In this document: positions 1 to 64,000 of the stretch, in pieces
Layout: the number at the start of each line of letters is the position of its first letter
How positions within the stretch are numbered: the first letter of the stretch is position 1
Source of the DNA: Candidatus Hydrogenedentota bacterium
Lineage (GTDB): Bacteria; Hydrogenedentota; Hydrogenedentia; Hydrogenedentales; CAILVY01
NCBI GenBank assembly: GCA_029565395.1
Contig: JAKQOG010000139.1
Span: forward strand, 1 to 64,000
Length of the DNA: 64,000 nt
Direction of reading: 5' to 3'
Program-made: the position numbers and the translations under genes
Notes under the pieces: generated by a model
Database searches by the model: none
What the model was told of the DNA's origin: nothing
The model's input: the letters and a program-made list of their open reading frames with translations, nothing else

Positions 1-2
1 TT

Positions 3-1580
3 GCAGGCGCCTGCAATCAATCCGATGTGGGTGATTGCTTCGCCATGGGAGCCGTCTCAGGGGATAACGCAGGGGGGCTCATCGGCCTTTCCTCTGATGC
101 AAGCATTATCAATTGTTCCTCGACAGGCTTTGTGGATTTCCTCACATCCGGCGGCGGGCTAATTGGCGTTGACGACCCGGTGTATCCGAGCACGGTTACG
201 GATTGTTTTTGGGATATGGACAGTTCGAATGCAGGGGCGTCGCAGGGGGGAATAGGCAAGACTACGGCCGAAATGATACAGGCATTGACGTTTACCAACT
301 GGAATTTCACGGATATCTGGGCGATTGACGAGGGCCTGGGCTATCCGTGGCTTCAAACCTTGCCCCTGATTGGGCCGGCCGCTTCATTCTACATCAGTGT
401 GGAAGATGGAGAGGCGCCTTTGGAGGTGGCATTTACCAACAATTCGTTCCCGGGCACCTATGTGAATTCCGTGGCATGGGCGTGGGATTTTGGCGACGGC
501 GCCAGCAGCACCGAGCAATATCCCAGCAACCACACGTACACAGACACCGGAACGTACACCATTACGCTCACCATGACCACCCCCATCGGCACGAGTTCTG
601 ATTCGCGTCAGATTGTGGTCTATCTGGGTATTCAGACGCTGGTTGATTTGAATGCCATCCGCGACTACCCGGGAGAAATCTATTGGCTGCTCAATGATAT
701 TGACGCCTCCGGGATCAAATTTAGCGAAGGCTGGGCGCCTATTCCGGATTTTACCGGGGAATTCGACGGCAATGGTTATACCATCTCCAATCTGACCGTC
801 AACCGCCCCAGCGAAACCTATGGCGGCTTGTTCGGGCAGACGGGAAGTGGCGCCTATATCCATGATTTGAACATGCAAGGCGGTTCAATTTCGGCAACAC
901 GTGCGGGGGCGATCGCGGGTTCTCTATATGCCGGCAACATATCCCGGTGCGGTTCGAAAGGCGTGAATGTTCAAGGATCAGAAGCGTGTGGGGGCATTGC
1001 CGGAGAAGTCTTCGGGGAATATGAAGGAATATATCCCACTGTCTTCCGGTGCTATGCCACCGGGCCTGTTACATCGTCCAATGCGTCCGCGGGCGGCCTG
1101 ATTGGGTACACAATGTACTGTAACGTCGAACAATGCTTTGCCACGGGACCTGTAACGGCTTCTTTAGAAGCAGGCGGGCTGGTTGGCTCCAGCTATGACT
1201 CCTGTACGTTCAATTCCTGCTTTGCCTTGGGGAATGTGACCTGCTCGAGCATGTATGGCGGGGGCTTCATCGGCGCAGTCAACCGCTACCTCACCTTTAC
1301 GGATTGCTTCTGCACGGGCTCCGTATCAGGCGCCGGATCGCCCCTGGGCGGATTTATCAGCTTCGGGGTGGCAAGCTGTAACACGTTCGACCATTGCTTC
1401 TGGAGCCAGGAAAACTCTGGACTCACCTGGTCATGGGATGCCACTGATTTAGTCACGACCGCGGCGATGACCCAGCAGACAAATTATACCGGCTGGGATT
1501 TCAGCGGCACCGGGGTGTGGGATATTGAGGAAGGCGTTAGCTATCCGTGGCTCAGATGGTTCGGCCCCGTAATACCATAG
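3..1580 (+). CDS. GLUG/PKD repeat surface protein, 5' end outside window
   Basis: The reading frame is open to the left edge, so the N-terminus is missing. A GTG at 27 could act as a start, but repeat sequence continues upstream of it, so I treat the gene as truncated. The product is built of GLUG-type repeats (units resembling 'C.ATGPVT...AGGLIG'), in which short strands stack into a beta-solenoid. It has two lobes. The first ends with a cap 'DCFWDMDSS...YPWLQ' near residue 110. A PKD domain (about residues 120-200, 'AWDFGDG' and 'YTDTGTYTITL') follows, then a second GLUG lobe ending with a related cap 'HCFWSQENSG...YPWLRWF'. No C-terminal anchor or sorting domain is visible. GLUG and PKD domains are common in secreted adhesins and polysaccharide-binding proteins. 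The role is inferred; no catalytic motif is seen. Confidence 0.85.
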   Translation, partial: AGACNQSDVGDCFAMGAVSGDNAGGLIGLSSDASIINCSSTGFVDFLTSGGGLIGVDDPVYPSTVTDCFWDMDSSNAGASQGGIGKTTAEMIQALTFTNWNFTDIWAIDEGLGYPWLQTLPLIGPAASFYISVEDGEAPLEVAFTNNSFPGTYVNSVAWAWDFGDGASSTEQYPSNHTYTDTGTYTITLTMTTPIGTSSDSRQIVVYLGIQTLVDLNAIRDYPGEIYWLLNDIDASGIKFSEGWAPIPDFTGEFDGNGYTISNLTVNRPSETYGGLFGQTGSGAYIHDLNMQGGSISATRAGAIAGSLYAGNISRCGSKGVNVQGSEACGGIAGEVFGEYEGIYPTVFRCYATGPVTSSNASAGGLIGYTMYCNVEQCFATGPVTASLEAGGLVGSSYDSCTFNSCFALGNVTCSSMYGGGFIGAVNRYLTFTDCFCTGSVSGAGSPLGGFISFGVASCNTFDHCFWSQENSGLTWSWDATDLVTTAAMTQQTNYTGWDFSGTGVWDIEEGVSYPWLRWFGPVIP

Positions 1581-1666
1581 GGCTCCTTATCACTGCGAAT
1601 ACCCGGTAAACTCGCACGGAAATGATGTTTCACCCGGTGTGAACCGTGAATCAAATCGTAAGAATA

Positions 1667-1915
1667 TTATGGAACGTTTGCCGATAAGACCTCGGCAGCG
1701 CCGAGAATATTGATGCCATACTTGCCGCCGGGCGCGATCCACCAGGGAACATCGCGGTTGGCCACGCGTACAGCGTAGTGCGCGTCGGCATGAATTGTTT
1801 CGGCTTCGCCGGGAAGCCATAGGGCATCCGAATACGACGTGGGCAACCGATCCTTCAGATGCGCCGCCATCCGGTAAAACGGCGCGCCCATCGTTCGAGA
1901 ATGAGCCCCGAAATT
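1667..1915 (-). pseudogene. C-terminal fragment of an unrecognised protein
   Basis: This open frame of about 82 codons has no convincing start: a TAG lies directly upstream, and the first ATG (1891) is internal to sequence that already reads like protein ('NFGAHSRTMGAPFYRMAA'). The composition is protein-like, including 'YSDALWLPGEAETIHADAHY' and 'PWWIAPGGKYGINILG', and it ends at TAA. I read it as the 3' remnant of a gene whose body was deleted. I do not recognise the family. The surrounding 1.58-2.6 kb has other signs of decay. Confidence 0.4.
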
Positions 1916-1968
1916 CTATAGTCAAAGAGGATAAACTGTTTTATTAGCACAGTTCGTTCAACCCTTAT

Positions 1969-2166
1969 TCACTTCGATTCTGTGGGCGTTTTGTCTATCT
2001 CGTTCGCATAAGAGACCGTTACGCGTCCGGATTTCTGCTGACGGCTTCGCGCGGCCGCACTGATGGCGCGTATGTCGCCTTTGCAGGCATCGGCCATGCG
2101 TTCCCGTGTTTTATGGATAGAGGCAATGATAGTGTCGCTGCCTTGACTTTGGCTAGTAGTTTTCAT
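1969..2166 (-). CDS. Small antitoxin-like protein overlapping a PIN-domain gene
   Basis: The predicted protein has 65 residues and starts at 2166; the track-style longer start at 2220 would read through the preceding PIN gene. The start overlaps the 3' end of the PIN-domain gene (stop at 2153) by 14 nt, the translational coupling typical of type II toxin-antitoxin pairs. The sequence pattern 'TIIASIHKTRERMAD...GDIRAISAAARSRQQKSGR' matches small proteins that sit downstream of this PIN subfamily ('II.E..R.RE..A......D..AI...A..RQ..SGR'). Antitoxin function is inferred from position and pattern. The partner toxin is frameshifted, so this gene may now be an orphan. Confidence 0.55.
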   Translation of the reverse strand: MKTTSQSQGSDTIIASIHKTRERMADACKGDIRAISAAARSRQQKSGRVTVSYANEIDKTPTESK

Positions 2167-2631
2167 CGTCGAGCATCTCCTCTGGGGTGCAGATGATGGG
2201 TATCCAGCACCCAAGATCATTCAGGACTTGGTGTATCTTCGGGAGAATTCTTGCATTCGCAATATGCTTACAGTTCCAGGTTAACAGATAGTCTATCCGG
2301 TGATAGGCCACAAGAGCAATATGTAAAGCATCGAGTTGCGCCTTGGGCGGTAAAATGGAACGAGTCATTATCTCTTCGGCAATGCTATCAACCGCGGGGT
2401 TCAATTCCAATAGCGGGAGGTCTTCTAGAGCATTGAGCCGCTCCTTCGCAAGATACGGGACGCCGTCTGACGCTTCGTCGATCACATATTGCGAGATAAC
2501 AAGCCATATTCATGCCTGTGGTTTTCCCACCAGCGTCTCGTGAGTACTTGCCGGGCAACCGTAACCAATTGGTCGCTGGGCGATTGACGCAGATAGCTGA
2601 TTATGGACGTTTCGATGTAGAGTCTTGCCAC
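2153..2631 (-). pseudogene. PIN-domain (VapC-like) toxin gene broken by a -1 frameshift
   Basis: Two overlapping frames together make one complete PIN protein. From a GTG at 2631 the first frame reads 'VARLYIETSIISYL...LTRRWWENHRHEYG' and then hits TGA at 2484. The second frame continues 'LVISQYVIDEASDG...DALHIALVAYH...TWNCKHIANA...ICTPEEML' to the stop at 2153. The join falls at about 2503-2505, where one base appears to be missing. The N-terminal 'YIETS' (Glu at the first acidic position), the 'DALHIA' motif and 'TWNC.HIAN' are typical of a PIN subfamily annotated as type II toxin RNases. Only a C-terminal part (from GTG 2485) could still be made, and it lacks the first acidic residue, so it should be inactive. 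A sequencing or assembly error at this base is the alternative. Confidence 0.75.
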
Positions 2632-2965
2632 AACGAATTTCTTTCACCATGTGATTGGTTATGTGCAGACTGTTTGCATATAGTGTATCCATCGCCAGCA
2701 ACTAAAACAAGGGTCACTGCAAGCGCGCAAGAATGTGGCCTAGGGCACGCGTAGCGATGCCTTGGGGAACGGATATCTTCCCCAAAGGAGTCCCGAAGGG
2801 CCGAAAGCGGGAATCCGGGAAATTTGAGGCAATGTTGCACAAGGCCGCGGCGGCATATTGATGATAGAGATGTCCGCAGGGTTTCCTATATGATAGGATG
2901 AACCTCAGGCAAAGCGGAGTATTTTTCAGCTAACGGAAGGGAGCGTTCCTTAAAAGGAGAGGGCC
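2632..2965. other. Intergenic stretch with one small hairpin
   Basis: I see no convincing gene here. A perfect 8-bp inverted repeat, TTGGGGAA/TTCCCCAA, lies at 2762-2769 and 2778-2785 with an 8-nt loop. It is not followed by a T-run, so it is not a standard terminator. The upstream region of the TPR protein gene (start 2966) has a good ribosome binding site (AAGGAG before 2966) but no clear promoter. Confidence 0.4.
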
Positions 2966-3778
2966 ATGGATGCAAAAACAGCAGAACAGTATTTTCATCA
3001 GGCGGACGGCTTGTACCAGTCGGGAAAATATGCGGAGGCCCTAGAACTTTTAAATGTATTGAACAAGGAATTTCCCAATACCAAGAATGTGATGTACGCC
3101 GCCGCGTTGTGTCTGGAGAAACTGGGGAACATCGAAGAGGCCAAATTCGTATGCAATTCGCTGATACGCCAATTTGATTGTGGAAAAGCACGGGAACTGC
3201 TCGCCGCGCTTGAAGACGCGCCCCGGATTGACGCGCAACTGAACGATCTGCTGAATAAAGACATTCTGCAGGAGCGGAACAGAGCCGTTCCGCCTCCACT
3301 GCCCCAGCGCGCATCCAACAAAAAAATATATATCATCGCCGGGATTGCCGTGGTGGTCCTTCTTTTGCTATCGCTGCCTTTCTTCCTCGGGAATACTGGT
3401 TCAGCAAGCGATTCCCCCACGGAACCTTCCCTCACCGGCATTATGCTCCCCTTATTGCTTGTCGTGCTGGCAATCTATTTTTTGGGCTGCTATTTAATGA
3501 AGCGCATATGCGAAAATGCCGGAACGGAGCCAGGCGTTTTAATATGGATACCCATCCTGCAGATCATTCCCACCATGCGGGCGGCAGACATGGATTTCCT
3601 TTGGCTGATAGCCATATTCATCCCCATTGTGGGCACGTTCATTTTTACGCTCGTACTCTGGGTGAAACTGTGCAAAGCGTGCGGGAAACCGGCCTGGTTC
3701 GGAATCCTAATATTCCTTCCCATTCTCGATATGTTCCTGGTAGTGTATCTGGCTTTATCCAGCCCGGCGCGGGCATGA
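2966..3778 (+). CDS. TPR-containing membrane protein with DUF5684-like domain
   Basis: The 270-residue protein has a cytoplasmic N-terminal TPR region (residues 5-80: 'AEQYFHQADGLYQSGKYAEA' and 'YAAALCLEKLGNIEEAK'), then a proline-rich linker ('PPPLPQR', 110-115). A transmembrane helix follows at about 121-141, then a compact C-terminal membrane domain with segments at about 158-177, 190-203, 211-232 and 244-264. The last part ('LWVKLCKACGKPAWFGILIFLPI') resembles DUF5684, a family of small multi-helix membrane proteins of unknown function. The start is supported by AAGGAGAGGGCC before the ATG. The TPR part suggests protein binding at the inner membrane. No operon partner is close by. Confidence 0.8.
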   Translation: MDAKTAEQYFHQADGLYQSGKYAEALELLNVLNKEFPNTKNVMYAAALCLEKLGNIEEAKFVCNSLIRQFDCGKARELLAALEDAPRIDAQLNDLLNKDILQERNRAVPPPLPQRASNKKIYIIAGIAVVVLLLLSLPFFLGNTGSASDSPTEPSLTGIMLPLLLVVLAIYFLGCYLMKRICENAGTEPGVLIWIPILQIIPTMRAADMDFLWLIAIFIPIVGTFIFTLVLWVKLCKACGKPAWFGILIFLPILDMFLVVYLALSSPARA

Positions 3779-3827
3779 CGCCGCATCCGACACTTTCATC
3801 ATGATGCAGGAATTATCCTTCGCCGCC

Positions 3828-6392
3828 TTATTTTTCCTCCAGCGGTTTCGGGGGATTGATGAGTTCAATGCGCTGCATGCCCTGGTCGAAAGCACGCCGG
3901 TAGAACGGTTCAAGCACCCCCGAAGCGGTATTGGCATTGTTAAACAGGAGAATTTCGGCCTGATTCAAGGCGGGTTGTTGGCACACCGCGAGAATCTCCT
4001 GATCACCCTCGACAACGTCGATATCCCAAATATCCGCTGGGCTGGCCCAACTTAACGCGCGGTAATTGGGGGTGTCGGGCGACCAGTATCCATTTTCCGT
4101 TTCCGGATCCACTATCCATTGGCTTTGCCAGGACGAGGGCGCGTCTATCGCGTACACAGAGGTGTGCCCGTTCCAATCATCGTCCGTGCCGGCATAGAGG
4201 ATATTATTATGGCGGCTGAAAACGCCTTTGGTAATCGGCGCGGTATTCTCCCCGCCGAAAGAAGCCCATGCCTGGAAATTCGCGCCGAAATCGCTGGAAC
4301 TCAGGTTATACGTGAACACCTCAAGCCCGTCACGGGGAGGAGAATAAAGCGTATAGTTGTCTACGAGGAGCAAGGTGTTCCCCATGGGGACAATGTATTC
4401 ATACATCAGCATATCCGGCCCGGTTTCATCCGGATAATGAAACGCGATATGGGTAACCCGGTTTTCAAGCACTGGTTCAGTGGATGCATTGGAGAAAACG
4501 CGGAGCCCGTCGCCGTCTTCATCGGGAGATCCGGACGTGTGCACGTACAACCGGTCGTTTTCCGGATCCACGTACAATTCCCGGAGCGCAAAGGTGGGGA
4601 AGTCGATCCGTGCGTCGGGGGCGCGATCCCCAAAACGATAAATTGGCTTGTCATACCGGAAGAGATTGAAAATGCCGTTTTCATCCGCCTTAATCACCCA
4701 GAGCGTGTCATGAATACAATCATATTCCATATCGACCAGCTTGAGGATATTGTTATTGGGGCCGCCGATTGAATGCTCATCGATAATGCCGTCTTCAAGA
4801 TTCCAGTATGGGTCGTAGAAACGCAGGCCGACACCGGTATTGTGGGCCACAGTGGTGTAGACCGCCACATAGGGCCCGCCCCCGCGCCAATCCACGATAT
4901 AGATGGCCCGTCCCGTCATCAACGAGATCGACACGCCTTCTTCTTTTATGATAGCCGCCGCATTGGCAACATGCATGGTGCATTCCTCCGTGCGCACCCA
5001 CACTTCCGCATAGTAGCCCTCCCTCAGTTTTTTGAACCAACTGATGTGAACGTTGCTGGAGCCATCTTTTCCTGTGTCAAACACCGCCCGTAACGGCGTT
5101 ACTACTTCGCTTATAAAGAGGGCGTAGTCGCCGGCTCGGGACAATACCAGCACTTTCACTTCCCCGGCGAAAATGCGGTCGCACTGGCCATAGGGATTTT
5201 CGAGGGGCGTGGCGGCGGGATTGCCATCCGCATCCACCTCATAGGGACCGGTCATCGCAGCGCGCTCCTGTTTCTCTCCCTGGAGGCCGTACGCCGCGGA
5301 AAAGGCATTGGCATAGGGCGACCGCATGCGGAACCGCCGTCCATAATTTTCGAGCCGTCCCATGCAGGGTTCTTCCCCGTTATGCACGTACCAATCTGTA
5401 GTTTCCGGCATTGTACCGGGAGCGATATCGGTGAATACCCACGCATTAAATACTTCCGCAGTGGATTCTTCGATCACTTTCACGCGGTCCATCGGCGCTT
5501 CCGCCTCAACCACACAATCGTACAACGGCGTGGCTCCCAGATCCGGCGCAACACTCATATGAACCAATGGTCTCTTGCCTATCGCATAGCGCCCCGTCTG
5601 ATGAATCGAGAACGATACAGTCTCATTATCCTCAACCGTCGAACATGCCACACGCCGCCATGCTTGCGCATCATCAGTCGCCGGGATTTCGAGTTTGTAT
5701 AGTTCAAGCTCCGTTCCCGCCGGCAGCCCAAAACCTCCCAAGGGCACGGTTAATAAGCCCCCTGCCGCATAGTATTCGGGGTCAACCACGGACTCATCAC
5801 TCAACGATGTGAATAGGAACTCGCTCTCCTCTCCCGCAAACACAACGGCCACATCGAAAGCCCATAGCCAATTGGCAAACCCCGTTGGTTGAAGTTCGGA
5901 CACCATACGATCCCGCAATAGGATCTCCGCAGGACCTTCCGTTTGAAGTTCCTCCAATTTACTGATGCGCAACCCCGCCGGGAGATTCAGTTCCGAACCG
6001 TCCTGTATCGTCAGGCACATGTCTTCATTGATGCCGTCCGCATCCAGTTCCAGGGATGCATTAGCCTCCCCCGCAAGCGCCGCCGCGGAAAAATGAGCCA
6101 TGATCACAATATCGCCATTGATGGTCACTGTTGTCAGAGGAACCGAGGATTCCGCCACTCCGCCCTCCCAAGAGCCAAACCGCCATCCCGCCGCAGGCGC
6201 GGCCGTCAAGGTTACCACGCTTCCCGCGGCATAGGTTGCCGCACCGGGGGCCGCCTGCACCGTTCCGGCGTTCTCAGGCGCCACGGTTAATGTGAGCGTA
6301 TATTTTTTATTGCATGGGCATCCTTGCAATAATGAAAAGACCATAACGATACACAAGATCCCTAGACAATACCGAATCAGCATGTAGCGCAT
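3828..6392 (-). CDS. Large lipoprotein with InlB-type repeat and propeller-like body
   Basis: I chose ATG 6392 because GGAGG lies 8 nt upstream; ATG 6398 is too close to it and ATG 6443 lacks a site. The product is 854 residues. A lipoprotein signal ends at 'FSLLQGC' (Cys25). It is followed by one divergent InlB/Flg_new-type repeat ('TLTVAPENAGTVQAAPG...GWRFGSWEGG', residues about 30-80), a fold used as a spacer in surface proteins. The rest has recurring 'DPENDRLYVHTSG', 'NNILYAGTDDD' and 'IYIVDWRGGG' stretches that look like beta-propeller blades. I see no catalytic motif. It probably sits on the outer membrane as a binding or sensing protein. It is divergent from the 5'-nucleotidase-like gene. 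Confidence 0.75.
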   Translation of the reverse strand: MRYMLIRYCLGILCIVMVFSLLQGCPCNKKYTLTLTVAPENAGTVQAAPGAATYAAGSVVTLTAAPAAGWRFGSWEGGVAESSVPLTTVTINGDIVIMAHFSAAALAGEANASLELDADGINEDMCLTIQDGSELNLPAGLRISKLEELQTEGPAEILLRDRMVSELQPTGFANWLWAFDVAVVFAGEESEFLFTSLSDESVVDPEYYAAGGLLTVPLGGFGLPAGTELELYKLEIPATDDAQAWRRVACSTVEDNETVSFSIHQTGRYAIGKRPLVHMSVAPDLGATPLYDCVVEAEAPMDRVKVIEESTAEVFNAWVFTDIAPGTMPETTDWYVHNGEEPCMGRLENYGRRFRMRSPYANAFSAAYGLQGEKQERAAMTGPYEVDADGNPAATPLENPYGQCDRIFAGEVKVLVLSRAGDYALFISEVVTPLRAVFDTGKDGSSNVHISWFKKLREGYYAEVWVRTEECTMHVANAAAIIKEEGVSISLMTGRAIYIVDWRGGGPYVAVYTTVAHNTGVGLRFYDPYWNLEDGIIDEHSIGGPNNNILKLVDMEYDCIHDTLWVIKADENGIFNLFRYDKPIYRFGDRAPDARIDFPTFALRELYVDPENDRLYVHTSGSPDEDGDGLRVFSNASTEPVLENRVTHIAFHYPDETGPDMLMYEYIVPMGNTLLLVDNYTLYSPPRDGLEVFTYNLSSSDFGANFQAWASFGGENTAPITKGVFSRHNNILYAGTDDDWNGHTSVYAIDAPSSWQSQWIVDPETENGYWSPDTPNYRALSWASPADIWDIDVVEGDQEILAVCQQPALNQAEILLFNNANTASGVLEPFYRRAFDQGMQRIELINPPKPLEEK

Positions 6393-6624
6393 TCTCATAT
6401 CCTCCCACGTCGACAACGTTGGCGCCTTCTGTTCTCTAAACAATACGTATTCACATTATACTCAGCCTCCAGCAGGTTTAAAACATGGGCAATACACGGC
6501 CTCCCATGTTTTCACCAGAATGTATGCATTTCAACATTATATATGATTGCATTTGTTTTACATGCCGCAAAACACGCAACCACATCGTTGAGAAAAAGCA
6601 GCAAATAACATTTGGGATATTTTT

Positions 6625-6653
6625 TTGACAAAAGGCCAACTGGTGCGTATACT
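6625..6653 (+). promoter_or_regulatory. Consensus sigma70 promoter for the phosphoesterase gene
   Basis: TTGACA at 6625-6630 and TATACT at 6648-6653 are separated by exactly 17 bp. Transcription would begin near 6660, leaving a leader of about 57 nt before the ATG at 6717. The rest of the divergent interval 6393-6716 is AT-rich and holds no gene. Confidence 0.75.
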
Positions 6654-6716
6654 TTTACCCCAAGTGCCTCGATCATCGCGATTCACATTTGCGCTATTAA
6701 CAGGCAAGGAAATCGA

Positions 6717-8723
6717 ATGAATAAAAAGAAGAACCATGAGAAACGAGGGTGGTATCCTTCTGCAGCACTGCTGTTGACGATACTATTTGCCGCCAAAACC
6801 ACCATCGGCGGAGGTGCAGATGCGCCGCTATATTTCACAATCCTGCATACCAACGACGAACACTCCGCTGTGCTTCCTGCACCGCTTGTGGATTATCATC
6901 CGCAGAAAAAAGGCTCCACTTCAGGCGGCTTGGCGCGGCTAAGCAGGCTTGCCAACGATATCCGCGCCGCGAAAAGCACTTCGGGTGAACCCGTTGTATT
7001 GGTTTCTGCGGGCGACATATTGGGCGGAGCGCCGCATTTTTGGCTCATCCCGGGCGGCGAAGCGCCCGAAATTTCGATCATGCGGGAAATTGGATATAAC
7101 GTTCTTACAATTGGGAATCACGACTTTGATTATGGACCGGAAATCCTGGCGCACTATTACCGGACCGCAGGCTATCCTGAAGCCGGGGCCACTACACCAA
7201 TCGTTTCTTCCAACCTGGTGATTCCGCAAAGCCACCCACTGGCCGATTGCGGTATTCAGGACACCCATGTGCTCGTTCTGAACAACGGATTACGGCTGGG
7301 ATTTTTTGGGTTGCTGGGGAAAAACGCGGCGAAACTGGCCACCAGGAAAGCGCCTATTGACATCTCGGATCCTATTTCAGCGGCGGCGGAAGCGGTAAAG
7401 ACCTTGAAGGCAATGAATGTGGATGTGATTATAGGCCTCACCCATGCCGGACGCTATGAAGATGAGGCGCTGGCATCCACAGTGCCCGGCATTGACATCA
7501 TGATAACCGGCCACTTCCACGACATGGCACTGGAAAAACCCCTTTTCGTGGGAAACACCATACTTGTTCAAAGCACTGCGTTTCTTCATCATCTGGGTAT
7601 CCTGGAACTGGCCTATACGCGTTCTGACGGAAAACTGCGGATTAGGAATGCGAATAGCCGCCGTCCGTTTCTTGTTCCCCTTGATGATTCGGTTGAGGAG
7701 GATCCAGTCATCGCCAAAAGCATTGCACGATACACCGAAAAACTAAACCTTTTGGTGAAGCGCCTTACTGAAAATAAAGTGTCGGACGTTCACGACGCCG
7801 TCCTCACTTCCGACTTTGTTCTCAAAGCGGGGCCGCCTTTGCAGGAATCCATTCTGGGCAATTTTGTTGCGGATGCCATGCGCCTGATAACAGAGGAAAA
7901 AACCGGGGAAAAAGTGGATTTCGCAATCCAAGCCGATGGCGTCATCCGAAGCGATGTATCGCCGGGGAGCATGCCCTATTCCTCAGGGAAAATCTGTTTT
8001 TATGATTTGGCAACCGCCATCGGGCTGGGCACGGGCTTCGACGAAAATCCGGGCTATCCTCTCGCTTCCATTTATCTTACCGGCAATGACATCTACCGAA
8101 TGCTGGAACTCACCTTGATGCTTTCCCGCTACGCCGATGTTTTTTCCATACAAATGTCAGGCGGACGTTTCTTTTACGATCCTGATTGGGTGTCACTGTT
8201 CCGCATTCCTTATACCAACGTACACGTTCCTACGCTTCGGGCCGTAACCGGGGTCGAGCGTTTTACAGGAAATGGCGTGCAAACGAACTCCGGCGAACTC
8301 TATACGCCTATTTCACGCAACGATGACACCTTATACCATGTGGTTTGCGATTCCTATATCCTGTCCTTTTTCCCGAAAATTGCAGAATTGCTTCCCTTTT
8401 TCAAGGTGATTCCCAAAAACCGGGACGGCAAGGAAATAACCCTGCGTGAAGCCGTCATTCACAACGGGAAAGAGGAGCTCAAGTTCTGGCAAGCGGTGGT
8501 AGCATACGCCTTGGCGCAACCAGCGGGAGAAGATGGAATTCCGCGAATGCCCAGTTTTTATTCCACCACAGGCGCCCGCATTATCCAACAACATAGCTAT
8601 CCGGTTGTCGTATGGCTAATTTTGGCGCTGGCACTGACGGCGGGATTTTTTGTTGTATGCCTCCGCTTCTGGAAATCGCGCCGGAAAAAGAAGGCATCCG
8701 CCATGACGACGGAAATCCGTTAA
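6717..8723 (+). CDS. Membrane-anchored 5'-nucleotidase/UshA-family phosphoesterase
   Basis: The start at 6717 has AAGGA upstream and a signal sequence follows. The upstream frame to 6612 runs through the promoter, so I excluded it. The 668-residue protein has the calcineurin-like metal motifs in order: 'HTNDEH', 'SAGDILGG', 'TIGNHDFDYG', 'GLTHAG' and 'ITGHFHD'. A C-terminal 5'-nucleotidase domain follows ('ILGNFVADAMRL', and 'YLTGNDIYRMLEL', which binds substrate in the family). It ends with a transmembrane helix ('VVVWLILALALTAGFFVV') and a basic tail, so it is anchored facing the periplasm. UshA-family enzymes hydrolyse nucleotides or other phosphate esters for scavenging. The substrate here is not determined. 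Confidence 0.9.
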   Translation: MNKKKNHEKRGWYPSAALLLTILFAAKTTIGGGADAPLYFTILHTNDEHSAVLPAPLVDYHPQKKGSTSGGLARLSRLANDIRAAKSTSGEPVVLVSAGDILGGAPHFWLIPGGEAPEISIMREIGYNVLTIGNHDFDYGPEILAHYYRTAGYPEAGATTPIVSSNLVIPQSHPLADCGIQDTHVLVLNNGLRLGFFGLLGKNAAKLATRKAPIDISDPISAAAEAVKTLKAMNVDVIIGLTHAGRYEDEALASTVPGIDIMITGHFHDMALEKPLFVGNTILVQSTAFLHHLGILELAYTRSDGKLRIRNANSRRPFLVPLDDSVEEDPVIAKSIARYTEKLNLLVKRLTENKVSDVHDAVLTSDFVLKAGPPLQESILGNFVADAMRLITEEKTGEKVDFAIQADGVIRSDVSPGSMPYSSGKICFYDLATAIGLGTGFDENPGYPLASIYLTGNDIYRMLELTLMLSRYADVFSIQMSGGRFFYDPDWVSLFRIPYTNVHVPTLRAVTGVERFTGNGVQTNSGELYTPISRNDDTLYHVVCDSYILSFFPKIAELLPFFKVIPKNRDGKEITLREAVIHNGKEELKFWQAVVAYALAQPAGEDGIPRMPSFYSTTGARIIQQHSYPVVVWLILALALTAGFFVVCLRFWKSRRKKKASAMTTEIR

Positions 8724-8821
8724 CCGGGGGGCTGGCGCCTGGAGGCAATTTGTACATCAGGCGCGCATATATCCTGTAAAATCATGTTTTATTGCAGATG
8801 TGCTGTGCTGGAGACAGAAAC

Positions 8822-9014
8822 ATGTATCGGTTCAAATTCCATGATATCAGGATCAATCCGGTGTTTTTTGTTCTGATCTGTATGTGGTCGCTGCTTGCAT
8901 CAAGCGCCGCATGGCCGGTGGAAGCCCAGCCAAGGCAGATTACCTTCGGTCCCGCCCACCATTTCTTTGGCTATATCGGCCAGGCGGGAAATACTCCAGG
9001 TTATAGCGGCGGCG
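8822..9014 (+). pseudogene. 5' remnant of a secreted propeller-like protein gene
   Basis: The gene opens well: GGAG lies before the ATG, and a signal peptide ('FFVLICMWSLLASSAAWPVEA') is followed by 'PRQITFGPAHHFFGYIGQAGNTP'. That opening resembles secreted proteins annotated as oligogalacturonate-lyase-like or WD40-like propellers, which normally continue for several hundred residues. Here sensible sequence stops after about 60 residues, and the frame then runs antisense through the end of the convergent gene at 9015. The gene therefore appears to have lost almost its whole body in a deletion near 9000-9015. The family assignment is from memory and uncertain; the truncation is the firmer observation. 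Confidence 0.5.
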
Positions 9015-10658
9015 CTACTCCACCCAAAGCGCGTACAGATCAGCGTTCTTTAAATGAATGCGAAAGCGCACCAGACTTTGCGTGTCTGAAGTTGCTTCCT
9101 TTTCTATAACGCTGGCAGGGACTGTGTCCGGAAGGACATCTGTACTTTTCCATCTCACCGGCACGCACACGTCGTCCGTCTTGACAGGAATGGAATCCGT
9201 ATCCGCATACCCCGGCAAAGGTGCGCCATCCATACCAAGCACTTCAATCGTGATGCTGCCTTTAACGCTGGCATTGACATACAAATGTTTTCCCTGCGTG
9301 ACAAGCGGCTTTGTAATAATAACGCCCTCTTGTTCGGCATGAAGAGAGACGAAGCCGTCCCGGCGAAGGACGGCAAGACAGATTGCACCCCAGCCATCCT
9401 GCTGATCCGCCTTATCCTCCGAAGAGAGCGTAGCCGGATCGCGCGGCGTTCCGTCCGGATTAAGCGCGTAAAAATCATCCCGCCATTTTAACCCTGAATA
9501 ATAAAACCATAGTTCCTTTTCCTTAACCAAGGGACGATTGGCCGCCAGAATTTGTGTGCGATCATATACACCCAGGCGCCCATTACGCGTGTCGGAGGGG
9601 GGGATGAACGGCTTACGGTCCCCAAGCCGGGTCCAATGTGTTAGATCACGGCTCATGGCCAACTGAATCTCATGGAAACCATCCGTATTGTTTTTAGCCG
9701 GGAGGCACGTTCCCGTGGGGTAATACATACTGGGCAGGCCGATATAAATATCTTCATAAGGAAAGACCCCGATGTTATAGACCTCGGCACGCCATACGGG
9801 CTGAGGCCCAGGAGCGGCTCCGGTTCCCGGCGCGGGTTCCACGAAAAGGGGTCCAAGCATGGCGGGATTGCCAAGGCGGCGGCGGATCACTCCGGGCGCC
9901 ATGCGCTGATCCTCCGCATCCGCGCCGAACAGCATTCGGCGGGGAGTCCACTTCTCGAAATCAGTGCTAGTGGACAGGCCGAAGGCACGGCCATATTCAT
10001 TGCTCGTTTTCACCATGGCGAGAAAGGTGTGCCGTTCGATATCAAGCGCCAAGTGCGACTCGTCACTCGAAGGAATTTCGCTGGCGCCGATCGGTGTCCA
10101 GTGAATAAAATCCCCACTACCATACGGTCTGCGGTTAATGGCGCCCACGAGCGCCTTGAATCGTCTTTCGGGATTCGGTTCGTCAGAATCATATACGACA
10201 CCGTCAATGGCGTTATTCGGATGTTCAGCCACGGGGGGGATCCAGTTGTTCTGTGTCGAACTTTTGAGCACAACCAACCCAAGAATTGGTTTTTCCCAAG
10301 CCAGCCCGTCTTTGGACGTTGCCAAAGCCATGCCCGTTGGTTTTCCCGGCTCATTGCCATATGCATAGTAAAGGAGCCGGTAAAGCTTGTCCTCCGGACA
10401 CCAGACCGGTTCCATCCGGGTTTGGATCAGCGGGCCATCCGAGGGGATGTCCGGACGAATTACCGCGCCGCGTTTGTCAGGCGTATGCATGACGGCGGTG
10501 ACGCCTTGTTTCGACGCGATCAAAGCCTCATCCAGAAAAAGGCAATGCCGCCCCTGCAACAACCGCATGGGCGCTTCATTCGAAACTTCCGCGGCCCATG
10601 ATGCCCACACAAATAATGTAATCAGCGCCATTGGCTGTATCGCAAAGATTCTTTTCAC
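9015..10658 (-). CDS. Secreted five-bladed-propeller glycosidase-like protein
   Basis: I chose the GTG at 10658 because AGAGG precedes it and a signal peptide follows directly ('[21 protein letters not shown]'); an ATG at 10730 would add an unlikely leader. The product is 547 residues. Repeated blade-like segments ('[20 protein letters not shown]', '[16 protein letters not shown]', '[14 protein letters not shown]', '[11 protein letters not shown]') resemble the GH32/43/62/68/130 propeller superfamily. Such proteins are often annotated as glycosyl hydrolases and act on extracellular sugars. The acidic catalytic triad cannot be assigned by eye, so activity is inferred. The C-terminal 130 residues look like a beta-sandwich ('[18 protein letters not shown]'). 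It is divergent from phosphoglucomutase. Confidence 0.75.
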
Positions 10659-10766
10659 CGCTTGCCTCTTGGATTCCACGTTGTACAACGTTTTTCCTCT
10701 GGGATAATGAAGACGCACTTCCCGATGCAAACCAGATTACTTAAAACACGAAGGACATCGGAAAGA

Positions 10767-10775
10767 TGCTATAAT
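10767..10775 (+). promoter_or_regulatory. Extended -10 promoter element for phosphoglucomutase
   Basis: TG-N-TATAAT at 10767-10775 is a perfect extended -10 element. No good -35 hexamer lies 16-18 bp upstream, which is usual for this promoter class. The predicted start of transcription is about 10782, roughly 40 nt before the ATG at 10824. Confidence 0.55.
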
Positions 10776-10823
10776 AATCCTAACGGAATCGGCAGTCCAA
10801 CTTATGGAAAGGGTGTTTCGGAA

Positions 10824-12488
10824 ATGGAAGCCCAAGGCAGAGAAGGCCTTTCTCCCCTCGCCGGTAAAACGGCCCCTAAAGAAATATTGATTGATGTGGC
10901 CAAACTTGAACTGGAATACACAACCTGCAAACCCGATACCGGCAATCCCGAGCAGATGGTTAGTTTCGGCACGAGCGGTCACCGGGGCACGCCGCTCAAC
11001 AATAGCTTTACCGAAGCGCATATTTTAGCCATCACTCAGGCTGTCTGCATCGTACGCAAGGATAAGGGCATCGACGGACCACTCTATCTGGGCAAGGACA
11101 CTCATGCATTGTCCGAACAGGCGCAGTGCACCGTGCTGGAGGTTCTCGCCGCAAATGGCGTGGAAACAATCCTCCAACCAGATAGCGGGGTGACACCCAC
11201 CCCCGCCGTCTCGCGGGCCATCCTCGTATATAACCGCGGCCGCAATGAACATCTTGCCGACGGCCTAATCATCACGCCTTCCCACAATCCGCCAGAAGAC
11301 GGGGGAATTAAGTACAACCCGCCCACCGGTGGTCCGGCAGACACGGACACCACAAACGATATTCAGAAACTCGCCAACACCTTGCTTGAAGGGGGAAATA
11401 AGGATGTGCAGCGTATTCCCTATGACCGGGCTCTGAAGGCAGACACTACCCACCAGCAGGATTTCATATTTCCCTATGTCGAGGATCTCCGGAATGTAGT
11501 GGACATGGATGCGATTCATTCCGCGGGTTTGAAATTGGGGGTCGATCCGCTCGGTGGTTCGTCATTGCCCTATTGGGCGCCGATCAATTCTGTATATGGA
11601 TTGGACATTGAGGTTGTTAACAAGAATCTTGATCCGGCATTCGCCTTCATGACCGTGGACTATGATGGCAAAATCCGCATGGACTGTTCGAGTCCCTACG
11701 CAATGGCCGGGCTGGTCAGTCTCAAAGATCGATTCCAGGCCGCCTTTGCCACCGATCCTGACGGGGACCGGCACGGGATTGTCACCCCTTCCGCCGGGTT
11801 GATGAATCCCAACCATTATCTGGCGGTGGCCATCCGCTACCTGCTGATGCACCGTCCCGAATGGCCCGCCAACGCCGCTGTCGGCAAAACGCTCGTTAGC
11901 AGCAGAATGATAGACATGGTGGCCGCTGATTGCGGCCGCAAGATCTCCGAGGTGCCCGTTGGCTTCAAGTGGTTCGCGCCGGGGTTGTTTGACGGATCAA
12001 TCTGCTTCGGAGGTGAGGAGAGCGCGGGTGCAAGCTTCCTGCGTCGCGATGGAACGGTATGGACTACGGACAAAGACGGCTTGATCCTGTGCCTGCTTGC
12101 CGCGGAAATCACCGCGCGCACCGGCAAGGAACCCGGTGAGCATTTTAAGGAACTGGCCGCGAGATTTGGCGTGCCCTTCTATACACGCATTGACGAGCGC
12201 GCCACACCGGAACAGAAGAAAAAACTTAAAAATTTGTCACCGCAAGCTGTAGCCACATCAGATTTGGCGGGCGAGTCCGTCACGGGCAAACTTACCCGCG
12301 CACCAGGCAACAATGAACTCATCGGCGGCCTAAAAGTGACCACCGCCAACGGATGGTTCGCCGCGCGGCCCTCGGGCACGGAAAATCTCTATAAGATCTA
12401 CGCCGAAAGCTTCAAGGATTCTTCGCATCTGGACACGCTTGTGTCAGAGGCAAAGGAAATCGTCAACAAGGCGCTAAAAAGTAAATAA
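10824..12488 (+). CDS. pgm: Phosphoglucomutase (alpha-D-glucose phosphate-specific)
   Basis: The enzyme interconverts glucose-1-phosphate and glucose-6-phosphate in the cytoplasm, linking glycogen and nucleotide-sugar synthesis to glycolysis. At 554 residues it is close to the bacterial Pgm length of about 546. All family signatures are present in order: 'TSGHRG' (about residue 50), the phosphoserine loop 'TPSHNPP' (about 151), the Mg-binding 'DPDGDRHG' (about 311), the sugar-binding 'GGEESAG' (about 396) and the phosphate-binding 'RPSGTEN' (about 514). The start at 10824 matches the usual Pgm N-terminus and lies just downstream of an extended -10 promoter. The frame extends upstream to 10662, but that part overlaps the divergent gene. 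Confidence 0.95.
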
Positions 12489-12598
12489 AACGCGGCATAA
12501 CGTGCAAGTGCAAACATCACCTGACCATCGTGACGGAACGGTAGGGTTAGAAAACACAGCCATAAGATAATTGCAGACACAGACCGAGGAGTGCCTTT

Positions 12599-14230
12599 GT
12601 GAATAAAATCATACTGTTACTTGCATGGGTTCTGCTGAGCGCGTATGGGGTTTCGCAAGAATTGACCTTGGACGAAAAGGCCAGCATGGAAAAAATGCGT
12701 GCCGAGTATGCGCAGGATCCCAAAACAGCTTCTTTTCAGTATGCCTGGCTCTTGTACCGCACGGACATTCGATCAAATCATCGGAAAGCCGACGAAGTGC
12801 TAAATCAAGTCATTGCACTGCAGGATCATGATCCGGAGTCGCTTACCTATGGCCAATGGGGGTGGCACGTGGAAGGCGGGGAGAAAAAAGCTGATTTGAA
12901 TGCCGCATTATTCCGGGCGGATGCCCTGTTTGTTAAATTGTGGGAGCAGCAGGGCAAGATGTCAAAGAAAACGAAGAAGAATTTCCTCGCCTCATGCGAA
13001 CAGGTAACTGAAGCAGCAAAACGCCGCTGGGACACCGAGGTTTTCGATATTGGCAGGGATTTCACGGCCTACAGCAATATCTTTGTTCTATATATCGAAA
13101 CCTTAACCCTGGCCGGTGAGCGATTTAACGATGTCCGGCTGAAAAAGATGGCAAAGAGCCAATGGATGCGCTGGTACAATCATATCTCTATTTTCGGGAT
13201 CGATGAATTCGCGTCTCCAAGCTATAACTACGTGGTGTTTTATCACTTGATGAACATTCACAATTTCTGCCATGACGAACGCATCGAAAGAGAATCCAAG
13301 GAGGTATTAGACCATATTTACTTGCTGCAATCGGCGATCACCCATCCACTGCTCAAGGTGCCGGTGTCCGGCATCAGCCGGGATTACAGAATGTTTCTCA
13401 TTCAAAGCGATGCCCGCTCCGCTGTATTGACCTCCACCATCGAAGGGTATATTCCGCCCCCAAAAGCGGTCGAAATCAAAGAGGCGCGCAAATATCCCTT
13501 TGAAGTCATTGGAAAAGCCTCGGTTATACCGTTCATTTACAAATCGTACCAACTGCAAAACGCCGCCATGGGAAGCATGACTGGTGGGAATTGCTTTCAG
13601 CAGCAAATACATTGCATGGCGGTGGTGGGCAACAACGAAAACGAACGCGCTGTACTGTTCCTTCAGGGATCATTTACCCCCGTGAACGGCTTTACCGATC
13701 AAATTGGCATGTCCACACTATGTGTGTATAACCGGTTGCCTAATTACTGGCATCTGACCCAATGGCGCGGCGACATGGCCAAGTACAAGGAAACAATTGG
13801 TGAGTTTGGTATTGGGATTTCACCGAATTGGCGGGAAAAACTTCATGTGCCTGATCATATTGTGCTCGAAGCATATGGGTTTGAGGTGCATATTTTCCCG
13901 TTCATCGTAGAAGACGGACAGATTAGACGCTGTGATTTGAACTTAAAACATCGTACTACGACCAGCCCGCGTTACCATCCCCGGCCCCGGATTTTCGATG
14001 AATATGTCTTTCCCAGGGAGCACAATTGGTTTGGCGCGTATCTCACCCTGGTGAAATCCGGCTCGGAAATATCGGATCCGAGCATCAAATATGCCAATCA
14101 AGAGAACATCCTCTCTTTTACAACAAATCTGGGCCACCACCTTCGCTTGTTCATCGCAGAAAAAGGCGATACCAGGCAATTGTTCGATGTCGATCCCGCG
14201 CTAATACCTCTTTTCACAATGAGCGAATAA
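12599..14230 (+). CDS. Secreted protein of unknown family
   Basis: A GTG start at 12599 is preceded by GAGGAG. The 543-residue product has a signal peptide ('KIILLLAWVLLSAYGVSQ'). The N-terminal 250 residues are helical ('MEKMRAEYAQDP...', 'LLYRTDIRSNHRKADEVLNQ') and include 'SPSYNYVVFYHLMNIHNF', which is reminiscent of (alpha/alpha) toroid proteins such as polysaccharide lyases. The second half is beta-rich ('AVLFLQGSFTPVNGF', 'HVPDHIVLEAYGFEVHIFPF'). This helical-toroid plus beta-sandwich order resembles lyase architecture, but I recognise no catalytic motif and make no functional call. It is probably a free-standing gene. Confidence 0.7.
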   Translation: MNKIILLLAWVLLSAYGVSQELTLDEKASMEKMRAEYAQDPKTASFQYAWLLYRTDIRSNHRKADEVLNQVIALQDHDPESLTYGQWGWHVEGGEKKADLNAALFRADALFVKLWEQQGKMSKKTKKNFLASCEQVTEAAKRRWDTEVFDIGRDFTAYSNIFVLYIETLTLAGERFNDVRLKKMAKSQWMRWYNHISIFGIDEFASPSYNYVVFYHLMNIHNFCHDERIERESKEVLDHIYLLQSAITHPLLKVPVSGISRDYRMFLIQSDARSAVLTSTIEGYIPPPKAVEIKEARKYPFEVIGKASVIPFIYKSYQLQNAAMGSMTGGNCFQQQIHCMAVVGNNENERAVLFLQGSFTPVNGFTDQIGMSTLCVYNRLPNYWHLTQWRGDMAKYKETIGEFGIGISPNWREKLHVPDHIVLEAYGFEVHIFPFIVEDGQIRRCDLNLKHRTTTSPRYHPRPRIFDEYVFPREHNWFGAYLTLVKSGSEISDPSIKYANQENILSFTTNLGHHLRLFIAEKGDTRQLFDVDPALIPLFTMSE

Positions 14231-14355
14231 TTCGTTTGACTTCCAGCAGCTTCTGTCATATGCTCAAATTGGTAGACAAACAAATGCCGATGCAAACTTG
14301 GGCGGACCGGATCCTTGGCTACACAACAGGTTGCACGGCAGGAAGGGAGCGTATC

Positions 14356-15135
14356 ATGTTTACACAAACATCCATCCGTAGTCTTACTATTGCCGTAATC
14401 ACCCTGTTTGGTGCACTGTCTTCTGCGACGGCGCAATATCACTCAGCCGACACCAATGCCGACCAACACATAAACTTGTCCGAACTGCTTCGTGTGATTC
14501 AGTTTTTCAATTCGGACGGCTACCACACAGAGTGCGGCACGGAGGATAATTTTACACCAGGCCCCGGCGGGATCTTTGATTGTGAATCCGAAGGAGAAGA
14601 ATTGCCGGAAGGAGAAGGTGCGGCAGAAGGGGAAGGCGGGGGTGAAGCCGAAGGCGAAGGAGAGGGTGTAAACGAGACCGAGACCAATTGCGCTGATGAT
14701 ATTGACAATGACATGGATGGCTATACTGACTGCGACGATTGGGATTGCGATGGTTCGCCAGACTGCAACGGCGGTGAGGGACAAGTCTCATTTGAGACCA
14801 ATTGCTCGGACGATATTGACAATGACGGCGATACTTTTGTCGACTGTGACGATTATGATTGTGATCAAGCTCCGGAATGTGGCGGGAGCGAAGGTGAACC
14901 GCAAAGCGAGACCAATTGCTCCGACGATATTGACAATGACGGCGATACTTTTGTCGACTGCGACGATTGGGATTGCGATGATTCGCCGGACTGCAACGGC
15001 GATGAGGGACTAGTCTCATTTGAGAACAATTGTTCCGACGATATTGACAATGACATGGATGGCTATACCGACTGCGACGATTTGGATTGCGATGGTTCGC
15101 CGGACTGCATGAAAAATGCAGCCAAGAAATCATAA
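14356..15135 (+). CDS. Secreted Asp/Cys-rich repeat protein with dockerin-like block
   Basis: The ATG at 14356 has GGGAG upstream and opens a clean signal peptide ('SLTIAVITLFGALSSATAQ'); the longer frame from 14026 overlaps the previous gene. The 259-residue protein then has a dockerin-like segment ('SADTNADQHINLSELLRVI'), an acidic Glu/Gly linker ('EGEGEGV') and four 38-residue repeats ('ETNCSDDIDNDGDTFVDCDD'). The repeats resemble calcium-binding thrombospondin type-3-like Asp loops with regularly placed cysteines, so calcium-stabilised, disulfide-linked modules are likely. This N-terminal block plus 'EGEGE' linker is, to my knowledge, typical of Hydrogenedentota secreted proteins. It may be a cell-surface or matrix protein. 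Confidence 0.85.
   Translation: MFTQTSIRSLTIAVITLFGALSSATAQYHSADTNADQHINLSELLRVIQFFNSDGYHTECGTEDNFTPGPGGIFDCESEGEELPEGEGAAEGEGGGEAEGEGEGVNETETNCADDIDNDMDGYTDCDDWDCDGSPDCNGGEGQVSFETNCSDDIDNDGDTFVDCDDYDCDQAPECGGSEGEPQSETNCSDDIDNDGDTFVDCDDWDCDDSPDCNGDEGLVSFENNCSDDIDNDMDGYTDCDDLDCDGSPDCMKNAAKKS
14680..15108 (+). repeat. Four in-frame tandem 114-bp coding repeats
   Basis: Copies begin at 14680, 14794, 14908 and 15022, an exact 114-bp (38-codon) period; the last is shortened to 29 codons. Copies 2 and 3 share 'DGDTFVDCDD' while copies 1 and 4 share 'DMDGYTDCDD', so the array probably grew by unequal recombination rather than simple slippage of one unit. Confidence 0.9.
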
Positions 15136-15205
15136 GTGCATTTCATCATAGTAGAGTGAAGTCCTGATCCTGATAAATGCCATAATTCCCCTGACAGGAC
15201 GCCGC

Positions 15206-17221
15206 TCAATGCAATACAAATTTCTTTTCGACCCAGTGAAGGAGTGCCTCGACATTCATGGCGCTTTCCCACGGACGGCATCGCGTGCCGGAAGGCTTAT
15301 GATCACGGTAATATTCCGCCCAGGCGCCGGTAGCATCGGCAAGTTGGAGGGTTTTCTCATAGAGTTCGCGTGCCAAGGGATGATTCAATTCGGTGAGCGC
15401 ATAGAGCAGAAGACCGTAATCATATCCCACGGAAACATCGCTATCCGGCCGCGAAGGCAGTTTCCCGGTTGATTTATATGACTGAAGAATCTCCTCTACT
15501 TGAGGCTGGAGTTCTTCCGCACTAAAAAGTGATGTGTGGAAATAAATTGGAGTCAAAGAAACCGATTGGAGCACATAAACCTTCGGATCGGCGCTTGGCA
15601 ACGGCGGCTTGGAAAGACAGTCCAAGCACACATACCGGTCATTCGCTGTCCGGAGGGTCCACTGTACCGTTGTGCACGCCTCACAAACGCCATGGCGCAC
15701 GTCCGGCAATGCCTGTGGGTCACGGCTGCGTTCGGGATTATTGGTGATAAGCTTTCCGTCCTGCCAGAAGTTTTCGCGGAAAGAATCGCGTATCTGATTT
15801 AATAACTGGCGCTCTTTTTCAACCTGATCCTTTGCCCACACGCCCTGTTTTTCAGCAAAGTCCAGCAGTAACCGCCCGCTTTCGATAAATAGCATCGTGG
15901 CTTCGGCCGAACCATCGTTCAATGCGGATCGGGGAAGAATTCCACCTGCCACATACGTCTCGTCACCATTAAACGGCAGCATATCCTTGATAAAATTCCG
16001 CTGCTGCACGGTCCATGCGCATTCCAGCATGGGGAAAATTTTCCTCACAAAATCGATATCGCCAGAACGCGCAAGATAGTCAAAGGCTTGCAGTGTGATA
16101 TAGCCCGTGATTTCAACCTCATCGTTCTCATGCACATGAAACAGCCCGGGAATGCCGAAGGCCTGTGCATTATGGATCTGGCCAAACTTTTCAAAAACAC
16201 CATAGTAAAAACCAAGGATATCGCGAGACATCTCCTCATGCCCAAGCGCCACCAATCCCCGGTGAGTCCCATATTGATCGCGGACATACCCCAAATGATA
16301 CGGGTAGCCCGCCAATATGCCGCCTTCCACCGCCTGCTGCGCCTTGATCAACACCGCAGCATCGTCCAGAACCTGCACCAACCGGGCGCGCATCGGCACA
16401 TCCGCGGGCAACTCCTTTTCAAAATTCTTCCCGTGCGCCGTGAACTCTGCCCACCACGATTTCGTTCGTGTAAGCAACGATGAATACTCCGTAGATAGAA
16501 CCGCTTTCATATTATCCATGCACGAGGAAAGTTCTGGCCCGCCACTTACGAACAAAACGCCCTGCCCAGGCACAAATGTGAAACGAATTGCGTCGTCTGT
16601 TTGCTTGGACATCACTTCCATCTCGCCGCGCCATGCAAACTGATGGAAGAATGCAAAAGGAATCGGGTAATTGCCAAAAGGCACGCTTGGTTTTCCAATA
16701 GGTGTTTCAAGGAGGAAGCCGTCTTTTGCGCCTGACGTCTGCATCATGGCGGTGTTGTTTGCTTTTCGCATGCCCGATTCCGGGTGTAAAACAAACATCA
16801 ATGGAATCGTGGTTTCGACGTGGCGTACAAAACAAGGCTGTTCGCTATCCACGAAGTCTGTCACAACGGCAACTACATTCTCCCCTGCTCTGATCCGGTG
16901 TTCCCAAATCGCCGCGCCCATTACACGCCGGGATTCTGAGGTGTATTCAGGTTGTTCCAGGCTGATACGGCCAATGTTCGTGGTGCTATAGGGCGGGCCG
17001 AAAATTTGCAGGATGTTCGGCCCTTCGCCATAGACGCATAACCGGCCGTTCCCCAAACAATGCACGCTGCCATCCATGTCTTTTGGAACCCATTCCCTCG
17101 ACGGACTCCATACCGACCCTGCCAAAGGGCCCTCAAGTTCAGCCGCATGCGCGGCGGTGCAGTCAATAACACTGTTCAATACCGCCATAATTAAACTCAA
17201 CATCAGGATATTCACTCGCAT
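15206..17221 (-). CDS. Secreted six-hairpin glycosidase-like protein with CxxC/CxxC insert
   Basis: The 671-residue product starts at 17221 with a signal peptide ('ILMLSLIMAVLNSVIDCTAAHA'). Residues 30-250 form a beta-sandwich-like domain. Residues 280-660 look like an (alpha/alpha)6 barrel of the six-hairpin glycosidase superfamily ('GGILAGYPYHLGYVRDQYG', 'ITLQAFDYLARSGDIDFVRK', 'GGILPRSALNDGSAEATMLF', 'RCRPWESAMNVEALLHWV'). Members cleave or phosphorolyse glycosidic bonds (GH15/63/65/78/95 type). The acids cannot be pinned down by eye. Near residue 525 it has 'VCEACTT' and then 'YVCLDCL', a pair of CxxC motifs that could bind zinc or form disulfides, which is unusual in this fold. Confidence 0.75.
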   Translation of the reverse strand: MRVNILMLSLIMAVLNSVIDCTAAHAAELEGPLAGSVWSPSREWVPKDMDGSVHCLGNGRLCVYGEGPNILQIFGPPYSTTNIGRISLEQPEYTSESRRVMGAAIWEHRIRAGENVVAVVTDFVDSEQPCFVRHVETTIPLMFVLHPESGMRKANNTAMMQTSGAKDGFLLETPIGKPSVPFGNYPIPFAFFHQFAWRGEMEVMSKQTDDAIRFTFVPGQGVLFVSGGPELSSCMDNMKAVLSTEYSSLLTRTKSWWAEFTAHGKNFEKELPADVPMRARLVQVLDDAAVLIKAQQAVEGGILAGYPYHLGYVRDQYGTHRGLVALGHEEMSRDILGFYYGVFEKFGQIHNAQAFGIPGLFHVHENDEVEITGYITLQAFDYLARSGDIDFVRKIFPMLECAWTVQQRNFIKDMLPFNGDETYVAGGILPRSALNDGSAEATMLFIESGRLLLDFAEKQGVWAKDQVEKERQLLNQIRDSFRENFWQDGKLITNNPERSRDPQALPDVRHGVCEACTTVQWTLRTANDRYVCLDCLSKPPLPSADPKVYVLQSVSLTPIYFHTSLFSAEELQPQVEEILQSYKSTGKLPSRPDSDVSVGYDYGLLLYALTELNHPLARELYEKTLQLADATGAWAEYYRDHKPSGTRCRPWESAMNVEALLHWVEKKFVLH

Positions 17222-17334
17222 GAATCAACAGTCTCCCAATCAAGTTCTGCAAAGACGCAATTCTGCAAAGGAAATTAACTTTGTTTCACGTAGTGTGCCC
17301 TACCCAGCATCCTGGGTGCAACGAATCGGTGGCA

Positions 17335-18480
17335 CTACAACACCTTGTTCAAAAGCGGTACTTGGCGGATAACGTTGGAGCAAGCGAAGGCGACGCCAAG
17401 GACAAGAGGACAAACAATCAGAATAATTAGCAATGGCGGAAGGGGCAGGTCTTTGGCCAGCCAAGTGGCCACAACGACAAAGAAAGGATGCAAGATATAG
17501 ACAGTGTAAGAACTTTTAGAAAGACGCGCGGTGAGAGCGGTTGGGCGGTTGATCCGTTCACGAAAGATTAACAACAGTTTCATGCTGATGCCCACGCACA
17601 GAAACGGCTCCCACACTGCGTAGGCAAGCGCCTGCCAGGAAAGGCCGCCAGGGAATGCACCGGCATTTCCCGTGAACGCCCCGCCAAGAATTGCAATAAC
17701 GGGAAGCAAGAGAATCGCAACTACTGCCGCGTTGAACCAACAGTTCACTTGCCGTTTGCTTAATTGATCAAGCCATGAAGAGCCATGCGCCAGAATCCCA
17801 AATGTAAACATGCAGATGTACATCGGGAAATACCCGAGTTGCAAGCCCAGGAATTCCGTGCCAGTAGGATAAACCAGCCGCACCAGAAAGGTTATTGTAC
17901 CGGTAACAAGAATAAATACAAATATGGTGCGGTTACCGGGCAGCGGGATTTGCCCTGCCGCATCACCGCTCTTTTTTCGTACACTGATTGCTAAATACGC
18001 CGCCGTGAAGAGAATAAGAGTCAGGACAAACCACATAGGGCCCCACCCAAAGCAGTCCGGCCCATTATGCATCATGAACGCGAAGTACCCGTCATTCGTA
18101 CGCCCCGTGAAACGCCGCACGAGATACCCCACACTGGGATTGAGCAAAAAATAATACACCAGCAGCGGGATGGCAAGCCGTATCAGACGATCCCGTATAA
18201 ACAAAGGCATGCTTTTTTTAAGCAGCGCTGCGCGGGTGAAGTACGCCGACACAAAAAAGAACAGGCTCATGAAAAACGCCTGGTTCACCGCCACGAACAT
18301 TGTCATCACCACCAACGACGGGATATCTGCCGGGGCGGTCACCTTGTAATACCAGCCGCCCGGCGCGCCAAATGCGATGGATTGGTGATGGCATACCACC
18401 AATGCTGTCAGAAACACCCGCAGATGATCAAGATAATCCATCCGTCCTGAACGTATTTCCGGCACATTCACTCCCTGCAT
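17335..18480 (-). CDS. Acyltransferase family 3 membrane protein
   Basis: The 381-residue integral membrane protein has the Acyl_transf_3 (PF01757) pattern: 'YLDHLRVFLTALVVCHHQSI' at the start with the family's conserved His near the end of helix 1, about ten hydrophobic segments, and 'SSYTVYILHPFFVV' near the C-terminus. The family transfers O-acetyl or other acyl groups to surface glycans, lipids or small molecules across the membrane. The start is ambiguous. ATG 18480 has a weak GGGCCGG upstream; ATG 18441 (before 'DYLDHLR', with AGGA) is an alternative and matches family N-termini well. The acceptor is unknown. Confidence 0.85.
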   Translation of the reverse strand: MQGVNVPEIRSGRMDYLDHLRVFLTALVVCHHQSIAFGAPGGWYYKVTAPADIPSLVVMTMFVAVNQAFFMSLFFFVSAYFTRAALLKKSMPLFIRDRLIRLAIPLLVYYFLLNPSVGYLVRRFTGRTNDGYFAFMMHNGPDCFGWGPMWFVLTLILFTAAYLAISVRKKSGDAAGQIPLPGNRTIFVFILVTGTITFLVRLVYPTGTEFLGLQLGYFPMYICMFTFGILAHGSSWLDQLSKRQVNCWFNAAVVAILLLPVIAILGGAFTGNAGAFPGGLSWQALAYAVWEPFLCVGISMKLLLIFRERINRPTALTARLSKSSYTVYILHPFFVVVATWLAKDLPLPPLLIILIVCPLVLGVAFACSNVIRQVPLLNKVL

Positions 18481-18530
18481 ATCCGGCCCTTTATACCATG
18501 TCCGTGCGAAAAAATGTTTTTAAACTCCAC

Positions 18531-19310
18531 CTAGTCCGGGAGTGCCTTTGAATTAAACTTTTGACGCCACCATGACCCTCCTAGTTCACGGACCTTTGAT
18601 TTGGCTTGAGGTGAACCTAGTCGAACCAATTCCCTATAGACTTTCAGTGCTTTATCCCTATCACGGGCGATATGAGTGTCAGAATCCCCTAATTCATAAA
18701 CTCTCGCAACTTGGTACATAGCTGACCAGACTCCTTGGGCTGCAGCTTTTTCGAGCATTTGAAAACCATTTTTTCTTTCCGGATAATAATTACTTTCGAT
18801 GAACATCAGTTTTCCCAACGCGCTAAGGGATGGCCCGAAGTCTTGGGAGCATGCTTTCTTGTACCATGCAATCGCGAGATTGCGACTCTTGCTGCATACC
18901 TCCCCTCCAAGTGCATAGCTCATTGCATCGGATACCTCGTTTTTGGGAGAGGGCACGCCTTGTAACTCTTCAAGCACATACTGCCCCGTTCCATGCATAT
19001 ACCAGCCTGCTATTGTGTGTTGGGCGTATGGATTTCCCAATTCAGCAGCCCTAAGAAACAATGCACCTCCTCTTCGCTTATCTACGGACACTTCCCATCC
19101 TTCGATATAGCATGCGCCCAAAAGGCAGATAGCCTCCGGCATTCCTGCATCAGCAGCACGCCCCAAAAGCTGCACATCATCAAACGTGAGCTGTGAAGCA
19201 AATGCTTGCTTTCGCTCGATCATTTGCTTTTCTCCACCACTCAGGTTTATACTGTGAACAGAGTATGGTTTGAAGAGAATGAGTATGTGTTCTCTTTCCT
19301 CTCTGGTCAT
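18531..19310 (-). CDS. Sel1-repeat (TPR-like) protein
   Basis: The 259-residue protein has AGGAGG before the ATG at 19310. It contains Sel1-like repeats of about 36 residues with the usual pattern 'A...G...A...LG..Y..G': 'AADAGMPEAICLLGACYIEG', 'AAELGNPYAQHTIAGWYMHG', 'CSQDFGPSLSALGKLMFIES' and 'AAAQGVWSAMYQVARVYELG'. There is no signal peptide, so it is probably cytoplasmic. Sel1 repeats bind protein partners. The partner is unknown and no linked gene is obvious. Confidence 0.85.
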   Translation of the reverse strand: MTREEREHILILFKPYSVHSINLSGGEKQMIERKQAFASQLTFDDVQLLGRAADAGMPEAICLLGACYIEGWEVSVDKRRGGALFLRAAELGNPYAQHTIAGWYMHGTGQYVLEELQGVPSPKNEVSDAMSYALGGEVCSKSRNLAIAWYKKACSQDFGPSLSALGKLMFIESNYYPERKNGFQMLEKAAAQGVWSAMYQVARVYELGDSDTHIARDRDKALKVYRELVRLGSPQAKSKVRELGGSWWRQKFNSKALPD

Positions 19311-19529
19311 ATCGCTCTTTCCTCCTAGTATGCAACCCTATAGAAATACCGCCTTCTACATAATCGTGTAAACATATTCCCAATAATATATATGCAATTC
19401 ATGAACAGATTCCAGTATTTTCAGTCGGCATAACATTAAGCAACATGCTGCGCCTGTTGTAATTTAGCGCATCCGCGTGAATAATAAGACTCTTCAAGTA
19501 TGGCCTTAAGATTCTTTGAATGAGGAAAT

Positions 19530-20387
19530 ATGATCATGCACACGGCGATGGTGATAATCCCCCATTCGGATGATGCTGTTTTGTTTTGCGGCGGCACTTT
19601 GGCAAAATTCGCGTCAGAGGGCTGGCAGATCATCTTGGTTCACGTGACGGATGACACCCGGGATTCGGTGGGTTTGACGGCCGAAGAGGCCAAACGCCGC
19701 AATGCCGGCGAACTACAGGAAAGTTCCCGTGCATTGGGTGTGGCGGAGATTGTTGAGTTGGGGTTCCCGACCGACAGCCTGGCCGACGTGCCCCTGGGGC
19801 AGTTGCGGGAACGGATTGTCTATCACCTTCGGAAACATCAGCCATATGCGGTGTTTTCCTTTGATCCCGATCAGTTGGGCGAGGACAACATGGACCATGT
19901 GCGCACTGCGCAAGCCGTCACGGAGGCATTTTGGGTGGCTGCATTTGATTTACATTATCCTGAACACTTTTCGGAAGGATTAAGCCCCTTCTCCGTATGT
20001 GAACGGTGGTATTTCGGACGGGAACTGGCCCGTCCTAATCATATAGAGGAGGTGACCGATTTCATTCCGAAGAAAATTGAGGCATTTCTATATCATCAGA
20101 CACAAATTGCCAATATACTTCACCAACTGATTCTTCAAGCCCGAACGTGGGGCCGCCGGATCAACATCATCGAAGACGCGGCAAATGGCGATCCCCGTGG
20201 GCTGGTGTCGATGTTTCTCACGGAGCAAGCCGAAGAGCTGGGAAATGCCTGGAATTTGGGGGAAGAAAAACTTGGGGAAGTGTTCCGGCTGGAGCGGTTT
20301 GGCCATCTTGAACCGTTGTTCCAGCTTCACAGCGAACCCATCCCGGGCGCGGAATCATCCGTACGCCGAGAAGGATTGGATAAATAG
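19530..20387 (+). CDS. PIG-L family N-acetylglucosamine-type deacetylase
   Basis: The 285-residue product has the LmbE/PIG-L signature 'PHSDDAVLFCGGT' (His-x-Asp-Asp, residues about 11-15) and 'NMDHVRTAQAV' (about 112-122), which supplies the third zinc ligand. The family removes acetyl groups from GlcNAc-linked substrates such as GlcNAc-inositol, bacillithiol or mycothiol precursors, and various glycans. GAGGA lies before 19530; ATG 19536 is an alternative start. It is the first gene of a tight four-gene operon: MFS transporter (12-nt gap), membrane metallopeptidase and phosphoesterase. That context suggests uptake and processing of an acetylated amino-sugar compound, which is an inference. 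Confidence 0.9.
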   Translation: MIMHTAMVIIPHSDDAVLFCGGTLAKFASEGWQIILVHVTDDTRDSVGLTAEEAKRRNAGELQESSRALGVAEIVELGFPTDSLADVPLGQLRERIVYHLRKHQPYAVFSFDPDQLGEDNMDHVRTAQAVTEAFWVAAFDLHYPEHFSEGLSPFSVCERWYFGRELARPNHIEEVTDFIPKKIEAFLYHQTQIANILHQLILQARTWGRRINIIEDAANGDPRGLVSMFLTEQAEELGNAWNLGEEKLGEVFRLERFGHLEPLFQLHSEPIPGAESSVRREGLDK

Positions 20388-20398
20388 GGAAAGCCAGC

Positions 20399-21733
20399 AT
20401 GGCGGAAGCAGAGAAGAACACACGCGCCAAGTTACTCGGGTGCCTGGGCATGGGCTATTTCGTTAACAGCGCTCAGGAACTCAGCCTCCCGCAACTTTTT
20501 CCCGCCATGCAACAGTCCTTTCCCACCCCTTTGGCAAACTCAGCCGTGACCGATATTGACAGCGCACGTGTGTTTACCCAAACATTGCTCACCCCACTAT
20601 GGGGTTTGCTCGCGGATCGTTTCAGCAGAAAGTGGGTGCTGGTGATTGGAACCGGGCTGTGGGGCGGGTTGGGCATCTTGTGCGGACTTTCCCAAAACTA
20701 TTGGCAATTGCTCATTGCGTGGACGGTTTCTCTGATCGGATTGGGTGCGCTGGTTCCAGCGGGGTTCAGCATGTTGGCCGATTGTTATCCGCCTTCCGAG
20801 CGGGGAAAGGCTATCGGAATTCTGAATGCCATTGGCATGGCCGGCATTATCCTTTTCGGCCTGGCCTGCAATCCCTTTTTGGGCATGTTCGGCCCTTCCG
20901 GCTGGCGCATAATTTTTTTTGCACTGGGAGGACTTTCCATAGGCTCCGGCCTGATGCTGGCGATTTTCCTCAAAGAGACGGCGCGGGGTGCGGCGGAACC
21001 CGAATTGGCGGATGTCAATGTCGAATTACTGGCGGCAAAATTCCGTTTCCGGCTTGTGGACATCTTCGAGATTCTTAGAAGCAAAACAATATGGGTTGCG
21101 TACATTCAGGGCTTTTTCATGTTGTCTTCTCTCTATATCCTTCTCCGTCTTTTCACGGTATGGCTGGTCAGGGACCGCATGTTCGAGGAAGAAAATGCAC
21201 CGGTGGTTTTTGGGCTAATCGTGTCCGCCCTGGCCATTGGCTCGGTTATCGGCGGCTTTGTCTCCGATTGGGCGGACAGGAGATGGCCACATCACGGACG
21301 CCCGGCCATTTCCCAAGTTTCGTTGATTCTTATTGTCCCCTCCGTGATCGTATTGATCACGTGTGCTTTCAGCACTGGGGCCATCCTTGCCATCTCCTCC
21401 TTCATAGCCTTGTTTATTGATTGGACCCGCCGGTGCACCATCCAGCCTATCATCCAGAATGTATTACGGCCGGAACTGAGGGGCACCGCTCTGGCCCTGG
21501 CTGAATTCACGACCGGCGGTCTGGCCTCTTTTATGGTCGTCTTCTTCGGACGCTGCGCAGACGTTTATGGCCTGTCATGGGCGTTTCTATTGGGTACGGC
21601 GGGCAATGCGGCCATGGCGTTTTTAGTCGCCTTCGCCTATTACCGGGTGTATCCTCCGGAAATCACCCGCCTACGGAAACAGATGAGCGAACGCCGTCTC
21701 ATGCTCTCGGGAAAAATCCAAAACAATGTCTAG
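20399..21733 (+). CDS. MFS transporter
   Basis: The 444-residue protein has twelve predicted helices and the MFS loop motif 'GLLADRFSRKWVL' between helices 2 and 3 (G-x-x-x-D-R-x-x-R/K type). The second half carries the related 'GFVSDWADRRWPHHGRP'. The start has GGGAAA upstream. It is encoded 12 nt after the deacetylase gene and overlaps the next gene by 8 nt, so the products should be made together. The substrate is unknown; it could be the deacetylase substrate or product. Confidence 0.9.
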   Translation: MAEAEKNTRAKLLGCLGMGYFVNSAQELSLPQLFPAMQQSFPTPLANSAVTDIDSARVFTQTLLTPLWGLLADRFSRKWVLVIGTGLWGGLGILCGLSQNYWQLLIAWTVSLIGLGALVPAGFSMLADCYPPSERGKAIGILNAIGMAGIILFGLACNPFLGMFGPSGWRIIFFALGGLSIGSGLMLAIFLKETARGAAEPELADVNVELLAAKFRFRLVDIFEILRSKTIWVAYIQGFFMLSSLYILLRLFTVWLVRDRMFEEENAPVVFGLIVSALAIGSVIGGFVSDWADRRWPHHGRPAISQVSLILIVPSVIVLITCAFSTGAILAISSFIALFIDWTRRCTIQPIIQNVLRPELRGTALALAEFTTGGLASFMVVFFGRCADVYGLSWAFLLGTAGNAAMAFLVAFAYYRVYPPEITRLRKQMSERRLMLSGKIQNNV

Positions 21734-22643
21734 TTTCTTCTTCAAAATTATTGGAATACCGAAATTCGGCGAAATATCGCTGAGTCTACGGACGGTTCTT
21801 TCACTCTCCTTAAGACTGGCGCTCTTCGTGATAGCTGCGGCCCTTGTCTATCATTTGTTATGGGGGCGTCTGTTTGCCTGGTCACCCGTGAAACTGGGTT
21901 ACAAAAGCCTGCCGTTTCAAAGGGCGGACATCATACTGCCCAATGATTGGAGCCTTCCCCCCGAACTTCAGAACGCAGACGGCATTTTTGCTGATTGTGA
22001 AAACTTTCACGGGCTTCGCTTCAACAAACACATCACAATCATCCTCGCAAAAACGCCGGAGGTTGCGCGCCGCTGCAGTGGCGTGCGTGGAGCCGCTTGT
22101 GCGTTTCAGACGGGGACGGTCATCTTTCTCAGTCCTACTAAGATTCTCGCAAATGGACGCAAGCTGACTGATCAATTAAAACACGAATGTTCCCATGCCT
22201 TGCTTGACCAGAACACCTCGTTATATTGTGGTTTCAACATCCCCGAATGGTTTTTCGAGGGCTTGGCCATCTTCTACGGCAATCCTCACGACAACTATAC
22301 CGGAAACACCTTTCTGGAACTGGCGGTCGACCGAGGGTACTTCTTCGACGTGTTGGGACCGTATGACACCCTGAAAAAAGTCCCCGAACAGTATCGGTAT
22401 GGTTTTAAGCATTCTGAATTCCGGTGTTTTGTAGAGTATCTGGCGGCAAAATACGGGATCAAAACCATTCTGGCCTATGCAAAAGACCTTATCCAAGACC
22501 CATGGGCGGAACGCGCCCTGTTCGAACGGCATTTTAACAAAAAGCTCGAAACTGTTGCCGATGAATTCAGGAAAGAGGTGTATGCCCGGCAATGGCCTTC
22601 ATCCACAAATGAAGGCAATAACGGCCATAGGCAAGCCCTATGA
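21726..22643 (+). CDS. Membrane-anchored gluzincin-type metallopeptidase
   Basis: The 305-residue protein has an N-terminal membrane helix (about residues 27-48, 'SLRLALFVIAAALVYHLLW') and a globular part with 'LKHECSHALLDQ' (HExxH variant H-E-C-S-H) followed by 'PEWFFEGLAIFYG', which provides the third zinc ligand Glu. This is the peptidase MA-like arrangement. The HExxH consensus is satisfied. The start overlaps the MFS gene by 8 nt and the stop overlaps the next start in ATGA, showing translational coupling. It probably cleaves a protein or peptide outside the membrane. The target is unknown. Confidence 0.8.
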   Translation: MSSFFFKIIGIPKFGEISLSLRTVLSLSLRLALFVIAAALVYHLLWGRLFAWSPVKLGYKSLPFQRADIILPNDWSLPPELQNADGIFADCENFHGLRFNKHITIILAKTPEVARRCSGVRGAACAFQTGTVIFLSPTKILANGRKLTDQLKHECSHALLDQNTSLYCGFNIPEWFFEGLAIFYGNPHDNYTGNTFLELAVDRGYFFDVLGPYDTLKKVPEQYRYGFKHSEFRCFVEYLAAKYGIKTILAYAKDLIQDPWAERALFERHFNKKLETVADEFRKEVYARQWPSSTNEGNNGHRQAL

Positions 22644-24469
22644 ATAGCACTAGATACATTATATGGATTACGAATCTTTCTTTCGCCGCCGGCCTGTTAT
22701 TGTTTTTTTATACGCGGCCTTACGTTGATCTTTTGCCTTTCCTCGTTTTACACCGTTGGCTTCCTGTTTTGCCACCCATCGTACCGCCGCTATTTCTTTT
22801 TGCCGTGACCGCCTTGTGGCTGTGGTTCAGGACAAAGGGAAAACGCTTGCTTTTTCTCGCGGTAATTGCTTCGTTTTTACCTGTGCTGATCACCTTGTCG
22901 GCGCCCATTCTGCCTGAAGTTTTGTTCGACCGGCAATGGTTCCTGATAACCATTGTGCTTTTTATCCTGTCGCCAATCTTCATCACCATTGCCTCTCCTT
23001 TGATAAGAAAACTTAATGTTTGCAGAATAGCGTTGTTTATCCTCTCCGCGTGGCTCCTGTCTTTTTCGTTCATGTTCTTCGTATTCCTGCTCATGAGCCG
23101 TGCAAATGCCCTGCCGCTCAGTGCAACATTCGCACTTGTTACAGGCCTCTCGGTCTTAACCTATTCTCTCTCCGGCGGAAAATGCGGATTCACTTCAAAA
23201 CTTCTAATAATGGCCAATGTGATCCTGTTTCTTGCGGCCATCGCACAACTCTTTTTCACAGGGAATGCAAAAACCTCCGACGATATAGAAGAACCTCTCC
23301 GCAAAGCTGCCCTCATTACTGCGGGCCCGTACCTGCAAAACATGCAGAAGACCTCTATCACAATCCTGTGGGAAACGACAACGCCGCTGCCGGGAAAAGT
23401 AATCGTAAGCCCGCGGAAAGAAGCATTGCTTTCCCCGGAAATCGAGCAGGGCGATTCACCGGCTGAGGGACAATGCATCACAGTTGAAAGCCCAAGCGTA
23501 ACAATTCACGAAGTCACCATCAATAATCTTGCGGAGAACACGCCATATTACTATCGCGTCGTATCGAATGGAGTGGGCCTTGAGATTGGCAGTTTCCGAA
23601 CAGCATATGAGGGCTCCGAACCCTTTGATTTCGTCGTCTATGGCGACTCCCAGGAAATGTTTGACTGGGCAGAATACCTTGTGAGGAATAGACATAAAGA
23701 AGTGTGCAACAGTATCCTCACCAATAGCCCACAAGCACAATTCGTCGTTCATGTCGGCGATATGACATTTCTCGGTAATGAACATGAGCGATGGATCAGA
23801 GAATTTTTTGGCCGGGCGGGGGAACTGATACGGAATACAGTTGTCTGGCCTGTCATTGGCAACCATGAACTGAATGCCTCGTGGTATTTCGATTACTTTT
23901 CCCTACCCAACGCTGACGAACATTACTACTCATTTGACTATGGCAACAGCCGTTTCATCGTCCTTGCCGTCGAAGGATATGCGGTGGGGCATGAATATGG
24001 CCCTCCAACCCGCACCCCGATGGAACCCGGCTCCCCGCAATACGAATGGCTTAAAAAGACCCTGGAAAACAGTCAGGATAAAACCTGGCGCTTTGTTTTT
24101 TTTCACCAGTCTCCCTTCGCATCGGGAATCGAAGGCGGCTATACGCCTGCCTCCAAAATATTCGAGCCCTTGTTTGAGCAATACCATGTAAATGCCGTTT
24201 TCAGCGGCCATGATCATTTGCATGAGGTTTCCATTAAGGACAACATCGTTTATATAGTAACCGGGGGCGGAGGCGGCCCGGTGTTTTCCCTCCAGCCCGA
24301 TCTCCGCCACAATCCATACTCCTGCTATTTCAAAGCAACCTGGCACCACTGCAATGTTCATATCGCCGATGATGGATTCGAGATAAAAGCCATTGACCTC
24401 AAGGGACGGGTCTTCCATTCCGTAAAAGTCATTGGAAACTATTCTCCCAACATAACGCTGCAGGAATAG
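22640..24469 (+). CDS. Polytopic membrane protein fused to purple-acid-phosphatase-like phosphoesterase
   Basis: The 609-residue protein starts in an ATGA overlap with the peptidase gene. Residues 1-215 hold about seven hydrophobic helices. Residues 225-320 are an Fn3-like domain ('GPYLQNMQKTSITILWET'), as at the front of purple acid phosphatases. The catalytic domain carries 'VYGDSQE', 'VHVGDMTF', 'VIGNHEL', 'FFHQSPF' and 'SGHDHLHE'. The first motif is GDSQ instead of GDxG/DxH, and the tyrosine that gives purple enzymes their colour is not visible after 'GD'. It is therefore probably a metallophosphatase with a changed metal site. It closes the PIG-L/MFS/peptidase operon. Confidence 0.85.
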   Translation: MNSTRYIIWITNLSFAAGLLLFFYTRPYVDLLPFLVLHRWLPVLPPIVPPLFLFAVTALWLWFRTKGKRLLFLAVIASFLPVLITLSAPILPEVLFDRQWFLITIVLFILSPIFITIASPLIRKLNVCRIALFILSAWLLSFSFMFFVFLLMSRANALPLSATFALVTGLSVLTYSLSGGKCGFTSKLLIMANVILFLAAIAQLFFTGNAKTSDDIEEPLRKAALITAGPYLQNMQKTSITILWETTTPLPGKVIVSPRKEALLSPEIEQGDSPAEGQCITVESPSVTIHEVTINNLAENTPYYYRVVSNGVGLEIGSFRTAYEGSEPFDFVVYGDSQEMFDWAEYLVRNRHKEVCNSILTNSPQAQFVVHVGDMTFLGNEHERWIREFFGRAGELIRNTVVWPVIGNHELNASWYFDYFSLPNADEHYYSFDYGNSRFIVLAVEGYAVGHEYGPPTRTPMEPGSPQYEWLKKTLENSQDKTWRFVFFHQSPFASGIEGGYTPASKIFEPLFEQYHVNAVFSGHDHLHEVSIKDNIVYIVTGGGGGPVFSLQPDLRHNPYSCYFKATWHHCNVHIADDGFEIKAIDLKGRVFHSVKVIGNYSPNITLQE

Positions 24470-24501
24470 ACAGAGACTCTATTTTGACCACTTGCTTACG
24501 T

Positions 24502-25836
24502 TCACACACTCCATGGAGAGCGATAATCGCGGGTCAGCCATTTGGGATCGCCGCTGTGTTTCGCAAAACGCATTTTCTTGGGTTTCCAGTGGATTACGGC
24601 ATGGTTGTAATAGGCCTGATTTACCAAATGACAACAGATGGCGCTGCGGCCGCCGACAATCTCATCGGTGATAGGCCGTTTGCGTGATTCGACGCAATCC
24701 AGGAAATTGGTGAGATGGTCCTTGCTTACATAGAGCTTGATCTTCGCATTGTCAAGATATTCCTTTTGGACAAAACTCAGAGCAGAGCCCAGGGAGCCGC
24801 CATCCTCACGTTTGGCGAAGCCGGCTATCTTTTTCCCGCCAAGCCAGAACTCGAATTGACCGCGGTTTACCTTGACTTCGCCGTCTTCTCCAAAGAAATG
24901 AATACCGAAGCCTGAATCGTGGAAAACCTTAATGCGTTTGCCGTAGTGCAACACGGCGCCGGAAGCCGCTTTTGGATCATCGGGTGGATGCACTTCATCA
25001 GGGCCGCTGTCATCCATGCCTAATCCCCATTGCGCGATATCCAGGTGATGCGCGCCCCAGTCGCCCACCGCGCCGCTCCCAAACTCTTTATATGTGCGCC
25101 AGTTGGGGAAGTGATCATGCACGCCGCGCGGGCTCAAGATCGAATTGTAAGGACGCATTGGCGCAGGGCCCACCCACATATTCCAGTCCAATCCGGGCTC
25201 CATGGGTTCCTCCGGCAGATCGCAGGGGATTCCCGGAGGACCGAAGCTGCATATTACGTGGTCTATCTTTCCAATGGCTCCATTGCGCACCAATTCGCAG
25301 GCCACGCGAAATTCTTCCGAGGAGCGCTGCATCGAACCAGTCTGCAACACCCGTTTGCTCTTTTTCACTGCGTGCATGACCTCTATGGCTTCGTGAATGT
25401 TGTGTGTCAAGGGCTTCTCGCAATAAACATCCTTCCCTGACCGAAGCGCCGCGAGGGTTGGAATGGCATGCCAGTGATCCGGGGTGGCGATACACACCGC
25501 GTTGATATCATCCCGCGCGATGATCTCCCGGAAATCGTTATATGCCGCACAATCGGGAGAACCCTTGTCCGGATTATCGGTATAGAATTTGTTCACACGC
25601 CCTTGGGCGTCCACCCGCCGCGTTGTGTCCACATCGCACACCGCAACGACGCGGGTCCGCTGGTGATGCAGAAACGCATCGAGAAGCCCTTGGTTCTGTT
25701 TGCCCATGCCGATGAATCCCATGACGATGCGGTCATTGGGCTTGGTTTCCGCACTCCAGATGGTGGATGGCAAAATAAATGGAACGGCGGAAAGGGCGGA
25801 TACCTGTTTGAGGAACGTTCGACGGTTAGTTTTCAT
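24502..25836 (-). CDS. Exported Gfo/Idh/MocA-family oxidoreductase
   Basis: I chose the ATG at 25836 because AAGGAG precedes it and 'MKTNRRTFLKQVSALSAVP' is a Tat-like leader (RRTFLK); the frame to 25950 adds a non-signal stretch. The mature 444-residue protein has an N-terminal Rossmann fold ('VMGFIGMGKQNQGLL'), the family motif 'CEKPLTH' and a C-terminal beta-sheet domain. Family members oxidise sugars or related cyclic alcohols with NAD(P). Tat-exported members are expanded in Planctomycetes and relatives, and their substrates are mostly unknown. A second copy of this type lies at 61.7-63 kb. It stands alone, convergent with the phosphoesterase gene. Confidence 0.9.
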   Translation of the reverse strand: MKTNRRTFLKQVSALSAVPFILPSTIWSAETKPNDRIVMGFIGMGKQNQGLLDAFLHHQRTRVVAVCDVDTTRRVDAQGRVNKFYTDNPDKGSPDCAAYNDFREIIARDDINAVCIATPDHWHAIPTLAALRSGKDVYCEKPLTHNIHEAIEVMHAVKKSKRVLQTGSMQRSSEEFRVACELVRNGAIGKIDHVICSFGPPGIPCDLPEEPMEPGLDWNMWVGPAPMRPYNSILSPRGVHDHFPNWRTYKEFGSGAVGDWGAHHLDIAQWGLGMDDSGPDEVHPPDDPKAASGAVLHYGKRIKVFHDSGFGIHFFGEDGEVKVNRGQFEFWLGGKKIAGFAKREDGGSLGSALSFVQKEYLDNAKIKLYVSKDHLTNFLDCVESRKRPITDEIVGGRSAICCHLVNQAYYNHAVIHWKPKKMRFAKHSGDPKWLTRDYRSPWSV

Positions 25837-25991
25837 GTTGAGCTCCTTGCGTTCTTCGAGTCCTTGTTTGAAATAGTCATCGCGTTTCATCTGCTGTGCG
25901 TTACACCATCCTAGCAGGTTTCTCATCCTTTGTAAAAACTGCAACGGCAATTGCCTCCAGCAAAAACGTGTGTCCTTTGTAATGCGGGATT

Positions 25992-27317
25992 TCAGTAATA
26001 AGTAATATTTAATGGAGTGCCAAGAGGAACAGGGAAGTGTGGTTTCTTTTGAGAATTGTTCTGATATATGTACAAAACATCGCCGCCCCCGCGCGCCACA
26101 TCGGAAATGCCATCGCCCGTAAAATCGCCTAAGAGCAAATTGCCGGCAGCGGTGGGCGCCGCCAGTGTTGCAATGCGGCGGCCTGTATGATCGTACATCG
26201 CACCGCTGTGTCCAACAACGATCTCATCCAAGCCATCGGCATTCCAGTCGATCAATTCGTGATGGCGGCAGTATTCGCCCCGGATTTTGGCGCAAAGATT
26301 TCCATTCCGGTCCAATATCCACAGGTCACTTTCCCCGCGCGGGGTATGATCAATATCAACGAGGATATGGGGGCCATGCGGTTTTGGAAGTATAGCGCCA
26401 ACCTGGATGGATTCGAAATGGCGGCCGGAGATTTCCCAAAGTGTTTTTCCTTTGCCGTCTATCATGGCGATATTTTTCGCGCCACAGCAGGTCAACACAA
26501 TCCGTGTTGACTTCGGCGACATGCCCTTCTTTAGGATTCGCGCACAATCAAGATGGCCCTTTCCAAGATCAACCTTCTCGGACGTGAACGTCCACACTAC
26601 TTTCCCCTTATGATTCAGCAGGGCATATCCGGCCATGATTTCATCGCGTCCGTCTCTGTCAAGATCGAACGGACGCGCCTGATGCGCTGTCCTGTAGCCG
26701 CCCGGCAATTCGCTCTGCCACAATAACGTGCCCGAATGATCATAGGCCCAAAGCGAAGTGTACCGCGTCTTAACCAGGAAATCGGCAGGCCGCCCCACAC
26801 CAGACAAATCACAGAACGTCAGGCAATCGGAGGCTCCTGCGGGAATCGAAAGACGCCGCCGTTCCTTCCCGGTAGCCCCATCCAATTCCACAAGCGCTTT
26901 GTCCGCCAATAGCACCACTTCCTGGTGTCCTTCTCCGTCCCAGTCATGAATTTGGAGGGCCACGTCATGGTGAAGACCTTTGCGGCCAATGTTCGGATCG
27001 CCCCAACGCCACATGATAGAACCATCGAGACGTTGCGCAGATGCCGCACTCGTATAATGCGTATCATCAAGGTTGTGATTCTGAGCGCTGACGATCTCCA
27101 CCGTGCCATCCCCGTCCAAATCCCCTGCAACGATCCAACATCCCCCATAGTCCGGATCAAGAGTTACCGTCCGCCACGGCTTGATCGAAGGCACATCCGC
27201 CGCCACGGGGCCTGTATCCACCACATCGAAGGCGAGGGGTGGCGGCTTCTGCACATGGGCACAAGAACTCAACACTGCCAGCACTAACACCATCACCGCG
27301 ATGAAAAATGAACACAT
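25992..27317 (-). CDS. FG-GAP/VCBS-type beta-propeller lipoprotein
   Basis: The 441-residue product has GGAGGAAATC before the ATG and a lipoprotein signal ending at 'LAVLSSC' (Cys19). The body contains many propeller blades with Asp-rich loops, such as 'AGDLDGDGTVEIVSA', 'IHDWDGEGHQEVVL', 'FDLDRDGRDEIMAG', 'DWNADGLDEIVVG' and 'GDFTGDGISDVARG'. These DxDxDG loops bind calcium in the FG-GAP/VCBS and integrin-like families. It should be a surface-exposed ligand-binding lipoprotein; no enzyme motif is seen. Confidence 0.85.
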   Translation of the reverse strand: MCSFFIAVMVLVLAVLSSCAHVQKPPPLAFDVVDTGPVAADVPSIKPWRTVTLDPDYGGCWIVAGDLDGDGTVEIVSAQNHNLDDTHYTSAASAQRLDGSIMWRWGDPNIGRKGLHHDVALQIHDWDGEGHQEVVLLADKALVELDGATGKERRRLSIPAGASDCLTFCDLSGVGRPADFLVKTRYTSLWAYDHSGTLLWQSELPGGYRTAHQARPFDLDRDGRDEIMAGYALLNHKGKVVWTFTSEKVDLGKGHLDCARILKKGMSPKSTRIVLTCCGAKNIAMIDGKGKTLWEISGRHFESIQVGAILPKPHGPHILVDIDHTPRGESDLWILDRNGNLCAKIRGEYCRHHELIDWNADGLDEIVVGHSGAMYDHTGRRIATLAAPTAAGNLLLGDFTGDGISDVARGGGDVLYIYQNNSQKKPHFPVPLGTPLNITYY

Positions 27318-27439
27318 GATTTCCTCCGCTCGATCTTTTTAGAAGAATAAAGAAGAAACGAAGCCAGGTCAAGGCTTTTCCAATACACAATCGATTGTTT
27401 CAAGACTTTCCAAGGCTTGCATTGATTTTCCAAATCATC

Positions 27440-27467
27440 TTGGCATTAGCGAAACGTTTATTATATT
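27440..27467 (+). promoter_or_regulatory. Possible sigma70 promoter for the SDR gene
   Basis: TTGGCA at 27440-27445 and TATATT at 27462-27467 are separated by 16 bp and lie about 55 bp before the ATG at 27523. The match is moderate. Confidence 0.35.
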
Positions 27468-27522
27468 CTGAATATGGAAGTTTGCTTTCCATTGAACTAT
27501 TTATTACGAGAAAGGTTTACGA

Positions 27523-28281
27523 ATGAACTCTCCTCTATCCGGTAAAACAGCTATTGTTACGGGTGCAAGCTCCGGGATAGGCCGGGCCACGGCGTTGGCA
27601 TTGTCGGAAACAGGCGCAGCGGTAGTGTTGTTTGCACGGCGCAGGGCAAAATTGGATGAACTGGCCACGCATATTGCCTCTCGCGGCGGCAAGGCGATGG
27701 CCGTGGCGGGAGACGCGGGGGTTTCAGCCGATATTGATGCGATGCTGGAACACGTGCTTGATTGGAAAGAGGGTGGCGGCAAGTACGACATCGTTGTCGC
27801 CAATGCCGGGCGCGGACTCGCAGGGAGCCTTACTGCCGGTGATGAATCGCAGTGGCAGGAAGTGCTTCAAACCAACATCCTGGGTGTTGCCCATCTGCTT
27901 CGCCGATCGGGAGCGTATTTCGCACAGCGAAAATCCGGTGACCTCGTGGTGCTAGGATCTGTTGTCGGGCGCAATGTTTCTCCGTTTAGCGCATTGTATG
28001 GCGCCAGCAAATTCGCCGTTGGCGCACTCACGGAATCCATCCGCCGCGAAGTATGCCCTCACGGCGTGCGAGTGTCATTGGTGATGCCCGGCATTGTCCT
28101 TAGCGAATTTCAGGCCGTCGCCGGACTCAATGAAGAGAACTTCTTTAAAAACATCGCATCCTTCGGGCAACTGCTTGAACCCAAAGATATTGCCAGCGGA
28201 ATCCAATGGCTGCTAACCTTGCCTGCGCATGTCAATGTCAACGAAATCATGATCCGTCCCACCGGACAGCCATTCCCATAA
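27523..28281 (+). CDS. Short-chain dehydrogenase/reductase (SDR)
   Basis: The 252-residue protein has the classical SDR layout: cofactor motif 'TGASSGIGR' (about residues 10-18), 'ANAGRG' (about 89-94), the catalytic Ser in 'VVLGSVVGRN' and 'YGASKFA' (Tyr-xxx-Lys, about 160-164). 'FARRRAKLD' after the second strand has basic residues that favour NADP(H). SDRs oxidise or reduce hydroxyl and keto groups on many small molecules. The substrate cannot be told. AAAGG lies before the start. It is monocistronic and convergent with an alpha/beta hydrolase. Confidence 0.93.
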   Translation: MNSPLSGKTAIVTGASSGIGRATALALSETGAAVVLFARRRAKLDELATHIASRGGKAMAVAGDAGVSADIDAMLEHVLDWKEGGGKYDIVVANAGRGLAGSLTAGDESQWQEVLQTNILGVAHLLRRSGAYFAQRKSGDLVVLGSVVGRNVSPFSALYGASKFAVGALTESIRREVCPHGVRVSLVMPGIVLSEFQAVAGLNEENFFKNIASFGQLLEPKDIASGIQWLLTLPAHVNVNEIMIRPTGQPFP

Positions 28282-28340
28282 TATTGCATCAACAGGCTAA
28301 ATACCTCCGCAAATAAACTGTTTGCTTCAAAAGACTCTTA

Positions 28341-29309
28341 TTACAATGGCGCTGTGCATACCTTGGCAAGATCGGCAACCTCCCCAGATGGCTCTTTCTT
28401 ATCAGGGCTGGCTGCTTGTCTTGCCAGAAAAGACAATAGCCCCGTATGAAATGCCGTCTTGCCTGATGTGTTGATATGCCCCCCACCTTCGACAATCACG
28501 AGTGCGCAGTTCGCCATCCGTTTTGCCAATTCCTCGGAATCGGGCCGGAGACCATCTTTGCTTCCCACCATCACGAGCACCGGCACCCGGTTCGCCCGCA
28601 ATTCCTCCTCCGACACCGCGAGTTCCAGCCCTCCCCGCATCGTGGCCGCCAACGCGCGGCGATCATTGAAATAATACAACGCCAGCTTCATCACAAGCTT
28701 TTCATACAGAGGCGGCGGGCCATCGCCCAATCCAAGCCGCTTGTTGAGAGGGCCGAATCCTTTCCCTTTCTCCATGGCCTGCGCCACCGCCTCGCCAAAA
28801 ACCAGATTCTCTTCTGTGGGCTGCTCCCAACCGGCCCCGCACACCGCCGCACTCAACAGTCGCTCTGGATGGGTAGCCACCAGTTTCAACGTAATAAACC
28901 CGCCGAATGAATAGCCCACCACATGCGCCTTTTCGATATGCAGGTGATCGAGCAGGCGCACAATATCTTCCACCATCTGAATCCCATACATGGCGGGATC
29001 ATGTGGTTTATCGCTCAGTCCGTGCCCGCGCGTATCCAGGGCAATCACCCGGTAATCCTTGGTCAGCAATTGCATCAGGCCACGCCACCGCCACTGTACA
29101 TCGGCATTCACCGCAAGTCCGTGCACTAAAAGAACCGGCGTCCCCTGCCCCTCGTCCGTGTAATGAATCCGCACGCCCGCCGAATCAAAGCAGGCTCCTT
29201 CAACCCGCTCCGGCGTGATGCTCCATACCCATAACGACATAAACACAACCGGCGCCAGCACTAAAACACCGCACCCGGCAATCCATTTCTTCTTTCCGCT
29301 GAATCGCAT
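28341..29309 (-). CDS. Membrane-anchored alpha/beta hydrolase
   Basis: The 322-residue protein has an N-terminal hydrophobic helix (residues 9-29, 'IAGCGVLVLAPVVFMSLWVW') and a full alpha/beta hydrolase fold: oxyanion segment 'LLVHGLA', nucleophile elbow 'VGYSFGG', acid 'VGSKDGL' and the catalytic His in 'VEGGGHINTS'. It resembles secreted or periplasm-facing esterases and lipases of the epoxide-hydrolase/BioH type. The substrate is unknown. It lies 19 nt downstream of the uroporphyrinogen-decarboxylase-like gene on the same strand, so they may be cotranscribed. Confidence 0.9.
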   Translation of the reverse strand: MRFSGKKKWIAGCGVLVLAPVVFMSLWVWSITPERVEGACFDSAGVRIHYTDEGQGTPVLLVHGLAVNADVQWRWRGLMQLLTKDYRVIALDTRGHGLSDKPHDPAMYGIQMVEDIVRLLDHLHIEKAHVVGYSFGGFITLKLVATHPERLLSAAVCGAGWEQPTEENLVFGEAVAQAMEKGKGFGPLNKRLGLGDGPPPLYEKLVMKLALYYFNDRRALAATMRGGLELAVSEEELRANRVPVLVMVGSKDGLRPDSEELAKRMANCALVIVEGGGHINTSGKTAFHTGLLSFLARQAASPDKKEPSGEVADLAKVCTAPL

Positions 29310-29328
29310 GTAGTTTACTTCCTATACG

Positions 29329-30459
29329 TTAAAAGAGCTTAAACCTGTCGAATTCAGGTTCGGCAGAAGTCACACCCGCGTCGTGCACCCAGGATTCAAC
29401 AGGCTCCATAAGGCTGCCCGAGGTCCGATACATGGCGAGGATGTTTTCAATAGGCGTGCCGACCTGTATGGCGTGGGTCGGACCGAGGAAAAGACCACCA
29501 CGAGGAAAAAGAACGAGACGGCGCCGCGTTTCGCGTTCAACGTCCTCGCGCGTACCAAAGGGCAACAAACTTTGTACACACATGCTGCCGCAGAATGCGA
29601 GATGGCGGCCAAATTGACGTTGCAACCGATCTATGTCCATTTCATGACTGGTTGGCTGAACGACATCCTGAATATCAAGGCCTAATTCGATAAGGCGCGG
29701 AAGAAACGCCGATACGGTGCCGCACATATGCATCATGGTTTTCGCCCCATGGCGGTGGGCAAGTTTGAATATTGCCTCATATTTGGGTGCAAAAAGACGT
29801 TCAAACATATCAAGGCTGATAAGGGGCCCCTGCTGGTTGCCCAAATCCTCGCCGACGTGAAGGATGTCGATCATGCCGCCAGCGGCTTCAAGCGTGGCCT
29901 CATGCAACTCGTAATAGAAACGGAACCGTGCCTCCATGATTTCCATAAAGGCTTCGTTTTCTGTCATGAGATCTTCAAACACCTGTTCGATGCCGCGCAT
30001 GCGTCCGATGGTATTAATGAAATCCATGTCTCCCGCGGAGCCGATGCAGATGGCAAATTTCCTGCTTTGTGCCTCGCATTGACTGCGGATAGTGGAGAAG
30101 TCAAACCAGGAGATGCGTGGAAAGTGGCTGCGATCCAAATCCTCCAGCCGCGTAACTCCCGCGTAGGGCAAGTATACCGGCTCCATATAGGTGCCGCCTT
30201 CATAAGCCTTCCGCCCATACCGTTCACCCCAAAAACCTTCGATGCTGCCATCCGGCCAAGTTTTCAATTCGGGCCCGCAATACACCGGTTGTACATAGCG
30301 AAAATCATCCCCCAGCACCAGGAGCAATTGCTCTTCATTCGCCAGGGAAAAGTGCGCCATCAATGCCTGGTTAACTTCCGGAGTCCCTTCATGCTTGATG
30401 GGAATACGGTCGTATCCGGTTTTGGCTAACGCGCTCAGCACCCGTTCGCGTGATGTCAT
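29329..30459 (-). CDS. Uroporphyrinogen decarboxylase-fold protein (MtaA/CmuA-like)
   Basis: The ATG at 30459 has AGGAG 8 nt upstream and opens 'MTSRERVLSALAKTGYDRIP', the usual start of this family; the GTG at 30492 is less likely. The 376-residue protein has the URO-D superfamily barrel with 'HVGEDLGNQQGPLISLDMF' and 'TMMHMCGTVSAFLPRLIELG'. Members other than true HemE are corrinoid-linked methyltransferases or proteins of unknown activity; many such paralogs occur in Planctomycetota-like genomes. The HemE N-terminal arginines needed for porphyrin binding are not evident, so I do not call it HemE. A methyltransferase role is an inference. Confidence 0.8.
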   Translation of the reverse strand: MTSRERVLSALAKTGYDRIPIKHEGTPEVNQALMAHFSLANEEQLLLVLGDDFRYVQPVYCGPELKTWPDGSIEGFWGERYGRKAYEGGTYMEPVYLPYAGVTRLEDLDRSHFPRISWFDFSTIRSQCEAQSRKFAICIGSAGDMDFINTIGRMRGIEQVFEDLMTENEAFMEIMEARFRFYYELHEATLEAAGGMIDILHVGEDLGNQQGPLISLDMFERLFAPKYEAIFKLAHRHGAKTMMHMCGTVSAFLPRLIELGLDIQDVVQPTSHEMDIDRLQRQFGRHLAFCGSMCVQSLLPFGTREDVERETRRRLVLFPRGGLFLGPTHAIQVGTPIENILAMYRTSGSLMEPVESWVHDAGVTSAEPEFDRFKLF

Positions 30460-30634
30460 GTGAACTGTCTCCTGTTGCACTCGCTTCTTCACAAAAGCGA
30501 GGTCATTTTAGGAAAAGAGCGATTCATAATCAATGGGTTGTTGTTTTCACCTGAACCAGATATAAAATAGGGAAAATAGTTCAAAATTTTGGATGGGCAG
30601 CGGATCCAGTCCCTAATGCAGTGAGGATAAGCGA

Positions 30635-32152
30635 ATGAGCGTGACAAGCCGACGAGAATTCATGAATGATTTGGGTGCGGCATCGATCGCTTTTTGCTTG
30701 ACGCGATCAACCAGTGCCTTTAGCCAGAATACACCACCAACACGCCCCAACATCGTCGTCTTTCTTGTAGATGACATGGGCTGGGAAGATACTTCCGAGC
30801 CGTTTTACAAAAAAGTCACCGGCCTTAACCGCCGCTACCATACGCCCAACATGGAAGCACTTGCCGGCGAAGGTGTCAAATTCACTCAGGCATATGCCAG
30901 CGCACTTTGCTCCCCTACCCGGGTTAGCCTGATCACCGGCCTCAATGCAGCCCGCCACCGGGTCACCAACTGGACCCTGCGCAAGAATATTTCTCCAGAT
31001 CCCGAGAGTTCGGATCTGATTCTACCAGCGTGGAATGTGAACGGCCTCAGCCCAATACCCGGTATCGAAAGGACGGTGTATGTTAAACCGCTTCCGATGT
31101 TCCTCCGGGAGGCGGGATACCGGACCATTCACGTGGGGAAAGCACATTGGGGCGCGGAAGGAACTCCGGGCGCGGATCCTAAAAATCTCGGCTTTGACAT
31201 CAACATCGCGGGACACGCCGCAGGGGGGCCGGGGAGCTATCATGGCCAGCACAATTACAGCGCTGTATGGCGAAATGGAGACAGAATCTGGGACGTACCC
31301 GGCCTGGAAGCATACCACGGCACCGATACCTATTTGACGGAAGCCCTGACCCGCGAGGCCAACAACGCCTTTGATGATGCCGTTGCCCAAAAGACCCCCT
31401 TCTTCTTATACATGTCCCATTACGCCGTTCACGCTCCCTGGGAAAAGGACGACCGGTTCTATTCAAAATACATGGATGCAAAGCTCAAGGATTCCGACGC
31501 CACCTATGCTTCCATGATCGAAGGTATGGATAAGTCGCTGGGCGACATTCGGGCAAACCTCAAGCGGCTTGGCGTAGAGGATAACACCATCATCATTTTC
31601 ATGTCCGATAATGGGGCCGCAAAACAGGTGCCCCTGAATCTTCCGCTGCGAGGCCATAAATTAACGCCCTATGAAGGCGGTATCCGGGTGCCCATGATCG
31701 TTAAATGGCCGGGGGTCACCAAACCCAGTTCAGTATGCAACGAGGCTGTCATCATCGAGGATTTTTTCCCTTCGATACTTGAAATGGCCAACGTGCAGAC
31801 CTGTGAACAAATTGGCGGGAAAGTGGATGGAATCAGCTTCGCGCCTCTCCTGCGCGAAGATGCTGCGCCGCCGAAAAACCGCTCCTTGGTATGGCATTAC
31901 CCGCATTGCTACGACCAGCCTCCGTACAGCGTGATCCGTCAGGGGGATTGGAAACTAATCTATTTCCACCTTGATCAACGGTACGAGTTGTACAACATCC
32001 AGGAAGACATCGAGGAGAAAACCGATCTGCATGAAAAAAATCCGGACATCACCCGTAGATTAGCGGATGAATTGCGGCGTATCCTGGTGGAGCGCGGCGC
32101 GCAAATGCCGGTATTGAAGAAATCTGGGCTCCCCGTCCCGCTTCCCGGATAA
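30635..32152 (+). CDS. Exported type I sulfatase
   Basis: The 505-residue enzyme has GAGGAT before the ATG and an N-terminal export signal ('SRREFMNDLGAASIAF', Tat-like). The metal-binding 'FLVDDMGW' (Asp46-Asp47) and the sulfatase signature 'CSPTRVSLITG' at Cys92 are present. That Cys is converted to formylglycine by a maturation enzyme not seen in this window. 'MSDNGAAKQ' supplies later metal ligands. Type I sulfatases remove sulfate esters from polysaccharides or small sugars. A DUF2961 gene and a six-hairpin glycosidase-like gene follow on the same strand, which suggests a small locus for a sulfated glycan. Confidence 0.93.
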   Translation: MSVTSRREFMNDLGAASIAFCLTRSTSAFSQNTPPTRPNIVVFLVDDMGWEDTSEPFYKKVTGLNRRYHTPNMEALAGEGVKFTQAYASALCSPTRVSLITGLNAARHRVTNWTLRKNISPDPESSDLILPAWNVNGLSPIPGIERTVYVKPLPMFLREAGYRTIHVGKAHWGAEGTPGADPKNLGFDINIAGHAAGGPGSYHGQHNYSAVWRNGDRIWDVPGLEAYHGTDTYLTEALTREANNAFDDAVAQKTPFFLYMSHYAVHAPWEKDDRFYSKYMDAKLKDSDATYASMIEGMDKSLGDIRANLKRLGVEDNTIIIFMSDNGAAKQVPLNLPLRGHKLTPYEGGIRVPMIVKWPGVTKPSSVCNEAVIIEDFFPSILEMANVQTCEQIGGKVDGISFAPLLREDAAPPKNRSLVWHYPHCYDQPPYSVIRQGDWKLIYFHLDQRYELYNIQEDIEEKTDLHEKNPDITRRLADELRRILVERGAQMPVLKKSGLPVPLPG

Positions 32153-32267
32153 TCGACTACTGTTTTGGAAGTTTTTGCTCTGTCATGTCCAATATTCTAA
32201 GATGCAACCAATCAAAAAGACGGACGAGGTATTGATAGCGTGACAATAATAACGCACAAAGGAACCG

Positions 32268-33440
32268 ATGATGCTCAAATTCTTCCACCCCTTGTTTTTA
32301 GCGACATGTATACTCTTAATGGGCGCCGCACAGAGCGGCTCCGGGGAGGCAACCATGCCTGAGATATCCAATCTATCGGCGGGACTAAATGCCCTGCCCA
32401 TCCTCTCGGATATGCGAACACGTTCAATCTCGGCGGAAAATCCGACGGGAGAAAAGGGAAAAGGCGGCATGGCCATTCCGAATCCATCCGAACCAACGCC
32501 CGCAGCCGCGGCGCGGGCCGCGGATGACCTCGGCCAAGGATGGAAAGTGCGGCCATTCCTCCGTGTGAATGCCGGGGAAACGGCAACCCTCATGGACATT
32601 GACGGGCCGGGGATCATCCAACACATCTGGATGGTTGAAGGCCTTAAACGGGCGCATATCCTGCGATTCTATTGGGATAATGAAGAAACTCCTTCGATAG
32701 AAGTCCCCGCGCCGGACTTCTTCGCCGTCGGGCATGAACAATTTGCGCGCGTGAATTCAATGGCTGTGATTGTGAACCCTCAAAATGCGATGAACTGTTA
32801 TTGGCCCATGCCCTTCCGAAAACACGCCAAGATTACGTTCACCAATGAAGCGTCCGAAGATTTACAGCTTCTTGCTTTTCAGATCACCTATGCCGAAACG
32901 GCCGTAACGGACAATGCGGCTTATCTTCATGCGCAATGGCGCCGTGCAAAAACTAATGAGATCAACCCTTATGTCATTCTGGATGGCGTAAAAGGAAAAG
33001 GGCGTTATGTGGGAACTTTTCTGGCTTGGACCCAATTTCAAAAGGGGTGGTTTGGTGAAGGGGAAATTAAGTTTTACATGGATGGTGATAAGGAATTCCC
33101 CACCATTTGCGGGACCGGAACCGAGGATTATTTTTGCGGGAGTTATGGTTTTGCGGAGCCGTACACAACCGCCTATGTGGGAACGACCCTGCCATCCAAA
33201 GATAACGGAAAACCTCCCAATTTCTGGAGTTTGTATCGCTGGCATATCCAGGATCCTATTTGCTACGACAGCGATCTCCGCGTAACCATCCAGGCCTTGG
33301 GCTGGGGAGACGACGGAAAGTACATGAAACTCTCCGATGATATTGCATCCGTGGCATATTGGTATCAGTCCGAGCCGCATGCGCCGTTTCCGGCGCTGCC
33401 GCCGCTCAAGGACCGCATCCCCGCAGCACGCCCGAAATAA
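32268..33440 (+). CDS. Secreted DUF2961 (GH172-like) protein
   Basis: The 390-residue protein begins with a signal peptide ('FLATCILLMGAAQSGSGEA'). It has the DUF2961 pattern: 'RVNAGETATLMDIDGPGIIQ', 'RFYWDNEETPSIEVPAPDFF' and 'GTGTEDYFCGSYG' (about residues 281-293), whose Glu is the family's proposed catalytic residue. DUF2961 includes glycoside hydrolase family 172, with activities on fructose dianhydride and D-arabinofuranosides. The exact substrate is unknown. AAGGAACC precedes the start. The next gene begins 27 nt after the stop and is probably in the same transcript. Confidence 0.88.
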   Translation: MMLKFFHPLFLATCILLMGAAQSGSGEATMPEISNLSAGLNALPILSDMRTRSISAENPTGEKGKGGMAIPNPSEPTPAAAARAADDLGQGWKVRPFLRVNAGETATLMDIDGPGIIQHIWMVEGLKRAHILRFYWDNEETPSIEVPAPDFFAVGHEQFARVNSMAVIVNPQNAMNCYWPMPFRKHAKITFTNEASEDLQLLAFQITYAETAVTDNAAYLHAQWRRAKTNEINPYVILDGVKGKGRYVGTFLAWTQFQKGWFGEGEIKFYMDGDKEFPTICGTGTEDYFCGSYGFAEPYTTAYVGTTLPSKDNGKPPNFWSLYRWHIQDPICYDSDLRVTIQALGWGDDGKYMKLSDDIASVAYWYQSEPHAPFPALPPLKDRIPAARPK

Positions 33441-33466
33441 TCCAGAAAAAACGGGAGATTCTTACT

Positions 33467-35485
33467 ATGATCCGGACACGATTGTTCCTTGTCACCATTG
33501 TCCTTGCATTGCCTGCGTGGGCGGATACCCCCTTTGATTATTTCGACAATTCATGGAGCGTAATCGGGCTTAAAGACTATGCGCGGGGAACGCGAATTAC
33601 ACCAGACAACAAACTCATGATCGGCGCGTCTCTTGGCACCAGTGAGAACGAGGCGGATAAGGCATCCGTCCAAATACGATTCGGCAAGGACCTGACTCCG
33701 TTGAGCAGGGCGCAGACAAAACAATTGATGGATGGTTGGTTGCCTGTGGTGCTATTAACGGCCCAAGACGGTCCGGTTCGTTATGAATTCACCTTGTGGG
33801 CAACCCCCTTGCCCTCGGCAAGTAATTGGCGTGAGGCATTTGATTGGCCGAAGGAAAATGAGAATTTTCTGAATTGGATCGCAGTGCGTGTGGTCAATAC
33901 AAGCAGCACAGCATCGGAAGGGAAAGTACGGTTTGAACAGGCGGGTCCCTATGAGGCATCAAACCATCCTGTGCCCGAGTTGAATGTCCCTCGCGAGTTT
34001 TCGTGGCTGCTGGAACCGGAGAAACCAGCCGAGGCGGTTGTCGCGCTTCCTTGGGAACCGGTGAAGAACACAGATTTCTCCCGTGAAGATGCAAAGATCT
34101 GGCTGGACCGCACCGTACAGTTTTGGCAGAACCTTCTGGCGGACACAATGTCCATCAACGTTCCCTGTAAAAAAACCGTCCAGGCTTATAAGGCCGCGCA
34201 CATATGTCAATTGATCGCGGGCGATCACGGTGAATTGCACGGCGGCGAAGGATTCTATGATGAGTTCTACATTCGTGACGGCGCCTATCAGGTAATGGAG
34301 TTGGAGGAAGCGGGTTTGTGGGACGCCGCGCGAAATGCCATCAAGGCCTTCACCGATCATCAACTTGAGGATGGCCGGTTTGAATCTCAGAAAGGCCAGT
34401 TTGACGCGAATGGGCAGGCACTGTGGGCTCTTTGGCAGTATTGGAAAATCACCGGCGACCGGCAATGGCTTGAGCGGGTTTATCCGCAACTGCGCAAGGC
34501 GGTGGACTGGACCATGCAGGCGCGGCGGAGCGCTCCGGCGGATCCGCCTTTTGCGGGCCTTCTTCCGGCGGCTCCGGCGGATGGCGAGTCTCTATGGGAC
34601 GGCAAGCATCATATTCTGGGATATGATTTCTGGAACCTGCGGGGAATGCTTTGTACAGCGGATGCAGCACGGGCGCTTGGAAAATCGGATGAGGCAACTC
34701 TCTTGATGAAGGAAGCCACGGCGTATTCGGCGGCCATCGATAAGGCATGGAAGCAGACCGGTCTCCACCACTTTCCACCCAGTTGGGAAAAAGAAGGCAC
34801 GCATTGGGGAAATACGGAAACATTGTGGCCGACCACTATCTTCCCTGTGGATGATCCGCGGATTACAGCGCTTATGGAGGAGGTGCGCGAGAATCATCTG
34901 GGTGGATTCGTAGAAGGGACCATTCGCTGGACCGATGGTAAGATTGAGCCTGCCATTCATCCGTACATGTCGGCCTATACCACCATGGCCTCCTTGGTAC
35001 GCGGCGAATCAGAGAAGGTGGTTGATGAATTCTACTGGTACCTGTTGCACTCGACGGCCACGCATGGTTTTCCAGAAGGGATTTTCTACAAGCGCCACTT
35101 TGCCTGGAGCAACACCATTCCACATGTGACGGGTGCTTCCAACTATGCGCTGCTGCTCCGGCACATGCTTATTCACGAACAGGACGAAGAACTCCATTTG
35201 CTCATGGCCATCCCGGACGGGTGGCTCGACAACGGCCAGGAGATCGCGGTTGAACACGCCCCCACGCATTTTGGTCCCATGAGTTTCCGTGCTAAGGGAA
35301 CGGGAAAAGGGGTTCAATTGACGCTGGAGCCGCCTCAACGCACAACACCGAAACGAATTGTGCTGCACCTTCCCAAGTCGCGCACGCTTGAGAATGTCTG
35401 TGAAGGCGTGGAAGTGGTTTTACGGGATAATCAATCCCGGCGCATCGATTTTCCCGACGTCATAGCGCGATATCAGGGGAGATAG
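33467..35485 (+). CDS. Secreted six-hairpin glycosidase-like protein
   Basis: The start at 33467 has GGGAGA upstream and a signal peptide ('RLFLVTIVLALPAWA'); the longer frame from 33359 overlaps the previous gene. The 672-residue protein has an N-terminal beta-rich domain (about 20-220) and an (alpha/alpha)6 barrel (about 230-560) with 'GFYDEFYIRDGAYQVMELEE', 'FDANGQALWALWQYWKITGD' and 'TIRWTDGKIEPAIHPYMSAY'. 'YIRDGAY' is where general-acid residues often lie in related GH15/GH63-like enzymes. It ends in a small beta domain. Its place behind the DUF2961 and sulfatase genes suggests a shared glycan substrate. Confidence 0.82.
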   Translation: MIRTRLFLVTIVLALPAWADTPFDYFDNSWSVIGLKDYARGTRITPDNKLMIGASLGTSENEADKASVQIRFGKDLTPLSRAQTKQLMDGWLPVVLLTAQDGPVRYEFTLWATPLPSASNWREAFDWPKENENFLNWIAVRVVNTSSTASEGKVRFEQAGPYEASNHPVPELNVPREFSWLLEPEKPAEAVVALPWEPVKNTDFSREDAKIWLDRTVQFWQNLLADTMSINVPCKKTVQAYKAAHICQLIAGDHGELHGGEGFYDEFYIRDGAYQVMELEEAGLWDAARNAIKAFTDHQLEDGRFESQKGQFDANGQALWALWQYWKITGDRQWLERVYPQLRKAVDWTMQARRSAPADPPFAGLLPAAPADGESLWDGKHHILGYDFWNLRGMLCTADAARALGKSDEATLLMKEATAYSAAIDKAWKQTGLHHFPPSWEKEGTHWGNTETLWPTTIFPVDDPRITALMEEVRENHLGGFVEGTIRWTDGKIEPAIHPYMSAYTTMASLVRGESEKVVDEFYWYLLHSTATHGFPEGIFYKRHFAWSNTIPHVTGASNYALLLRHMLIHEQDEELHLLMAIPDGWLDNGQEIAVEHAPTHFGPMSFRAKGTGKGVQLTLEPPQRTTPKRIVLHLPKSRTLENVCEGVEVVLRDNQSRRIDFPDVIARYQGR

Positions 35486-35542
35486 CAGTGCGCATAAATA
35501 CCATCATTTTCAAGATTCGTCTTCGGAGTTCCTGTTGAATTT

Positions 35543-35661
35543 CCACGGCCAATCCTCCTATGTCGGATTGACCGTGCCACCCAGTAGACTACGAGTTAAT
35601 ACCCGATAAACCTTCTTCGCCGGGTGGCACGGTCAAGGTTGCGCAGCAAGCTTGGCCGTGG
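35543..35661. repeat. Nested inverted repeat
   Basis: Outer arms CCACGGCCAA (35543-35552) and TTGGCCGTGG (35652-35661) are perfect complements. Inside, a perfect 15-bp pair TTGACCGTGCCACCC (35568-35582) and GGGTGGCACGGTCAA (35622-35636) encloses a 39-nt loop. No T-run follows, and no gene lies in 35486-35749. It could be a REP/BIME-like dispersed repeat or a long-stem RNA. 'GACCGTGCC' and 'CACGGCCAA' also resemble each other, as in repeats made of degenerate copies. Confidence 0.6.
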
Positions 35662-35749
35662 TCTTTCTTCGATTCGCCGTCAAAGGTGTTCAGAAGCATA
35701 TAGCAAGGACATCTAAATGGTTAGGCAAAGTGAAGATCAGGGTCGGCGT

Positions 35750-36214
35750 TCAAGTTTCACGGCTGGCGATCGCCATGTTTTCCAGAAGAACGTCAATAGC
35801 GCGTTTGATGTTTCTGTTCCATACATAGAACCCAATAGATACTGCAAACAACACCACAATCGGGATAGGAATCCCCATTATTACATCCCTTGATGTAGAG
35901 TGGGGATCCATTAAAATCGCCACGATAATCCCCAAAGAAGCAAGGGTTGTCAGACAAATAATGAGCATCATCGGAATAACTGACTTGCCAATATCTGCGT
36001 GGATTGTCACATTGGAACCCTCAAGCGTAATGGAAGCCTTATTGATTCCTACAAGAGGGTTTCTGTTCTTCTGCCAGAGGAACGGATTCTCAACGTCGAA
36101 ACCGGATCGGTCCGAGCGACTAATGCGAAAGCTGTTCTGGGCAAAGACGGTTTTGCCCAATTCCAGAGCTTTGTTCACATTACTGCTCAACGCTACAGAT
36201 TTTTCGTAGATCAT
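35750..36214 (-). CDS. Paralogous two-helix membrane protein (copy 2)
   Basis: The 154-residue protein has GGGAGAAAGACG before the ATG. Residues 1-75 are soluble ('ALELGKTVFAQNSFRISRSD', 'ASITLEGSNVTIHADI'), followed by two transmembrane helices (about 80-102 and 115-135) and a short tail 'RAIDVLLENMAIAS'. The upstream neighbour has the same length, layout and tail ('KAIDTVMENAALIA'), so the two are diverged tandem paralogs. I do not recognise the family. It is the last gene of the SPFH/RHH operon. Confidence 0.7.
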   Translation of the reverse strand: MIYEKSVALSSNVNKALELGKTVFAQNSFRISRSDRSGFDVENPFLWQKNRNPLVGINKASITLEGSNVTIHADIGKSVIPMMLIICLTTLASLGIIVAILMDPHSTSRDVIMGIPIPIVVLFAVSIGFYVWNRNIKRAIDVLLENMAIASRET

Positions 36215-36241
36215 CGTCTTTCTCCCATACCATTTTTTACT

Positions 36242-36706
36242 TCATTCATTTGCGATTAAGGCTGCATTTTCCATCACGGTATCTATAGCTTTTTCTGTTC
36301 TTCGCCGAATGGATGGCGCCCAAATCAGGCTGATGGGAATCCAAATTAGCAACTGTGGAATACAGGATGCCAACGCAACTGTCTTGGAGCCAGGGAGCGT
36401 GACGAGAAAAGTCGCCATTAAACCCAATATCAGTGCCGGAGGAAAGAAAAGAACAAAACGCTGCATGCGCCGCGCATAACGCAACTCAGCCTCCACATGG
36501 AGTTCTTTCCCTGAAATACTCACATACGCCTTAGAAACTCCGCGCAATGCATTTTGCCTCGTATTGTTCATACCCGGCCCGGTCACCTCAAACGATGTTG
36601 GGCTCAAACTTGTGAGTTTGAAACCCTGCTGCAGAAATTGTTCCCGCGCAGACTCCAATGCTTTTGCAGGATTTCCGTCAAGGTTAATCCAGCGTTCATA
36701 CTTCAT
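36242..36706 (-). CDS. Paralogous two-helix membrane protein (copy 1)
   Basis: The 154-residue protein has a soluble N-terminal part ('PAKALESAREQFLQQGFKLT', 'KAYVSISGKELHVEAEL'), two membrane helices (about 85-105 and 112-132, 'LFFPPALILGLMATFLV', 'IPQLLIWIPISLIWAP') and a charged tail 'RRRTEKAIDTVMENAALIAN'. It matches the next gene in length, order and tail, so they arose by duplication. The ATG lies 6 nt after the stop of the Arc-like gene, showing cotranscription. Its function is unknown. It may be a partner of the SPFH protein at the membrane, inferred from linkage only. Confidence 0.7.
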   Translation of the reverse strand: MKYERWINLDGNPAKALESAREQFLQQGFKLTSLSPTSFEVTGPGMNNTRQNALRGVSKAYVSISGKELHVEAELRYARRMQRFVLFFPPALILGLMATFLVTLPGSKTVALASCIPQLLIWIPISLIWAPSIRRRTEKAIDTVMENAALIANE

Positions 36707-36712
36707 GACACA

Positions 36713-36901
36713 TTAGTTTCCTTCTTCTGCTTCCACGTTCGTGCTTTCAGCGTCAACATCACGCCGCCGCTTGCGCACCGCCTCGCGCAGGAGGAATTCG
36801 ATTTGCGCATTGAGACTACGCAGGTCGTCCGCCGCCCAGCGGTTCAATTCCTCGGTCAATTCGGGCGGCAACCGCAGCAAGAATGGTTTCCGTTCCGCCA
36901 A
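36713..36901 (-). CDS. Arc-like ribbon-helix-helix DNA-binding protein
   Basis: The 62-residue protein starts at TTG 36901 with AAGGA 9 nt upstream, 12 nt after the SPFH stop. 'KPFLLRLPPELTEELNRWAA' is the beta-strand and first helix of a ribbon-helix-helix protein, and 'RSLNAQIEFLLREAVRKR' is the second helix with the usual 'LNAQIEFLLR' pattern of the Arc family. Such proteins bind short palindromes in tandem as dimers of dimers. Small Arc-like genes next to SPFH genes are, as far as I know, a recurring arrangement. The tandem TGATATCA sites in the operon promoter are good candidate operators for autoregulation. Confidence 0.85.
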   Translation of the reverse strand: MAERKPFLLRLPPELTEELNRWAADDLRSLNAQIEFLLREAVRKRRRDVDAESTNVEAEEGN

Positions 36902-36913
36902 AACATCTTGTCC

Positions 36914-37825
36914 TTATTGGTATAACGTGCCTGTATTCACGATGGGATGCGCGGACTCGTGCCCGCACAGCACCACCAGCAGATTGTTCACCATCGTTGC
37001 TTTATGCTCTTCGTCCAGTTGGATTTTTCCGGTGGCTTCGAGTTTGTCCAGCGCCATTTCGACCATGCCCACGGCGCCATCCACGATCCGGCTGCGCGCC
37101 GCGACAATCGCTTCCGCCTGTTGCCGCTGCAACATCGCCCCGGCGATTTCCTGGGCATACGCGAGATGGCTAAGGCGCGCTTCCTCAATGACCACGCCTG
37201 CCTTCAACACCTTCTCTTGTACTTCGCCCATCAATGCCTTCGACACCTCGTCCGTACTGCCGCGCAGTGAGATCACGTCGGTTTCGTGGTAGCTGTCGTA
37301 CGGATACGCCATCGCCAGATGCCGTAGCGCCGCTTCACTTTGCACTTGCACATACTGTTCATATCGATCCACGTCGAACAGCGCCTTGGCCGTATCATCC
37401 ACCCGCCAGACCACTACCGCCGCAATCTCAACCGGGTTGCCTCGAAGATCATTCACCTTGATCGTTTGACCGTTCAGGTTGCGCCGGCGCAACGACACCT
37501 TCTGCTTCGCATAAAACGGATTGGCCCACCAGAAACCGCTCGTCCGCACCGAACCGCAGTATTTCCCGAAAAGCACAAGTGCCGCCCCTTCATTTGGCTG
37601 CAACGTGAAAAAGCCCACCAGGCACACTATCCACACCAGTTCCACCAGTACCCCCGCCACCAGCAGCACCACACTAAACGCCACGCTCCCGTGCGTGTCC
37701 ACGGCAACCACAAGCATCCGAATCACCACATACACATACAAAGCCAGACCCAGCCCGGCCACGATGAGCATCGTCAAAGCCGCCCAGCCATTCACTACTT
37801 CCCGCCGTATTTCCCGCGTTTCCAT
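36914..37825 (-). CDS. SPFH/band 7 domain membrane protein
   Basis: The ATG at 37825 has GGAGGAAG upstream; the longer frame to 38074 runs through the promoter and is excluded. The 303-residue protein has two N-terminal transmembrane helices (about 14-40 and 50-75). A band 7 domain follows ('FTLQPNEGAALVLFGKY', 'SLRRRNLNGQTIKVNDLRGN', 'AAVVVWRVDDTAKALFDVD', 'VVIEEARLSHLAYAQEIAGA') and then a helical oligomerisation region ('QRQQAEAIVAARSRIVDGAV'). SPFH proteins form ring-like membrane scaffolds and control proteases or microdomains. It heads an operon with an Arc-like RHH protein and two paralogous membrane proteins. Confidence 0.92.
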   Translation of the reverse strand: METREIRREVVNGWAALTMLIVAGLGLALYVYVVIRMLVVAVDTHGSVAFSVVLLVAGVLVELVWIVCLVGFFTLQPNEGAALVLFGKYCGSVRTSGFWWANPFYAKQKVSLRRRNLNGQTIKVNDLRGNPVEIAAVVVWRVDDTAKALFDVDRYEQYVQVQSEAALRHLAMAYPYDSYHETDVISLRGSTDEVSKALMGEVQEKVLKAGVVIEEARLSHLAYAQEIAGAMLQRQQAEAIVAARSRIVDGAVGMVEMALDKLEATGKIQLDEEHKATMVNNLLVVLCGHESAHPIVNTGTLYQ

Positions 37826-37843
37826 AGCTATCTTCCTCCAGGT

Positions 37844-37873
37844 TGATATCATAATGATATCATAGAAATATCG
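37844..37873 (-). promoter_or_regulatory. Tandem palindromic operator over the SPFH operon promoter
   Basis: Two perfect 8-bp palindromes TGATATCA lie at 37844-37851 and 37855-37862, and a degenerate third copy (5 of 8 matches) lies at 37866-37873. All three are in an exact 11-bp register, about one helical turn. They cover the -10 region of the operon's promoter and most of the spacer. Tandem short palindromes one turn apart are what ribbon-helix-helix repressors bind, and one is encoded in the operon. Binding is an inference. Confidence 0.6.
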
Positions 37874-37882
37874 TGAGGTCAA
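37854..37882 (-). promoter_or_regulatory. Sigma70 promoter of the SPFH operon
   Basis: On the minus strand TTGACC (37882-37877) and TATCAT (37859-37854) are separated by 17 bp. They sit about 30 nt before the ATG at 37825, so the leader is short. The -10 element lies inside the tandem palindrome array. Confidence 0.5.
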
Positions 37883-37967
37883 GGGCTTCGCAAACCCCAT
37901 CACGCAAATGGTTGAGTACTCATTTTTCGGAATAGTAGAATTAATCGGGTTATATGAGGTGATTAAT

Positions 37968-40223
37968 ATGCGATGTTCGTATGTCTTTCTGTTCGTCGCT
38001 ATGTTGGGCATATTGGCCTGTGATGTGGCGCAAGCAGGCCGACCCCACATTGGTTTAGTGGCTGAGCCAAACACGGATGCATTGATGAAGTTTGCAGGAA
38101 TCGAACTGCAGCGTTATCTTGGGCAATTGTTCGAGGTATCCGTGAGCATGAGTTCAGAACCCGCCGGGCCCTCCGACTATCTATTCTATCTCGGCACGTC
38201 CGGCCAAAGGGCGGACACACAATATCCCATCGATCCTCTTCCTGAACTTACGGACCAGGGATTTCTTTTGCGGTCCATGCAATGGCACGACAAACCGGCG
38301 ATGGCCATACTCGGCGGCTCTCCGGTGGCAACGTTGTGGGCGGTGTATGAGTTGGTGGAGCGATATGGGGTCCGATATCTTTTGAATGGCGATGTGCTTC
38401 CTCCCAAGAGCCGCGCATTTTTCCTGCCTGACATTGACAAGGTGTTTGAGCCCGAATTCCGGGTGCGCATGTGGAAAACGATGGGGGATTTCGCCTTTGG
38501 CATGGAAGGCTGGGGCATGGCGGACTACCGGCCTTTTATCGGCCAATTGGCCAAGCTTAAATTTAACCGCATCCGGGTCAGCAGCGGTCCCTCGCAGCCT
38601 TTCCTCGGCCTGGAAGTGAACGGTGTCAAGAATACCTCGGCTACGCTTTGGTATGGCGCGCATTTCCCCATCACCGATGATATGCCCGGCAGAAAACTCT
38701 TTGGCACTATCCCTGAATTCTGGAATCCGGATCTGCCGTTGATGGACGCAGGGGCCGACAAACTCATTGCCGCTGGCGAACGACATTGCCACGAACTGGT
38801 GGCGTATGCGCACAGACGCGGGATTGCTTCCAACTTCGTTGGTTCGATCACCGACTTCCCGAAGGAATTTTCAACGGTCCTTCCTGAAACACAGCCCGTC
38901 CAGCAACTTGGGTCGCTGACGGTCAGCCCCGGCCCGACGGTCCGCCCGGATGATCCCCGCCTGCTGGAAGTCGCGGGCATCATTCTTAAAACTCTCGTGG
39001 ATACCTTTCCCGAAATCGATTCGTATGGGTATCCGGCAGGCACCGAGTGGCCCAGTTGGATCGAGTTGTATCAATCGGCATGGCAGGAACTCAATGCGCG
39101 GTATCATATCGACGAAGTCATGACGCTCGATGACGTGCTGAAGGCCGCATCCCAGCGCACTGCCTTTACCGGCGGCGCGGAGCGCGCGGTCATGCAGGTG
39201 AAAGGCGATCTCGCCGGCTTGTGCTATCTGGACCGCCTTCTTACCTCTCCCGATATTCTTCCGAAGAGCCGCAAGCCGGATGCGCGCTTCATCTACTATG
39301 AGATCGCAGAGGAACTCTTCCCCATATTGCCGAGAGTGCTGCCTAAGGGATCCGAGTTGCTCATTGTGCTCGACTACACCCCCACGCGGGTTCTGCGCCG
39401 CCCGGAAGCGTTCGACAAAATCCCGGCCAAGGAAGTGCCTACGGTTCTGGCGTTGACCCTCCAGGACGATGGCGTGGGCGTGCCTCCACAGTTGACCACT
39501 GGTTCCCTGCACAAACTTGTCGAATTGATGCGGGAGCATGGCCTGGCGGGCTTCTGCACCCGACAGTGGATGCTGAGCGATCTCGATCCCTCCGTTGCAT
39601 ATCTCGCAAAGGCATCATGGGATCGAGGCACTACGCCTGAATCCGTTTACCGCGATCTTGTAACCGCCGTGTGCGGCGAAAACGCTGTTGAACCCATGCT
39701 CGACGCATTCCGCGAAATCGAAGCCGTAACCATTGGGCTGGAAGACCACGGCCTCGGGCTCGGTTTCCCGGTGCCCTCGATGGTCATGGGCCGCTGGTCG
39801 CCTGGCGCATTCACCAAAGAACTCGCCGGGGACCGTGAAGGATACCGCCGCGCCCTCGCCGCCATGCAAACGATCTCTCCCGCCAGGGGAAAAGCCGGCC
39901 AGGACTACATCGCCTACTGGACCGGACGGCTCGAATTCGCCATCAAGTATTTTGATATGCTGGAGACTGTTGACGCGGCCGCCACCGCCGAAAAAGCTGC
40001 CGAGGATGCAAAACAGAAAGGCGATTCGGAGGCTTTCCGGGCACAAGTGACGAAAGCCGTCGAAAAGGCCGCCGCCGCGCAAAACCTCGCATTCCAGGCC
40101 CTCGAAGCCCTTGCCAGCGTTGCCAAAAATCAATCTGATCGCGGCGCTATCGCCACCATGGCGGAATACCTCTACCGTCCATTGAAGCGCAAAGCCGAAG
40201 AACTCCGTGCGTCCGCCGGCTGA
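37968..40223 (+). CDS. Secreted alpha-glucuronidase-like (GH67-type) protein
   Basis: The ATG at 37968 has GAGGT 8 nt upstream and a signal peptide ('[20 protein letters not shown]'); the frame from 37908 lacks a site. The 751-residue product has an N-terminal GH20/GH67 accessory-type domain ('[19 protein letters not shown]', '[20 protein letters not shown]'). A large TIM-barrel-like middle and a helical C-terminus follow, with a charged Ala/Lys/Glu stretch (about 665-700). Proteins of this order are annotated as alpha-glucuronidase-like, and true activity is uncertain because the catalytic acids cannot be assigned by eye. The TRAP transporter genes 136 bp downstream would suit uronate uptake. 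Confidence 0.72.
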
Positions 40224-40243
40224 AAAACGAACTTGGTTAAAAA

Positions 40244-40274
40244 TTGGACTAAACGCCCCTAAAAATCCTATAGT
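40244..40274 (+). promoter_or_regulatory. Possible promoter of the TRAP operon
   Basis: TTGGAC (40244-40249) and TATAGT (40269-40274) are 19 bp apart in the 136-bp gap before dctP. The spacer is longer than ideal, so this is tentative. Confidence 0.3.
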
Positions 40275-40359
40275 ATCATTTCTGATTATTGTTCTGAGTG
40301 TAAGCTGCGGAGAGAGTCTTGTCTTTTTTAAAACGGACAACATCAGGAGGGAAAGAAAC

Positions 40360-41487
40360 ATGAAGACGAACCATTTGATTGTGCTGGTGTGTGTGATATC
40401 GGTTTTAGCGGTGGTTGGCGCCGGATGCAGTCCCAAAGAACCCACGCCACCTGTGAAACCTGCCACCCCAACGTCCGACGCCAAACCGCAGGCGCCTGCG
40501 GCGCCTGCTGCCTCAGAAGCGCCTGCAGCATCAGGGCCCGTCGTTGAGTTATCCTACAGCATATTTTTCCCGCCGACCCATGTGCAATGCGAAACAGCCG
40601 TGGCATGGGCAAAAGAAGTCGAGAAACGTAGCGGTGGGCGCGTAAAAATCAATACATTTCCGGGCGGGTCGTTGACCCAGGCGCCGCAGGTATACGATGG
40701 CGTGGTTAGCGGAGTGTCAGAACTGGGAATGAGTTGCTTCGCATACACGCGGGGCCGGTTCCCGCTATTGGAAGGACTTGATCTCCCGCTGGGATATCCC
40801 GACGGGAAAGTGGCGACGCGCGTGGCCAATGAGATGGTCCAAAAGTACGCGCCGCAGGAAATCGCGGATACGCACGTGCTCTATGTTCATGCGCATGGCC
40901 CGGGGATTCTGGCCTCCAAGAAGCCGGTCCGGACCCTGGATGACGTTGCCGGCATGAAAGTCCGCGCGACGGGCCTCTCTGCGAAGATCGTGGAAAGTCT
41001 CAAAGGCACCCCGGTTGGGATGAGCCAGCCGGAGACCTATGAAGCCCTTCAGAAGGGCGTGGTCGAGGCAACACTCTGTCCCATTGAGACGCTTAAAGGC
41101 TGGAAACAGGGCGAGGTTATCTCTTCGGTGACGGATAGTTCTTGCATCGGCTATACCACCGCCATGTTTGTTACGATAAACAAAGCAAAATGGGAGAGTC
41201 TTCCTGCGGATATTCAGGCGGTATTCACGCAGGTTAGCCAGGAGTGGGTGGCCAGGCACGGGGAGGCATGGGATAAGGCGGATGAAGACGGAAAGGCATT
41301 TGTGGCCAGCCTCAATCATGAAATTATCCCGCTGCCCGAAGCAGAGCAAACCCGTTGGAAAGAGGCGGTCAAGCCGATTCTGGACGGCTATGTGGCCGCA
41401 TGCAAAGAAAAAGGTCTGCCGGGCGACACGTTTTTACAGGACACCCTTGGGTTGATTGCGAAATACTCGCAGGGATCCGCGCAATAA
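40360..41487 (+). CDS. dctP: TRAP transporter substrate-binding lipoprotein (DctP family)
   Basis: AGGAGGG lies 9 nt before the ATG at 40360; the upstream extension to 40207 overlaps the previous gene. The 375-residue protein has a lipoprotein signal ('VLAVVGAGC', Cys about 23), a Pro/Ala-rich linker (about 27-60), then the DctP domain: '[20 protein letters not shown]', '[20 protein letters not shown]' and '[20 protein letters not shown]', which includes the conserved 'R' that binds a substrate carboxylate. '[18 protein letters not shown]' is also family-typical. It captures an organic acid for the DctQM permease encoded next. A lipid anchor plus linker is less common than a soluble DctP. Confidence 0.95.
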
Positions 41488-42021
41488 ATGAGCGGGGAGG
41501 TGAATTCCGGAATTTTCGGAAGACTGACCGCGGTAGTCCAGATATATCGTGCAGTGCTCCGGCTTGTGGTTATGGCTATGGCGGGGCTTTCGGGCTTGTC
41601 CGTCCTGGCCATGATTGGAATTACCACAACTGATATTGTGATGCGCGCGTTTGGCGGCGCGCTGATGGGTGCGTATGACATGGTGCGCATAGCGGGCGCC
41701 TTGGCGATCGCCTTCTCACTTCCCTATACGACGGCGGTCAAAGGGCATGTTGCGGTGGAATTCTTTTTTCAGAAGTTGAACCGGCCGGGGCGCGTAATTG
41801 TTGACAGCATCTGCCGGGTGTTGGTGATAGGCCTGTTTGTGGTGCTGGCATGGCAGTGCGTGAAGTACGGCCATATCTTGCGCCAAACGGGCCAGGTATC
41901 GCTGACGCTCCAGCTTCCGATGTTCTGGGTGGCGTATGTGATCGGCGGTGCGCTGGCAGTGACGGTGCTGGTGAAGATTCATAATTTACTGCATCCGGGC
42001 CGGGAGATGATCAAGCCATGA
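41488..42021 (+). CDS. dctQ: TRAP transporter small permease (DctQ family)
   Basis: The ATG follows the dctP stop without a gap. The 177-residue protein has four transmembrane helices with the DctQ pattern 'GLSGLSVLAMIGITTTDIVMR', 'GAYDMVRIAGALAIAFSLPY', 'KGHVAVEFFFQKL' and a final helix 'VAYVIGGALAVTVLVKI'. It pairs with DctM to form the sodium-driven membrane part. It overlaps dctM by 4 nt (ATGA). Confidence 0.95.
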   Translation: MSGEVNSGIFGRLTAVVQIYRAVLRLVVMAMAGLSGLSVLAMIGITTTDIVMRAFGGALMGAYDMVRIAGALAIAFSLPYTTAVKGHVAVEFFFQKLNRPGRVIVDSICRVLVIGLFVVLAWQCVKYGHILRQTGQVSLTLQLPMFWVAYVIGGALAVTVLVKIHNLLHPGREMIKP

Positions 42022-43319
42022 CAGCGATGCAATTGGGTATTTTGGGCTGCATCATGCTCTTTGTGCTGCTGGTGGCGAGCATGCCGGTTGCGTTTTCAAT
42101 GGCGCTCGCCGGCATAGTTGGGTTCGCGATCCTGGTGAATCCCCAGGCGGCGCTCTCAATGGCTTCGGCGGATCTCTACGAAACCTTGTTGTCATACAGC
42201 CTCACGGTCATTCCGTTGTTTGTGTTCATGGGCCAAGTGGCCTTCCATGTGGGAATCAGCCGCCGTTTGTTCAATACCGCCTATCAATGGCTTGGGCCAT
42301 TGCCGGGCGGGCTGGCAATGGCGACCGTGGGCGCTTGCACGGCGTTTGGAGCAATCTGCGGGTCAGGCCCCGCGACGGCCGCCACGATGTCCGCCGTGGC
42401 ATTGCCGGAAATGCGTCGGTATGGCTACAGCATGCAATTGGCGAGCGGCACCGTGGCATCGTCAGGCGGATTGGGTATCTTGATCCCGCCGAGTGTTGTA
42501 TTCATCGTGTATGCCATCCTTACCGAACAGAGCATCGGAAAGCTGTTTATTGCGGGAGTGATGCCCGGCCTTTTAATTGCCCTCCTGTTCTGCGGCACGA
42601 TCTATCTGAGTTGCCGGATCAATCCGGCGTTGGGTCCCGCCGGACCAAAAACCACCTGGCGGCAGAAACTCACATCGCTGGCAGGGGTTTCCGAAACCAT
42701 CGTGTTGTTCGTGGCCGTGATGGGAGGCATGTTCCTTGGCTACTTCACGCCGACCGAAGCCGCGGCCATGGGCGCGGCCGGCAGCCTTCTTATCGCGGCG
42801 GTCAAACGGCAATTAACCTTGAAAATGGTGACCCGCGCCTTGCTGGAAACCGTGCGCACCTCCTGCATGGTCCTGATCATTGTGGCGGGCGCGGTCATGT
42901 TCGGCCATTTCCTGGCGCGGACGCGGATTCCTTTCGAGCTGGCGGAATGGTTGAGCAATCTGCCCTTGCCGGGATGGTCAATCATCGGCTGCATCATTTT
43001 TTTCTATCTGGTAGCGGGCTGTTTCGTGGATGCACTTGCGCTGGTATTGCTGACGGTGCCGATTTTCTATCCCGTGATCACCGAGTTAGGCTATGATCCG
43101 ATTTGGTTCGGAGTGATTATCGTGGTGGTAACGATGATGGGGGTGATATCGCCTCCAGTGGGTGTAAATGTGTACGTGGTAGCGGGCATGGAGCGCGATA
43201 TCCCGTTGAGCACCGTGTTCCGGGGCTCCATGCCTTTCCTGTGGGCGCTGGTGGTGGCGTCCGCACTGTTAATTATGTTTCCACAGATAGCGCTGTTACT
43301 GCCGTCATTGTCAAAGTAG
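42018..43319 (+). CDS. dctM: TRAP transporter large permease (DctM family)
   Basis: The 433-residue protein has about twelve helices and the DctM signatures 'GPLPGGLAMATVGACTAFGA', 'CGSGPATAATMSAVALPEM' and 'SGGLGILIPPSVVFIVYAI'. 'GYFTPTEAAAMGAAGSL' and 'GVISPPVGVNVYVV' belong to the ion-transporter superfamily hairpins. Translation is coupled to dctQ through ATGA. With DctP and DctQ it imports a carboxylate (C4-dicarboxylate, uronate, sialate or ectoine are known for the family) using the Na+ gradient. The exact substrate is unknown; the upstream glucuronidase-like gene favours a uronate. Confidence 0.96.
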   Translation: MTAMQLGILGCIMLFVLLVASMPVAFSMALAGIVGFAILVNPQAALSMASADLYETLLSYSLTVIPLFVFMGQVAFHVGISRRLFNTAYQWLGPLPGGLAMATVGACTAFGAICGSGPATAATMSAVALPEMRRYGYSMQLASGTVASSGGLGILIPPSVVFIVYAILTEQSIGKLFIAGVMPGLLIALLFCGTIYLSCRINPALGPAGPKTTWRQKLTSLAGVSETIVLFVAVMGGMFLGYFTPTEAAAMGAAGSLLIAAVKRQLTLKMVTRALLETVRTSCMVLIIVAGAVMFGHFLARTRIPFELAEWLSNLPLPGWSIIGCIIFFYLVAGCFVDALALVLLTVPIFYPVITELGYDPIWFGVIIVVVTMMGVISPPVGVNVYVVAGMERDIPLSTVFRGSMPFLWALVVASALLIMFPQIALLLPSLSK

Positions 43320-43351
43320 GCGGGCGGCGCATCACGACGGAGGCTATGCCT

Positions 43352-43840
43352 ATGGCTGACACGACATTCCCGGAAAGCCCGTATCGCCGCATTCTGTTTT
43401 GCACCGACTTCTCGGAAAACGCGGATTTTGCCTTCCAATACGCGGTGGATGCGGCGGCGCGCCGCCCCGGATGTATTCTGTACCTGCTTCATGTGGTTCC
43501 CGAACCCGACGCCCAATTTTGGAAAACCTATATCTATGAAAATGACAATGTGGATCAACAGGCGAAGGACGCCATTGATGCGAAAATCGCGGAGACCTAT
43601 CTGCCGCGCCTGCCTGAGTCGGTCGAATTCCGGACGCACATGTGCATCGGACGGGATTATCTCAAGATCCTGGAATTTGCGAAGGAAGAGCAGGCGGACC
43701 TCATTGTGCTGGGCCGGCATGGCCACAGTGCCCTGGAAAACGTGATTTTCGGAAATGTCACGGAAAAAGTGGTCCGCAAGGCAAACTGCCCGGTGCTGGT
43801 GGTTCCTTTACCCGCACCTTCAAAAAAGACTGCCCATTGA
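43352..43840 (+). CDS. Universal stress protein (UspA family) in a TRAP operon
   Basis: GGAGG precedes the ATG at 43352 by 8 nt; ATG 43346 and the frame from 43103 (inside dctM) are less likely. The 162-residue protein has 'RRILFCTDFSENADFAFQYA' at the N-terminus and the ATP-binding 'GRHGHSALENVIFGN' near the end. The family motif G-2x-G-9x-G(S/T) is kept except that Asn replaces the last Ser/Thr. It begins 32 nt after dctM. UspA proteins encoded with TRAP transporters (for example TeaD of the ectoine system) modulate transport and bind ATP, so a transporter regulator is the likely role. Confidence 0.9.
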   Translation: MADTTFPESPYRRILFCTDFSENADFAFQYAVDAAARRPGCILYLLHVVPEPDAQFWKTYIYENDNVDQQAKDAIDAKIAETYLPRLPESVEFRTHMCIGRDYLKILEFAKEEQADLIVLGRHGHSALENVIFGNVTEKVVRKANCPVLVVPLPAPSKKTAH

Positions 43841-43887
43841 TGTTTTCCCCGAGATAGAGCCGCCAAATCGTCTGTCGAGGTCTCAGA

Positions 43888-45279
43888 TCACTCCTTCTGT
43901 TTTACGTTCCAGACAATGCAGGAGAGTAAAACAGCCGTAACGGCGGCCCCGAACCAGAAGGTGTACGCGGCCGTGAAATCGTGAACAATCTGACCGTCGC
44001 TCACCATTTTCCCCGATTCAATAAGGCGTCCACTGATGCGTTCCTGAATGGAAGCGCCAAAATAGCTGAGCATGCCGATCAAGCCAATAGCGGCGCCGCT
44101 GGCCTTTTTGGAGGAAATATCGATGGCGATCAAACCGGCGACGAATACCAGCAGTCCGCCGAGTCCGAAGCCAAAGCAAGACGCGCCAATCAACTGCCAG
44201 ATCCCGTATTTGCCGAACAGCAGGAACTGACCGCTGGAATCGTTCACCGGCGGGGCAAGATAAAAGATAATGAGTCCCAGGACCTCTATCGAGCCATAAA
44301 GTAAGGTAGTCACGTTTCGCCGCGACTGGAAGAGATAGTCGGAAATGAATCCGGAACTCACCGCCCCAAGGGTTTCCATAATTTTAGCCAGAAAGAGGAC
44401 GCCTCCCGCTGTGACAATGGTGTAGTCTTTCACTTCCTGAAGATACAGCACACCCCAACTGTTCACGCCGTAGCGTCCGATATACATGTTGATGGAGGAT
44501 AAGCCGAGGATCCACACATAAGGATTTTTCAAGGCTTCGAGTTGTGCCTGACCCACGGAGATATTTGCATCTTCGGGAGTGCCTGCGTGATCATTTTTAT
44601 AATCCGCGACGGAGGGGAGTCCATAGGTTTGCGGGCGGTCGCCCAGGGTGCGGAAGAGCACGAGCGCGATTAAACTGCAGAAAATCCCGGCGCTCCAGAA
44701 TCCCCATCGCCATCCGAGCCGGGCGATAATGATGGAAATGGTAAGGAAAGTAAAGCCTTCGCCCATGCTGTGGGCCATGCTCCAAATGCTATAACGTGTG
44801 CCGCGTTCGCGGTTGCTGAACCATTGGGTGATGGATGCGCCGCAAGGGGATGCGCCCATGGACTGAAACCAGCCGTTGATGGCCCACAAGATAAGAAAAA
44901 GAAAATAGGCTTTTGTGAAGCCAAACAGGAAAATGATCACGGAGGATCCCAGCAAACCGGTCGCGATGATTCGCGCAATGTTGCTCCGATCGGCTAAAAC
45001 GCCGTTTGCGAATTTTCCGATGGCATAGGTGAACAAAAGCGCGGAACCGACTTTTCCCATCTGATCGGCATCCATGATCCCGTCGTCTATCATGGGTTTC
45101 TTCGCAATGGCGAAGCTCAGGCGGCATACATAGAAAAAGCTGTATCCGAACAACAGCGACAGAAGGACGGACCATCGTTTGTACTCATAGAGGCGCTGTA
45201 CCTCAACGGGATCTTCGAGAACAGGAAGATCCGGCCTTGTTCTGAAAAAACGCAACGGATATAGAAACAACTTCACTGT
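43888..45279 (-). CDS. OPA-family MFS transporter (GlpT/UhpC-like)
   Basis: I prefer the GTG at 45279, which has AGAGAGG 8 nt upstream; ATG 45312 is the alternative. The 463-residue protein has twelve predicted helices and OPA-family features: 'YEYKRWSVLLSLLFGYSFFY', 'FTYAIGKFANGVLADRSN' (loop 2-3 motif), 'NGWFQSMGASPCGASITQWF' and 'ERGTRYSIWSMAHSMGEG'. Family members exchange organophosphates such as glycerol-3-phosphate or hexose-6-phosphate for phosphate, or sense them. The substrate here is open. It is convergent with the TRAP operon. Confidence 0.9.
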   Translation of the reverse strand, partial: TVKLFLYPLRFFRTRPDLPVLEDPVEVQRLYEYKRWSVLLSLLFGYSFFYVCRLSFAIAKKPMIDDGIMDADQMGKVGSALLFTYAIGKFANGVLADRSNIARIIATGLLGSSVIIFLFGFTKAYFLFLILWAINGWFQSMGASPCGASITQWFSNRERGTRYSIWSMAHSMGEGFTFLTISIIIARLGWRWGFWSAGIFCSLIALVLFRTLGDRPQTYGLPSVADYKNDHAGTPEDANISVGQAQLEALKNPYVWILGLSSINMYIGRYGVNSWGVLYLQEVKDYTIVTAGGVLFLAKIMETLGAVSSGFISDYLFQSRRNVTTLLYGSIEVLGLIIFYLAPPVNDSSGQFLLFGKYGIWQLIGASCFGFGLGGLLVFVAGLIAIDISSKKASGAAIGLIGMLSYFGASIQERISGRLIESGKMVSDGQIVHDFTAAYTFWFGAAVTAVLLSCIVWNVKQKE

Positions 45280-45374
45280 ATTCGCCTCTCTACCCTCGCC
45301 ATGGAAAAGCATGGTACCATATCACGGCGTGGATCATAAACCAAACAGCAATTGAATGATGAGGAATCATTACG

Positions 45375-46586
45375 TTGAAAGAAAAAATGCAGCCTGAAAA
45401 AAGATATCCCGCGCGGGGTTCCGCAAAAAAAATCCGGATTACACGCCGCGGATTTATCAAACAGGCGGCATGTGCCACGGCACTTCCCCTGTTGAGTGGG
45501 GCCGCTAGTGGAGTTGAAAAACCAGACGAAGGGCGAAAACTTTGTTATGTAGGGTGGCAGGTGGGCATTACCTATCAATCCGGGAGGCCGCAAGGATTGG
45601 ACCGGGACTATTTCATGCGCTTGCTGGATGAAATGGCCTCACAGCGGATGAATCTGCTCAGCCTCATGATGATGAGCTATGGATATTTTGATCCGGAACA
45701 CGATGGGTATGCGTGGCCGGTGCAAAACCCCGCGTTGCAGCATTATCAGGACACTCATTGCATCAATGGAAAAATGGGCACCGAATTTGTGCGGGAGATC
45801 ATCGAGGCAGCCGCAGAACGCCATATCGAAGTCCAGCTCTTTCTGAATTGGGGCATCTGGAACCCGGAAAAGATCCGCCAGGGCTATCCTTCGGCAGTGG
45901 TTCAGACCGATAAGGAGGGGAAAACTGGCGGTTGGCTGCATTGCCCCGATTCACCCGGCGGCTGGCAGGCCGGATTGGATGAAACAAAGGATTTGCTGGA
46001 ATTTTACAAATACCCGAATGTAATGGGATTCGCATTCGAACGGGTTGGTTACCAGAGCCGCGGCTATTGCTATTGTCCGCACTCACGCGCCCGTTTCCAG
46101 TCCGACACCGGAATCGATATGGAAAAGGTGGATGAGGATCGCATTGACGCATGGAAACGTGATCGCGCCGGCGATCTGATCACGGAGTATGTACAGCATC
46201 TCCGGCGTATACATCCCAAACTCTCCGTCGGCCTGCACACACAATGCGCGCCGGGCTGGGGACACGATGCCGCCCGGCTTGCCGCTCAGGGAATCGATCT
46301 GCTTTTGCCGCATACCGTCCAGTTCCAGGAGACAGAGGAAAGTCTCCATGCGCTTATACACCGCCTGGAACCCAATCCCTGCGTGCTGCATTTCTGTACG
46401 CGTGACAAACGCCCCGCCAACTATAACCTGTGGATCAAAACCCCGGAGATTATCAACCAGGTGTTCGAATGGATCTTGCGTTATCCCGGTGCGAATCATG
46501 CCGGTTTTCTTTTCTTCAATGAACCCGCCACTTCTCCTGCCAACAAAAAAGCCGTCTACGAGAACCTCAAGCGCTTTGATTGGTGA
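45375..46586 (+). CDS. Tat-exported TIM-barrel glycoside-hydrolase-like protein
   Basis: A TTG start at 45375 has GAGGA 9 nt upstream; ATG 45387 is possible. The N-terminus is a Tat signal ('ITRRGFIKQAACATALPLLS'). The 403-residue protein looks like a (beta/alpha)8 barrel: 'RLLDEMASQRMNLLSLMMMS', 'IIEAAAERHIEVQLFLNWGI', 'NVMGFAFERVGYQSRGYCYC' and 'HPKLSVGLHTQCAPGWG'. 'CYCPHSRARF' is a variant of the 'C.C..C...F' motif seen in some glycosidase-like barrels, with Ser for the third Cys. Family number and substrate cannot be set. Its stop (46586) directly abuts the stop of the convergent phosphoesterase gene (46587). Confidence 0.75.
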   Translation: MKEKMQPEKRYPARGSAKKIRITRRGFIKQAACATALPLLSGAASGVEKPDEGRKLCYVGWQVGITYQSGRPQGLDRDYFMRLLDEMASQRMNLLSLMMMSYGYFDPEHDGYAWPVQNPALQHYQDTHCINGKMGTEFVREIIEAAAERHIEVQLFLNWGIWNPEKIRQGYPSAVVQTDKEGKTGGWLHCPDSPGGWQAGLDETKDLLEFYKYPNVMGFAFERVGYQSRGYCYCPHSRARFQSDTGIDMEKVDEDRIDAWKRDRAGDLITEYVQHLRRIHPKLSVGLHTQCAPGWGHDAARLAAQGIDLLLPHTVQFQETEESLHALIHRLEPNPCVLHFCTRDKRPANYNLWIKTPEIINQVFEWILRYPGANHAGFLFFNEPATSPANKKAVYENLKRFDW

Positions 46587-47516
46587 TTACTCGGTTTTCC
46601 ATTCTTTCTTCCAACAAGGCCCCCAGCCCTGTGCGGTGCGGCAGGTAACCATTAGATGATCCGTGGTCACCTGCACCGCCAGCCAATCACCATCCGGAGC
46701 CTTCCCTGCAATAAATACATCGATACCATTCCACTGATAGTGTTTCTGGGCGTGCAAATGCCCATGAAAAATCGCCAGCACATTCAAGTCTTTGATTTCC
46801 TCGAAGCAGGCGTCGCGTTCAGGCTGGGTCCACCAGCGGTCTTCCACACTGAAATGGTCGAACCCGTAATGGTGAAACAAAATTACAGGCTGTTTTGGGT
46901 TAGCCAACCGTGCTTTGTCCTCGCGCAGAAATGCAAGACTCCCCGATGCCCGCGCTGTCTCGCCTGGATATAATCCCAGGTTCATAAAGTGGACACCGCC
47001 CCAATCCCATGAAGACTGCAAACCGCTCGCGGACACATGCCCGCCCTGACGCCGCGCGTTCCGCGCGCGGATTGCGTTTAATACATGGGGTCGTCCCTCG
47101 GTCAGGTCATGATTGCCGAAGGCCTCGAATATGGGGTATGGGAGCCGGTTCTCGCCCGAGAATCCATAGTCATCGCAAAAACCATCATGCCGTTTCAGCA
47201 AACGATAACCATACCAGTTAAAGTAATTCGCCGTGTCCGTCAGATCGCCCGCCACCAACACCCCTACAGGTGCGTTTACCACCCCCCCGCCGGCCGTTTC
47301 GGGCCAAGCCGACCCCGGCAGCATTTTCATGGCGTCAATGGTTGCTTTATTGGCCGCTTCATTTGTTTCCCATTGATCAAGGCCATAATGGGTGTCGGCA
47401 ACAACAAAGAACGTGAACGGAAGGGAATCCACCATGGGAATGGGAAACGGTTTTTCACGCCCGCACCCACAGACTACAACGAACAGCACGGTCAGCAACT
47501 TAAGAAGCCGTATCAT
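46587..47516 (-). CDS. Calcineurin-like phosphoesterase lipoprotein
   Basis: The ATG at 47516 has AGGA upstream and begins a lipoprotein signal ('LLKLLTVLFVVVCGC', Cys about 18); the frame from 47573 adds a leader without a signal. The 309-residue protein carries the phosphoesterase motifs 'VVADTHYG' (DxH), 'VAGDLTD' (GD), 'AFGNHDL' (GNHD), 'LFHHYGFD' and 'FHGHLHA' (GHxH). A binuclear metal centre is therefore complete. It would hydrolyse phosphate esters or phosphodiesters outside the cytoplasm. The substrate is unknown. Confidence 0.9.
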   Translation of the reverse strand: MIRLLKLLTVLFVVVCGCGREKPFPIPMVDSLPFTFFVVADTHYGLDQWETNEAANKATIDAMKMLPGSAWPETAGGGVVNAPVGVLVAGDLTDTANYFNWYGYRLLKRHDGFCDDYGFSGENRLPYPIFEAFGNHDLTEGRPHVLNAIRARNARRQGGHVSASGLQSSWDWGGVHFMNLGLYPGETARASGSLAFLREDKARLANPKQPVILFHHYGFDHFSVEDRWWTQPERDACFEEIKDLNVLAIFHGHLHAQKHYQWNGIDVFIAGKAPDGDWLAVQVTTDHLMVTCRTAQGWGPCWKKEWKTE

Positions 47517-47773
47517 CCGTGGTTTTCCTAGGAAGCTATCGATACAATCTACAAACCTTCTATCTTTATACATAGCGTCATCGTAGCAACTTCTTCCGCC
47601 ATTGTAAAAAAGAGGGGATGGATCAAATGCACCATTTGCTTCTGTTTCTTTTTTCTATGTGTTGTTTTAAACTTTCTCCATTGACTACAATGGGTGACAT
47701 GGCGGGTACCCTCAACCAAGTGTTAGAGGAATGCCGCCGGAGCGTGCGTAACCACATGAAGTAAGGAGGCAGT

Positions 47774-50089
47774 ATGATTGCAGTACGAGGGTCTATCTTG
47801 GGGGTGTTATTGGTAGCCGCGGGGTTTGCCGGGGCAAAGACGGTGCAGGTGCCTGGAGACTATTCCACGATCCAAGCGGCGCTGGATGCGAGCGTGGCGG
47901 GGGACACCATCCATGTAGCAGCGGCTACCTACAAGGAATGTCTCCATTTCAAGAGCGGTGTTCACCTTGAAGGCGCCGGAAGCACAGAAACCATTGTCCT
48001 GGTTCCTTTTAAGATGGGAGAAATTCTGAAAATTGAAAACGCGGAATCGGGCAGCATATCCGGACTTGCATTTCAGCATGAGAATACACAGGCACTCAAG
48101 CAAAATCGAAAAGAATGGCCGGATGCTATTGTAGCAACAGACAGCCAGGTTGAGATTAAACAATGCCGCCTGGGGCCCAGCGCGGGATGCGGGATCGTCA
48201 TTTCCGGGAAGAGTAAAGTGCAGGTGGTGCAATGCGAGGCGCAAGGCAATTGGCAATATGGCATCGCCGTACGTGGCAAAGAAGCGGATGCCATTTTGCA
48301 GGAAAACACGTGCTCGAAAAATGCTAATCATGGCATTTGTATATGGGATGGGGGTCATGCCGAAGTAAAGAAAAATACTTGTGCTGGGAACAACTATGAT
48401 GGCATTCAGGTAGATAATCCGGACACCGAAGTGCGCTTAATAGAAAATATCTGTGAGGGAAATGGGTGGAGCGGTATCCGTGCTGATGATCGCCCATCGG
48501 TAACCATGATTGAGAATCTCTGCCGAGGCAATACGCACGACGGCATTGTTATCTTTCAGGGTTCGATATGTTCGGTGAAGAAAAATGCTTGTGAGAAAAA
48601 CGGAGAAGATGGTATATGTGTGGGGGTTTGGGGCACACAGGCAACCGTAAGTGGGAATACCTGCCAGGAAAACCTCTGTAACGGCATCAGGATTGTGCAA
48701 GGCGCGGCAGGAACAGTTCGCGAAAACCGTTGCGCCAGGAACAAGTTATCAGGCATAGCACTTTCCCACTGGGATACCAATCCCGTGCTGGAGGCCAACG
48801 AATGTACCGAAAATGAGCAACATGGGTTGTATTTCGAAAGCGGTTGTACTGGAAACGCCCGGGGAAACCGCTGTATACATAATAAACAAGATGGCATCCA
48901 TGTAACAGATGAAGGAACTGCCCCTGATATTGGTGAAAATGTTTGTGAAGAAAATGGCGGGCAATCTGTTGCCCGAGTGTCGGGGAAAAAGGCACGGATG
49001 CAGGATCAAATTTTTAGCGGAACTGCCGGATGGTATTTGAAAGCGGGATATTACGATGTATTGGAACGTACGGCAACAAGACTGCGCGATATAAAGCCCC
49101 GGTATATTCACGGTCAGCCGCAATTGGAATATTTTTATCAACAACTTTTTGCCGGTTATGGCAGCCATTGTACGCCTGATTTGAAAGCAATATTACCAGC
49201 GCTCGACGCATGGGAAAAGGCATATCCAGACTCGATTACAGAAAAAGTTGTACGCGGAACCGCCTATCATGGCTATGCGTGGAGTATTCGTGGGCCTGGT
49301 TTTGCAAATACAGTAAAACCAGAAGCTTGGGAAGGATATAATGAAAACCTGAAAATATCCATGAACATCCTTGAAAAAGCGGCAAAGTCATCGCCGAACG
49401 ATCCACAGTTATACACCATGTTGGTCGATGCGGCTATGTCCGGCTCATGTGATGAAAGCAAGATTGAGGAATTCTTTAATAAAGGGATCGAGATTGATCG
49501 TTCCTATTTTCCTCTCTACACCAAAATGGCTTTTGATCTGCTGCCCCGTTGGCATGGAGGCAGGGGAGATGTGGAGGCATTTGCCACCCGCGCAACCGAT
49601 CTGACGAGAGATGAGTACGGCGAGTCTTTATATGGACTGATAGCAATGTGGACGCTAAAACGATATGACAATAATGAATACTTGGCTAAGCATAATTTCA
49701 ACTGGGATCGCGTTAAAAAAGGAATGGAAGATTATCTTGCAGCATATCCGTCCTCCAATTATCATCTTAATCAATTTTGCCTCATGGCATGTGTGCACGG
49801 GGACCGAGAGACTGCGCGGGCACTGTTTGAAAAGATCGGAGACGGCCTGGATATTGCTTCTACCTGGTATGATGAAAAGAATGTGCGACGATGGAAACGA
49901 TGGGTCAATGGATTGGCCGAGCCTCCCTTGGACAAAAAAAGCGTACAACTCCGGCAGACTGCGTATAAAAACTCAGGAGGAATGCTGCACGATATTGTCG
50001 TAGGCCTCGTGGTTATTGGAGGCATGATATTTGTGGTGGGTGGGCTCATGGCAGGAATTGTCCTCTTCGCGATGAGGCGTTCCCGGTAA
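47774..50089 (+). CDS. Membrane-anchored right-handed beta-helix protein with cysteine ladder
   Basis: AAGGAGGCAGT precedes the ATG. After a signal peptide and 'VPGDYSTIQAALDASVAGDT' (typical front of CASH/beta-helix proteins), residues about 45-400 form a right-handed parallel beta-helix. At least ten successive rungs of 23-24 residues carry 'N-x-C-x-x-N....GI', placing a Cys at the same position of each turn. Residues about 420-735 are helical and TPR-like ('ISMNILEKAAKSSPNDPQLY', 'DVEAFATRATDLTRDEYGES'). A C-terminal transmembrane helix ('IVVGLVVIGGMIFVVGGLMA') and 'RRSR' tail anchor it. Beta-helices of this type bind or cleave polysaccharides; activity is not shown. Confidence 0.85.
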   Translation: MIAVRGSILGVLLVAAGFAGAKTVQVPGDYSTIQAALDASVAGDTIHVAAATYKECLHFKSGVHLEGAGSTETIVLVPFKMGEILKIENAESGSISGLAFQHENTQALKQNRKEWPDAIVATDSQVEIKQCRLGPSAGCGIVISGKSKVQVVQCEAQGNWQYGIAVRGKEADAILQENTCSKNANHGICIWDGGHAEVKKNTCAGNNYDGIQVDNPDTEVRLIENICEGNGWSGIRADDRPSVTMIENLCRGNTHDGIVIFQGSICSVKKNACEKNGEDGICVGVWGTQATVSGNTCQENLCNGIRIVQGAAGTVRENRCARNKLSGIALSHWDTNPVLEANECTENEQHGLYFESGCTGNARGNRCIHNKQDGIHVTDEGTAPDIGENVCEENGGQSVARVSGKKARMQDQIFSGTAGWYLKAGYYDVLERTATRLRDIKPRYIHGQPQLEYFYQQLFAGYGSHCTPDLKAILPALDAWEKAYPDSITEKVVRGTAYHGYAWSIRGPGFANTVKPEAWEGYNENLKISMNILEKAAKSSPNDPQLYTMLVDAAMSGSCDESKIEEFFNKGIEIDRSYFPLYTKMAFDLLPRWHGGRGDVEAFATRATDLTRDEYGESLYGLIAMWTLKRYDNNEYLAKHNFNWDRVKKGMEDYLAAYPSSNYHLNQFCLMACVHGDRETARALFEKIGDGLDIASTWYDEKNVRRWKRWVNGLAEPPLDKKSVQLRQTAYKNSGGMLHDIVVGLVVIGGMIFVVGGLMAGIVLFAMRRSR

Positions 50090-50133
50090 ATCAGGTTTCT
50101 CTGCTTATAATTACGAACCGCTCCCGCTACTCT

Positions 50134-50946
50134 TTACTTTTCCAGTGCCGCTATGGTTTCATCTTCAAGAATAGCGTCTGGTTCAAGAATGAGGATATGA
50201 CTTTTATCCTTGAGGCGTGTCCCCGCATACTGGCAAAAACTGTTCCTGATGATGTCTTGCAAGGGCTCAAACTCGGCGCAGAGGGTCTCGACCGATTCGA
50301 CGGCATCAACGGCCACCGCGAAATTCTTCCGAGCCGACTTCAATACCAGCGCGATTTCCCGGCTTGAATCAGCGAGGGTTCTGCGCAAGTTTTCAAAAAG
50401 ACCCGCTACCACGGCGAGGTCGGTGCTTTCAGTCTTCTGGATGAGTTGCCGAGCGGCTTCAACCTTGTCTTTTTTCTGAAGCGAGATTGCTTCTTGGGCG
50501 ATACCGTGAATTCTGGCGTGCGGCGCATCAAACTTGGCTAAAAGGTTCGAAACCATCAGATTTTCCGTGCGATAGGCATCATACCACTTGCCAAAAGCGC
50601 ATTGATGCGGATCCGTTGCGAGTGTAAAGGGCCGGTTTTCATCTATGCACGCCCTGAGTTCCCGCAACCAGTTGCGATGATCTTGTTCGCGCTGCTGCAG
50701 CATGGCAATTAATTCTTGGTTTTCCGTATGCGCAGACACCATGCCCAGTCTCTCCCGCAAATCGATGAGCGGCAATACCTTTCCCCGCAGATTCATCACG
50801 CCTCGAATAAAGGAAGGAACATTTGGAACGGAACTGAGGAGAGGCATCGACACCATTTCTTGCACCCAGTTTGCCGATACGCCAAACACACTGTCACCCA
50901 GCCGGATGACTAACCACGGTTTAGTTGCTTCTAATGTCGTATTCAT
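50134..50946 (-). CDS. CheW protein with inserted CZB zinc-binding domain
   Basis: The 270-residue protein starts at 50946. Residues 10-70 are the first half of a CheW domain ('LGDSVFGVSANWVQEMV', 'FIRGVMNLRGKVLPLIDLRERLG'-type). Residues 85-190 are a CZB domain with the expected zinc ligands: His90 in 'DHRNWL', Cys116 in 'QCAFGKWY', and His143/His147 in 'PHARIH'. Residues 197-260 resume the second half of CheW ('FAVAVDAVESVETL', 'SHILILEPDAIL'). CZB domains sense zinc or hypochlorite in chemoreceptors and cyclases. CheW couples receptors to the CheA kinase. No other chemotaxis gene is in the window, so it may serve a remote array or an alternative signalling pathway. Confidence 0.88.
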   Translation of the reverse strand: MNTTLEATKPWLVIRLGDSVFGVSANWVQEMVSMPLLSSVPNVPSFIRGVMNLRGKVLPLIDLRERLGMVSAHTENQELIAMLQQREQDHRNWLRELRACIDENRPFTLATDPHQCAFGKWYDAYRTENLMVSNLLAKFDAPHARIHGIAQEAISLQKKDKVEAARQLIQKTESTDLAVVAGLFENLRRTLADSSREIALVLKSARKNFAVAVDAVESVETLCAEFEPLQDIIRNSFCQYAGTRLKDKSHILILEPDAILEDETIAALEK

Positions 50947-51456
50947 CGATTACCCCTTTCAAATTGCTGGTTGTGCACGCGTTTCCCTGAACCATGAAAA
51001 CGCATCGCGCTAATTTTCTTTACTTCAGGAACGTAACACCATAAATGAATCAAGCACCTATCACAAGGCATTATGAAATCATCGGGGTGATTTGTCAAGG
51101 TGGTTTTCGGATTTCTCGTACGGGGCTTTTGACAGCGATCCGGCGATCTTTCTTCCTTGGTTTGTTATGCCCTCGTCTCACTTGAACGCTTCCTTCAGGC
51201 GGAGTGTCATGCCCATGGCGCCTAATCTCATTTCAAAGCCTAAATTTACCTCAGAGGCTATCAACGCTTGCCGTAGGATAGCGTCATTTTCCCTCCTTGT
51301 CAATCCATCCCTTGTACATCCGCCGGCATTTTGAATGAAGGGGCACGAATGGTCTATAACCCGAATGAGTTTCTGTACTGTCCTGTGATTTGGCATTTGA
51401 GGTATCTGTTTGTTCCATAAGCCCGAAAGAGCTTGGGATGCAAAGGATGGTTCGTG
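50947..51456. other. Intergenic region without a supported gene
   Basis: Five hundred bases lie between the divergent CheW-CZB gene and the three-gene operon. Open frames exist on both strands (for example minus strand 51178-51561), but none has a good ribosome site or recognisable sequence. I see no strong promoter or terminator. Confidence 0.4.
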
Positions 51457-52269
51457 ATGAGTGATGATGAAATCATGGTAATGATATTCTCCGTGATTGC
51501 GGGGATAGCAGGCGCTTTTTTTACAAGCACCTCCCGATTGCCAGGGGTATACACAAGACACAATCCCGGCATCGGCCTTATGCGGTTGGCGGTAGTGATT
51601 TCAGTTGTGTGGACGTGGTATGTCATTCAATACCATGGGGATCCCAGCATTAAAGGTGTGTATGTAGCCTTTTACCTGGTCATGGCCTATGGCATCACCA
51701 AGATATGCGGTCAGGTGTTCACCGGCGTCTATGGAGTGAATCTGCGTGTTGATGTTTATGAACGCAAAAACCTGGCGGCTGCGCTGTTTGTCGCCGCTTT
51801 TACCTTGGCCACGGGGATTGTATTCGGAGGGAGCCTTTGGGGAGAAGCTGATCCTCTTTCTGATGCAGAGGGCGGCTGGTGGATCCCAGCCGGTTTTTTC
51901 CTGATGGGATGGATTTCCCTGGTGGTGGCCACCGCACTATATCTGTGGCGGGAACCAGGCCCTTTCAGCCGTCAAATACGCCGGGACTTAGACAAGGCCC
52001 AAGGGTGGAGCGTGGCCGTTTACGTGTTGAGCGTGTCAACCTTGCTTCTACAGGGTGTGGCAGGTGATTTCTGGGGGTGGCGGCATGGCATTCTCGGCAT
52101 GGGAACTATTGCCATCATGCTGGTGGGCCACGAAGCAATTGCTTTCGCGGGGCGTAATGCGCCGCTGACGATTTTCATGCGGTTGATTGAACAGGGTATG
52201 TATGTCGGCCTTGCGGTTCTCGCTTGGATCATTAATCGGACAATCGACCAATGGTACCTTGGGGGGTGA
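51457..52269 (+). CDS. Eight-helix membrane protein, first gene of an ATP-grasp operon
   Basis: The ATG at 51457 has GGATGG upstream; TTG 51433 is a poorer alternative. The 270-residue protein has about eight hydrophobic helices: 'IMVMIFSVIAGIAGAFF', 'LMRLAVVISVVWTWYVIQY', 'YVAFYLVMAYGITKICG', 'ALFVAAFTLATGIVFGG', 'WIPAGFFLMGWISLVVATAL', 'VAVYVLSVSTLLLQGV', 'ILGMGTIAIMLVGHEAIAF' and 'GMYVGLAVLAWII'. I do not recognise the family. The gene ends 2 nt before the ATP-grasp gene, so it is cotranscribed. It could be a transporter or scaffold for whatever the ATP-grasp enzyme makes. Confidence 0.75.
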   Translation: MSDDEIMVMIFSVIAGIAGAFFTSTSRLPGVYTRHNPGIGLMRLAVVISVVWTWYVIQYHGDPSIKGVYVAFYLVMAYGITKICGQVFTGVYGVNLRVDVYERKNLAAALFVAAFTLATGIVFGGSLWGEADPLSDAEGGWWIPAGFFLMGWISLVVATALYLWREPGPFSRQIRRDLDKAQGWSVAVYVLSVSTLLLQGVAGDFWGWRHGILGMGTIAIMLVGHEAIAFAGRNAPLTIFMRLIEQGMYVGLAVLAWIINRTIDQWYLGG

Positions 52270-52271
52270 CT

Positions 52272-53465
52272 ATGCGCCTTGAAACTATGTCCATTGCCCC
52301 TGAACACTTTGAGTCGCTCGTTGAGGAACTCCGCTTCCGTTACCATAAATGGGATGCCTATGTGGGAGGAATCTTGCGCGTCGTGCCACATGCCCTCGTG
52401 ATCGCACAGAATGAACACGAGGAGGCGGTGCAAAGCTGCATCCGGCTGCAGGGCGCCTTCGAAAGGGCCGCAGCCCGCCTGTTTGACGAACCTGCATGGA
52501 TGGACCGGTTGGGAATTCCCAAGGTGGTGCAACAAATTGCCCGTGCGGAGAGCCCCCACCCCTACAGCGTCGTCCGCTATGATCTTATTCCCACGGCAAC
52601 GGGCTGGATGGCGCCGGAAGTCAATGAAGATGCGCCGGGCGGCTTTAATGAATCCATAGCAGGCAGGCCTCTTTTTGGCGGACGATTGAACGGCTTCGCC
52701 ATTCCGGGGGATTTTGCAAAGAGTTTTCAGGATTCCATGCCTCCGGGCAAACGCGCGGGGCTTATATACGCCACCGGATATGCCGAGGATCTGCAGCATA
52801 TGCTGATTCTGGCGGACTTGCTTCGGGAAAAGGGCGTTGAGTCCGTGCTCGCATCGCCGGAGCATCTCACCTGCAGGCCCTATGGACGTCCGCGGATTTG
52901 CGGCGAGCCTGTGGACTGGATTTTCCGCTTCTTCCCCGGAGAATGGTATGCGTATCTGGACAATACCCGTACATGGTGCAGGACGGTGGCCAGAATCCCC
53001 GTGGTTAATCCCTTGTCACGGTTGTTGCGGCAAACAAAAGGGTTATACGCCTTGTGGCGCGAGACCCCCCTTGTGGATGAAGACGACACCGCGCTGCTGA
53101 ACAAATTCACGCCGCATACGGAGTTTTTTCAACGAGATCGCGTGGACTTCTATCTGGCTCATAGGGAAGAATGGGCGTTAAAGCAATTATTCGGCCGGAT
53201 GGGCGATACGGTGACGCTTGGGCGCCTGTGCACCCAGGCCGTATGGGAAAAAGCCATCGAGGAAGCAGCCAAAAAGCCGGAAACCTGGATTGCACAGCAC
53301 GCTTTCTCTCCCTTACCGGTATCCAATGGCGCGCACACCTTGTTTCCGGCGTTGGGCGTCTACCTGATAAACGGCGCTTTTGCCGGGTATTACTCTCGCG
53401 CAGACGAACTCGGTTTAACAACTCATGAGGCTCATTATGTGGTCACTGCTGTTGAAACTGCTTGA
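52272..53465 (+). CDS. Glutathionylspermidine-synthase-like ATP-grasp protein
   Basis: The ATG at 52272 lies after a strong purine-rich site and 2 nt after the previous stop. The 397-residue protein has 'PTATGWMAPEVNEDAPGGFN' (about residues 112-130), like the substrate loop of glutathionylspermidine-synthase-type or circularly permuted ATP-grasp enzymes. 'LVDEDDTALLNKFTPHTEFF', 'KQLFGRMGDTVTLG' and 'VYLINGAFAGYYSRAD' are in the order expected for the nucleotide-binding part of an ATP-grasp fold. Such enzymes ligate a carboxylate to an amine (peptide-like bond). The substrates here are unknown. The C-terminus overlaps the next gene by 29 nt. Confidence 0.68.
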   Translation: MRLETMSIAPEHFESLVEELRFRYHKWDAYVGGILRVVPHALVIAQNEHEEAVQSCIRLQGAFERAAARLFDEPAWMDRLGIPKVVQQIARAESPHPYSVVRYDLIPTATGWMAPEVNEDAPGGFNESIAGRPLFGGRLNGFAIPGDFAKSFQDSMPPGKRAGLIYATGYAEDLQHMLILADLLREKGVESVLASPEHLTCRPYGRPRICGEPVDWIFRFFPGEWYAYLDNTRTWCRTVARIPVVNPLSRLLRQTKGLYALWRETPLVDEDDTALLNKFTPHTEFFQRDRVDFYLAHREEWALKQLFGRMGDTVTLGRLCTQAVWEKAIEEAAKKPETWIAQHAFSPLPVSNGAHTLFPALGVYLINGAFAGYYSRADELGLTTHEAHYVVTAVETA

Positions 53466-54318
53466 AAGCATCGCAAGAATCCGTATTCCCTTCTACCGGT
53501 TTTCAACTACGCTATCCGTTGGCCAGTCGAATGCGGCGGATGCCTGCGGAACAAACGAGTGGCGGGCGTTTCTTGAAGGGAGGGCACTGTCCCGGGTGTG
53601 GGGGCCTCACGCAAAGAGCCCCTGGACGCCATTTCATATTCTGACGCTTTTTGTTTCCCTGGATTACGTGCAAAAAAATGAGGTGGGACCTTGCGAAAGC
53701 GACCCATGGCCCATACGGAACTTTCAAATCCCCCCGTGGATAGACAGCAGCACGTTGCTCCTTATTGATTTGCCCGGCCCCCAGAGTGTAGCGCTGGGCG
53801 CCGCATTGGCCGTTGGAGGCTGTGACTTGGTCTGCACGTTCAACAATTGGCCACATCCCAAAGGGCTGATCAAACCTGAAGAAACGCTGGCTGCCCTCTT
53901 GCGTTACGCTTCTTGGTTGAGCAGGAACCGCACCGCTTATCCTACGCCCGGCCCCGTGGCTTGGCTATGCGACTCCGGACGGCTTGGCGTCCGGCGGGGA
54001 AGACCCGATGAATTCGACAATCGATACTATATTGAGGACAATGTTGTTCCCGGCCCGAACTATCTGCGGGAACGGAACATCTCGAAAATTATCTATGTAT
54101 CAGGCGGGCCGGAGATTATTGCCGACCTGGGAGTTCATTTGTACACGTTTAAACAAGAGGGGTTTCAGGTAGGGCTGTCCCTTGCTTACAGCAATGGTGT
54201 TCTGGCCGATCCCGTAGCTATTGTACCTCCGGAGAAACCATTCAATACCACGGGCTTTTTCCGCTCTTCGGCCGGGGGATTTGGCGCTCCAGTACCACAT
54301 CCTTCATCGGGCGGTTAA
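53437..54318 (+). CDS. Protein of unknown family, third gene of the ATP-grasp operon
   Basis: The ATG at 53437 has GAGG 7 nt upstream and overlaps the ATP-grasp gene by 29 nt, which implies coupled translation; ATG 53425 is an alternative. The 293-residue protein is mixed alpha/beta, with 'STLLLIDLPGPQSVALGAAL', 'GGCDLVCTFNNWPHPKGLI' and 'SKIIYVSGGPEIIADLG'. No signal peptide or membrane helix is clear. I do not recognise a domain. The 'LIDLPGPQSVALGA' strand-loop-helix could be a nucleotide- or phosphate-binding turn, but this is only a guess. It probably acts with the ATP-grasp enzyme. Confidence 0.72.
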   Translation: MWSLLLKLLESIARIRIPFYRFSTTLSVGQSNAADACGTNEWRAFLEGRALSRVWGPHAKSPWTPFHILTLFVSLDYVQKNEVGPCESDPWPIRNFQIPPWIDSSTLLLIDLPGPQSVALGAALAVGGCDLVCTFNNWPHPKGLIKPEETLAALLRYASWLSRNRTAYPTPGPVAWLCDSGRLGVRRGRPDEFDNRYYIEDNVVPGPNYLRERNISKIIYVSGGPEIIADLGVHLYTFKQEGFQVGLSLAYSNGVLADPVAIVPPEKPFNTTGFFRSSAGGFGAPVPHPSSGG

Positions 54319-54334
54319 GAAAGGAACGTTATAG

Positions 54335-55873
54335 ATGTTTAATCCATGGTTGAACAAAAAATTTCGGCGCGCGGGTTTTATAACAGCGATGATCTGCCTT
54401 TTCGGTTCAGGAAACGCCGCCGCGCTGTTGTACCGGGCGCCCGAAGGCACACTGAAAGATAATTGCGTCATCTGGCATGAGGGCGTCTTCCATCTGTTCA
54501 CTATGTATAAATATGAAGATAAGGCGCGCGACCAAGACCAATGGCGCAGTGTTTGGTCGGCCACCTCAACCGATGGCGTGCACTGGAAAGATGTCGGACC
54601 GGTCATTAAAGATGCTCCATTCGGCATCTATGCCATGAAGGTTTGGAAGGTGGGGGACCGCTTCCTGATGGATCACGGGAGCTTTACGGGCGAGCGGCAA
54701 GATGTCTTGCGCCTGTGGGAATCGTCCGATCTCGTGCATTGGAACTATTTGGGCCCGGAATATGACATACGCCGCCCCGATGGCCAGCGGATCGACCACA
54801 TGGATGTATTTCCTGAAACGGAAAATGGAAAAACCGTCTATTACGGTTACGCTGTCGGCGGCATGTTGAAATCCGAGGACGGAATGAAATGGAAATGGAT
54901 CGGGGAACTCCCCCTAACGGACAACATCCCCATCCGCGTTGTGCAGGAACCGGGCGGATGCCAACGCATCGGCAACTTGTACTATCTGCTCCTCGGCGGA
55001 TTCTATCCCGGCTATTTCGAATATGCCACCTCAACCTATATCTCCGAACATCCCACCGGCCCCTTCCGTCCCGATTATCCCGCATTTCGGCTTAATGGCT
55101 ATTCAGGACGTGAACTTGTGGCGCTCTGGGCGGGATACTGCCGCCTGCCCAATGAAGTGCTTCTAACCAACTACATGCTTGATCCCGGTGGAAAATTTTG
55201 GTGGCACGCACCGCTAAAATCAGCCGTGGTGGACAATGCAGGTCACCTGCACATGGGATATTGGAAGGGAAATGACGCGCTGAAAGGAATCGAGGCGCCA
55301 TGCGATATCAATCGAATCGCGCATACAGCGCCAAATTCAAAAGACATCGTAACCACCGCGAAGGATCATATTACCCTTAAGGCCCCAGCACTCCCGCAAA
55401 TCCGGTGGATCACCCCCGGCGCGCCCAACATCGCAGTGGCTTTTCTAGACACCATATTCGATATGGATAAAGGCTGTGTGGTGGAAGGCTCGTTGTCCGT
55501 AAAAGCGACCGATGGAATCGTTTTTCCCGCCGCCGGGATATGCCTCGAACAAATCAACGAGGAAGCCACCGCCGTGTTGTTTGAGACATGGGGACAGACC
55601 GAGATCGGCACGCTTACCTGCTCCGAACCGCCCCGCTTTGAATCAAAAGACCGCACAGGGTTTGGATGCGCCACGATGGCCGGTATTCCCGCCGGCGAAA
55701 CCTGCTCCTATCGATTCCTGATCCGAAAAGGAATATTCGAGATCTATCTCAACGACCTGCTTGTCCAGACCTTTTCCGTAGCCAACCTCACCGGCCGCAT
55801 CGGCTTTATGGTCCAGGACGGAGAAGGCATATTTTACTCTCCAAAAACTTGGGAAATGAATCTAAAGGGATAA
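54335..55873 (+). CDS. Secreted GH43/GH32-like propeller protein
   Basis: AAGGAAC lies upstream of the ATG, and a signal peptide ('FITAMICLFGSGNAAA') follows. The 512-residue product has five propeller-like blades with 'YRAPEGTLKDNCVIWHEGVF', 'SVWSATSTDGVHWKDVG', 'LWESSDLVHWNYLGPEYD' and 'YAVGGMLKSEDGMKWKWIGE'. The C-terminal part (about 370-512) is a beta-sandwich ('FEIYLNDLLVQTFSVANLTG'), as in GH32 enzymes. It starts 17 nt after the preceding operon and may be read with it. Activity on extracellular oligosaccharides is inferred; the catalytic acids cannot be assigned. Confidence 0.75.
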   Translation: MFNPWLNKKFRRAGFITAMICLFGSGNAAALLYRAPEGTLKDNCVIWHEGVFHLFTMYKYEDKARDQDQWRSVWSATSTDGVHWKDVGPVIKDAPFGIYAMKVWKVGDRFLMDHGSFTGERQDVLRLWESSDLVHWNYLGPEYDIRRPDGQRIDHMDVFPETENGKTVYYGYAVGGMLKSEDGMKWKWIGELPLTDNIPIRVVQEPGGCQRIGNLYYLLLGGFYPGYFEYATSTYISEHPTGPFRPDYPAFRLNGYSGRELVALWAGYCRLPNEVLLTNYMLDPGGKFWWHAPLKSAVVDNAGHLHMGYWKGNDALKGIEAPCDINRIAHTAPNSKDIVTTAKDHITLKAPALPQIRWITPGAPNIAVAFLDTIFDMDKGCVVEGSLSVKATDGIVFPAAGICLEQINEEATAVLFETWGQTEIGTLTCSEPPRFESKDRTGFGCATMAGIPAGETCSYRFLIRKGIFEIYLNDLLVQTFSVANLTGRIGFMVQDGEGIFYSPKTWEMNLKG

Positions 55874-55918
55874 GAACGCCTGTGCTTTGCACACCGGAAG
55901 AGCTTATGGAGGTATAGT

Positions 55919-56095
55919 ATGCCTACGGATATGTTGCTGGAAGAATTACGGCGTCTTCGTCGTACCATCGAATCGGAATATGAAAACGATCCAAAAAAAT
56001 ATCTTGAGCATTTATTATCCATTCAGCGGCAGTATGAAAAGAAACTTGTCCGCCGAATGCCTGAAAAAGCCCTAACACAGAAACATGCTATCTAG
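55919..56095 (+). CDS. Small 58-residue antitoxin-like protein
   Basis: The gene is short but has a strong site (GGAGGT, 5 nt before ATG 55919) and protein-like sequence: 'LLEELRRLRRTIESEYENDP' then 'KYLEHLLSIQRQYEKKLVRR'. It is a charged, helical protein. Proteins with a 'LL.E..R.R......Y..DP..YL.HL..IQ..Y' pattern are known in genomes of this type as small antitoxin-like or hypothetical genes near toxin genes. No toxin is next to this one. The function is therefore open. It starts 45 nt after the propeller gene. Confidence 0.6.
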   Translation: MPTDMLLEELRRLRRTIESEYENDPKKYLEHLLSIQRQYEKKLVRRMPEKALTQKHAI

Positions 56096-56175
56096 TGTTT
56101 GGATAACGGAACTATTCCCATCAGGCCCTGGATGACCCTTTGTTCTTTTTCCCGCGGAAAGAAAAAAGAAAGTCT

Positions 56176-57030
56176 CTATGCAGATGTCTTTCTTATGACC
56201 GCACTCAGCGCCATAATGCCTTGTTTAATGTCACCAACTCGGTTATCTCCTGCTTCGCGCTCGAAGATATAGCCTCCATCGAAATCCGCTTCCGCCAGAA
56301 TTCGAACAAAAGCTTCCCAATCCACCTCCCCCATGCCAACGATGACCTCCTCGCCCCACTGTCCCTTAACCTTCGTGCGTTTGGCATCTTTCACATGGAC
56401 CTGACGCACATGCGGCGCGAGCAGGCGCAATGCCTCAATCGGATTATCCATGTCATATAGAATCATGTTGGCGGGATCGAAATTCACCCAGATATTTTTT
56501 GCGCCAAGCTTCTTCATCTCCCCCAAAAACGCCAGCAGCGTTTGCGCGGTTTCCTGGCCCGTCTCCATCAACAGCGAAACACCCTTCCCCCCAAACACTT
56601 CCGCAAGCGTTAAGACACGGCGGCTAAGTTTCTCAAAATCAGGATCCTTCGGATCATGCGGCAGAAATCCCGCGTGCGCATTCACATACGTAATCCCCAT
56701 CTTCTCCGCAATCGACGCCGTGACCTTTGCAAGTTCAAGATTTTCCTCCCAATGCTCGTCAGGAACCACACCGCCCGTTCGGCGAATCGTTTCCGGCGTC
56801 GTGTAATCCTCGCCCACCGTCGAGTACATCCCCGACACAATCTGAATGCCCGATTCCGCCAGGATTTCCTGCACACCGTCCCACGCCCCCGGATCGTCGC
56901 GGTGCGGCGTAAGGCCCATCTGCACCTTCTTTAGCCCTAGTGCATTCACTTTTTCCGCAAGATTCCGCGGCCCGGTGGCCTGAAGCGACCAACTGCACAC
57001 ACCGATTTGTTCTATTGATTGCTTTTTCAT
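56176..57030 (-). CDS. Sugar phosphate isomerase/epimerase (xylose isomerase-like TIM barrel)
   Basis: The 284-residue protein has GGAGGCATGTAAGG before the ATG and no signal peptide. It has the AP-endonuclease-2/xylose-isomerase-like barrel: 'IGVCSWSLQATGPRNLAEKV', 'LKKVQMGLTPHRDDPGAWDG', 'YVNAHAGFLPHDPKDPDF', 'SLLMETGQETAQTLLAFL' (metal-ligand Glu), 'INVNFDPANM'-type 'IWVNFDPANMILYDMDNP', 'VRQVHVKDAKRT' and 'EVDWEAFVRILAEADFDGG'. Members isomerise or epimerise sugars and inositols in the cytoplasm. The substrate is not known. Such genes often serve Gfo/Idh/MocA pathways, and two of those genes are in this window, though not adjacent. Confidence 0.9.
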   Translation of the reverse strand: MKKQSIEQIGVCSWSLQATGPRNLAEKVNALGLKKVQMGLTPHRDDPGAWDGVQEILAESGIQIVSGMYSTVGEDYTTPETIRRTGGVVPDEHWEENLELAKVTASIAEKMGITYVNAHAGFLPHDPKDPDFEKLSRRVLTLAEVFGGKGVSLLMETGQETAQTLLAFLGEMKKLGAKNIWVNFDPANMILYDMDNPIEALRLLAPHVRQVHVKDAKRTKVKGQWGEEVIVGMGEVDWEAFVRILAEADFDGGYIFEREAGDNRVGDIKQGIMALSAVIRKTSA

Positions 57031-57210
57031 CCTTACATGCCTCCGATGTACCAGAACTCTGCTTGCGCGCTGAAGTGCCCGATCCGCCCATACTGTAGCT
57101 GGATACTCAAGGGGAATTCAGCTTTTATATTTTTCATGAAGGATAATTTAGCATGCAGGTTACCAGAAGACAAGCGGGCGAGATACAGAAGAAATGGTGA
57201 GACAAACCGA

Positions 57211-57609
57211 CTATCGGAGCATTGATGTAAAACCCGCTTGTTGGAAATGGTGGTCTGCCGTCAAGGCGTTCATAAGGCCAAATTGACGCATAACGGCGAA
57301 TGAAATGCAGTCTGTCAGTGACCATTCCTTATCAGGCCGGTGTGCATATAGATTAACGCCAGCATCGTAGAGTGCGCTTTCAGCGGGAACAACCAACGTT
57401 TTTGGATCGCTCTTGATTTGTTGGTTTAATTTTATAAACGCCCCTCTATCCCCCGAACTTGCGAGCCAGTTACCAACTTCAACCAAGACATACTCCGTTG
57501 TAATAATGCGGCCTTTGTATTGTTTGATAATATCCATGACAGTGGTATGCGAAACATCTTTCGGGCTAACGATAGCGACATAAAATGATGTGTCCGCGAA
57601 CAAACGCAT
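57211..57609 (-). CDS. PIN-domain ribonuclease toxin (VapC-type)
   Basis: The 132-residue protein has the four acidic positions of the PIN nuclease: Asp6 in 'LFADTSFYV', Glu44 in 'YVLVEVGNWL', Asp100 in 'SLTDCISFAVM' and Asp119 in 'ALTADHHFQQAGF'. These are typical of VapC-like toxins, which cleave RNA. The ATG at 57609 overlaps the last base of the antitoxin gene stop. All active-site residues are present, so it should be functional, unlike the frameshifted PIN gene near 2.5 kb. Confidence 0.92.
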   Translation of the reverse strand: MRLFADTSFYVAIVSPKDVSHTTVMDIIKQYKGRIITTEYVLVEVGNWLASSGDRGAFIKLNQQIKSDPKTLVVPAESALYDAGVNLYAHRPDKEWSLTDCISFAVMRQFGLMNALTADHHFQQAGFTSMLR

Positions 57610-57848
57610 CAGGTTTTAGATGCTCCATACAGGTAATGGTCAACGTTTCTTGAAGCATCTGGTGGAAGCCCTTTGGCCGTTCCAATGGCAGGTGCAAGGC
57701 GTTCATATAAAGACGGCCCGTTCTCATCATCAGGCCCACTATCCTGTGAGAAATCGAAAAGGCATACAATAACCTTCACGCCCTCCGGCAGATTTGCCGG
57801 ATCGTCGAACACCACAGCGCCATTTTCAATGTGGCCTTGGTACGTCAT
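57609..57848 (-). CDS. Antitoxin partner of the PIN toxin
   Basis: The 79-residue protein has AAGGAGGCAACA before the ATG. Its N-terminus 'YQGHIENGAVVFDDPANLPEGVKVIV' (quoted in parts: 'GHIENGAVVF', 'LPEGVKVIV') follows the DUF104/AF2212-type antitoxin pattern of a small swapped-hairpin fold. The C-terminal tail ('APAIGTAKGLPPDASRNVDH') is the segment that would wrap the toxin. It overlaps the toxin gene by one base, as usual for a coupled type II module, and such pairs usually repress their own promoter. Confidence 0.85.
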   Translation of the reverse strand: MTYQGHIENGAVVFDDPANLPEGVKVIVCLFDFSQDSGPDDENGPSLYERLAPAIGTAKGLPPDASRNVDHYLYGASKT

Positions 57849-58056
57849 TGTTGCCTCCTTGCCATGGTCAACAAGGGGATTTTACCATTTGTGATAAGAA
57901 TAGGCAAAAAAATCTTCGAATCGGACGTTCTTTTCTATGTCGACCCTGAAGAGGTGGGAAAATCATTCACGTCGTATATCCCCCCGCGGTCTGTTCAAGG
58001 CAGGAACGACTCTAACCACAAGCCATCTTCGCATATTTCAAATATAGAAATAGATT

Positions 58057-58446
58057 TCAAAAAGGCATGTTATTCTTGTATTCGGGTGTGTCTGTTTCGA
58101 GTAGTTTGAAATTGCCTTTTTCTAATCCACGAATGTAAGGACCGTTTTCCCTCCATATCGGGTAGAATTTGGCTATTGTTTGATAATGGTTCCCCTCTTG
58201 ATCGACATATGAAACGGTGTATTTCCTTACCACGGTCCATTGATTTAGACTGATTCTTTCAATTTGTGGCCAACGATAACGCTTAATCGAAACTATGCTT
58301 TTACCAAAGCGCCCCAGAAATTCATCAAGTTTTCGCTTGTCGGACTTTTGCCAAGGATAGTAAGCGAGAAAAGGCATCCCGACAAAGAGAAGCACCCACA
58401 CTACCATAAAGCCGACGGCGTCCGGGTGGTCTTGAAGAAAACGCAT
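58057..58446 (-). CDS. Single-helix membrane protein, function unknown
   Basis: The ATG at 58446 has AGGGG upstream; the frame to 58515 adds a stretch without a site. The 129-residue protein has one transmembrane helix (about 12-32, 'AVGFMVVWVLLFVGMPFLA') and a soluble domain with 'RISLNQWTVVRKYTVSYVDQ' and 'GNHYQTIAKFYPIW', a beta-sheet-like pattern. I do not recognise a family. It is isolated, with no clear operon partner. Confidence 0.6.
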   Translation of the reverse strand: MRFLQDHPDAVGFMVVWVLLFVGMPFLAYYPWQKSDKRKLDEFLGRFGKSIVSIKRYRWPQIERISLNQWTVVRKYTVSYVDQEGNHYQTIAKFYPIWRENGPYIRGLEKGNFKLLETDTPEYKNNMPF

Positions 58447-58548
58447 AATCAAACCCCTGTTTTTTTGTATACCTGTGGCTGTTAGGGCGTCTTGCCTATA
58501 CAGGCACAATACCATATGATCAATGGGACTTTGACAGCATGTTCCTAT

Positions 58549-59598
58549 TTACTTCTTCCCAGCATCTGCATTCTTAAGATATTTGTCAAAGAAATCGACG
58601 ATTAAAGCTTTGGTGTGGTTGTTGACGGCAGCGACCGCATCCATGGCGTGGGGCCAGCCGTTGATGCGGTCGTAATAGTATGGCACGCCTTTCTCCTTGA
58701 GTTTCTCGACGAGCCAGTCACTTTGCTGCACGGGAACCAGCATGTCCACGGTGCCGTGTATGACGCAGGTGGGCGGGGATTTCTCCGTTACGTAGAGTAT
58801 AGGTGAGGCCTGTTCATAGCGTGAAGGACTCTCGTCGTAGGTGCCATTCATATAGGCGGTGACAAGTCCGTGATTCCTGCGTTTCGGATCAGTAAAATCG
58901 GCCGGACCGTAGATATCCACCACGGCCTGGACCGCGCTGCTTTGATCCTGCCAGCCGCCGGCTCCCTCAAATTCCGGAATGCCCGCCGTATACCCCGCCA
59001 TCAGCGACAGATAGGCCCCGGCGGAATTCCCCATCACGCCGATGCGGTTGGGGTCCACGCCAATCTCGGCGGCATGCGCGCGCATCCAGCGCACCGCACA
59101 CTTGGCATCATGAATCGACTTCGGCCATAGACCTTCTTCTTTTAGGCGGTACTGCACCGCCCCCGCCACGTATCCATGTTGCGCGAAATACTGCGCATAC
59201 ACCCGCAGTTGGTCCTTACGCCCTTGACGCCATCCGCCGCCAAAGAATAATAACACGCCGGGCGCCGGTTCCTTGGCCGATTCCGCGGAATAGAGATCGA
59301 GATATAACGGTATGCCGTCTCCGGCGCCATACTGGATATCCGCCTTCATTACCACGCCCGGCACGGAAGGGCCGTTCTCGATGGGGATGAGGTCATAAAA
59401 GAAATATCCAGCGATAAACGATGTTATTTCACTGGGGTAGCCGTGCGGGGGCGGGGGCACACCGGCGGGCAGCGCAGTCACTAGGTCCGGGCGCTTTGCC
59501 GGGGCATGTCCATACACGCATAAGCCGATCACCAACACCGACAGCAACACCAATAGAATACACCCCGTCCACTTTAAAATCCTGCGAAACAGCTTCAT
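58549..59598 (-). CDS. Secreted/anchored alpha/beta hydrolase (BD-FAE/esterase-lipase type)
   Basis: I chose ATG 59598 (GGAG 9 nt upstream) over ATG 59604, which lies too close to the site. The 349-residue protein has an N-terminal hydrophobic signal anchor ('WTGCILLVLLSVLVIGLCVY'). It has 'LLFFGGGWRQG', where the first residue of the usual HGGGW oxyanion motif is Phe. The nucleophile elbow 'GVMGNSAGAYLS' is present, as is the acid in 'HGTVDMLVP' and the His in 'NGWPHAMDA'. The family deacetylates or cleaves ester side chains of polysaccharides such as xylan and ferulate esters. Confidence 0.85.
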   Translation of the reverse strand: MKLFRRILKWTGCILLVLLSVLVIGLCVYGHAPAKRPDLVTALPAGVPPPPHGYPSEITSFIAGYFFYDLIPIENGPSVPGVVMKADIQYGAGDGIPLYLDLYSAESAKEPAPGVLLFFGGGWRQGRKDQLRVYAQYFAQHGYVAGAVQYRLKEEGLWPKSIHDAKCAVRWMRAHAAEIGVDPNRIGVMGNSAGAYLSLMAGYTAGIPEFEGAGGWQDQSSAVQAVVDIYGPADFTDPKRRNHGLVTAYMNGTYDESPSRYEQASPILYVTEKSPPTCVIHGTVDMLVPVQQSDWLVEKLKEKGVPYYYDRINGWPHAMDAVAAVNNHTKALIVDFFDKYLKNADAGKK

Positions 59599-59696
59599 CG
59601 GCATATTCTCCTTATTAAGGGCGGCAGAACTTTTCTCCTATAGACTCCGATTCTAACATACTGGTTCCATTCCCCTGAAAAACAGGCCTTTACCCC

Positions 59697-59837
59697 CAGG
59701 GCTATCGCATTAAGATTCCCCGCAAAATCGCCTTTGTCATTGGGTTGATTCAAACAAACGCTGGCAAATCCCTTGCGAAGGAGAGGCTCGGTTCTTGAGA
59801 AATGCCAATGTATCGGCTTTTTTAATGCGATAGCCCT
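59697..59837. mobile_element. 141-bp MITE with 17-bp inverted repeats and 11-bp target duplication
   Basis: The left end CAGGGCTATCGCATTAA (59697-59713) is the exact reverse complement of TTAATGCGATAGCCCTG (59822-59838). The element is flanked by a perfect direct repeat GCCTTTACCCC at 59686-59696 and 59838-59848, a target duplication of 11 bp; the terminal G at 59838 is shared between arm and duplication. No coding sequence is inside, so it needs a transposase from elsewhere. An 11-bp duplication would suit an IS4-type transposase, but the family assignment is an inference. It lies in the 371-bp gap between the hydrolase and a small membrane protein gene, where I see no gene. Confidence 0.75.
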
Positions 59838-59968
59838 GCCTTTACCCCGTGCGTTACGCGCCTCTTGTGACAAGACAAAACTGCCCTTGTTCCGCGGAAT
59901 ATCATGTGTTCGTTCGCGGTCTGTTCTTCAAAATCTCCTCCCCTTTTCTCCGGCAAACTAATCCCCAA

Positions 59969-60256
59969 TCAATTCCGTGGCCGGATCACGGCATAGATCA
60001 CTCCGCAGATCATATAACTCACAATCCACAATACAATTCCGCCTACGACCCCCACGCCGCCACGCACGGCAACGCCCCAGCCAAAGCGTTCGCAGAACAT
60101 GAACAACCCTATTCCCATCGGTATGAGCAGGAACTGCCAGAACAGAATCATGGCCGTTGTTGGACGGCCAACGACTTCGCGCCAAACATACTCAACAAAC
60201 AAAGCAATGAATGTGACAATCATCAACAGTAAACCAATCTCCCAGTTTGGCAACAT
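59969..60256 (-). CDS. Small three-helix membrane protein
   Basis: The 95-residue protein has GGAGACATGTT before the ATG. It is almost all hydrophobic: 'IGLLLMIVTFIALFVEYV', 'AMILFWQFLLIPMGIGLFMF', 'GGVGVVGGIVLWIVSYMICG', ending 'IRPRN'. Three transmembrane helices and a basic tail are likely. The function is unknown. It lies upstream of the MITE and downstream of the flavoprotein gene on the same strand, with a 162-bp gap. Confidence 0.7.
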   Translation of the reverse strand: MLPNWEIGLLLMIVTFIALFVEYVWREVVGRPTTAMILFWQFLLIPMGIGLFMFCERFGWGVAVRGGVGVVGGIVLWIVSYMICGVIYAVIRPRN

Positions 60257-60418
60257 AACATGTCTCCTTCTTTATGCCCCATAAGCCTTCCATTTTTGAT
60301 AGCTGAGAAATGCGTTGGGGACGGCCTAAAATCAAATCACCCATTGGATTCATCATAAGGTGACCGACGAACACTGTCAAAAAGTATTCCCGATCACACA
60401 GGCTATCCGTGGTCCAGG

Positions 60419-61648
60419 TTAACAGGTGGAGGCGTGGAGCCCCGCCACGGCGCCGGAAGCCCATGCCCATTGCAGATTATACCCGCCGGAGTCGCCGTCA
60501 ATGTCCAGTACTTCTCCAGCAAAATAAACGCCAGGCGCCCGTTTCGATTCGAGCGTAACGGAATCCACTTCACGTATGTCCACGCCGCCTGCGGTGACCT
60601 GGGAAAACATCCACGATTGCGTTCCGGAACAGGGAATAGTCCATCCCTTCATCGCCGTTGCGATTTGCTCAATTTCACCGGATGAAAGGTCTCCGCAGGG
60701 CCGTGCCGGGTTTGATATGCAGGCCTCGCGCAACAGAATCGGGATCAGCCGCTTGTGGATGCATCCGACGAAGCAGAAGTTTGTAGGTTTCTGCGAATTC
60801 GTCATGATCCGTTGCCGGATCTGTTCATACAGCGCTCCCTGAGAAATTGCTGGAAACAGATCAAGCCGCAGGTGCGTGTCACGGCCCTTCACTGTGTATT
60901 CGGACACCTGCCGGCTCAGTTTAAGGATGGCCGATCCGGAAATGCCATACTTCGCAAAAAGAAGTTCTCCGATTTCCGTACCCCTGGATTCGCCATCCAC
61001 CAAAACTTCCGCCTTGCCCTGAATGGCCACGCCCGCGATCTGGTTGAGATAAGGCGCATCCAAACACACCTGAACCAACGCCGGAAAGGGTTCGATGATG
61101 GTGTGGCCAAGCCCTTGCGCCAATTTGAACCCGCCGCCGTTCGATCCCAGATTTGGCGTGGATTTCCCCCCCGCGCACACAATAACCCGATCCGCTTCAT
61201 AGACATGTCCGTTCCCGCAAACACATCGAAGCGCGCCATGGGCGCATTGAATACTTTGAACAATGGTGTCGCACACTTCAGCGGCACCCAGCTGCTCCAT
61301 CTCATACCGGAGCACATCCAGTACGCTGGAAGCTTGTCCGCTGCTGGGAAACAGTCTCCCTTCATCTTCCTCCTGTATGTCTACGCCAAGCGACTCAAAA
61401 AAGGCCAGCGTCTTTTCCAAACCGAACTGTGCGAAGATGCCCTCAATAAATTCCGGGTGAGTTCCATGATAATGGGACACGTCCAAGTGTCGGTTAGCCA
61501 GATTGCAGCGGCCATTGCCGGTCGCCAACAGCTTCTTGCCCACCCGCTGCATGCGCTCCAACACGGTGACGCCGGCCTCGTTCCGCCCCGCCATGATCGC
61601 CGCAACCAGCCCTGACGCTCCCCCGCCAATAATGACTATTTGTGCCAT
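60419..61648 (-). CDS. NAD(P)/FAD-dependent oxidoreductase, HI0933 family
   Basis: The 409-residue flavoprotein starts at 61648 with GGAGCATGC upstream. It has the FAD dinucleotide-binding 'VIIGGGASGLVAAIMAG' (residues about 4-20), 'ERMQRVGKKLLATGNGRCNL' (family signature about 31-50), 'GGKSTPNLGSNGGGFKLAQ' and the C-terminal 'YFAGEVLDIDGDSGGYNLQW' followed by 'AWASGAVAG'. These are diagnostic for the HI0933/YhiN family of putative flavoprotein dehydrogenases. The physiological substrate is unknown. It is cytoplasmic and stands alone. Confidence 0.95.
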   Translation of the reverse strand: MAQIVIIGGGASGLVAAIMAGRNEAGVTVLERMQRVGKKLLATGNGRCNLANRHLDVSHYHGTHPEFIEGIFAQFGLEKTLAFFESLGVDIQEEDEGRLFPSSGQASSVLDVLRYEMEQLGAAEVCDTIVQSIQCAHGALRCVCGNGHVYEADRVIVCAGGKSTPNLGSNGGGFKLAQGLGHTIIEPFPALVQVCLDAPYLNQIAGVAIQGKAEVLVDGESRGTEIGELLFAKYGISGSAILKLSRQVSEYTVKGRDTHLRLDLFPAISQGALYEQIRQRIMTNSQKPTNFCFVGCIHKRLIPILLREACISNPARPCGDLSSGEIEQIATAMKGWTIPCSGTQSWMFSQVTAGGVDIREVDSVTLESKRAPGVYFAGEVLDIDGDSGGYNLQWAWASGAVAGLHASTC

Positions 61649-61725
61649 GCATGCTCCGAATATTACTTAAAGACGAGAAACACGTCTTCGCATCGTTTCG
61701 TTTGTATCCGTCTTGATTTTTTGTG

Positions 61726-63060
61726 TCACAATCCTTTTACATGCCAGCCCCAGCGATAGCGCCGCCGGATATATTTGTTCGCTTCATGGCTGTTGGTGAA
61801 TTTGAGTTTTTCGGCATTCCATTCCAGGGTCTTGCCGGGGAAGCGGTTCGCCACATTGGCGAGGAGCACGGTTTCCGCCAGGGGACCCGCAAAATCAAAA
61901 TTGGCGCCAGGTTTTCCGTTGCCCAAAGCCCCTTCAACAAAGTCGTGATAATGATCTAGCGGTTCAAGTTGGGGTTTCGGGTACTCCTTGAATTTTTCCT
62001 CGGGATAAAGATGAGGCGGACCCACATGCGGGATAATCAACGTTCCTTCTTCACCGATAATCATGGAACCACTGGGGGGAAGTTCATGGTCTTTTGCCAA
62101 GTGAGGCGATAAGCCAACATCTGGTTTTTTCTCGCCGTCCATCCAGGTGCCGTGGATCTCTTTTCCAGCAGTCAAGGTGGTTGCCGGGAACACATAGCGG
62201 GCGATGGTCCACGCGGGATAGACTTCCTCACTGACGCACTCCGCCTCGCAGGTAATCGTGAGCGGCGCGCCGATATTCAATGCGGTAAACACCGGATCGA
62301 ATATATGGCAGCCAAAATCGCCCGTGGCGCCGCCGCCAAAATCCCGCCAGCATCTCCACTTGAACGGATGATAGACGTCCTTCTTATAAGGGCGTTTCGG
62401 GGCCACGCCGAGCCAGAGATTCCAGGCAACATGCGGTGGAATCGGATCTTTTCCATCGGGCCGCTTTTTATCGGGCGTCGTATACACCGCGGCGCACCAA
62501 GAATGCCATTCCTTTACCTTGCCGATGGCGCCCTCCTTCAGCCATTGCACCGCCGTGCGGTAAAAGTCATGGGAATGAATTTGTATGCCCATCTGCGTGG
62601 CCACACCATGCTCTTTTGCCGCCAGTGTCAACTTCCGCGCTTCGTACACCTCATGGGTCAGCGGCTTCTCGCAAAAAACATGTATTTTCTTCCGGATGGC
62701 CGTCATTGCCGGAGGAGCATGCATATGGTCGGGCGTGGAAACGTTGACCGAATCTATCTTCCCTTCCTCTTTATCAAACATCTCGCGCCAATCCCGGTAC
62801 AAACGCGCGCCCGGATATTTTTGCGCGGCTTTCTTCAGTGTGTTTTCATCAATATCGCACAGCGCATATACCTGAACCTTGCCGCTGCTGTTGATGCACT
62901 CCAGATCGGACGCGCCCTGGCCTCCCACACCAATCGCTGCGTGCTGCAGCTTGCCGGATGGCGGGGCCGCAAAACTCAGGCGCGGCAAAATGAGCGGTAC
63001 GGCAAGACCCGCGGCCGCCGCCCGCTTCATGAAGGTTCTACGTGTAATGTGCATCGTCAT
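61726..63060 (-). CDS. Exported Gfo/Idh/MocA-family oxidoreductase (second copy)
   Basis: GGAGAG precedes the ATG at 63060. The 444-residue protein has a Tat signal ('ITRRTFMKRAAAAGLAVPLI'), a Rossmann motif 'AIGVGGQGASDLECI', the family 'FCEKPLTHEVYEAR' and a C-terminal sheet domain. It has the same length as the protein at 24.5-25.8 kb and the same overall plan, but the two are clearly diverged. Tat-exported members with a bound cofactor probably act on sugars in the periplasm. The substrate is not known. Confidence 0.9.
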   Translation of the reverse strand: MTMHITRRTFMKRAAAAGLAVPLILPRLSFAAPPSGKLQHAAIGVGGQGASDLECINSSGKVQVYALCDIDENTLKKAAQKYPGARLYRDWREMFDKEEGKIDSVNVSTPDHMHAPPAMTAIRKKIHVFCEKPLTHEVYEARKLTLAAKEHGVATQMGIQIHSHDFYRTAVQWLKEGAIGKVKEWHSWCAAVYTTPDKKRPDGKDPIPPHVAWNLWLGVAPKRPYKKDVYHPFKWRCWRDFGGGATGDFGCHIFDPVFTALNIGAPLTITCEAECVSEEVYPAWTIARYVFPATTLTAGKEIHGTWMDGEKKPDVGLSPHLAKDHELPPSGSMIIGEEGTLIIPHVGPPHLYPEEKFKEYPKPQLEPLDHYHDFVEGALGNGKPGANFDFAGPLAETVLLANVANRFPGKTLEWNAEKLKFTNSHEANKYIRRRYRWGWHVKGL

Positions 63061-63203
63061 AAAAATCTCTCCTTAGTTCGTCCGGTATTGCGCGCGGGGT
63101 TAATGTAATTGGACTCGCATACGTGCAATCCACGGGCACATCATAGCGCGCAAGAGAGGCCCCTCGTCAAGCGTTAAATCGCCTTTTGACATCTCAACCC
63201 AGT

Positions 63204-63998
63204 TCATCCGGTTTCCACAGAGGAAGGCTGGCGTATGGGCAGGCGAACAACGAAACGGGTATGACTGCCAGAAGCATCGACCGCGATTTCGCCATGATGA
63301 GCTTCGATGATGGCATGCGAAATGCTGAGCCCCAAGCCCAGCCCGTGACGCTCAGACTTGGTTGTGAAGAAAGGAACAAACAACTGACCCGCGATTTCCT
63401 TGGGAATCCCGGAACCGCTGTCTTCCACGGCGATCTCCACCCAATCTCCCCGGAGGGCCGTGCTAAGCTTGATCCACTTTTCAGGTAAATCCTTCACTGC
63501 ATCAAAGGAATTGTTGAGTAAGTTGAGGAGCACCTGACCGACTTGCGAGGGGCGGCATTCAAAAGAGAGAGGCTGGCTGGGCATATCCAGCTCAAGGCGG
63601 ATGCTGCTCAGACGGAATCGTTCCTGGCAAAGCGCCACCGTGTTTTCAATAAGAATACTTAGTGAAGAATTCACAAACGGATCGCCGGATGCGTCGCGTG
63701 ACAATGCACGCAGCCCAAGTATCGTCTTTTGAATGCGGTCGGTATTGCTGCGAATCATCCGCAACAACTTGTTTGCTACCGCGTCATTCATCTGAGGGGT
63801 GGTGGCGCCAATCTCCAGTTGCTCCGCGCACCCCGATATGACCGCCAGCGGATTATTGATTTCATGTGCGATACCGCCGGCCATGATGCCCAAAGAGGCA
63901 AGACGGGCGCTTTCGATCATTTTCGCCCGCTGTTCGGCCAGCAGCTTTTCCGCCTGTACGCGCGCGGTAATGTCTTCAATAATCCCATCGAAATAGGG
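63204..63998 (-). CDS. Sensor histidine kinase, N-terminus cut by the window edge
   Basis: The reading frame is open to the right edge, and the ATG at 63920 is internal. Before it the frame reads 'PYFDGIIEDITARVQAEKLL', the end of a PAS/PAC domain and its linker helix. The kinase core follows: 'GGIAHEINNPLAVISG' (phosphorylated His), 'QVLLNLLNNSFDAVKD' (N box), 'VAVEDSGSGIPKE'-like 'VEDSGSGIPKE' (G1 box), 'PFFTTKSERHGLGLGLSISH' (F/G2 boxes), ending about 25 residues later. This is a PAS-linked HisKA/HATPase_c kinase, autophosphorylating on that His and passing phosphate to a response regulator not present here. Confidence 0.92.
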   Translation of the reverse strand, partial: PYFDGIIEDITARVQAEKLLAEQRAKMIESARLASLGIMAGGIAHEINNPLAVISGCAEQLEIGATTPQMNDAVANKLLRMIRSNTDRIQKTILGLRALSRDASGDPFVNSSLSILIENTVALCQERFRLSSIRLELDMPSQPLSFECRPSQVGQVLLNLLNNSFDAVKDLPEKWIKLSTALRGDWVEIAVEDSGSGIPKEIAGQLFVPFFTTKSERHGLGLGLSISHAIIEAHHGEIAVDASGSHTRFVVRLPIRQPSSVETG

Positions 63999-64000
63999 CT

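Follow-up and report, generated by a model that had tools for sequence, protein, structure and literature searches.

One of the nearest described counterparts of the system reported here is Arc of phage P22, the operator subsites of which lie about 11 bp apart. Arc and our protein share the ribbon-helix-helix (RHH) fold, for which Arc is the best fold match, as well as an RSVN helix cap, and the dimers that sit in adjacent grooves on one face of the DNA in Arc would do so here as well. The two differ in the residues that read the bases, which are Q9-N11-R13 in Arc and S/A/P/T6-L8-R10 in the present RHH family, and in their setting, which here is an array of three TGATATCA boxes, a chromosomal operon and an SPFH partner. 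AmrZ from Pseudomonas is an RHH protein that represses its own promoter and contacts bases through K18, V20 and R22 (PMC3325190). These residues fall at the positions of S6, L8 and R10 of our protein, but the AmrZ operator is made up of GGC half-sites and no SPFH gene is known to be involved. RelB from E. coli is an RHH autorepressor whose repression is modulated by the co-encoded RelE (PMC2812701). An RHH protein with a co-encoded partner is likewise found here, with modulation of this kind proposed; the partner in E. coli is an mRNA-cleaving toxin, whereas ours is a membrane SPFH protein, and the box sequence and spacing also differ. The function of the trifunctional PutA, again an RHH autorepressor, depends on its association with the membrane (PMC5293562). 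There the RHH domain is fused to an enzyme, whereas here the RHH and membrane proteins are encoded by separate genes and contact between them is suggested by joint loss.

Bacterial SPFH (flotillin/stomatin-like) proteins are widespread, but little is understood of the signals that they sense or of their own control. SPFH membrane proteins occur in conserved small operons of the SPFH1/2/5-NfeD and HflK/C-FtsH types (PMC2636767), in which the partner is NfeD or a protease and not, as in the present operon, a DNA-binding protein. The terms DNA-binding, repressor and CopG are all absent from the principal survey of SPFH operons in prokaryotes (PMC2636767), and the literature that we searched, which left out preprints and most subscription journals, contains no description of the present RHH protein, operator or tail. 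RHH autoregulators are already known, but none of the papers searched describes one that is paired with an SPFH scaffold and has the operator and tail seen here.

The operon and its proteins

The operon lies on the minus strand of the window, by which we mean the whole 64,000-nucleotide stretch that was analysed. Its first gene (36914..37825, ORF start 37825) encodes a 303-residue SPFH/Band 7 protein (Pfam PF01145, E = 1.3e-20). The AlphaFold2 model of this protein has a mean pLDDT of 87.7; two membrane-length helices, the SPFH domain and a long helix are followed by a disordered C-terminal segment. A fold search with the model returned stomatin, HflK/C and prohibitin chains with E values of 1e-13 to 1e-10, indicating a stomatin-like fold.

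The RHH ORF (36713..36901) begins 12 nt past the SPFH ORF with a TTG start. The first-pass annotation had placed an RHH protein in this operon, and the 62-residue product, which we propose to be an autorepressor, does match PF07878 (RHH_5; E = 2.7e-6) at 27.5 bits against a cut-off of 26, as do all 50 of the relatives scanned. The monomer model, with a strand followed by two helices (residues 13-25 and 30-60), has an Arc-like fold; Arc chains ranked first in the fold search with a probability of 0.98, yet with E values above 0.05. Lys5 and Arg10 are invariant and Leu8 is near-invariant in the family alignment, and residue 6, Leu8 and Arg10 align in sequence with the base-reading positions of Arc and AmrZ.

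Two small membrane ORFs without a family follow, and no toxin gene is found beside the RHH gene, the neighbours of which are these two ORFs and the SPFH gene. The second (35750..36214), which closes the operon, is a tandem relative of the first (36242..36706) with 27% identity, and among the loci compared both are present only in SPFH operons from Hydrogenedentota. The operon contains no protease gene, and a family profile search gave no match to NfeD among operon proteins P0002-P0004. We note an imperfect inverted repeat of 40 nt just past the operon (35543-35661), the arms of which are 75% complementary and separated by 39 nt.

The box array and the promoter

Upstream of the SPFH gene three tandem boxes, read on the plus strand but assigned no strand as features, share a common 11-bp register. 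The putative operator box 1 (37844..37851), a perfect TGATATCA palindrome, is nearest to the SPFH gene and is a conserved box in an alignment of about 90 promoters. Box 2 (37855..37862) is again TGATATCA and is the centre and strongest box of the conserved array, while box 3 (37866..37873), recognized from the tandem search and the promoter alignment, is the degenerate copy AAATATCG. The two perfect 8-bp palindromes and the degenerate third copy that the first-pass annotation had described at 11-bp spacing are therefore confirmed, with starts at 37844, 37855 and 37866.

Overlapping with the array is a minus-strand promoter, the best sigma-70-like match in the region, which combines a -35 hexamer TTGACC (37877..37882) and a -10 hexamer TATCAT (37854..37859) across a 17-bp spacer. 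This promoter has ten of 12 consensus matches and a TG ahead of the -10, and is followed by a Shine-Dalgarno sequence, GGAGG, at 37835..37839 (minus strand). The -10 hexamer lies mostly within the centre box, in agreement with the earlier placement of the palindromes over the -10 region of the SPFH operon.

A two-box tandem with up to three mismatches is expected 0.18 times by chance in a window of this composition, and the exact two-box tandem occurs once in the 7.55-Mb genome. These figures, together with the pitch test over orthologues and the scan of 68 genomes described below, rule out a chance repeat. A wider regulon was also considered and rejected, as two-box sites with two mismatches occur at only two other places in the genome, L087 and L088, and L088 falls within a coding ORF.

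Conservation of the array

A search with the SPFH protein gave 80 orthologous loci, the nearest relatives of the query, each of which has an RHH gene downstream. Under the phylum names used in the records, these loci come from Hydrogenedentota, Planctomycetota, Verrucomicrobiota, Bacillota, Acidobacteriota, KSB1, Latescibacterota, Krumholzibacteriota, Elusimicrobiota and Bacteroidota. The 300 bp upstream of each SPFH gene were scored for three TGATATCA boxes against dinucleotide shuffles, and the score lies above the 99% shuffle level (p < 0.01) in 76 of 81 promoters. Among pitches of 8-25 only 11 exceeds the shuffles as a group, with a mean of 18.2 of 24 matches compared with at most 14.6 for the others. 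The motif built with leave-one-out contains three GATATC boxes, of which the centre box is the strongest and the flanking boxes are clear; at a single fixed pitch, the information per position rises to 1.5 bits in box 1 and to 1.4 bits in box 3. Conservation upstream of orthologous operons, on which the first-pass annotation had staked its proposal, is thus found in many phyla and always at the 11-bp pitch. The third copy that it reported is present at this spacing, but that three boxes are the rule had been missed.

The promoter elements around the array are less uniform. TTGAC is enriched, but a -35 at 16-18 bp is clear in only about a quarter of the arrays; in Hydrogenedentota and Planctomycetota 27% of the arrays have a TTGAC -35 at this distance with at least five of six matches. 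Many of loci L046-L082, from Verrucomicrobiota and others, have a TTGACA fixed at 14 bp from the TATCAT of the centre box, which is too close for a usual -35/-10 pair. The scarcity of clear -35s and the 14-bp TTGACA in Verrucomicrobia indicate that promoter geometry differs between phyla. At two loci, L011 (-576) and L061 (-597), the array lies upstream of an extra co-directional ORF that precedes the SPFH gene, and here the operator appears to have moved along with the promoter of the operon.

Of 68 Hydrogenedentota genomes, 16 encode the SPFH protein, and exactly these 16 encode the RHH protein as well, with the two genes adjacent to one another or close together. Blind scanning of these 68 genomes with TGATATCATNNTGATA returned 12 places, 11 of which are promoters of SPFH-RHH operons; the twelfth falls within a coding ORF of another genome, and a reversed control pattern had no match in the 68 genomes. 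The other SPFH genes in the genome of the window have neither an RHH gene nor an array nearby. As the site is nearly confined to SPFH-RHH operons, the array has, from its sequence distribution, the character of a dedicated local operator rather than of a member of a large regulon.

Linkage of the array to the RHH gene

More distant SPFH genes in annotated records of plasmids and phages provided a natural test set. RHH gene and array are both present in the records from Deinococcus NW-56 and QL22, Nonomuraea, Qipengyuania, Parabacteroides, Phocaeicola, Prevotella and Acetoanaerobium, whereas the records without an RHH gene score at background (D. radiophilus, a P. aeruginosa plasmid record, Teredinibacter, Pseudomonas Leaf58, three from Vibrio, and contigs from Enterococcus and Listeria). 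Where an RHH gene is present the array may still be weak or irregular, being borderline in Bosea and weak in Rhizobium. A Bacillota sample (L154-L202), comprising 300 genomes of which 68 have the SPFH gene, was left out of motif building; with the motif taken from the other loci, the array is recognized at all 47 loci with a linked RHH gene and at neither of the two without one.

In the combined set the array is present at 141 of 145 RHH-linked loci and at none of 12 SPFH loci without RHH. Many of the loci are kin, so that Fisher tests on them overstate independence. The array lies within 420 bp in 139 cases and farther upstream in L011 and L061. The four RHH-linked loci that lack it include L120, where the contig ends, L096 and L097. 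The RHH gene of L029 is 2.6 kb downstream.

On the SPFH tree the loci without RHH require five changes, of which at least four are forced by well supported branches. These changes are most simply read as joint loss of RHH, array and tail on several occasions, with RHH gene and array disappearing as a pair from at least four lineages. No RHH gene of this kind was found elsewhere in the searched genomes of L164 and L200, or within the plasmid records of the two RHH-less Deinococcus.

Two records deserve comment. The SPFH genes of L100 (NZ_CP151545.1, a Pseudomonas aeruginosa plasmid) and L106 (OR846655.1, an Enterococcus phage) are near-identical, and it is likely that DNA from the host chromosome or a misassembly is present in one or both records. 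No relatives were found in viral contigs.

The C-terminal tail of the SPFH protein

At the C-terminus of the RHH-linked SPFH proteins is P-[VI]-[VI]-N-x-G-[TS]-L-Y, followed by zero to two residues. In the window the tail is PIVNTGTLYQ, encoded by 36917..36946 on the minus strand. A slightly relaxed form of the pattern is present in 141 RHH-linked proteins and two more deviate only at the Asn. There are two apparent exceptions, L189 with a frameshift (the tail is present in the shifted frame) and L070 with an in-frame TAA; in both, an assembly error or real decay is possible. The Bosea tail (L096) is degenerate (NAGNVHG).

In all 12 SPFH proteins without an RHH gene the full motif is missing or cut. 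Examples of the endings are NSGR in D. radiophilus and D. proteolyticus, NAGTTRVD in L164, and NTGDVSS and NTGDMKDRK in the Enterococcus and Listeria contigs, while L200 ends in NSGSL, one residue early and cut before the Tyr. Together with the three-box rule, this apparent loss of the tail along with RHH gene and array is what the sequence comparisons add to the first-pass annotation. Residues 293-303 have pLDDT values below 50 in the AlphaFold2 model and are predicted to be disordered, and an end that is predicted to be disordered yet is highly conserved has the look of a short interaction motif.

As the tail is lost whenever the RHH gene is lost, its distribution suggests that the membrane SPFH protein signals to its own repressor, and joint loss indicates that the tail probably contacts the RHH protein. 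We note that RHH, array and tail could also be lost as a single block with no contact between tail and repressor. The RHH protein might then autoregulate while the tail serves a protease, an adaptor or some other partner, disappearing with the regulation only indirectly, and we would put the chance of this a little below even. C-terminal motifs often recruit proteases or adaptors, and SPFH proteins elsewhere have known partners, FtsH for HflK/C and NfeD for QmcA. Set against this are the presence of the tail in practically all RHH-linked proteins across many phyla and its absence or truncation in all 12 proteins without RHH, in separate lineages and as finely as the stop at GSL in L200.

Other explanations of the array

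It is improbable, in our view, that the array is the operator of another chromosomal regulator and the RHH gene a passenger. The double use of the centre box as a -10 would be enough to conserve part of that box, but the flanking boxes are kept at exactly 11 bp, beyond the reach of any -10. Array and RHH gene are moreover jointly absent in several separate lineages, including within Deinococcus, the site is nearly confined to the SPFH-RHH operon in the 68 genomes, and the annotated neighbours on the array side vary between records.

A module resembling type II toxin-antitoxin systems, with an RHH antitoxin and an SPFH membrane toxin, is more improbable still. RHH antitoxins do autoregulate with their partner as co-repressor, as in RelBE (PMC2812701), and one of the RHH proteins is annotated as a HicB-family antitoxin. 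The partner is nevertheless an SPFH scaffold with a stomatin-like fold, which is no known toxin fold, and it persists without RHH in several genomes, which would be unexpected of a toxin.

Least probable of all is that the conserved sequence is only a core promoter (an extended -10, TGATATCAT) in which the repeats are incidental: TG-A-TATCAT is a good extended -10 and the TTGAC enrichment described above fits, but we reject this explanation because the flanking boxes keep their information content at a fixed 11-bp pitch, and the array is also absent from the promoters of SPFH genes without RHH.

Proposed mechanism and significance

The most consistent interpretation of these comparisons, and one that we consider very likely, is that the Arc-like RHH protein has the array as its operator and acts as a dedicated autorepressor of the operon that encodes it, and that the SPFH tail probably contacts this protein. 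In the mechanism that we infer, one RHH dimer would bind each TGATATCA box and the dimers would insert their β-strand (Lys5, Leu8 and Arg10) into successive major grooves. As the boxes are 11 bp apart, all three would lie on one face of the helix and neighbouring dimers could cooperate in the way known from Arc. As most of the -10 lies within the centre box, bound protein would cover this element and exclude RNA polymerase, and the SPFH-RHH operon would repress itself.

The SPFH protein has two predicted membrane-length helices and its C-terminus would be cytoplasmic, allowing the N-x-G-[TS]-L-Y tail at its extreme end to touch the repressor. The level of repression might then be set by how much of the membrane scaffold is present or by its state of assembly. 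The sign of the effect could be either of two. Capture of the RHH protein at the membrane by the tail would lift repression in the manner of PutA, whereas co-loading by the tail would strengthen it, as RelE does on RelB. We prefer titration of the repressor to the membrane, but only slightly.

More tentatively, and as something that we would not yet call an even prospect, the operon may represent a widespread feedback circuit in which an SPFH scaffold reports its assembly or the state of the membrane to the DNA, its tail capturing or co-loading a dedicated Arc-like repressor. The array is a DNA pattern able to locate SPFH-RHH operons unaided. It marks an SPFH subfamily, spread over many phyla, in which a short motif of the protein comes and goes with what appear to be a dedicated repressor and a precise operator, and in which the idea that an SPFH scaffold has a transcriptional readout can be tested directly.
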